Origin: a virus
IMG/VR virus record: IMGVR_UViG_3300025646_000447
Span: 1-21,565 of that record
Strand: one strand, 5' to 3'
Length of the DNA stretch: 21,565 nt
The position numbers were made by a program, and so were the translations under genes. Under the pieces are notes generated by a model, which saw only the letters and a list, made by a program, of their open reading frames with translations, ran no database searches and had not been told where the DNA came from. This document shows positions 1-21,565 of the stretch, piece by piece (the stretch's first letter is position 1; each line of letters starts with the position of its first letter).

Positions 1-303
1 AGCCAGCAGGAGCTAAAAGGCCCGACGATCACGATGGCAATGGCTAAGCGTGAAGGCTGGGCAACGAAATCGGGCAGCAAGTGGCAAACCATGCCCGAGC
101 TGATGATCCGCTACAGGGCCGCAGCGTTCTGGGGCAGGTTGTATGCGAGCGATCTGCTGCTGGGTATGCAAACCCAGGAAGAGGCGCTCGATATAGAGAC
201 CGTGAGCGTTGCTGAGGCGCCGGCCACCAGCGTGGCGGATCTGAACGCCAAGCTGCAGACTGAAACCCCAGCAGAGGTAGCGGATCAGGATGAACTCTTC
301 TGA
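1..303 (+). CDS. RecT-like single-strand annealing protein, C-terminal part (5' end outside window)
   Basis: The reading frame is open from the first base, so the gene begins upstream of the window. The visible part contains GPTITMAMAKREGW, then GSKWQTMPELMIRYRAA and FWGRLYASDLLLGM, which matches the conserved C-terminal block of phage RecT-family annealing proteins as I know them. Such proteins coat single-stranded DNA and anneal complementary strands in phage recombination and repair, usually with a partner exonuclease, which is not visible here. The last ~40 residues are Ala/Glu/Thr-rich and look disordered. The protein ends in DQDELF, an acidic tip closed by an aromatic residue, as in bacterial SSB. 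It overlaps the next gene by 14 nt. Family assignment is by motif memory, not by search. Confidence 0.75.
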   Translation, partial: SQQELKGPTITMAMAKREGWATKSGSKWQTMPELMIRYRAAAFWGRLYASDLLLGMQTQEEALDIETVSVAEAPATSVADLNAKLQTETPAEVADQDELF

Positions 304-475
304 CTACTTAACCGCGACGCAGTTAGCGCAGCGCTGGGGAGTGCACCCTGACACGCTGATGCGATGGCGCAAGGCGGGCAAGGGTCCGCCGTATTTCAGA
401 ACGCCCGGTTTCGTGCTCTACCCCCTGGCCGAGGTGGAGCAATACGAAAAGGCCAACACCATCACCCACGATTGA
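290..475 (+). CDS. Small helix-turn-helix protein, excisionase/AlpA-like
   Basis: This 61-aa protein is essentially one winged helix-turn-helix of the MerR/excisionase type. ATQLAQRWGVHPDTLMRWRKAG forms the helix-turn-helix; GPPYFRTPGFVLYPLAEVEQY is the wing and following helix, with the usual Pro and Tyr before a final helix. Proteins of this shape act as excisionases (directing an integrase) or as small transcription factors. The ATG lies inside the end of the RecT-like gene (14-nt overlap), so the two are probably translated together. No integrase is visible in the window, so a role in excision cannot be shown. A regulator of the early operon is equally possible. Confidence 0.7.
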   Translation: MNSSDYLTATQLAQRWGVHPDTLMRWRKAGKGPPYFRTPGFVLYPLAEVEQYEKANTITHD

Positions 476-477
476 TC

Positions 478-807
478 ATGAGTTTCAAGCTGAACTTAAG
501 CATCTTCAAAAGTACAAAGCCCGATAGCAAGATCGACTTTTCGGGCATGTTGAACGTTAAGGTTGAAGAGCTAGATGCGTTCTGCGCATTTGTACTTAGC
601 CAAACGCCTGACCAGTACGGCAGTGTGCAGGTGCCCGTAAGCGGTTGGAAGAAGACCAGCAGCAAGGGGTTGGCGTATGTAAGCGCTGTGGCGCAACCGC
701 CGCGTGATTGGGTGCCACCTGCTGCCGGTGCCACTGCTGCAGCGCAGAGCCTGGCCGCGGCCACTGATGGCGTGGTGGCTGAGGTGGCTGAGGATTCGTT
801 CTTCTAG
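478..807 (+). CDS. 109-aa protein with SSB-like acidic C-terminal tip, unknown function
   Basis: The start chosen is the ATG two bases after the stop of the helix-turn-helix gene. An in-frame ATG at 364 would overlap that gene by over 100 nt and add a basic, unlikely N-terminus. Residues ~1-80 alternate hydrophobic and polar residues as in a small beta-rich fold (SFKLNLSIFK, YGSVQVPVSGW, GLAYVSAVA). Residues ~80-103 are an Ala/Pro-rich linker, and the protein ends in AEVAEDSFF. A compact domain, flexible linker and acidic aromatic tip is the layout of a single-stranded DNA-binding protein, and its place next to a RecT-like protein fits. I do not recognise a specific family, so the SSB role is inference. 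Confidence 0.6.
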   Translation: MSFKLNLSIFKSTKPDSKIDFSGMLNVKVEELDAFCAFVLSQTPDQYGSVQVPVSGWKKTSSKGLAYVSAVAQPPRDWVPPAAGATAAAQSLAAATDGVVAEVAEDSFF

Positions 808-1007
808 CGTCCCATCAGCTCACACTCAAGCCGTGCGATTTCGTTCACGGCTTGCTGCAGCAGCTGCTGCTGATAGCAGACCTGTTTAAGGAGCGCCGCG
901 GCCATAGCGCCCGCATCCTCGCTGTATAGCAGGGTGCGGGCTTGTTTTTCGATCTCGAACTGCTGCTCTGGCGATAGCTGGACAGCCATCCACTCACCGA
1001 AGTTCAT
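804..1007 (-). CDS. 67-aa helical protein, possibly NblA-like (phycobilisome degradation adaptor)
   Basis: This is the only minus-strand gene among the first dozen. Its 3' end overlaps the preceding plus gene by 4 nt and its start faces the zinc-ribbon gene across a 41-nt gap. Residues 10-17 read LSPEQQFE; a second helix has ALLKQ and YQQQLLQQAV. Known NblA proteins are ~55-60 aa, start with L(S/T)xEQxF and have a second helix of the form ...ELYRQxMxxENLxKxLL, so spacing and length agree. NblA tags phycobilisomes for proteolysis, and cyanophage copies are known. Similarity is short and low-complexity; this could instead be another small coiled-coil cyanobacterial family. No clear Shine-Dalgarno; ATG at 989 (residue 7) is an alternative start. 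Confidence 0.5.
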   Translation of the reverse strand: MNFGEWMAVQLSPEQQFEIEKQARTLLYSEDAGAMAAALLKQVCYQQQLLQQAVNEIARLECELMGR

Positions 1008-1048
1008 GGTGCCATAGTGGTGGTGTACAGACGCACGTTAGCGAAGCT

Positions 1049-1276
1049 GTGAACTGCCCCCAGTGTGGTTGCAATCAGATCCGCGCCATTTCAGTCAACA
1101 GCAAGCGGCCGGACAATGTGACCAGGCAGCGGCGCTGCACCGGCTGCGCGCATGTTTGGTACACGGTGGAGCTGCCTGTGAGTGTGGCGGTGATTGGGTG
1201 GTCGCGTGAGAGCGGTGGCTCCAAGCCGGTGCTGCGGGTTCCGGTGCAACTGGCAGTCGGTAGCGATGCGGTGTAA
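1049..1276 (+). CDS. Zinc-ribbon protein (NrdR/Ogr-like N-terminal finger)
   Basis: This 75-aa protein starts at a GTG. Cys3, Cys6, Cys30 and Cys33 (CPQCG and CTGC) form a CxxC-(23)-CxxC zinc ribbon, with basic residues between the pairs (RPDNVTRQRR) and HVWYTVELPV after the second pair. The layout recalls the N-terminal finger of NrdR (CPxC...R.C..C..RFTTYE) and of P2 Ogr-type activators, but there is no ATP-cone domain, so this is not NrdR itself. It probably binds nucleic acid. Residues ~45-75 are Val/Ser/Gly-rich without clear structure. It is followed directly by the main early promoter. No good ribosome binding site is visible. Confidence 0.65.
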   Translation: MNCPQCGCNQIRAISVNSKRPDNVTRQRRCTGCAHVWYTVELPVSVAVIGWSRESGGSKPVLRVPVQLAVGSDAV

Positions 1277-1296
1277 CGGATTGCAACACGCAATGG

Positions 1297-1325
1297 TTGA
1301 CGGTGCCCTACGGGCGGGGTATAAT
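1297..1325 (+). promoter_or_regulatory. Sigma70-type early promoter
   Basis: TTGACG at 1297-1302 and TATAAT at 1320-1325 are separated by exactly 17 bases, close to the consensus. The spacer carries a small inverted repeat (GCCC at 1305-1308, GGGC at 1312-1315), a possible operator. Transcription would start near 1332 and give a ~130-nt leader before the first gene at 1462. The leader has one weak inverted repeat (ACGAG/CTCGT near 1332-1353) and no clear Shine-Dalgarno. ACGGATTG upstream (1276-1283) and GCGGGGTATA at the -10 recur at the 4365-4395 promoter. Confidence 0.8.
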
Positions 1326-1461
1326 GGCCACACGAGGGGAGCGGTCCACTCGTAAAACTCAACCGCCGCGGAACGGATCACACGACGCGACACCACGAGA
1401 TCAACACGGCCCGACTAAGCCCGCACCGCCGGTTGGCCCGGCACACCTATCCACCCACACC

Positions 1462-1617
1462 ATGAAACAGGCACTCAAAAGCGACTGGGGGCCGATTCTC
1501 TACCTATGGACTGCTCAGCTCGCCGAATCCCTAGTGGCCGTGTACGTCGCCGGACTGATGTTCGGCGCATGGCTGCATCGCCTCAACGACCGCATCGCAA
1601 GGATGGTCGCATTATGA
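1462..1617 (+). CDS. 51-aa single-pass membrane protein
   Basis: This is the first gene behind the 1297-1325 promoter. The ATG at 1462 is chosen because in-frame starts further upstream (1297, 1324) lie in the promoter itself and would not be on its transcript. The protein has one hydrophobic stretch (LYLWTAQLAESLVAVYVAGL, residues ~13-32, continuing to ~38) followed by a positively charged tail (HRLNDRIARM), suggesting a cytoplasmic C-terminus. I recognise no family. It overlaps the next gene by 4 nt (ATGA), so the two are probably translationally coupled. Confidence 0.6.
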   Translation: MKQALKSDWGPILYLWTAQLAESLVAVYVAGLMFGAWLHRLNDRIARMVAL

Positions 1618-1742
1618 ACCGCATCAACAACGCCATCTGTTTTCTGATCGTGGCGGCTGTGTTCGCCATGATCGGCATCGAATCCGGCGCGCATCATGCG
1701 CCCACCCATTCCGGCACGCAGCAGGTGGTGCGTCATGACTGA
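1614..1742 (+). CDS. 42-aa membrane peptide
   Basis: The ATG overlaps the stop of the preceding gene (ATGA). A hydrophobic segment (ICFLIVAAVFAMIGI, residues ~8-22) is followed by a hydrophilic His/Thr-rich tail (GAHHAPTHSGTQQ). It is probably inserted in the membrane with a short exposed tail. Together with the previous 51-aa protein it forms a pair of small membrane proteins at the head of the early operon. No family recognised. It was accepted because it fills the gap between two coupled genes with stop/start overlaps at both ends. Confidence 0.5.
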   Translation: MNRINNAICFLIVAAVFAMIGIESGAHHAPTHSGTQQVVRHD

Positions 1743-1908
1743 ACGCCGATATTACTTCCAGATCCCGAGCGCAAACGTGATTGATTGCGTCATGGCTTGC
1801 AGCCTTGCCGACGCGAAAGAACAAGCGTTTAAGGAATACGGCCACAAGTGGCCAGACCTTGAATGGATCAACGCCGAAACCGTTACCGAGTCGATCATCC
1901 ATGGCTGA
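1735..1908 (+). CDS. 57-aa hypothetical protein
   Basis: The start overlaps the previous gene by 8 nt and the end overlaps the next by 8 nt. The sequence begins MTERRYYFQIPSANVIDCVM, continues with a helix (SLADAKEQAFKEYGHKW) and ends in an acidic segment (PDLEWINAETVTES). The pattern, a beta-hairpin, then a helix, then a strand, suggests a small folded alpha/beta domain. No family recognised. No signal peptide or membrane segment. Confidence 0.55.
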   Translation: MTERRYYFQIPSANVIDCVMACSLADAKEQAFKEYGHKWPDLEWINAETVTESIIHG

Positions 1909-2137
1909 GGTGCAAGGCGCGCTCCTGCAATGGCGCACTGATGAGACTGAGCTAGGCAACTATGGCGAAGGCGTCAGCCGCCCCCGCCACAATGCCCGCG
2001 TGAAGGATTTCACGGTGCTGGTGCGGTTTCCGCAGACCACGCCAATCAAGTGGTACACGCGCGCCGAATCAAAGCGCGCTGCTGCCAAATATGCTCGCAA
2101 CCGCTGGCCGCACGCTGTAGCTGTGGAGGTGCTGTGA
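1901..2137 (+). CDS. 78-aa hypothetical protein, basic
   Basis: The start at 1901 is chosen over an upstream in-frame ATG (1781) that would lie wholly inside the previous gene. The C-terminal half has strand-helix-strand character (VKDFTVLVRFPQ, AESKRAAAKYARNRWP, AVAVEVL), with many Arg/Lys. The helix with the aromatic RWP followed by a final strand resembles the preceding 57-aa protein (strand, AKEQAFKEYGHKWP, strand), so the two may be distant relatives. No family recognised. The stop overlaps the next GTG start (GTGA). Confidence 0.55.
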   Translation: MAEVQGALLQWRTDETELGNYGEGVSRPRHNARVKDFTVLVRFPQTTPIKWYTRAESKRAAAKYARNRWPHAVAVEVL

Positions 2138-2331
2138 ACGATATCCGCAAGCGGCTAGAACAGCTGCTGACCGATTCCGGCGCCTACCGTCAAGGCCAGC
2201 AAGATGAACGCGAGCGCCTCCAGAAGCTGATTGATCTACGCATTGATCAGCTTTATGGCCTGACCGGCTTGCGCAACCGCCAGCAGCTTTGCGAAGAATT
2301 GCTGCAACTCCGCCAAACGCTTGAACCATGA
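2134..2331 (+). CDS. 65-aa helical hypothetical protein
   Basis: It starts at GTG (2134), which overlaps the previous stop. A good Shine-Dalgarno, GGAGG, lies 5-6 nt upstream and decides this start over ATG 2050. The protein is almost entirely alpha-helical and charged (IRKRLEQLLTD, DERERLQKLIDLRIDQL, RQQLCEELLQLRQTLE) with heptad-like Leu spacing, so it is likely a coiled coil or helical hairpin. No family recognised. The stop overlaps the next ATG (ATGA). Confidence 0.6.
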   Translation: MNDIRKRLEQLLTDSGAYRQGQQDERERLQKLIDLRIDQLYGLTGLRNRQQLCEELLQLRQTLEP

Positions 2332-2594
2332 AGGAACACCAGCTCGATCAGCAACGCGCCGAAATGATGGAAGCGCTGTATGAACGCAGCGGCCGCACTT
2401 GCAGCACCTACACCGGACTGTGGGAGGAGTTTTGCCGCGACATAGCCGCCAATTTCCGCGACACGGATTACCCAGAGATGCTGGCCCGTGTGGTGCGTGC
2501 AATGGATGCCACTGAATCAGTGATGACGCAAAAGCAGGCGCAGCAGGCCATTGAGGTGTGCCGCCAGCAGCTGCTGGGGGATAAGTGGCGCTGA
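2328..2594 (+). CDS. 88-aa hypothetical protein
   Basis: The start overlaps the preceding stop (ATGA). The protein is mostly helical, with an aromatic central part (YTGLWEEFCRDIAANF, residues ~29-44) and a Gln-rich C-terminal helix (TQKQAQQAIEVCRQQLLG). It carries three Cys spaced too widely for a zinc site. No recognised family. It is embedded in the tight early operon between two coupled genes, which supports it being translated. Confidence 0.6.
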   Translation: MKEHQLDQQRAEMMEALYERSGRTCSTYTGLWEEFCRDIAANFRDTDYPEMLARVVRAMDATESVMTQKQAQQAIEVCRQQLLGDKWR

Positions 2595-2788
2595 TGCCAG
2601 AAGGCCGCCGGTTTAAGGCTGGTGAGCACAATTACGCCGCGATCCTGACGCCAGAGCTGGTGCGCAAACTGCGCCAGCTGCAGCGTGAGGGATGGAGCTA
2701 TCGCCAACTTGCAGCAGAGTTTGATGTTGACGAGAAACACGCATGGCGCATCTGCAAACGCATCGCTTGGGGATGGCTTGATGACTGA
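2594..2788 (+). CDS. Small helix-turn-helix protein
   Basis: The ATG at 2594 overlaps the previous stop (TGATG). A GTG at 2585 with GGGGG four bases upstream is an alternative start adding three residues. LTPELVRKLRQLQREGWSYR followed by QLAAEFDVDEKHAWRICKRI is a classical helix-turn-helix of the homeodomain-like type (GWSYRQLAAEF as the first helix and turn, KHAWRICKRI as recognition helix). Such short proteins are seen in phages as regulators or as the DNA-recognition part of HNH nucleases, but no nuclease motif is present here. It could repress or activate the early promoters. It overlaps the next gene by 8 nt. Confidence 0.65.
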   Translation: MPEGRRFKAGEHNYAAILTPELVRKLRQLQREGWSYRQLAAEFDVDEKHAWRICKRIAWGWLDD

Positions 2789-3002
2789 CGCGATCAACCC
2801 GGCCCACTACCGCCGCGGGCCGGTGGAAGCTATCGACGTGATTGAAGCTGCCGTCACTGACGCCCCGCATATGGTCCCGGCTTACCTGCAGGGCCAGGCG
2901 CTGAAATATCTGCTGCGGATGTGGTGCAAGGGCAACGCCTTGGAAGATGCCCGCAAATGCCGCTGGTATTTGGACCGCCTTATAGCCAAACTGGAGGGAT
3001 GA
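2781..3002 (+). CDS. DUF3310-family protein (SaV-like)
   Basis: The ATG at 2781 is chosen over upstream ATG 2685, which lies inside the previous gene. The signature INPAHYRRG, then VEAIDVIEAA, then LQGQALKYLLRMWCKGNALED and CRWYLDRLI matches the DUF3310 pattern (NPxHY..GxIExIDxI, then a helix with NALKYLLRxxxKG..EDLxKAxWYL). DUF3310 proteins are widespread in tailed phages and often sit near nucleotide metabolism or replication genes; their function is not established. The 73-aa length is typical of the minimal domain. Confidence 0.8.
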   Translation: MTDAINPAHYRRGPVEAIDVIEAAVTDAPHMVPAYLQGQALKYLLRMWCKGNALEDARKCRWYLDRLIAKLEG

Positions 3003-3232
3003 TGCCCTACCTGCCAGGTCTATCCATGCTTGAGCGCTGGGCGATTGGCATCCTTGTGCGCAGTCGCCGCACGGGGCTGGTGGTAGTGAAGCCATACGGC
3101 CGCGGCGAGATGATCGTTGCAGCAGACCAGACTGATCCAGTTGCGGCTTATGTCACCAATGGCCCGGATGAACCGGCCAGCATGACGCTAGAGCGAATCT
3201 TCCATCAGCCGGCCTACGGCGAGGGAGAATGA
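3002..3232 (+). CDS. 76-aa hypothetical protein
   Basis: Two adjacent ATGs exist at 2999 and 3002, with GGAGGG at 2993-2998 directly before; 3002 has the better spacing. The middle is beta-rich (ILVRSRRTGLVVVKPYGRGEMIVAA), suggesting a small barrel or SH3-like fold, followed by an acidic, Pro-containing part (GPDEPASMTLERIFHQ). No family recognised. The stop overlaps the next ATG (ATGA). Confidence 0.55.
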   Translation: MPYLPGLSMLERWAIGILVRSRRTGLVVVKPYGRGEMIVAADQTDPVAAYVTNGPDEPASMTLERIFHQPAYGEGE

Positions 3233-3576
3233 TCAGCCTGCACGCTGGCCGCCTGCTGCTGGTGTGCAGTCGCGCTGATCGGAATTGGCACGCGCGCGTG
3301 GTGCTTGGCCCCAAGCCTGAGCACCAGCTGGACATGGATACGGGCACGGTGCACTTGCAGACGGCGCTGATCAAAGCGCAGCAGATTTACCAGGCTGCGC
3401 GCAATCGCATACGGCCCGTTGGCGGCCCGCTGATGTGCTGGGATTGTCACCACTGGGATATGCGGCAGCAGCGCTGCGGGCTGGAGTTGCCAGAATCAAA
3501 ACGTAGCGGCGGGCGTTATGCGTCCAGGTGTGAGATGTATGTTCGGCACGGAAGTCATCAGCCGCACGGATCGTGA
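3229..3576 (+). CDS. 115-aa protein with C-terminal four-Cys putative zinc site
   Basis: The start overlaps the previous stop, with GAGGGAGA immediately upstream as ribosome binding site. Residues 1-60 form strands and one helix (LIKAQQIYQAARNRI). Residues 70-101 carry Cys70, Cys73, Cys83 and Cys101 (CWDCHHW, QQRCGL, ASRCEMY), probably one zinc ion. Small phage proteins with a CWDC...C..GxPE...C pattern are familiar to me from cyanophages, without known function. The two halves may be separate domains. The 3' end overlaps the next gene by 38 nt. Confidence 0.6.
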   Translation: MISLHAGRLLLVCSRADRNWHARVVLGPKPEHQLDMDTGTVHLQTALIKAQQIYQAARNRIRPVGGPLMCWDCHHWDMRQQRCGLELPESKRSGGRYASRCEMYVRHGSHQPHGS

Positions 3577-3718
3577 TAGCGGCTATATCGAGACGTTGAT
3601 GCCGGTACGCGGTGAGGTGTACTACCGCAGTTGCGTCGGTGGCACCTGCCGCTACAGCTCGGACCTATGGCAAGCAGAGATGTACCTAGATCAGCTGCTG
3701 GGCCAGAGCTTCAGTTGA
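3539..3718 (+). CDS. 59-aa hypothetical protein
   Basis: The start ATG 3539 is preferred over ATG 3518 because the extra residues simply mirror the overlapping gene and no better ribosome binding site is gained. The protein has MFGTEVISRTD, a central GEVYYRSCVGGTCRYSSD and a C-terminal helix (LWQAEMYLDQLL). Two Cys are six residues apart (CVGGTC). It is the last gene of the 1462-3718 operon and is followed by a GC-rich hairpin. No family recognised. Confidence 0.55.
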   Translation: MFGTEVISRTDRDSGYIETLMPVRGEVYYRSCVGGTCRYSSDLWQAEMYLDQLLGQSFS

Positions 3719-3759
3719 TTGGTTGGCCGGTAGCCAGGGCTCACGCACCACTGGCCTCA

Positions 3760-3778
3760 CCGCAGCCGGCCGCTGCGG
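3760..3778 (+). terminator. GC-rich hairpin after the early operon (possible terminator)
   Basis: CCGCAGC (3760-3766) and GCTGCGG (3772-3778) form a perfect 7-bp stem with a 5-nt loop, 41 nt after the stop of the last early gene and before the convergent HNH gene. There is no U-tract on either strand, so it may be factor-dependent, or a processing or 3'-end stabilising hairpin. The flanking 3719-3813 stretch shows no gene. Confidence 0.4.
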
Positions 3779-3813
3779 ACTGTTGAGACGTTGAAGAAAC
3801 ATCTCGCCCAAGA

Positions 3814-4119
3814 TTATGGCTCAGCTTGTAGCCACTGCGCGATGGCCCATTCGCCTAGTGCTGACCAGAACGGCTGAGCGCGATACCAGTCCACCCAAGG
3901 CTTGTGGCCCTTGCTGCAGTTGCAGCCCATACAGCAGGCGACCAGGTTACTGGGGATTGTGGCGCCACCATGCGCCTTTGGGATGACGTGATCAATGGTG
4001 GGGCTGCGGCCTAGATCTGAGCCGCAGTATGCACACTGATAGTTCCAAGTCAGCAAGATCTGATCACGGGCGGATCGCCGCGTGACCAGTCTGGTCTCAT
4101 CAATCCGGTGGCGATCCAC
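3814..4119 (-). CDS. HNH endonuclease
   Basis: This 101-aa protein carries a complete HNH nuclease core: CAYCG (Cys29, Cys32), TIDHVIPKAHGG (Asp43-His44, His50), NLVACCMGCNCSKGHK (Asn58, Cys63, Cys66, His72). The four Cys bind a structural zinc and His44/Asn58/His72 are the nicking site expected for the family. HNH proteins of this size act as homing endonucleases or as packaging-associated nickases next to terminase; no terminase is in view. It lies on the minus strand, opposite to its neighbours, converging on the early operon. Its start is 20 nt inside the end of the upstream 61-aa gene, so the two form a small unit. Confidence 0.85.
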   Translation of the reverse strand: MDRHRIDETRLVTRRSARDQILLTWNYQCAYCGSDLGRSPTIDHVIPKAHGGATIPSNLVACCMGCNCSKGHKPWVDWYRAQPFWSALGEWAIAQWLQAEP

Positions 4120-4285
4120 AGAGATCCATTGGGATGGGCACCGCGTTCACCTCGATGTCGATGATGTCCTCATCGGATCGGATGAACTCAGCCATATGGC
4201 TGTAGATATCGCCCGGCAGATCGTCTGCGGACGTGTTGGATCGTATGAACAGCTTGGCGTTGATCTCCAGGAAGTAGCCCTGCAT
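4100..4285 (-). CDS. 61-aa acidic hypothetical protein upstream of HNH gene
   Basis: The ATG at 4285 is chosen; the frame is open to 4570 but the extra residues would read through the opposite-strand promoter and gene. The sequence MQGYFLEINAKLFIRSNT, then DDIYSHMAEFIRSDEDII and DIEVNAVPIP gives strand-helix-strand and is strongly acidic in the second half. It overlaps the HNH gene by 20 nt and is likely co-transcribed and coupled to it. No family recognised. The upstream region has short nested inverted repeats (GCGGT/ACCGC at 4312-4325 and GTCGC/GCGAC at 4315-4328), a possible operator between divergent genes. Confidence 0.5.
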   Translation of the reverse strand: MQGYFLEINAKLFIRSNTSADDLPGDIYSHMAEFIRSDEDIIDIEVNAVPIPMDLCGSPPD

Positions 4286-4364
4286 GACCGTGCGCCGCTT
4301 GGCATACGGTAGCGGTCGCCACCGCGACAGGCCCTGTGACGGATTGTGAACGGGTCCCCCTCGG

Positions 4365-4395
4365 TTGGCAGAGTGCACCGTCTGCGGGGTATAGT
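4365..4395 (+). promoter_or_regulatory. Second early promoter, related to the 1297-1325 promoter
   Basis: TTGGCA (4365-4370) and TATAGT (4390-4395) are 19 bases apart, longer than ideal. The -10 is embedded in GCGGGGTATA, identical over ten bases to the 1297-1325 promoter, and ACGGATTG recurs upstream at 4339-4346. The transcript would start near 4402, leaving a leader of about 20 nt before the ATG at 4421 and no Shine-Dalgarno. Confidence 0.65.
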
Positions 4396-4420
4396 TTGCA
4401 CATCGACAGCCAACACTCCG

Positions 4421-4603
4421 ATGACTCTCCAGCAAGTCCGCCAACTTCAAGCCGCCGAACGCGCTGCCAAAGATGCTTTTTATGCAGCCGCTGGCGCACC
4501 CGGTTCCAAGATGACCGCTAAGCAGATCAAACTTCAGGCCGCCATGATTGAGACCACCAAAGCTCGCCAAGCAGCAATGACCGCTTACGCCGCGAATTTC
4601 TGA
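4421..4603 (+). CDS. 60-aa alanine-rich helical protein
   Basis: It lies about 20 nt behind the predicted transcription start; the upstream in-frame ATG at 4346 precedes the promoter and is rejected. The protein is almost wholly helical: TLQQVRQLQAAERAAKDAFYAAAG, then TAKQIKLQAAMIETTKARQAAMTAYA. This suggests a helical hairpin. The turn PGSKMTAKQ separates two amphipathic helices rich in Ala, Lys and Gln. No family recognised. The stop overlaps the start of the methyltransferase-like gene (TGATG). Confidence 0.55.
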   Translation: MTLQQVRQLQAAERAAKDAFYAAAGAPGSKMTAKQIKLQAAMIETTKARQAAMTAYAANF

Positions 4604-5193
4604 TGCGAGTGCTGGTCGCTTGTGAGTACAGCGGCCGCGTCCGTGATGCTTTTCGCCATCACGGTCATGACGCTTGGAGTTGTGACCTGTTACCCACAGA
4701 AGTGCCCGGCCCGCACTTCATGGCTCCGGTTGAGCACGTCTTGAATCTGGGCTGGGATCTGATGGTGGCGCACCCGCCCTGTACGCACCTAGCCGTATCG
4801 GGCTCGCGTCATTTTCACCGCAAGCAACGCGAGCAGGCCGAAGCTCTCAACTTTGTGCGGCTGCTGATGTCTGCACCAATTCCTCGTTGGTGCATCGAGA
4901 ACCCGGTGAGCGTGATCAGCTCAGCAATCAGGCCACCGGATCAGATCATTCAGCCTTGGCAATACGGCCACGGTGAAGTCAAGGCCACCTGCCTCTGGCT
5001 CAACAACCTGCCCAAGCTCCGCCCCACTGAATGCGTGGACGGCCGTGAGGCACGGGTGCATCGGATGCCGCCAAGGCCTGATCGCTGGAAAGAGCGCTCA
5101 CGCACCTATCAAGGGATTGCCAATGCCATGGGAGACCAATGGGGATCCAAGCAACTTCCGCCTACTGTTCAGCAAAAATCGCTATTTGCATGA
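4603..5193 (+). CDS. Short C5-cytosine methyltransferase-like protein
   Basis: At 196 aa it is much shorter than a full C5-methyltransferase (usually >300 aa) and has no room for a normal target-recognition domain. The N-terminus MRVLVACEYSGRVRDAFRHHGHDAWSCDLL replaces the usual FxGxGG motif I with an EYSG variant followed by the expected acidic residue. HPPCTHL (Cys60) matches the catalytic PPC loop and CIENPVS matches the ENP motif. The C-terminal part has PWQYGHGEVKATCLWL and RSRTYQGIANAMG. The family is common in phages and generally annotated as a DNA cytosine methyltransferase; activity is unproven. It may modify phage DNA or act on nucleotides. Coupled by TGATG and ATGA overlaps to both neighbours. 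Confidence 0.75.
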   Translation: MRVLVACEYSGRVRDAFRHHGHDAWSCDLLPTEVPGPHFMAPVEHVLNLGWDLMVAHPPCTHLAVSGSRHFHRKQREQAEALNFVRLLMSAPIPRWCIENPVSVISSAIRPPDQIIQPWQYGHGEVKATCLWLNNLPKLRPTECVDGREARVHRMPPRPDRWKERSRTYQGIANAMGDQWGSKQLPPTVQQKSLFA

Positions 5194-5390
5194 CCTACAT
5201 CCTCCGCATTGGCCCGTGGCATATCGGGCCATTCGTTACCCATCAGGCCGCCAGCCACTTCGCTGAATGCCATGGCTGCGATGACTACACCATGATCCCG
5301 ATGGATGATCCTGCTGAGGCGCCCGGCAAGATCTACCGGCTCCGCATGGCGCCGCTTGACCATCCCATGAAAAAGGCGCCGGCTGCTTAG
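5190..5390 (+). CDS. 66-aa hypothetical protein
   Basis: The ATG overlaps the stop of the methyltransferase-like gene (ATGA); an upstream ATG at 5139 is inside that gene and rejected. The sequence has TYILRIGPWHIGPFVTHQAA, then SHFAECHGCDDYTMIPMD with two Cys, and a basic Pro-rich end (HPMKKAPAA). It is the last plus-strand gene before the convergent late operon. Its final codons encode, on the other strand, the stem and U-tract of the late-operon terminator. No family recognised. Confidence 0.55.
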   Translation: MTYILRIGPWHIGPFVTHQAASHFAECHGCDDYTMIPMDDPAEAPGKIYRLRMAPLDHPMKKAPAA

Positions 5391-5400
5391 ACCGACGCCT
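5370..5400 (-). terminator. Intrinsic terminator of the minus-strand late operon
   Basis: Read on the minus strand, AGGCGTCGG (5400-5392) pairs with CCGGCGCCT (5382-5374), a 9-bp stem with one G-T wobble and a 9-nt loop, followed directly by a run of five T. This is the classical Rho-independent layout. It lies 26 nt beyond the stop of the last late gene and overlaps the 3' end of the convergent plus-strand gene. On the plus strand there is no T-run. Confidence 0.8.
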
Positions 5401-5425
5401 GAAACCTCGACTCTCCGAGCGAACG

Positions 5426-5884
5426 CTAGCCCTTCTTGGCGTACCTGCCATGGATGAAATTGTGATGATCGCGCCCGGTTGGGAATCGCCCGCGTTCTAA
5501 TGCCTGCCGCATGTTTTCGGCATGATCACCCCATTGCAGATTCTGAAGCCGGTTATCGGTGGCATCATCGTTCAAGTGCAAGACAAAGGGCTTTTGATCT
5601 GGATTTGGCAGAAAAGATTCTGCCACTAGCCTGGCCACATTCATTGTGAACTCGCGGTTTTCCTTCCAAAGGGAAACCTGTTTGCGTTTGTAGTTTACAC
5701 CAGTTTGGATGTTTGTTTTCTGAAATAACAAACGCCCACGCATGGTTCGCTGTTTAAGTTTGGGGTGGTTCTTCAATGCCACTATTCGGTCCACGCTTCG
5801 CACGCGACCGTAATCAGAAACCTCGTAAAAGCCTTCAAACCCGGCAATAGGCAGCCAGCGCTCAGCGGCGTAAAATTCAGTCAT
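5426..5884 (-). CDS. NUMOD4-HNH homing endonuclease
   Basis: From the ATG at 5884 the protein has 152 aa; a GTG at 5905 would add seven residues but follows a strong hairpin with no ribosome binding site. RWLPIAGFEGFYEVSDYGRV followed by RSVDR is a NUMOD4 DNA-binding motif. ARLVAESFLPNP, then VLHLNDDATDNRLQNLQWG and HAENMRQA is the HNH_3-type core (VLHLNDDxxDNRxxNLxWG). Such proteins cut DNA lacking their own gene and spread themselves between phages. It is free-standing, not in an intron as far as the neighbouring frames show, and the local base composition looks lower in GC than around it, as expected for a recent insertion. Confidence 0.85.
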   Translation of the reverse strand: MTEFYAAERWLPIAGFEGFYEVSDYGRVRSVDRIVALKNHPKLKQRTMRGRLLFQKTNIQTGVNYKRKQVSLWKENREFTMNVARLVAESFLPNPDQKPFVLHLNDDATDNRLQNLQWGDHAENMRQALERGRFPTGRDHHNFIHGRYAKKG

Positions 5885-5932
5885 CACTGGTAGAGCAGTG
5901 GTCACGGGCTGGGCGTTGACGCGCCGCAGCCC
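5885..5932 (-). promoter_or_regulatory. Two tandem hairpins in the leader of the homing endonuclease gene
   Basis: GGGCTG plus GGCG (5906-5915) pairs with CGCC plus CAGCCC (5922-5932), a 10-bp stem with one bulge and a 6-nt loop. A second 5-bp stem, CACTG (5885-5889) with CAGTG (5896-5900), directly precedes the ATG. The two fill the space from the dCTP deaminase stop to the endonuclease start, and no Shine-Dalgarno is exposed. There is no T-run, so a terminator is unlikely. Confidence 0.5.
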
Positions 5933-5939
5933 AACAATC

Positions 5940-6455
5940 TTAGCCCTTACTGCTGGTTACTCCCAAATCGCAGTTATAGCGCCCTTTTTTGTCGTATCCG
6001 ACTTCTGGCTCGCCACTGACAAGCAAGAACTTCATCTGACCGATGCGCATTCCCGGCCAGATTGGCAGCGGATGCAGTCTGCGCTGATTGCATAGTTCCA
6101 TGGTTAAACGGCTGCCATACCAGCTCGGATCGCACCATCCGGCCTCGGCATGATCAAAACCCTCGCGTGCGCGGGAAGATTTGAGCACAAACTGCGCGCC
6201 GACGTGGTTGGGCAGGTTGAAAATCTCCTGCGTTTCAGCCAGAAAGAACTCACCAGGCTGAATCCAGAACGGATCCTGTTGCGTGTGGCCATGCAGCTGC
6301 ACCTTTTGCAGCTCGGTGGTGCTGGCCACCTCCATCATGATCTGAGTGCCCAGCGTCACGTCGTAGCTGGCTGGGTTTAGCTGTTCTTCGTTGTATGGGC
6401 TCACCATTCCGTGCCGTTGGCACAGCCGGCGGATTTCGTGATCAGGTAGCAGCAC
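5940..6455 (-). CDS. dcd: dCTP deaminase (dUTPase superfamily)
   Basis: This 171-aa protein starts at GTG, six bases after the endolysin stop. LNPASYDVTLG (residues 26-36) is the N-terminal dCTP deaminase/dUTPase signature; LKSSRAREGF (91-100), GWCDPSWYGSRLTMELCN with Asp109 and Glu120, and PGMRIGQMKF (134-143) follow in the right order, ending with YDKKGRYN. Glu120 corresponds to the catalytic Glu of E. coli Dcd (LEFYN) and the SSR triplet contributes to nucleotide binding. The enzyme turns dCTP into dUTP (or dUMP if bifunctional), feeding dTMP synthesis for phage replication. Its place at the end of the late operon, after lysis genes, is unusual. Confidence 0.85.
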   Translation of the reverse strand: MLLPDHEIRRLCQRHGMVSPYNEEQLNPASYDVTLGTQIMMEVASTTELQKVQLHGHTQQDPFWIQPGEFFLAETQEIFNLPNHVGAQFVLKSSRAREGFDHAEAGWCDPSWYGSRLTMELCNQRRLHPLPIWPGMRIGQMKFLLVSGEPEVGYDKKGRYNCDLGVTSSKG

Positions 6456-6461
6456 AGGCGG

Positions 6462-7541
6462 TCAGTAATCCCAGCGCACCTTAGCCCTGCTGCTGCGGAT
6501 GCCTAGATGGATGAAACCCTTGTAGGCGCCATAGCCGAGGCTATAGATCCAGTGCTTGTTACACCAGTTCTGCACCGCATAGATATCGGCGCCTTCTATG
6601 TAAAAGTCGACCGCACCGCAGCCTGGCTTGTAGAGGTGCTCGCTGTTGCTGGCACCACCTACCTGCGCATTGATCGCAGGTGGTCGATAGCCCGATGTGA
6701 TCACGATGGGCTTGCCGCCGAACTGCACGCGCACGCGCTCCAAGAACGCGGCCAGCTCCGCTGCAATGTCCAGTTGCCCCTGATTGGCAAACCTGCGCGC
6801 TTCCTGATCGAGCGCAAACTCGCCCAGCCTGATGTGCGGTGTGATCCGAGCGTTGAATGAGCTGCTGGGCCGCAGCTTGGCGGTCTCAGGCTCTGCTGCT
6901 GTTAGGTGCTCGCCCCATAGTTTGCCCTCTGCTCTCCTGCGCCGCAGCAGGCCGGCTTCCACGTTTGTGCCAGGGTTCCTGTACAACTCCATCGCTGCTG
7001 GCACTGCTGCCCAGTCGCGGTCGCGCAGCTTGGCTGTGATCGTCTCAAATCCAGCAAGGCCAACAAAATCAGGTCCAAGGTTGTAGGCAAAGCTCACCAG
7101 CGCAGATCGCTGGTTGTCATCCATCACATTCCAGTGCGGCACTGTGGTGCGCAGCTTCTCAGCAATGCGATCTATTTCAAGGCGCAGCAGCATGTCGGCC
7201 TCGATCATGTTGATCTTGTCGCCACGCTTCACCGGCACGCCGCCGCTATAGCGCGTGGTGCCATAGCCGATGGTCCAAGGGTCGCCACCACTGAGCGGAT
7301 CGGGATACGCCGAGAGGTGGATACCCTCAAACTCCTTGATCAAGCTGATCGCGCCGCTTAGGTCGGTTTGCTTTCCGCTTTGGCTCCATGTTTGGAACCA
7401 TTCCCGATCTCTGCGCATCACGGCGTCGTAACCGTTGGCGGCGAGATCGGTCTCTAGCTGCTGAATCGCGGCGGTTTGGTGCGGCAGCGCTTTGTAATAC
7501 TTGAACAGCTGCTGCAATGTGATTGGCGCGTCGTTCGCCAT
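6462..7541 (-). CDS. Two-domain endolysin: GH24 lysozyme plus M15 peptidase
   Basis: This 359-aa protein has three parts. Residues 1-60 are a helical N-terminal region (ITLQQLFKYYKALPHQ, RRDREWFQTWSQSGKQ) of a kind I associate with cyanobacterial and cyanophage lysozymes. Residues ~64-210 are a T4-type lysozyme: KEFEG with catalytic Glu72, SAYPDP and PWTIGYGTT. Residues ~230-359 are an M15_3 D,D-peptidase with TSGYRPP, the zinc ligands SEH (His302), VDF (Asp312) and FIHLGIR (His345). It should cut both the glycan strands and the peptides of peptidoglycan. No signal peptide, so a holin is needed for release; two candidate membrane proteins are encoded immediately upstream. Confidence 0.9.
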   Translation of the reverse strand: MANDAPITLQQLFKYYKALPHQTAAIQQLETDLAANGYDAVMRRDREWFQTWSQSGKQTDLSGAISLIKEFEGIHLSAYPDPLSGGDPWTIGYGTTRYSGGVPVKRGDKINMIEADMLLRLEIDRIAEKLRTTVPHWNVMDDNQRSALVSFAYNLGPDFVGLAGFETITAKLRDRDWAAVPAAMELYRNPGTNVEAGLLRRRRAEGKLWGEHLTAAEPETAKLRPSSSFNARITPHIRLGEFALDQEARRFANQGQLDIAAELAAFLERVRVQFGGKPIVITSGYRPPAINAQVGGASNSEHLYKPGCGAVDFYIEGADIYAVQNWCNKHWIYSLGYGAYKGFIHLGIRSSRAKVRWDY

Positions 7542-7544
7542 GAT

Positions 7545-7691
7545 TCAGCGTGGGCGCTTTGGGAACGCAGTCTGCAGCACCTTAATGATCAGCTGCACCC
7601 AGCTATTTGATTTCAGAGGCGACACCGCGATCACCTCGCTACCTGCTGCGACGATGATCGCAATTATTGCGATGGTTGTGGCCTGATCCAT
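7545..7691 (-). CDS. 48-aa membrane protein, holin candidate
   Basis: A small gene sits in the 149-nt gap between the endolysin and the 83-aa membrane protein. It starts at ATG 7691 two bases after the upstream stop and ends three bases before the endolysin ATG. The protein begins MDQATTIAIIAIIVAAGSEV, one membrane span, followed by a polar turn (SPLKSNSW), an amphipathic helix (VQLIIKVLQTAF) and a basic end (PKRPR). Size, topology and place directly before an endolysin fit a small holin or antiholin. I have seen similar MDxATxxAIAAxVAAGSE-type proteins in cyanobacteria and their phages, so I consider it real; the function is inferred. Confidence 0.65.
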   Translation of the reverse strand: MDQATTIAIIAIIVAAGSEVIAVSPLKSNSWVQLIIKVLQTAFPKRPR

Positions 7692-7693
7692 GG

Positions 7694-7945
7694 CTAACAC
7701 GATGGTGGGCGTGCCTCCAACTTAGAGACGCGCTGCTCAACCGTCGATAATCGTCCGAAAGTCTCGCGGCGGTCTTCCTTAATGTCCTGATGTAGCACCT
7801 CTAGCTGGGTAGCGATGTGCTCGACAGCGCTAGTGAGCCTGATCACGGCATCTCTGGCCTGATCATTGCGACGGCTGAAACCAGCAGCACCCATCGCCGC
7901 CACTGAGATTGAAGCTCCAGCCACTGCGGCGATGATCTCAACCAT
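7694..7945 (-). CDS. 83-aa membrane protein with coiled coil, holin-like
   Basis: The N-terminus (VEIIAAVAGASISVAAMGAAG, residues 2-22) is a membrane span rich in small residues, followed by a charged boundary (FSRRNDQARD) and a long coiled coil (VIRLTSAVEHIATQLEVLHQ, then DRRETFGRLSTVEQRVSKLE). One span plus a coiled coil recalls XhlA/haemolysin-like partners of holins. It sits two genes before the endolysin, next to the 48-aa membrane protein, making a lysis cassette. The intergenic region up to 7969 has no gene. Confidence 0.65.
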   Translation of the reverse strand: MVEIIAAVAGASISVAAMGAAGFSRRNDQARDAVIRLTSAVEHIATQLEVLHQDIKEDRRETFGRLSTVEQRVSKLEARPPSC

Positions 7946-7969
7946 GGCGGCAACGGCTACAGGTCCAGC

Positions 7970-8107
7970 TTATCGGCCTTGCCCGCGTAAGGGCTTCTTA
8001 CCGCGCCGGCGTGGCCGTGAGCGTTGGCCGAAGCCCTGCCGTGTGGTTTTAGGTGTGCCGGCTTGGTGTTGCAGGGCGCCGGTGCCGGTTTTGCTGCGGA
8101 CTGCCAT
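7970..8107 (-). CDS. 45-aa highly basic protein
   Basis: The ATG at 8107 overlaps the stop of the DUF7936-like gene (TGATG) and the frame runs 45 codons. The protein begins MAVRSKTGTGALQHQAGTPK and continues with TTRQGFGQRSRPRRRGKKPL and RGQGR; roughly a third of the residues are Arg or Lys and there are no acidic residues. The QG.GQ.SRP...K..RGQGR pattern is one I associate with short phage proteins lying near the lysis or fibre genes. It is probably disordered and may bind nucleic acid, but its function is unknown. Confidence 0.6.
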   Translation of the reverse strand: MAVRSKTGTGALQHQAGTPKTTRQGFGQRSRPRRRGKKPLRGQGR

Positions 8108-8451
8108 CAGGACCAGGGCACTCCGCTGGACTTGCTAGGTGCCAGCTTTTCGCTGATCTGCGCGTCAAGGGCAGCCTCAATCTCGGCAATCTTTTCATCG
8201 CCGAAGTGGGCTTTGACCCAACCGACCACGGTTTCTTCGGTCAGTTCGGCGTAGGGGATGCCAGTACCAGATTCTGGTGCCTCGAGACCGATGGAGCCGT
8301 AGGCGCCAGCTTGCTCGCCATCGCGGAAGTGCGTCACGGTGTAATGCACCGTGAACACCGTTCCTATCGCATCGAGCTTTCTCTCCATATTGGAGACTTT
8401 CCACACAGTGAAGGGGAAGTCGATGCCAGGTGCGGGGGTGTTGTCAGGCAT
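8107..8451 (-). CDS. DUF7936-like phage protein
   Basis: This 114-aa protein has VFTVHYTVTHFRDGEQAGAY, GSIGLE, then PYAELTEETVVGWVKAHFGD and a C-terminal helix (IAEIEAALDAQISEKLAP) ending in GVPWS. The pattern of an N-terminal beta sheet, PYxxLTExTVIGWVK and a final helix ending in (G/P)PW corresponds to a family I know from cyanophages under DUF7936; function unknown. It often sits near tail or lysis genes, as here. It follows a 234-nt structured intergenic region and has no clear Shine-Dalgarno. Confidence 0.6.
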   Translation of the reverse strand: MPDNTPAPGIDFPFTVWKVSNMERKLDAIGTVFTVHYTVTHFRDGEQAGAYGSIGLEAPESGTGIPYAELTEETVVGWVKAHFGDEKIAEIEAALDAQISEKLAPSKSSGVPWS

Positions 8452-8495
8452 GATCAGGTGCCGGTGAATTAAGGCTAAGAGTGGTGCAACCTGTT

Positions 8496-8526
8496 GAGTA
8501 GGCCGGTTGCCCGCCTAGAGAAGGTG
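8496..8526 (-). repeat. 31-nt hairpin repeat, copy 1
   Basis: This copy matches the 8600-8630 copy at 30 of 31 positions. On the plus strand it contains GTAGGCCGGTTGCCCGCC. Folded as minus-strand RNA, TAGG-CGG pairs with CCG-CCTA (one bulged G) around a GCAA loop of the GNRA type. There is no T-run, so it is not an intrinsic terminator. Confidence 0.75.
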
Positions 8527-8542
8527 ACCAAAAGGTTTGATG

Positions 8543-8587
8543 GCCTGAACGTGAGACGCCTCATAAGGACGAAACAGAGGTTCAGGC
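8543..8587 (-). repeat. Long inverted repeat between the two hairpin copies
   Basis: GCCTGAAC (8543-8550) and GTTCAGGC (8580-8587) are perfect 8-nt complements around a 29-nt loop, which contains a smaller stem (TGAG/CTCA). It lies midway between the two 31-nt repeats, so the whole 8496-8630 segment can fold as three consecutive hairpins. Confidence 0.6.
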
Positions 8588-8599
8588 TCTGTCATTAGA

Positions 8600-8630
8600 G
8601 AGTAGGCCGGTTGCCCGCCTAGTGAAGGTG
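8600..8630 (-). repeat. 31-nt hairpin repeat, copy 2
   Basis: Second copy of the 8496-8526 element, same orientation, differing only at 8623 (T instead of A). It begins 104 nt from the first copy. The element's GTAG followed by an imperfect palindrome recalls bacterial REP sequences, but the family relation is only by shape. Confidence 0.75.
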
Positions 8631-8665
8631 TCTAGCCAACTTCAAACTTGAGTCAAATTAGAAGG

Positions 8666-8688
8666 TGATTAGCGAGTAGGACTAATCA
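8666..8688 (-). terminator. Hairpin at the end of the fibre gene (possible weak terminator)
   Basis: TGATTAG (8666-8672) and CTAATCA (8682-8688) form a 7-bp A/T-rich stem with a 9-nt loop that includes the stop codon of the fibre gene. On the minus strand it is followed by CCTTCTAATTT, only moderately T-rich. It could be a weak terminator or a 3'-end structure. Confidence 0.4.
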
Positions 8689-9867
8689 GTAACGGATCAT
8701 CAGTTGACCAGTACTGGTGCGATAAACATCGCCAACAGCAAGACCACCAGAGGTGGCAGCAGCGTTATCGGCGTAGACGGCGACGTTAGAGAAGTTAACC
8801 TTCCCATCTGACTTAATCGTCATCCTCGGCGTCGGGCTGCTCGCTCCGTCGGCAGTAGTGGAGAACACTAATTTTGTTGGACCATCATCATTGCCCCAAG
8901 TACCATCAGCGGAGGCCGAAATTGATGCGCCTTCGATAAACTGGTCGCCGTCTGAACCGCTAAACCGAACACTGCCCAGAGTGTCAGTGCTACCTACAAC
9001 AGTATGTGTGCCGACCGTGCCACTATCGGACCTGCAAAGAGACAAATTAGCGCCGGTGGCTGTCCCTGTTGCCCAGCTATTTATTGAAACTTGGGATTCG
9101 TGGGTATTGGTGCTGTGAATCTGCATCAGCGGCTGGGTTGTTGCTGATGTACTTGTCAGATACCCAATAGGCGTGCCAACTAACAGCCTGCCGGAGCTGT
9201 CGATGCGGGCGCGTTCTTGACCTGCAGTCCTAAAAGCTACAAAACCGTTTTGTGAAATTTCTGCGCCGCCTGTAATTTTTCCAAAATAAGCTGCCCCATC
9301 TGTTTCAGATGATGGCACTGTGGCATTAATTACTCGTATAACACCGTTAGCAATATCAAGCTTTTCACTGGGACTCGCAGTGCCAATCCCCACCCGATTT
9401 GTGGAGGCGTCAACGAAGAATAGATTTGCTTGAGTATCGCCCTCAATGCGGAAATCGTAATCCTCGCCTGTTTCGTTAAAAACGACTTCGCTGCTGCCAA
9501 AGTTGACGCGGCTAAGATTACTGCTCACCACCACCGTGCCAGATTGATCGGGCAGCGTGATCATGCGGTCTGCCGTTGGATTTGTTACCGCCAGCGTCGT
9601 TTCAAAACCATCAGCGGTGCTGCCCTCAAAGGTCAGCGTGCCAGTGGTGCCAATCTCCAGATTCCCCAGCACCGTGCCGCCGGTGACGATGGAAGGAAAG
9701 TAGGCGAGGCTTGTCCATGCGGTAGTGCCATCACCGACCTTCAACTTCTTAGTGTCGGTCTCAAGGCCAACCTCAGCCGCCAGTAGCACCGGATCCTCTG
9801 CTGTCCAGTTGGCTGCGGTATCAGCGCGAAGCTGAATCTGAACTTGAACCGTGGTAGGTGTGGTCAC
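8686..9867 (-). CDS. Tail fibre / receptor-binding protein
   Basis: This is a 393-aa protein. Residues ~8-58 (LRADTAANWTAEDPVLLAAE, ETDTKKLKVGDGTTAWTSL) are the short trimerising domain found at the N-terminus of the Bordetella phage Mtd and of many fibres. The middle is built of beta repeats (GNLEIGTTGTLTFEGS, MITLPDQSGTVV, NRVGIGTASPSEKLDI, RARIDSSGRLLVGT) like those of fibres and trimeric adhesins. The C-terminus (AATSGGLAVGDVYRTSTGQL) matches a common fibre-end motif (GGLxxGDxYR). No chaperone or collagen repeats. It should bind the host receptor. Start overlaps the upstream gene by 4 nt. A close relative of its first domain is encoded at 17750-18358. Confidence 0.8.
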   Translation of the reverse strand: MTTPTTVQVQIQLRADTAANWTAEDPVLLAAEVGLETDTKKLKVGDGTTAWTSLAYFPSIVTGGTVLGNLEIGTTGTLTFEGSTADGFETTLAVTNPTADRMITLPDQSGTVVVSSNLSRVNFGSSEVVFNETGEDYDFRIEGDTQANLFFVDASTNRVGIGTASPSEKLDIANGVIRVINATVPSSETDGAAYFGKITGGAEISQNGFVAFRTAGQERARIDSSGRLLVGTPIGYLTSTSATTQPLMQIHSTNTHESQVSINSWATGTATGANLSLCRSDSGTVGTHTVVGSTDTLGSVRFSGSDGDQFIEGASISASADGTWGNDDGPTKLVFSTTADGASSPTPRMTIKSDGKVNFSNVAVYADNAAATSGGLAVGDVYRTSTGQLMIRY

Positions 9868-10391
9868 CGGCTAGCGCCTCCGCCTTGAAGAAGTAGTGTG
9901 GCCGCGGGATCTGTACGATCAGCGTCGCCTCCGTCAAGGATAAACGGGGCGTTTCCAGTGAAGGCAAAAGATTGGAAGGCCGCAACCGTTCGCGTCGCTG
10001 CAGTGCCGCTCGCCAAGATGTAGAGCAGGTTGACGCCAAACAGCATCCGCAGCGTGACGGTGACATTAAAGAACACGCCGAGGTGTTCCTCCTCTGGCGG
10101 TTCCTCATACCTAAACACAGAATCAACTTGCCCGACTAGTGCGCCACCCCAGATCGCGGCAGGCACGGCAAATTGACGGTGTGGCCCATCGCTTGCAATC
10201 CAATGGTCGCGGATCTCCTGCATCTGCGTCTGCGTCAGGTTCTCATAGGTCAGCCTGACGATGCCGCCAGTTGTGCGCAGAGAATGCCGGAAGCGTACGG
10301 GGCCGGCACCGATGGTCGGCTCGTCCGTAATGTTTAATCCGCCGATGTCATAACCGATGGCGTCGGCATATAGCGCAGGGAAATCAGCCAT
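9864..10391 (-). CDS. 175-aa tail-tip protein, unknown
   Basis: The N-terminal two thirds are beta-rich (YDIGGLNITDEPTIGAGPVR, RLTYENLTQTQMQEIRDHWI, FNVTVTLRML), and the C-terminus is a separate Gly/Asp-rich tail (NAPFILDGGDADRTDPAATL, LLQGGGASR). The gene lies between two tail-tip genes and the fibre, with 4-nt and 8-nt overlaps, so it is almost certainly a tail component, perhaps the fibre-attachment or baseplate part. I do not recognise the family. RFRHSLRTTGGIVRLTY, then DHWIASDGPHRQFAVP resembles distal-tail modules in general shape only. Confidence 0.6.
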   Translation of the reverse strand: MADFPALYADAIGYDIGGLNITDEPTIGAGPVRFRHSLRTTGGIVRLTYENLTQTQMQEIRDHWIASDGPHRQFAVPAAIWGGALVGQVDSVFRYEEPPEEEHLGVFFNVTVTLRMLFGVNLLYILASGTAATRTVAAFQSFAFTGNAPFILDGGDADRTDPAATLLLQGGGASR

Positions 10392-10749
10392 TACCAGGCA
10401 CCATCTCTAGCTCTACTGTGGCGTAGATTTCGCCACAGACCTCCTCGGTTTGAGGCGATGTGACATAAATCCATTGATAACCACTTGGGAATGTAAGGCC
10501 GGAACCGGCCAGCGTAGTGCTGTCCAGGTCAAATGATATTAACCTGCCATGCAGCGCGTAGTGACTGATTAAGCTGTAATGATCAGCACGGCTGAGAAGG
10601 TTGAAACTCATACGCAGCTGGTGGCCGACGCTGCTGCTGCTTTGGCGTACGCTTACCTCACTCCCTGTCAACACACGCAGTGATGTGCTGGCGCTACTGG
10701 ATGGGGTGTAGGTCCGAGAGCTAGGTGTTAGCGGGGGGAAGGTTGCCAT
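10384..10749 (-). CDS. 121-aa tail-tip protein, unknown
   Basis: The Ser/Thr-rich N-terminus (SSRTYTPSSSASTSLRVLTG) precedes a beta-rich domain (GHQLRMSFNLLSRADHYSLI, HGRLISFDLD, CGEIYATVELEMVP). The arrangement, strands followed by a helix with DHYSLISHYALHG and then a longer strand region, repeats the pattern of the following gene (TYENLTQTQMQEIRDHW), so the two may be diverged paralogues. It is coupled to the hub gene by a one-base stop/start overlap and to the next by 8 nt. No family recognised. Confidence 0.55.
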   Translation of the reverse strand: MATFPPLTPSSRTYTPSSSASTSLRVLTGSEVSVRQSSSSVGHQLRMSFNLLSRADHYSLISHYALHGRLISFDLDSTTLAGSGLTFPSGYQWIYVTSPQTEEVCGEIYATVELEMVPGNG

Positions 10750-13307
10750 TATTCGATACTTTGAACTACATAGGAGTTAGTAATAGAATAGCCGCCGTGA
10801 ACGGTGGTGCCCGTAGTGCCATTACCATAGGTTTCAACGCTGCAAGAATATGAACCGCCGGATTGCACGCAAATAGAGAGTACAGAGCTTTGTGGTGCAG
10901 TGCTGCTAGATCCGCAGGTAAAGGTTTCCGTCGTAGTCCCAAGCTTGATGGCCCTGATAGCGGTGCCATATTCAAGAACCTGTATAAGACTCTCAGTAAT
11001 GAGTGGTGGACTATATGTAACCAAAACCTCCCCAGTAGAGCAATAAATCAATGCACCGCTGACTGTTTCGGTCCAGATGATGTTCACGGTCCATCCTTGG
11101 GATGTTTCGGCCGATGCCTGAAGGCCATCGCCAATGGTGATTGGATCTGATTTCTTTTCAGGTCCATAGCCATCGGGCTGGCTTGGGTCCGGAGATCTTG
11201 TCTCAACATAGACAGACTTACCTGCATCGTCTGGCTGAACTACATAATCGTGACCAGTAGCGCCATCAATCGCAGTTCCCTCTCCGGTTTCATCATCGAG
11301 TTCATACCATTGAGCGGTGTCGTCTGGGGATGTGACTGGTGCCGTTAAAGTATCGCCAGGAATGGTCGGATATTCAGGCACTGGATTATTGCTGACAATC
11401 GCTGTGGAATAGCCGCTATCAACCGCATCCGCCGGGTTATCAATGCCGCTTCCGGGGGCAGCGCCGCCGGTAGCGCCACCAACACCACCACCTGCACCAC
11501 CGGCGCCGCCGGATGGGCTGCTGCCTGGATCACCGCTTGGATCATCAGTTGGATCCGCTGCAGGAGGCGCAGGATCAGGCGTCGGTACAGGTAGCGTCGG
11601 ATCGCTTGGTGGCCACGGCTCACCTATTGGCCAGTCATCAGGTGCTGCGACCGGAATATCGTCATCATCGAATGGCGGCCAATCACCTTCAAACCCTGGA
11701 TCAGGATCGATCACATCAGGCTCATCGATAGGTAAGTCGTCAAAGTTGCCGCCTTCATCCTCTAACTCATCAGTACCTCCATCATCACCTCCAGAAGGAT
11801 TGACATCGCATGTAAACTCACCGCGGCCAGTTGGATATTCAAACCCCTTAGCCATGGTTGCTGCGACATAGAGCGCCACAATGCTGCGCCCATTGGCATC
11901 AATCGGGTAATGCATCAGGTCAAGCTCTACCGCGCCGCTGATGCTCTTGTTAATCCGCTCCACTTCGTACAGGTAGTCATGGTGCGATACGACCCCTGAT
12001 TCGGTTTCACGGCGCAGTCTGACGCGCACAATGTCGCCCAGCGCCAGCGTGGTGTTGTATGCATCAGGTCGCACCATGATGCGTAGCGTGTGGGTCACAA
12101 AGATCCGCCGCGCCGCCAGATAGGCGCCCACCTTTGCGGCGTGCAGTTCTGATGTGCAGAACTCACTCATATCATGCTGTTCGATTGGCGAATTCTCATC
12201 AGTGCCAGGCAACTGCACAATGGTTGTGCGGATCAATCCGATGTCGTCGTCTGGCTGCTGCCGCCAGAGCATCTGCATGGTGGTAGGCCGGCGGTCAGCG
12301 TAGGCGATGTATTCAATCTCAAAGCCGTCGGCCAGCAGGTGATCCTCGGTGAATCCAAACTCCCATGCAACCGTGCCGATATTGATCCCATAGGCTTCTG
12401 TGTACGGCAGTCGCGGCTTAAAAGCTTTCTTGCCATTGATATCACTCACACGCAATAGGAAATAGATGCTGATCTCTTGCAGCCAGTCCTCTAGGTTGCG
12501 CGATTCCTCAAAGATGCCGTTCCAATAGAACTGCTGCGTCTCAGTGAAATTGGCTGCAGCTGTGAACGTAGCCGTATCAATTAGCGCATCCGGGAAGCGG
12601 CTGGATTGCTTAATCAGGTAAATGGCCAGATCGCAGACGTTATTGCTGGAGCCGGGCGTGCCTTCAATTAACCGATCAACAATAATGCCCTCGCGCACAA
12701 AGCAATGCACCTGTCGATCCCAGGTGCTGTCGCGGTTAACGTGCGTGTTTTCGTAGCTGAGTGTTGTTAGGTTGTCGTAATAGCCGCTTGTACCGCAAAA
12801 CGCAGGACAAGGCCATAATTCAGTGCCCGCCACTGCTGTGATGAAATTACCAGGCTCCCACGTGCCGGCACGCTGGTTATATGTTTGCTTCCATGTACCA
12901 ACTCTGCACGCCCGCTGGAAAACGTCTCGTATCTGCAGTTGCGGCATATCGCCCTGACTGAGCACAAGCTGCAGTTTCACCGATAGTTCATTGGTGCCGG
13001 CGTCATTTGTAAAGCGCCCCTCAGTGGCGCCAGGGCTCACGAAGATGCCGCCGACTTCGTAGGTGATCGGTGTTGCAATGCCATCATCCCAGCGATGCGT
13101 AAATCGCGTGACACGCTTGCCGAACACAATCGGCACTGTTTCGCCGATTACGATGCTGCGCTGCCTACTGTCGAGGGAGCTGTAGCCTTCAGCGGCGCCT
13201 TCATTGCTCGGCGTAGCCGATTCCGACAGCAACTGCAGCGGTGCCTTGAGACGCATTGGCTCCCAAGACATTGTTTCGTATGGAAAGTAGGCTGTCGGGG
13301 TACCCAT
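10749..13307 (-). CDS. Tail hub / tip attachment protein with acidic low-complexity linker
   Basis: From ATG 13307, preceded by AGGA at good spacing, the protein has 852 aa; GTG 13313 is an alternative. Residues ~1-500 form the hub (TVPIVFGKRVTRFTHRW, GGIFVSPGATEGRFTNDAGT, LEDWLQEISIYFLLRVSDIN, LALGDIVRVRLRRE), in the style of the large tail protein that links tube, fibre and membrane in siphophages, comparable in role to lambda J. Residues ~505-625 are an Asp/Glu/Pro-rich then Gly-rich linker (for example PPFDDDDIP, SPSGGAGGAGGGVGGATGG). Residues ~640-720 look Ig-like (TAQWYELDD, HDYVVQPDDAGKSVYVETRS). The C-terminal ~120 residues are Ser/Thr/Cys-rich. The C-terminal half may be exposed and involved in binding the cell. 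Confidence 0.75.
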   Translation of the reverse strand: MGTPTAYFPYETMSWEPMRLKAPLQLLSESATPSNEGAAEGYSSLDSRQRSIVIGETVPIVFGKRVTRFTHRWDDGIATPITYEVGGIFVSPGATEGRFTNDAGTNELSVKLQLVLSQGDMPQLQIRDVFQRACRVGTWKQTYNQRAGTWEPGNFITAVAGTELWPCPAFCGTSGYYDNLTTLSYENTHVNRDSTWDRQVHCFVREGIIVDRLIEGTPGSSNNVCDLAIYLIKQSSRFPDALIDTATFTAAANFTETQQFYWNGIFEESRNLEDWLQEISIYFLLRVSDINGKKAFKPRLPYTEAYGINIGTVAWEFGFTEDHLLADGFEIEYIAYADRRPTTMQMLWRQQPDDDIGLIRTTIVQLPGTDENSPIEQHDMSEFCTSELHAAKVGAYLAARRIFVTHTLRIMVRPDAYNTTLALGDIVRVRLRRETESGVVSHHDYLYEVERINKSISGAVELDLMHYPIDANGRSIVALYVAATMAKGFEYPTGRGEFTCDVNPSGGDDGGTDELEDEGGNFDDLPIDEPDVIDPDPGFEGDWPPFDDDDIPVAAPDDWPIGEPWPPSDPTLPVPTPDPAPPAADPTDDPSGDPGSSPSGGAGGAGGGVGGATGGAAPGSGIDNPADAVDSGYSTAIVSNNPVPEYPTIPGDTLTAPVTSPDDTAQWYELDDETGEGTAIDGATGHDYVVQPDDAGKSVYVETRSPDPSQPDGYGPEKKSDPITIGDGLQASAETSQGWTVNIIWTETVSGALIYCSTGEVLVTYSPPLITESLIQVLEYGTAIRAIKLGTTTETFTCGSSSTAPQSSVLSICVQSGGSYSCSVETYGNGTTGTTVHGGYSITNSYVVQSIE

Positions 13308-13309
13308 AA

Positions 13310-13774
13310 TCACATCCTAATCGGCACGCCAATCAATCGATTGTTGTATTTGCGCGGCGGCACCTGTGCGCCAACTGGCGCCAGCGTAGAGCCCAGCCGT
13401 AGTTCAATCAATGTGAACGATCCGCCCATGCTGATCGCTTCGCCTACATAGGATCCGATCAGTTGTTGCGATGCCTGCGGCGCTGCATTGCTTAACCGCG
13501 TATCAAATTCATATAGTTTCACCTCAACCAGCAAATTAAAGTTTAGTGCATTGCTAAAAGCATTCAGTATGCGCTGTGTTGCTGGCGCCTCAATCGTCAT
13601 GCCTACATCAGTCCCAGGTGTACCGCCGATCAGTCCATTGACTACAAACGGCTGGTAATCCCAATTCGCGCCGTCCCAGTCTACGGTTGTGTTGACGTAA
13701 TAGCCTTGCCATCGTGCATAGGTGGTGTTGCCTTCATAGATCCGCAGATATTGCGCTTGGCCGCGGTTGCTCAT
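13310..13774 (-). CDS. 154-aa tail-tip protein (DUF1833-like position)
   Basis: It starts one base inside the end of the tape-measure gene (TGATG) and runs into the hub gene. The protein is beta-rich: QAQYLRIYEGNTTYARWQGY, VEVKLYEFDTRLSNA, GGSFTLIELRLGS. The helix PATQRILNAFSNAL lies in the middle. The position directly after the tape measure and before the hub is that of the distal-tail / lambda M-L type proteins; ELRLG near the C-terminus fits a DUF1833-like or distal-tail fold, but I cannot confirm a family. Confidence 0.6.
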   Translation of the reverse strand: MSNRGQAQYLRIYEGNTTYARWQGYYVNTTVDWDGANWDYQPFVVNGLIGGTPGTDVGMTIEAPATQRILNAFSNALNFNLLVEVKLYEFDTRLSNAAPQASQQLIGSYVGEAISMGGSFTLIELRLGSTLAPVGAQVPPRKYNNRLIGVPIRM

Positions 13775-15576
13775 CAGATCGCACCCTGGAAGCGACGGCC
13801 CGCAAAGCTGCGGTTGTTGCCCAGCAGATTAGCCGCCAGCGAATTGAGCGAGCGTTCAAGGTCGTCGATGGTCACATAACGCTGGCCGCCTTGCTGCAGC
13901 ACAGGGCCAGTTTTGATCTGAACAGTGGTGTTGCCTTGACTGGCGCTAGCGGCTGCACTGTTAGGGATGACAGAAGCGCCGCGCATACCCATCAGATAGT
14001 TTGCCGATGCCCGTGCCATCTTCGACTCGGGGATGATGTATTCACGACCGGCTTCGCCCACCATGGCGACGGTCGGGCCTTGCACCACTCCGCCCTGAGC
14101 AAACCGCGGCAGGCTAACCTCAGTCGCGGTCGGCAGCGTGGGCAGTTTCAGCGCCGACAGCGCCCGGTTAGCCTGCGCGATCAGCTTGTTAATTCCGCTA
14201 ATGGCGCCATTGATGAACTTCTCAACCATCTTGAGGTAGCTGTTGAAGATCCCGCGAATGAACCGGGCCACTGCATCAAATGGAGATTTCAGAGCATTGG
14301 CCAGACCCTTGAAGGCGTCAACAATGGCCCGCACCACGGCCTTAGCGCCGTTGGTAACAGGTTTGATCACGAAATCGTTGAACTCCTTGCCAATGCGCAC
14401 AAACAGATCACCGATAGCCTTAAAGGCATTAGCGATTTGATCACGGAAGACGTAGATCGCAACGCCAGCGGCCACCAGCAACGCCACAAAGCCCAGCGGC
14501 GGCGTTGAGAACACTGCGAGCATCAGTTTGCCAAGTGCGCTCAGCACAGGGATCAGTCCGCTTTTGATCACGGCAATGACAGGGCCAAACAGCTTGGGCA
14601 GGCCGCCAACTGCAAGCCCCACCGCAGCCAATGCCTTAAGGAAATCTTGCAACGGTTGCGGCAGTTGCTGCATTGCCTTGATCACATGACCGATTAACAC
14701 CAATGCATCGCGCAGGATCGGCGCAAGCTGCTCAGCAAGCTGCTGGATTACTTGCGCCAAGATCTCGGCAAACTGCTTAAACCCGGGATTGTTGGCAATC
14801 TCATTAGCAACCTGCTCAAACAATGCCATCAGCGACTCAAGTGCTGGCATCAGCGCCATCAGAATCTCTAAGCCCATTGTCTGCAGACGTTCGGTCATAT
14901 TCTCAATCCGATCATTGAACACAGCCGCCTTATCAGCAAACTCCTGCGTAAGCGCAGTGCTCATCTCGTTCACAGCTTTGCTTCCGCTATTCAGGAACGG
15001 AATCAGCTCACTGCCAAGCCGCTTACCAAAGATCTCACTGGCCAGCGTTGCCTTCTCAGTGCCATCTTCCATCTGCTGAAAGCTATCCATGATGTCCTTC
15101 ATCACGGCATCGGTAGATCGCACCTTGCCGCTTGCATCAGTGAGCGTGATGCCAAGTTGCGTAAAAGCATCTACAGCCGGTCCTGTGCCGGTCGCAGCGT
15201 CGCTGATGTTCTTGGCAAGCGCAGGGAACGCCTTGCTTAGGCTCTCAATGCTGGTATCGCTCAGCTCTGCAACCTTACGGAAGCGATCTAGCTCAGGTGC
15301 CGCCACGCCAGTCCGCTGCGATAGCTTCGACATTGCATCAGCTGCATCGATCGCATCCTTGCCAAACTTGACTAGGCCAAGCGTTGCGATGATCGGCAGT
15401 AACGTCTTAAACACACCGGCCAAGCCGTTGCCAGCCGTATTCAGCCGCTGCATAGCGGTTGCCGATCTGTCGCCAGCGCCAGCAACACCTTGAAGCCCAC
15501 GCGTCAGCCCTTGGATCTGCTGCTCACCATTAACCTTTGCATTGATCACCAGGGCTGTGGTCATGTCCAGCGCCAT
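13774..15576 (-). CDS. Tape measure protein
   Basis: This 600-aa protein follows the tail-assembly chaperones, as expected. The N-terminal ~90 residues include KVNGEQQIQGLTRGLQG and a hydrophobic segment (GVFKTLLPIIATLGLVKFGK), the usual TP901/PhageMin-like opening, followed by helices (DAADAMSKLSQRTGVAAPEL). Hydrophobic stretches near residues 320-380 (GFVALLVAAGVAIYVF) could insert in the host membrane. The C-terminus is GVVQGPTVAMVGEAGREYII, the motif common at tape-measure ends, then a Ser/Ala/Gln-rich tail. At about 0.15 nm per residue a tail of roughly 90 nm would be expected, a rule-of-thumb estimate. Confidence 0.9.
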   Translation of the reverse strand: MALDMTTALVINAKVNGEQQIQGLTRGLQGVAGAGDRSATAMQRLNTAGNGLAGVFKTLLPIIATLGLVKFGKDAIDAADAMSKLSQRTGVAAPELDRFRKVAELSDTSIESLSKAFPALAKNISDAATGTGPAVDAFTQLGITLTDASGKVRSTDAVMKDIMDSFQQMEDGTEKATLASEIFGKRLGSELIPFLNSGSKAVNEMSTALTQEFADKAAVFNDRIENMTERLQTMGLEILMALMPALESLMALFEQVANEIANNPGFKQFAEILAQVIQQLAEQLAPILRDALVLIGHVIKAMQQLPQPLQDFLKALAAVGLAVGGLPKLFGPVIAVIKSGLIPVLSALGKLMLAVFSTPPLGFVALLVAAGVAIYVFRDQIANAFKAIGDLFVRIGKEFNDFVIKPVTNGAKAVVRAIVDAFKGLANALKSPFDAVARFIRGIFNSYLKMVEKFINGAISGINKLIAQANRALSALKLPTLPTATEVSLPRFAQGGVVQGPTVAMVGEAGREYIIPESKMARASANYLMGMRGASVIPNSAAASASQGNTTVQIKTGPVLQQGGQRYVTIDDLERSLNSLAANLLGNNRSFAGRRFQGAI

Positions 15577-15579
15577 GGC

Positions 15580-15906
15580 TCAGTCCTTCCGCTGACGGTG
15601 CATTGCTTCGATCACTGTAGCTTCGATGATCTGCAGATCACTCAGCAGATCAGCCTGATCCTCCACGCGCTGTATCTCGAACATCCAACGCACAGCGCTG
15701 TAGTCCAAGCCGATCAGCGCACCGCCTGATACGCGCCACTGCGTCTGGACACGCAGGAACATATCCACCGCAGGCCATGCCTCCGGCAGCACCTCATAGT
15801 CGTCGCCGCCATCCGGCTCCGGCAGATCAATGCCAAACAGCGCAGCATCGTCTCCGGTTTCGTCAATCGTTGCGCCGCCCGCCCAATACTCAGCGGCGCC
15901 AATCAG
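15580..15906 (-). CDS. Tail assembly chaperone T-part (DUF1799-like), made by -1 frameshift from the G gene
   Basis: This frame is open from within the G gene and begins at CTG 15906 after a -1 slip at the heptamer AAAAAAC. The T-part has 108 aa: LIGAAEYWAGGATIDETGDD, AALFGIDLPEPDGGDDYEVL and PEAWPAVDMFLRVQTQWRVS, GLDYSAV, then a C-terminal helix. The WPAVxxFL..xTQWRV...GLDY pattern is DUF1799, the tail-chaperone T domain. A GTG at 15792 could start a 70-aa protein alone, but it discards conserved upstream residues. Fused to G, the product is 234 aa, close to lambda gpGT in layout. It should recruit the tape measure during tail assembly. Confidence 0.8.
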   Translation of the reverse strand: MIGAAEYWAGGATIDETGDDAALFGIDLPEPDGGDDYEVLPEAWPAVDMFLRVQTQWRVSGGALIGLDYSAVRWMFEIQRVEDQADLLSDLQIIEATVIEAMHRQRKD

Positions 15907-15927
15907 TTTTTTCGTTTCTGATCCACC
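15872..15927 (-). promoter_or_regulatory. Programmed -1 ribosomal frameshift signal (G to G-T)
   Basis: On the minus strand the G gene ends CGA AAA AAC TGA, so the slippery heptamer A_AAA_AAC (15912-15906) touches the stop codon. After six spacer bases, GCGCCGC (15899-15893) pairs perfectly with GCGGCGC (15878-15872) around a 14-nt loop. A GGTGG (15927-15923) lies ten bases upstream of the heptamer, like the stimulatory Shine-Dalgarno of E. coli dnaX. The -1 frame continues into the T-part with no stop. Confidence 0.85.
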
Positions 15928-16283
15928 AGCGACTCGAAATAAGCCTCGATGATCGCGCTGGCCAGCATTGGCACATCCAACAGCTGCGCCTTCATCGTGC
16001 TGCTGTATGGCACCTCATCGCCATCACCGTCCACCACACCAGACCAGCCCACCAGGATCTCGTCAGCCAGAGACTGATCACTGATCTGGCTGCTTACATC
16101 CTCACCGGCCTCAGCATCCTTCAGCCGCTGCTGCACCTGCTGCTGAATCTCATTGATGCGCGTCTGCGGCAGCCGCTTGAACACGGCATCAAAGCTCTGC
16201 CGTTCACGCTTGCCGCCATCTGCAGGCATCCGCACCGTGACGGGCCAGCTGTAGCTATCTGACTGCTTTAGAACAAAAGCCAA
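15903..16283 (-). CDS. Tail assembly chaperone G-like protein
   Basis: The start is TTG at 16283; the next in-frame upstream codon with a start is blocked by a stop at 16304, and MAFVLKQSDSYSWPVTVRMP is the expected N-terminus of this family. The 126-aa protein continues with KRERQSFDAVFKRLPQTRI, NEIQQQVQQRLKDAEAGE and an acidic central part, DQSLADEILVGWSGVVDGDG. G-type proteins bind the tape measure and help the tail tube form around it. The rare start codon and the hairpin immediately upstream suggest low expression after the abundant tube protein. Most ribosomes would stop at 15903; a minority slip into the T-part. Confidence 0.85.
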   Translation of the reverse strand: MAFVLKQSDSYSWPVTVRMPADGGKRERQSFDAVFKRLPQTRINEIQQQVQQRLKDAEAGEDVSSQISDQSLADEILVGWSGVVDGDGDEVPYSSTMKAQLLDVPMLASAIIEAYFESLVDQKRKN

Positions 16284-16284
16284 A

Positions 16285-16308
16285 GGGCTGAACGATAACG
16301 CTCAGCCC
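16285..16308 (-). terminator. Hairpin after the major tail gene, abutting the G start
   Basis: GGGCTGA (16285-16291) and TCAGCCC (16302-16308) form a 7-bp stem, with a further CG/CG pair inside. On the minus strand it is followed by TTTGGCTTTTGTTC, moderately T-rich, whose TTG is the start codon of G. It may act as a partial terminator or hide the G ribosome binding site. Confidence 0.55.
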
Positions 16309-16337
16309 ATCATGGTCTGCTGTTGTGATCTTGGCAA

Positions 16338-17270
16338 TCAGGTGTAGACCAGGCTCACCTCATCGTTGCCGCTGCTGCCGGGCACCGCCACATATGGGAG
16401 CGTCAGCATTTGGATGCCATCCAGATCGCTGTAGCTCGGGTTGCCGATGTCGCAGTTGGAAGCGTTGAAAGTGATGATGTTGCCAGCGGTTTGGCCGTGC
16501 TGGAACGTGATCGCACCAGTGGCGTCGGTGTTGGCGATCGTGAAGAAGTCCTTAGCCTCCATGGTCGGCGCCTCGATGATCGCCTCGCCAGCAGGTGCCC
16601 GGTTGGTGATGTTCACCGACTTATCGCAGCCCACCAGCTCGCGGTAGTTGACCTCGTTTGCCACGTCGAAGCTGAAGCTGGACAGGCAACCGCTGTAGGA
16701 GAAGATCGAGAAACTGGTGGTATTGCCAGCCTTGAAGATTACCGGCGTCTCTTGGTTGCTGTAGGTGGTGCTAGGCGCTGCGGTGTCAGTAGGTGCGTTG
16801 TAGATGCCGGTCATCGTGAAGCTAATGATCGGGATCTGATTCACCTCAGCGGTCAGGCTCCATGTGCCGCGGCAGCCGGTCAGCTTGTGCAGCACGCCGT
16901 CGATGTTGACGTAGATGGTACAGCTGCCGATAGATGCACTGATGGGGGTGTAGGTGACGCTGGTGTCATCTACGACCGTCTCGATGAAGCCGCAGGACTT
17001 CAGCAGCGAGCCATAGCGGGGGGCAATGCCAGCGGTGCCACTACCGGCAAACTCAACCTCGAAGCTCACCTCCACGCGGGTGTTGCTCAGCAGTTGCTCG
17101 CTGTTGCCCAGATAGGGGCGGATCAGCTCGCGGCTCACAGTTTCGGCTTGGATCGGCGTGATCTCCAGATTCCGCACCAACAGGGCGTCAGTGCCGCCCG
17201 GTGTTGAATCCGTGCCGTAGGTGGATTCCGCCTTAACAAGGATGAGGCGCTTACGGGTGAGAAGTGCCAT
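16338..17270 (-). CDS. Major tail tube protein
   Basis: This 310-aa protein lies between the tail terminator and the G chaperone, the position of lambda V. The N-terminus (LTRKRLILVKAESTYGTDST, PGGTDALLVRNLEITPIQAE) is typical of tail-tube proteins of this type, followed by a beta-sandwich (VEVSFEVEFAGSG, IYVNIDGVLHKLTGCRGTWS, IISFTMTGIY). It has six Cys (in KSCGF, GSCTI, TGCRG, SGCLS, VGCDK, SNCDI), unusual for a cytoplasmically assembled protein. The C-terminal half (AITFQHGQTAGNIITFNASN, DLDGIQMLTLPYVAVPGS) completes the domain. Hundreds of copies make the tube, so strong expression is expected; hairpins lie on both sides of the gene. Confidence 0.85.
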   Translation of the reverse strand: MALLTRKRLILVKAESTYGTDSTPGGTDALLVRNLEITPIQAETVSRELIRPYLGNSEQLLSNTRVEVSFEVEFAGSGTAGIAPRYGSLLKSCGFIETVVDDTSVTYTPISASIGSCTIYVNIDGVLHKLTGCRGTWSLTAEVNQIPIISFTMTGIYNAPTDTAAPSTTYSNQETPVIFKAGNTTSFSIFSYSGCLSSFSFDVANEVNYRELVGCDKSVNITNRAPAGEAIIEAPTMEAKDFFTIANTDATGAITFQHGQTAGNIITFNASNCDIGNPSYSDLDGIQMLTLPYVAVPGSSGNDEVSLVYT

Positions 17271-17289
17271 AGTAATGCGACCTAGGGGA

Positions 17290-17304
17290 AGGCCGTCCCG
17301 GCCT
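17290..17304 (-). promoter_or_regulatory. Hairpin in the leader of the major tail gene
   Basis: AGGCCG (17290-17295) and CGGCCT (17299-17304) form a perfect 6-bp stem with a 3-nt loop, 20 nt upstream of the tube ATG. On the minus strand it is followed by TCCCCTAGG, so it is not a terminator. It may protect the 5' end of a processed tube mRNA or mark a promoter region; I see no convincing promoter in 17271-17327. Confidence 0.45.
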
Positions 17305-17327
17305 CTGTCTTCCTTATGCTAACTGGC

Positions 17328-17753
17328 TCAATCAGTCGTCAGATCAGCCACAAGCGTGCGATAACGCACCAAGAAATCGCAGCTAATCACGCCAGCAGGT
17401 TGATCAGCGTCGATCAGCTCAAAGTTGACGGATTGTGGCTGCACATCAATCGCATAGCCGCCGAGGGTTAAATCGGCCATCACCTTGGCGTGCAGTGATT
17501 CCACGGTCGCATCAGCCAGCTGATCAGGTACGTCACCGCGCACCACAACAGCAATCCGCACCGTGAGGCTCCAATCCAACCGCGGCAGCGCGGTGTTTTG
17601 CTCTGCCGTGTCGCTGATTGGCTCGATCACGATGGCCGGGCTCTCCTGCCTGGCCAGTGCCGTCACCCTGCTGCGATAGATGCGCGTGCCGACGCCAGTG
17701 GTGCCAGCCAACGCTGTTGTGATGGCACGCAAGATGCGCTCACGCCGCGTCAT
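17328..17753 (-). CDS. Tail terminator-like protein
   Basis: This 141-aa protein has a helical start (RRERILRAITTALAGTTG), RIYRSRVTALARQESPAIVI, EPISDTAEQ, and a beta-rich middle (LDWSLTVRIAVVVRGD) followed by a helix (ADATVESLHAKVMAD) and more strands. The layout (short helix, R.YRSRV..L.R.E.PAIVIEP, strand-helix-strand) and the position between the head-completion genes and the tube gene are those of the lambda U/Z tail-terminator group. It should cap the tube and join it to the head. Coupled by a 4-nt overlap to the upstream gene. Confidence 0.7.
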   Translation of the reverse strand: MTRRERILRAITTALAGTTGVGTRIYRSRVTALARQESPAIVIEPISDTAEQNTALPRLDWSLTVRIAVVVRGDVPDQLADATVESLHAKVMADLTLGGYAIDVQPQSVNFELIDADQPAGVISCDFLVRYRTLVADLTTD

Positions 17754-18358
17754 GCCTTCACCTCAATCGCACTTATCCGCCCGCGTTGGAACTGGATTGT
17801 TGTGGTATCGCTGATGTTGGCAACGTACATGGCCACCTCATCGCCATCAGCCAACTCAACCATCCAAAAGCAAAACAGCTTTGCAATTTGGCCAGTCGAG
17901 CCACTAAAGGCGCGGCATTCCGATTGATCAATGCCAACGCCGTTCTTGACAAGCTTGATGCCGAGCGTGTGGTTGTTGCCGGCGTAGGCATCCATGCTGG
18001 CCTGCACCATGAACAGCTTGGTTGCGCCACTGTCATTGGCCAGCCCAAACGTGTCAGACGCGCCGAGCGTGACCTGATAGTCGGTGGCACTATCAAACGT
18101 GGCGGTTAACCCAGTGCTCTGATAAGTGCCGGCCTCTGCGATCGCAATCGTGCCGCTGGTGGTCTTGCTGGCTTGGCCACGCGCCAGCACGCCCTCGATG
18201 TAGTAGCTCAGGCCCGTCCAAGCCGTAGACCCATCGCCCACCTTGTAGCGGCGCGTATCGGTCTCGATGCCCATCTCGCCGGCCAGCAGCACCGGATTCT
18301 CGGCAGTCCAGTTAGCAGCTGTGTCACGCCGCAGCCTTAGCCGTGCTGTGCTGCTCAT
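17750..18358 (-). CDS. Adhesin-domain protein (Mtd-type N-terminus) in the head-tail connector cluster
   Basis: This 202-aa protein shares its first ~50 residues with the tail fibre (LRRDTAANWTAENPVLLAGE, ETDTRRYKVGDGSTAWTGL; about 33 of 45 positions identical by hand). The remaining ~150 residues are a beta-rich domain (TSGTIAIAEAGTYQSTGLTA, FDSATDYQVTLGASDTF, HTLGIKLVKNGVGIDQSECR, FWMVELADGDEVAMYV, TIQFQRGRISAIEV) resembling a jelly-roll of the C1q/TNF kind. It lies between head-completion and tail-terminator genes, with 4-nt overlaps on both sides. It may be a head or neck fibre rather than a tail fibre; function inferred. Confidence 0.65.
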   Translation of the reverse strand: MSSTARLRLRRDTAANWTAENPVLLAGEMGIETDTRRYKVGDGSTAWTGLSYYIEGVLARGQASKTTSGTIAIAEAGTYQSTGLTATFDSATDYQVTLGASDTFGLANDSGATKLFMVQASMDAYAGNNHTLGIKLVKNGVGIDQSECRAFSGSTGQIAKLFCFWMVELADGDEVAMYVANISDTTTIQFQRGRISAIEVKA

Positions 18359-18792
18359 GCTGCGCCACCATCAATCACGTTCCCTTCAAGGTAGCTAGTG
18401 CCAGCACTGCCACCATCAATCTCAGGATCAAGCTGGGCGATGCCCAGATCATCAATGGAAACATCAGCGCCGTTTCCATCAATCGGCGTATCGCTCACCG
18501 TCAAGCTGGTGGCAACACTGCGCTGCAAACTCAGCTGGCACATGATGCCATCATCAATCAGCCGCGCATCGCGCACGGTATATGCCACACCGTTGACGCT
18601 GATCTCGCTGCCATACTCAAGGTCGCCAAACTGATCAGCCCTTGCCGTCAGCTGATAGTCAACGCTCAGCACCATGTCACCGGCGAGCACCTCAGTCGGC
18701 ATATCAAGGATGCCCTTGCCTGTGATGCTGCCGGCAACGCAGTCAACGCCGAAATCAGCCAGATAAATATCAGGCAGATCAGAGAACGCCAT
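18355..18792 (-). CDS. Head-tail joining / head-completion protein
   Basis: This 145-aa protein has DIYLADFGVDCVAGSITGKG, MVLSVDYQLTARADQFGDLE, YGSEISVNGVAYTVRDARLI and DDGIMCQLSLQR, a small beta-barrel of the kind found in lambda FII-like and other head-closure proteins (strands around a conserved YGxxIxVxGxxYxV..). A variable tail of ~45 residues (SVATSLTVSDTPIDGNG, ADVSIDDLGIAQLDPEIDGG) follows. The position, two genes after the capsid and before the tail terminator, fits. Start overlaps the upstream gene by 14 nt. Confidence 0.65.
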   Translation of the reverse strand: MAFSDLPDIYLADFGVDCVAGSITGKGILDMPTEVLAGDMVLSVDYQLTARADQFGDLEYGSEISVNGVAYTVRDARLIDDGIMCQLSLQRSVATSLTVSDTPIDGNGADVSIDDLGIAQLDPEIDGGSAGTSYLEGNVIDGGAA

Positions 18793-18964
18793 CGGCCTTT
18801 GCCTTTTTCGGTGCAGCCTTAGGTTTAGCTACCTCGGCAGGCGCCTCAGTAGCGCGACCCATGCGCAGCAGCTCATTGGCCACCTTGCTCTCTAGGTCAT
18901 ATACCTGACCTTCCTCAAGGTGCTGCTGTTGTGCGCAGCAGGTCCGAACAATCAGAACACGCAT
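18779..18964 (-). CDS. 61-aa protein after the capsid gene
   Basis: The protein has a short folded part (MRVLIVRTCCAQQQHLEEGQ, VYDLESKVANELLRMGRATE) and a Pro/Ala/Lys-rich tail (APAEVAKPKAAPKKAKADGV). The pattern of strand, EGQVYDL and a helix with ANELLRMGRA occurs in short phage proteins next to capsid genes; its role there is unknown, possibly head completion. Its ATG comes directly after the T-run of the capsid-gene terminator and no Shine-Dalgarno exists, so translation must start inefficiently or from read-through RNA. Confidence 0.55.
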   Translation of the reverse strand: MRVLIVRTCCAQQQHLEEGQVYDLESKVANELLRMGRATEAPAEVAKPKAAPKKAKADGVL

Positions 18965-18965
18965 A

Positions 18966-18994
18966 AATAAAAAGGGGGCCGGTTGCCCGGCCCC
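18966..18994 (-). terminator. Strong intrinsic terminator after the capsid gene
   Basis: On the minus strand GGGGCCGG (18994-18987) and CCGGCCCC (18982-18975) form a perfect 8-bp stem around a GCAA loop, followed by CTTTTTATTT. It is 10 nt beyond the capsid stop and runs straight into the ATG of the next gene at 18964. The core GGCCGGTTGCCCG (plus strand) also occurs in the repeats at 8496 and 8600. Confidence 0.85.
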
Positions 18995-19003
18995 GCCTCC
19001 TCA

Positions 19004-21142
19004 TCAGGTGGTGACGTCAAGGATGGCTGCGAAGCTCTCAGCGTGACGCACAGCCACGTCATAGGTGACGATGGCGCGGACGCTGGTGAGAGCCTTGCTG
19101 AAATCGTCGGAGTCTTCACCCACAACGATCTCAAGGCCGTTACCCCAGAAGCCCACCATGGCCTGAGAGAAGTCGCCCATCAGCACTGCAGAGCAGACGC
19201 CGGAGCTAGTTCCCTTGGTCAGGTTGCTGGGCACTTGGTTGGTGACATACAGCGGATAGCCGTTCACCGAGGCAGGAGTGCCGCCGCGGCCGATGGCGTT
19301 CAGCTGATCATTCACCAGATAGGCGCCGTCAGTGGTAGTGGAACCACCAGCGCGCAGCTTCTTCAGCTCAGCCAGCACCTTGGCGTTGGTGACGTAGCCG
19401 ATAGCGTCGCGGTTCACCGCGCCGTTATCAATCAGCACCTGCTCCTCAAGATCCACCAGAGCGTTAACCGTGATGGCGCCGCCGTTGGTACCCATAGCCA
19501 CCGAGCCGATGCCGGAGGTGTTCAGGATGCCGGTGGGCTGGCCGGAAGAACCGGAGCCGTTGAGGATGCCGAGATCAATGCCGAGGTTAATGCCATCGGT
19601 GAGATCGCGGCGCACCAGATCCTCGATGCCAGGGGTGGCCTGCAGCAGGGTCTGACGGCTGTACTTGGACAGAGCTGCCAGATTCTTGGGCTGGAGAGTC
19701 ACCTGATCGAAGGTGCTCTCACTCTGGGTGATCGCGGTGGTCTCAGTGCTCAGGTAGTAGGTGGAAGCCACACCGGAGCGACGGGGGATCGCCACATCAC
19801 CGACCAGGCCGGTCATGGTGCGGATGCCCAAGTTGAGCATGACCGACTGGTTGCGCAGAGCCTCGATGAACTCATCGGCCATCAGATCGGTGGCAACCAG
19901 GTTGCCGCCGGTGGTGGCGCCAGAGGTGACGTAGGTGGCGCGCTTAGCCAGTGCCGAGAAAGGCACGAAGAAACCACGCTTGCCGGTCTGAGCGAAACCA
20001 GAAGCGCGTTGCACTTCCTGGCTGATCTCCTTTACCAGGCCAGCCTCGCGGGAGCTCCAATCACCGCTCAGAGCGGCGCGGATGCCCTCGCTGATGCTGT
20101 AGTTAGCAGCATCGCGCTGATCCATTTCGACGGGCTTAACAGCTTCGACGGGCTTAGCGCCGAGCTTGTCGAGCACCGCGGCGCGGGCTTCATCAATCGA
20201 GCGGCCGGACTCGATCATTTGACGGCCAAGATCGCCCATGTTGTGCTTGTCGCACAGGGCGGAAATACCAGCGATGCGGGAGCGCTCAGCCTCAACGGCT
20301 TCGGCCCGCACCACTGCCAGATCAGGGGTGGTGTTTTCCATTTCAGGAATGGGATCGGGGGTAGGTGCAGCCGGAGCTGCGTTGGAGTCAGTCTCTAGTG
20401 AGCGGCCAACCCCAACGGAGGGATCAGCCGGTACAGAGACCACGGATACCTCGTAAGGCGTCCAAGCAGTAGCAACAAAGTCGCCACCACCTCGCTCCTC
20501 CATTTTGTCGATGGAGTAGCCAAAGGAGACATTTCGCAGAACGCCATCCTTCACATCGCTCAAAACTTCCTGAGCGAATGGGTTGCGGCTGAACCGCACA
20601 CGCACATAGCCGCGGCGTTTTTGGCCGTCGATATAAGCGCGCTCAACCACACCGATCACGCGGTCAGGGTTGTGGTTGAACAGCAGTGGCGCCGAATCAT
20701 TCAAGCGGGCGAGATCAGCAGCGCTGGCCTCATGGCTCAGGATTTCATTCCCGAAATAGCGCTGCACCGGATACTCAGAGCTGAAAGGAAACTCAAAGGT
20801 CCGATCCTCCACCTCGGCAAAGCTGGTCAGTTCTGCCCGCTGGTACTTGCCCTCAAGGTCGCGCACGTTGCGCTCCTCTCCGATTGCTTCCTCGAACTCC
20901 ATTGGTTCAATCTCCCGCTCGTTTAACCATTCAAGCGCCTCCGCGGGCGTAAATAGCGCAGCATCAAACCGGATTGATTGCAGCTCAGACTCGCCTTCGC
21001 TGATTCCGTAGATAAAGTCCACACCATCGCCGCCTTCATCCTCAGCGCGGCGAAACTCCTCGAAACCAGCAGGATCCTGCAAGCGCGCCGCGTGTTCGTT
21101 TGGGTAAGGGCGCTTTTCTGTCACAGCTCTAGCGCTAATCAC
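19004..21142 (-). CDS. Fusion of N-terminal domain, S78 prohead protease and HK97-fold major capsid protein
   Basis: This 712-aa protein starts at GTG 21142, overlapping the portal stop by 4 nt. Residues ~5-90 (YPNEHAARLQDPAGFEEFRR, GGDGVDFIYGISEGESELQS, IRFD) are a domain I know at the start of some phage protease/XkdF-like proteins. Residues ~100-250 are the S78 protease: FNHNPDRVIG with His157 and LRNVSFGYS with Ser206 as the expected catalytic pair, then TPYEVSVVSVPADP. Residues ~270-390 are a helical Glu/Ala-rich scaffold-like (delta) region. From ~390 (GFFVPFSALAKRATYV) comes the capsid, with NLVATDLMADEFIEALRNQS, YYLSTETTAITQSE, DGINLGIDLGILNGSGSS, GQPTGIL and FSQAMVGFWGNGLEIVVGED. Maturation should cut between protease and capsid. 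Such fusions are known but less common than separate genes. Confidence 0.9.
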   Translation of the reverse strand: MISARAVTEKRPYPNEHAARLQDPAGFEEFRRAEDEGGDGVDFIYGISEGESELQSIRFDAALFTPAEALEWLNEREIEPMEFEEAIGEERNVRDLEGKYQRAELTSFAEVEDRTFEFPFSSEYPVQRYFGNEILSHEASAADLARLNDSAPLLFNHNPDRVIGVVERAYIDGQKRRGYVRVRFSRNPFAQEVLSDVKDGVLRNVSFGYSIDKMEERGGGDFVATAWTPYEVSVVSVPADPSVGVGRSLETDSNAAPAAPTPDPIPEMENTTPDLAVVRAEAVEAERSRIAGISALCDKHNMGDLGRQMIESGRSIDEARAAVLDKLGAKPVEAVKPVEMDQRDAANYSISEGIRAALSGDWSSREAGLVKEISQEVQRASGFAQTGKRGFFVPFSALAKRATYVTSGATTGGNLVATDLMADEFIEALRNQSVMLNLGIRTMTGLVGDVAIPRRSGVASTYYLSTETTAITQSESTFDQVTLQPKNLAALSKYSRQTLLQATPGIEDLVRRDLTDGINLGIDLGILNGSGSSGQPTGILNTSGIGSVAMGTNGGAITVNALVDLEEQVLIDNGAVNRDAIGYVTNAKVLAELKKLRAGGSTTTDGAYLVNDQLNAIGRGGTPASVNGYPLYVTNQVPSNLTKGTSSGVCSAVLMGDFSQAMVGFWGNGLEIVVGEDSDDFSKALTSVRAIVTYDVAVRHAESFAAILDVTT

Positions 21143-21565
21143 ACCGATTCTAGGTCAGGCGCCAGATCATCCTCCGCCAGATCTTCCTCAAGATCTTCAT
21201 CCTCGCCGCCTACCATCTCATCGCTGGCAGGCTCAACAGGTAGCGGCTGCGCCATGCCCTGCTGTGTCACTGCGCCCGGATCAGTATCTACAGCGATGCC
21301 AAGCTCCTCAAGTTTGTCCAGCTCTGCCCGACGCGATAGCAGCAGCTCATCTAAGTCGCCGCCTTGCTCTGCCACCACCTGCGCCAGTGTCTTGAAGCCA
21401 CAGCGCACCGCGTCACGGTATGCCGCAACCTCTTTCTGCGGGTCCACCCAGCCCCATGCACGCGGCACCCACTTCACGCGCTTGAAGCGCATCGGGTCCA
21501 CCTCATACAGCGGCAGATTGAGCGATCCGCTCATCACCGCCATTTCCAGCCACGCCTCATAGATC
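21139..21565 (-). CDS. Portal protein (lambda B family), C-terminal part; 5' end outside window
   Basis: The frame is open to the window's right edge, so only the C-terminus is visible; residues before the first ATG (IYEAWLE) belong to it. VKWVPRAWGWVDPQKEVAAY, then GFKTLAQVVAEQGGDLDELL and RRAELDKLEELGI match the end of lambda-type portal proteins (W.....W.WVDP.KE......G..T..E..AE.G.D..E). The final ~35 residues are strongly acidic (GGEDEDLEEDLAEDDLAPDL). The portal ring is the DNA entry and exit channel of the capsid. The stop overlaps the capsid-fusion GTG by 4 nt. Confidence 0.85.
   Translation of the reverse strand, partial: IYEAWLEMAVMSGSLNLPLYEVDPMRFKRVKWVPRAWGWVDPQKEVAAYRDAVRCGFKTLAQVVAEQGGDLDELLLSRRAELDKLEELGIAVDTDPGAVTQQGMAQPLPVEPASDEMVGGEDEDLEEDLAEDDLAPDLESV

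Follow-up and report, generated by a model that had tools for sequence, protein, structure and literature searches.

The window analysed here is a 21.6-kb IMG/VR virus record (21,565 nucleotides), whose minus strand carries a siphophage structural gene cluster. Profile searches give the order of this cluster as capsid, connectors, tail terminator, tube, G, T, tape measure and further tail genes. Among named relatives, the Synechococcus phages S-CBS1 (62–66% identity), S-CBS3 and S-LBS1 come closest, and across these three phages protein identity to the window ranges from 34 to 66%. The genes G and T overlap and sit between the tube gene and the gene of the tape measure protein, which is the expected client of the G/T chaperones; T lies in the −1 frame relative to G (Table 1). 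A search of Rfam returned no match anywhere in the window. Elsewhere in the record, a single 712-aa reading frame at 19004–21142 (minus strand) holds both a prohead protease (PF04586) and a major capsid (PF05065) domain. Two further minus-strand proteins, encoded at 17750–18358 and 8686–9867, have similar N-terminal segments (LRRDTAANWTAENPVLLAGEMGIETD and LRADTAANWTAEDPVLLAAEVGLETD), and the former matches Mtd_N, a tail-fibre N-terminal domain.

Table 1. Features of the G/T locus and its flanking genes (positions in the window).
Feature	Positions	Strand	Basis or remark
Tail tube protein	16338..17270	−	PF18906, 8.6e-27; directly upstream of G
G, tail assembly chaperone, 126 aa	15903..16283	−	Phage_TAC_4; TTG start
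GGTGG, proposed internal Shine-Dalgarno	15923..15927	−	unsupported as functional
Slippery heptamer A_AAA_AAC	15906..15912	−	in phase, 0-frame codons AAA AAC; last two codons of G
G stop codon TGA	15903..15905	−	directly 3′ of heptamer; overlaps first −1-frame codons CTG-ATT
T extension, DUF1799	15580..15906	−	−1 frame, 108 codons + stop; with G forms GT, 234 aa
Stem (8 bp), 5′ arm	15892..15899	−	predicted fold, −18.5 kcal/mol; covariation in 16 sequences
Stem (8 bp), 3′ arm	15872..15879	−	predicted fold and covariation
Lower extension (5 bp), 5′ side	15900..15904	−	predicted MFE, weaker; pairs with 15869–15865 past a 2-nt bulge
Lower extension (5 bp), 3′ side	15865..15869	−	predicted MFE
Tape measure protein	13774..15576	−	phrog_3981, 3e-71; directly downstream of T

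The G and T reading frames

Over its full length, G matches PF08748 (Phage_TAC_4; E 2e-4, 21.8 bits, gathering cut-off 21.1), and it matches phrog_569 at 1.6e-20. In the alignment its TTG start lines up with ATG or GTG starts in relatives, and its 3′ end reads …CGA AAA AAC TGA. The gap between the tube gene and G is occupied by a terminator-like hairpin (16308–16285, minus strand; GGGCTGAGCG-TTAT-CGTTCAGCCC, T-rich thereafter), which directly adjoins the TTG start and thus leaves no space for a Shine-Dalgarno sequence at G. This hairpin is limited to one subclade, comprising the window and L005, L007, L011, L013 and L019, all with TTG starts, and was not found in the other relatives compared; in the records of HK639, KP36 and phiPMW, terminators are annotated close to the corresponding position. 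The S-LBS1 record labels its G gene (L054:2627–3007) as an ABC-transporter ATPase (FepC); as the product can be aligned with the G chaperone, this name looks wrong.

Starting at the CTG at 15906, the −1 frame stays open until a stop that ends at 15580. The first-pass annotation had described it as running for 108 codons into a DUF1799-like domain, and this description was borne out: the frame 15909–15580 matches PF08809 (DUF1799) at 3.6e-13 (50 bits, gathering cut-off 26) and phrog_680 at 1.8e-27. The predicted fold of T has a mean pLDDT of 73 and is best from residue 41 onward. Against a viral library, Foldseek returned weak, consistent matches of this model to phage "tape measure chaperone" models (best E 3.5e-3), some of which are of fused length (Solomon, 210 aa). 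A Foldseek search of the T model against the PDB gave nothing, and a PDB sequence search with G and T as queries gave nothing convincing.

Selection on the beginning of T was estimated from 13 representatives. Over T codons 2–38, dN/dS is 0.30 in the −1 frame; the other two frames give 1.50 and 1.32, and each of them contains several stops. These codons precede the first ATG, GTG or TTG of the window's T frame, a GTG at codon 40 (15792), and their conservation as protein is indirect evidence that ribosomes translate T in the −1 frame.

Heptamer, adjacent stop codon and RNA stem

All the elements that the first-pass annotation had described, namely the heptamer with its phase, the stop codon, the spacing, the GGTGG and the stem, were found on the minus strand where it put them. 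AAAAAAC occurs once in the window, against a chance expectation of about one; its in-phase position over the two final codons of G is, however, not what chance alone would give. With the codon usage of the genome, Arg-Lys-Asn would be spelled A_AAA_AAC by chance in about 1.6% of cases. Conservation of the heptamer, proposed earlier as a check, proved complete in a wider survey that included proteobacterial genomes: all 80 distinct loci carry it in phase (56 A_AAA_AAC, 23 G_GGA_AAC and 1 G_GGA_AAT) and 76 have a stop codon directly abutting it, counts that do not represent independent events as the loci are related. L002–L047, S-CBS1, S-CBS3, S-LBS1 and HK578 all retain the heptamer together with its adjoining stop. 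Since the cyanophage-like relatives with G_GGA_AAC swap Lys for Gly (KRKN to KRGN), the constraint falls on the slippery sequence and not on the peptide.

Twelve more phages, drawn mostly from other genera, were compared, and both the heptamer and the adjacent stop are present in nine of them. The exceptions without a canonical heptamer are distant family members, the Klebsiella phages VLCpiS8a and KP36 and the Enterobacter phage ST22 (L151, L154 and L157). Their TAC_4/DUF1799 pairs show CAAAAG at the heptamer position, and in VLCpiS8a and ST22 a possible start for T lies 22 nt upstream of the stop of G.

The downstream stem had been described as a perfect 7-bp GC helix. This helix is present, with GCGCCGC (15899–15893) starting six bases 3′ of the heptamer and pairing with GCGGCGC (15878–15872), and the proposed check by RNA folding does predict it; the structure is nevertheless longer than described, comprising 8 bp and a 5-bp lower extension. 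In an alignment of 16 sequences, 90% of the cells of the 14-pair structure are paired. Six pairs covary, with eight cells changed on both sides, a level reached by none of 500 shuffles. Two-sided changes are seen in two pairs of the lower extension. The consensus register is the best one, slid registers faring much worse. In S-LBS1 the stem is rebuilt from other bases in an unchanged register, while S-CBS3 fits the consensus register poorly and folds a stem of its own from the same start. The stability of the window stem is only moderately above that of shuffles (z −1.6), compared with about −2 to −4.6 in relatives. The downstream stem-loop of a dnaX-type signal is thus found here by both structure and covariation, and the stem can be regarded as a putative stimulator.

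The same cannot be said of the GGTGG ten bases upstream of the heptamer, which had been proposed as an internal Shine-Dalgarno sequence and as the third element of a dnaX-like signal. The stretch encodes Leu-Val-Asp, relatives show CTGGTTGAG or GACGGACGAG in its place, and the energy of its duplex with the anti-Shine-Dalgarno sequence is no better than that of shuffles. GGTGG therefore looks like a coincidence, and the signal would consist of two elements, not of three as in dnaX.

The first-pass annotation further expected the adjacent stop to add to slippage. No support for this was found here, and work on the HIV-1 heptamer points in the opposite direction: with UGA as the following codon, shifting in mammalian cells fell by about 70%, and raised RF2 abolished it in bacteria, in agreement with competition by the release factor (PMC4373837). 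In E. coli, moreover, A_AAA_AAC is far less shifty than A_AAA_AAG (PMC5009743). Given a less shifty heptamer and a stop codon of the kind that lowered shifting elsewhere, the frameshift rate in the window may be low. By analogy, the effect of the adjacent stop is probably to restrain slippage, not to promote it; the near invariance of this codon makes a limiting or tuning role the better guess, but still a guess. A broader proposal, which we put forward tentatively and consider rather doubtful, is that throughout the TAC_4/DUF1799 family the stop that directly follows an AAC-ending heptamer belongs to the signal as one of its conserved elements, so that the contest between release factor and slippage at the A site, and not slipperiness alone, would set the G:GT ratio. 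The near-invariant stop after such a heptamer across this family is the only new point of the present analysis, and a mildly new one.

Probable frameshifting and the alternative explanations

The observed sequence of the site, its phase and conservation, the selection in the −1 frame and the covariation of the stem are best accounted for by programmed −1 ribosomal frameshifting, which would yield two tail-assembly chaperones from one message. We assign this reading, judged from sequence comparison, a probability of roughly 0.94; it agrees with the earlier proposal that a G-type chaperone is fused in this way to a DUF1799 T domain. Most ribosomes would read through A_AAA_AAC in frame and end at the adjacent TGA, releasing G. 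A minority, paused by the stem 6 nt downstream, would slip by −1 on AAA-AAC and go on along CTG-ATT-GGC-GCC…, producing GT with the junction …KRKN-LIGAAEYW…. By analogy with lambda, G would coat the tape measure protein and GT would additionally recruit tube subunits. That slippage takes place, how often it does so and what G and GT do are inferred.

T could instead be a separate gene, translated as a free protein after re-initiation beyond the G stop, either at the GTG at 15792 or at a rare ATT or CTG start located at that stop. It is annotated as a separate gene in S-CBS1, S-CBS3, S-LBS1 and HK578, and the possible start that precedes the G stop by 22 nt in the T frame of two distant phages lacking the heptamer is in line with this idea. 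A conserved start at 15792 had been named by the first-pass annotation as something to look for in relatives; at codon 40, however, just 24 of 40 relatives have GTG (GTA, GTC, CTG or ATC elsewhere), and no column across these 40 holds a conserved T start codon. Possible T starts do occur in some relatives from about codon 9–30, at varying positions, and at the G stop itself CTG and ATT give way to CTA, ACC, ACA and GAG. Because codons 2–38, upstream of the GTG, are selected as protein and no start codon is conserved, T is unlikely to arise from a start of its own. Re-initiation would also leave both the invariant heptamer and the covarying stem unexplained, and we consider it very improbable.

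Still less probable is slippage of RNA polymerase on the run of six A residues, by which mRNAs with a base gained or lost would encode the fusion. The site does offer such a run, but six A residues are short for transcriptional slippage, many relatives carry GGGAAAC, where no base is repeated more than four times in a row, and neither the codon phase nor the downstream stem would be needed. The least credible explanation takes the T frame for a remnant in decay and the heptamer for a product of chance. While the expectation of about one AAAAAAC in the window would allow for a chance occurrence, T is under purifying selection and matches DUF1799 and tape measure chaperone models, the in-phase heptamer is universal in the survey, the stem covaries, and broken T frames or scrambled heptamers were not found among close relatives.

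If frameshifting is accepted, it corrects how a common tail-chaperone pair of cyanophage-like siphophages is annotated. In addition, the relatives provide a large set of natural frameshift sites, nearly invariant in heptamer (A_AAA_AAC or G_GGA_AAC) and adjacent stop but variable in stem sequence, a set that should be useful for testing the competition between termination and slippage in bacteria.

Comparison with known systems

Frameshifting in the tail chaperones of long-tailed phages, lambda G/GT included, is established according to Xu, Hendrix and Duda (2004) as cited in PMC5009743, and the window provides a real, well-conserved and otherwise ordinary example of this long-known device. 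In lambda the G:GT ratio is near 30:1 (PMC5009743) and a low GT:G ratio is needed, while 6–7% shifting has been measured in an HK97-like cluster (PMC3711429). The statement of the first-pass annotation that lambda uses the same device at the same place holds in part. Lambda and the window share the order tube–G–T–tape measure, the −1 direction, an X_XXY_YYZ heptamer where G ends, and a T that exists only as an extension of G. The proteins, in contrast, belong to different Pfam families, and homology of the window G and T to lambda G and T (PF06894, PF06223) is undetectable, with an hhalign probability below 1% for both. The lambda heptamer, G_GGA_AAG in our control reading, lies five codons before the stop, whereas A_AAA_AAC in the window is followed immediately by the stop and then by a covarying stem.

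The heptamers of the survey are also known from Caulobacter phages, for which tail-chaperone sites AAAAAAC and GGGAAAC have been reported (PMC3556154). The phiCbK group frameshifts a chaperone encoded before the tape measure gene at AAAAAAC, as proposed for the window, and Colossus does so at GGGAAAC (PMC3556154). The chaperone models of Colossus and CcrSC are weak fold matches to the window T model; the phiCbK group and Colossus differ from the window in their distant sequence and their Caulobacter hosts.

The Drexlerviridae and HK639/HK578-type pairs likewise combine TAC_4 with DUF1799, and in some of their records there are fused-length models under the name tape measure chaperone (Solomon, 210 aa). 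Their T proteins are about 30–40% identical to that of the window and, although some members are without a canonical heptamer, most have the same heptamer and adjacent stop. For S-CBS1, S-CBS3 and S-LBS1, a search of the available literature found no paper naming S-CBS1 and S-CBS3 together with frameshifting. The records of all three phages give two separate genes with T truncated and the frameshift unannotated, just as the first-pass annotation had anticipated that gene calling would miss the fusion. All three carry the same heptamer and stop as the window, with a stem predicted downstream.
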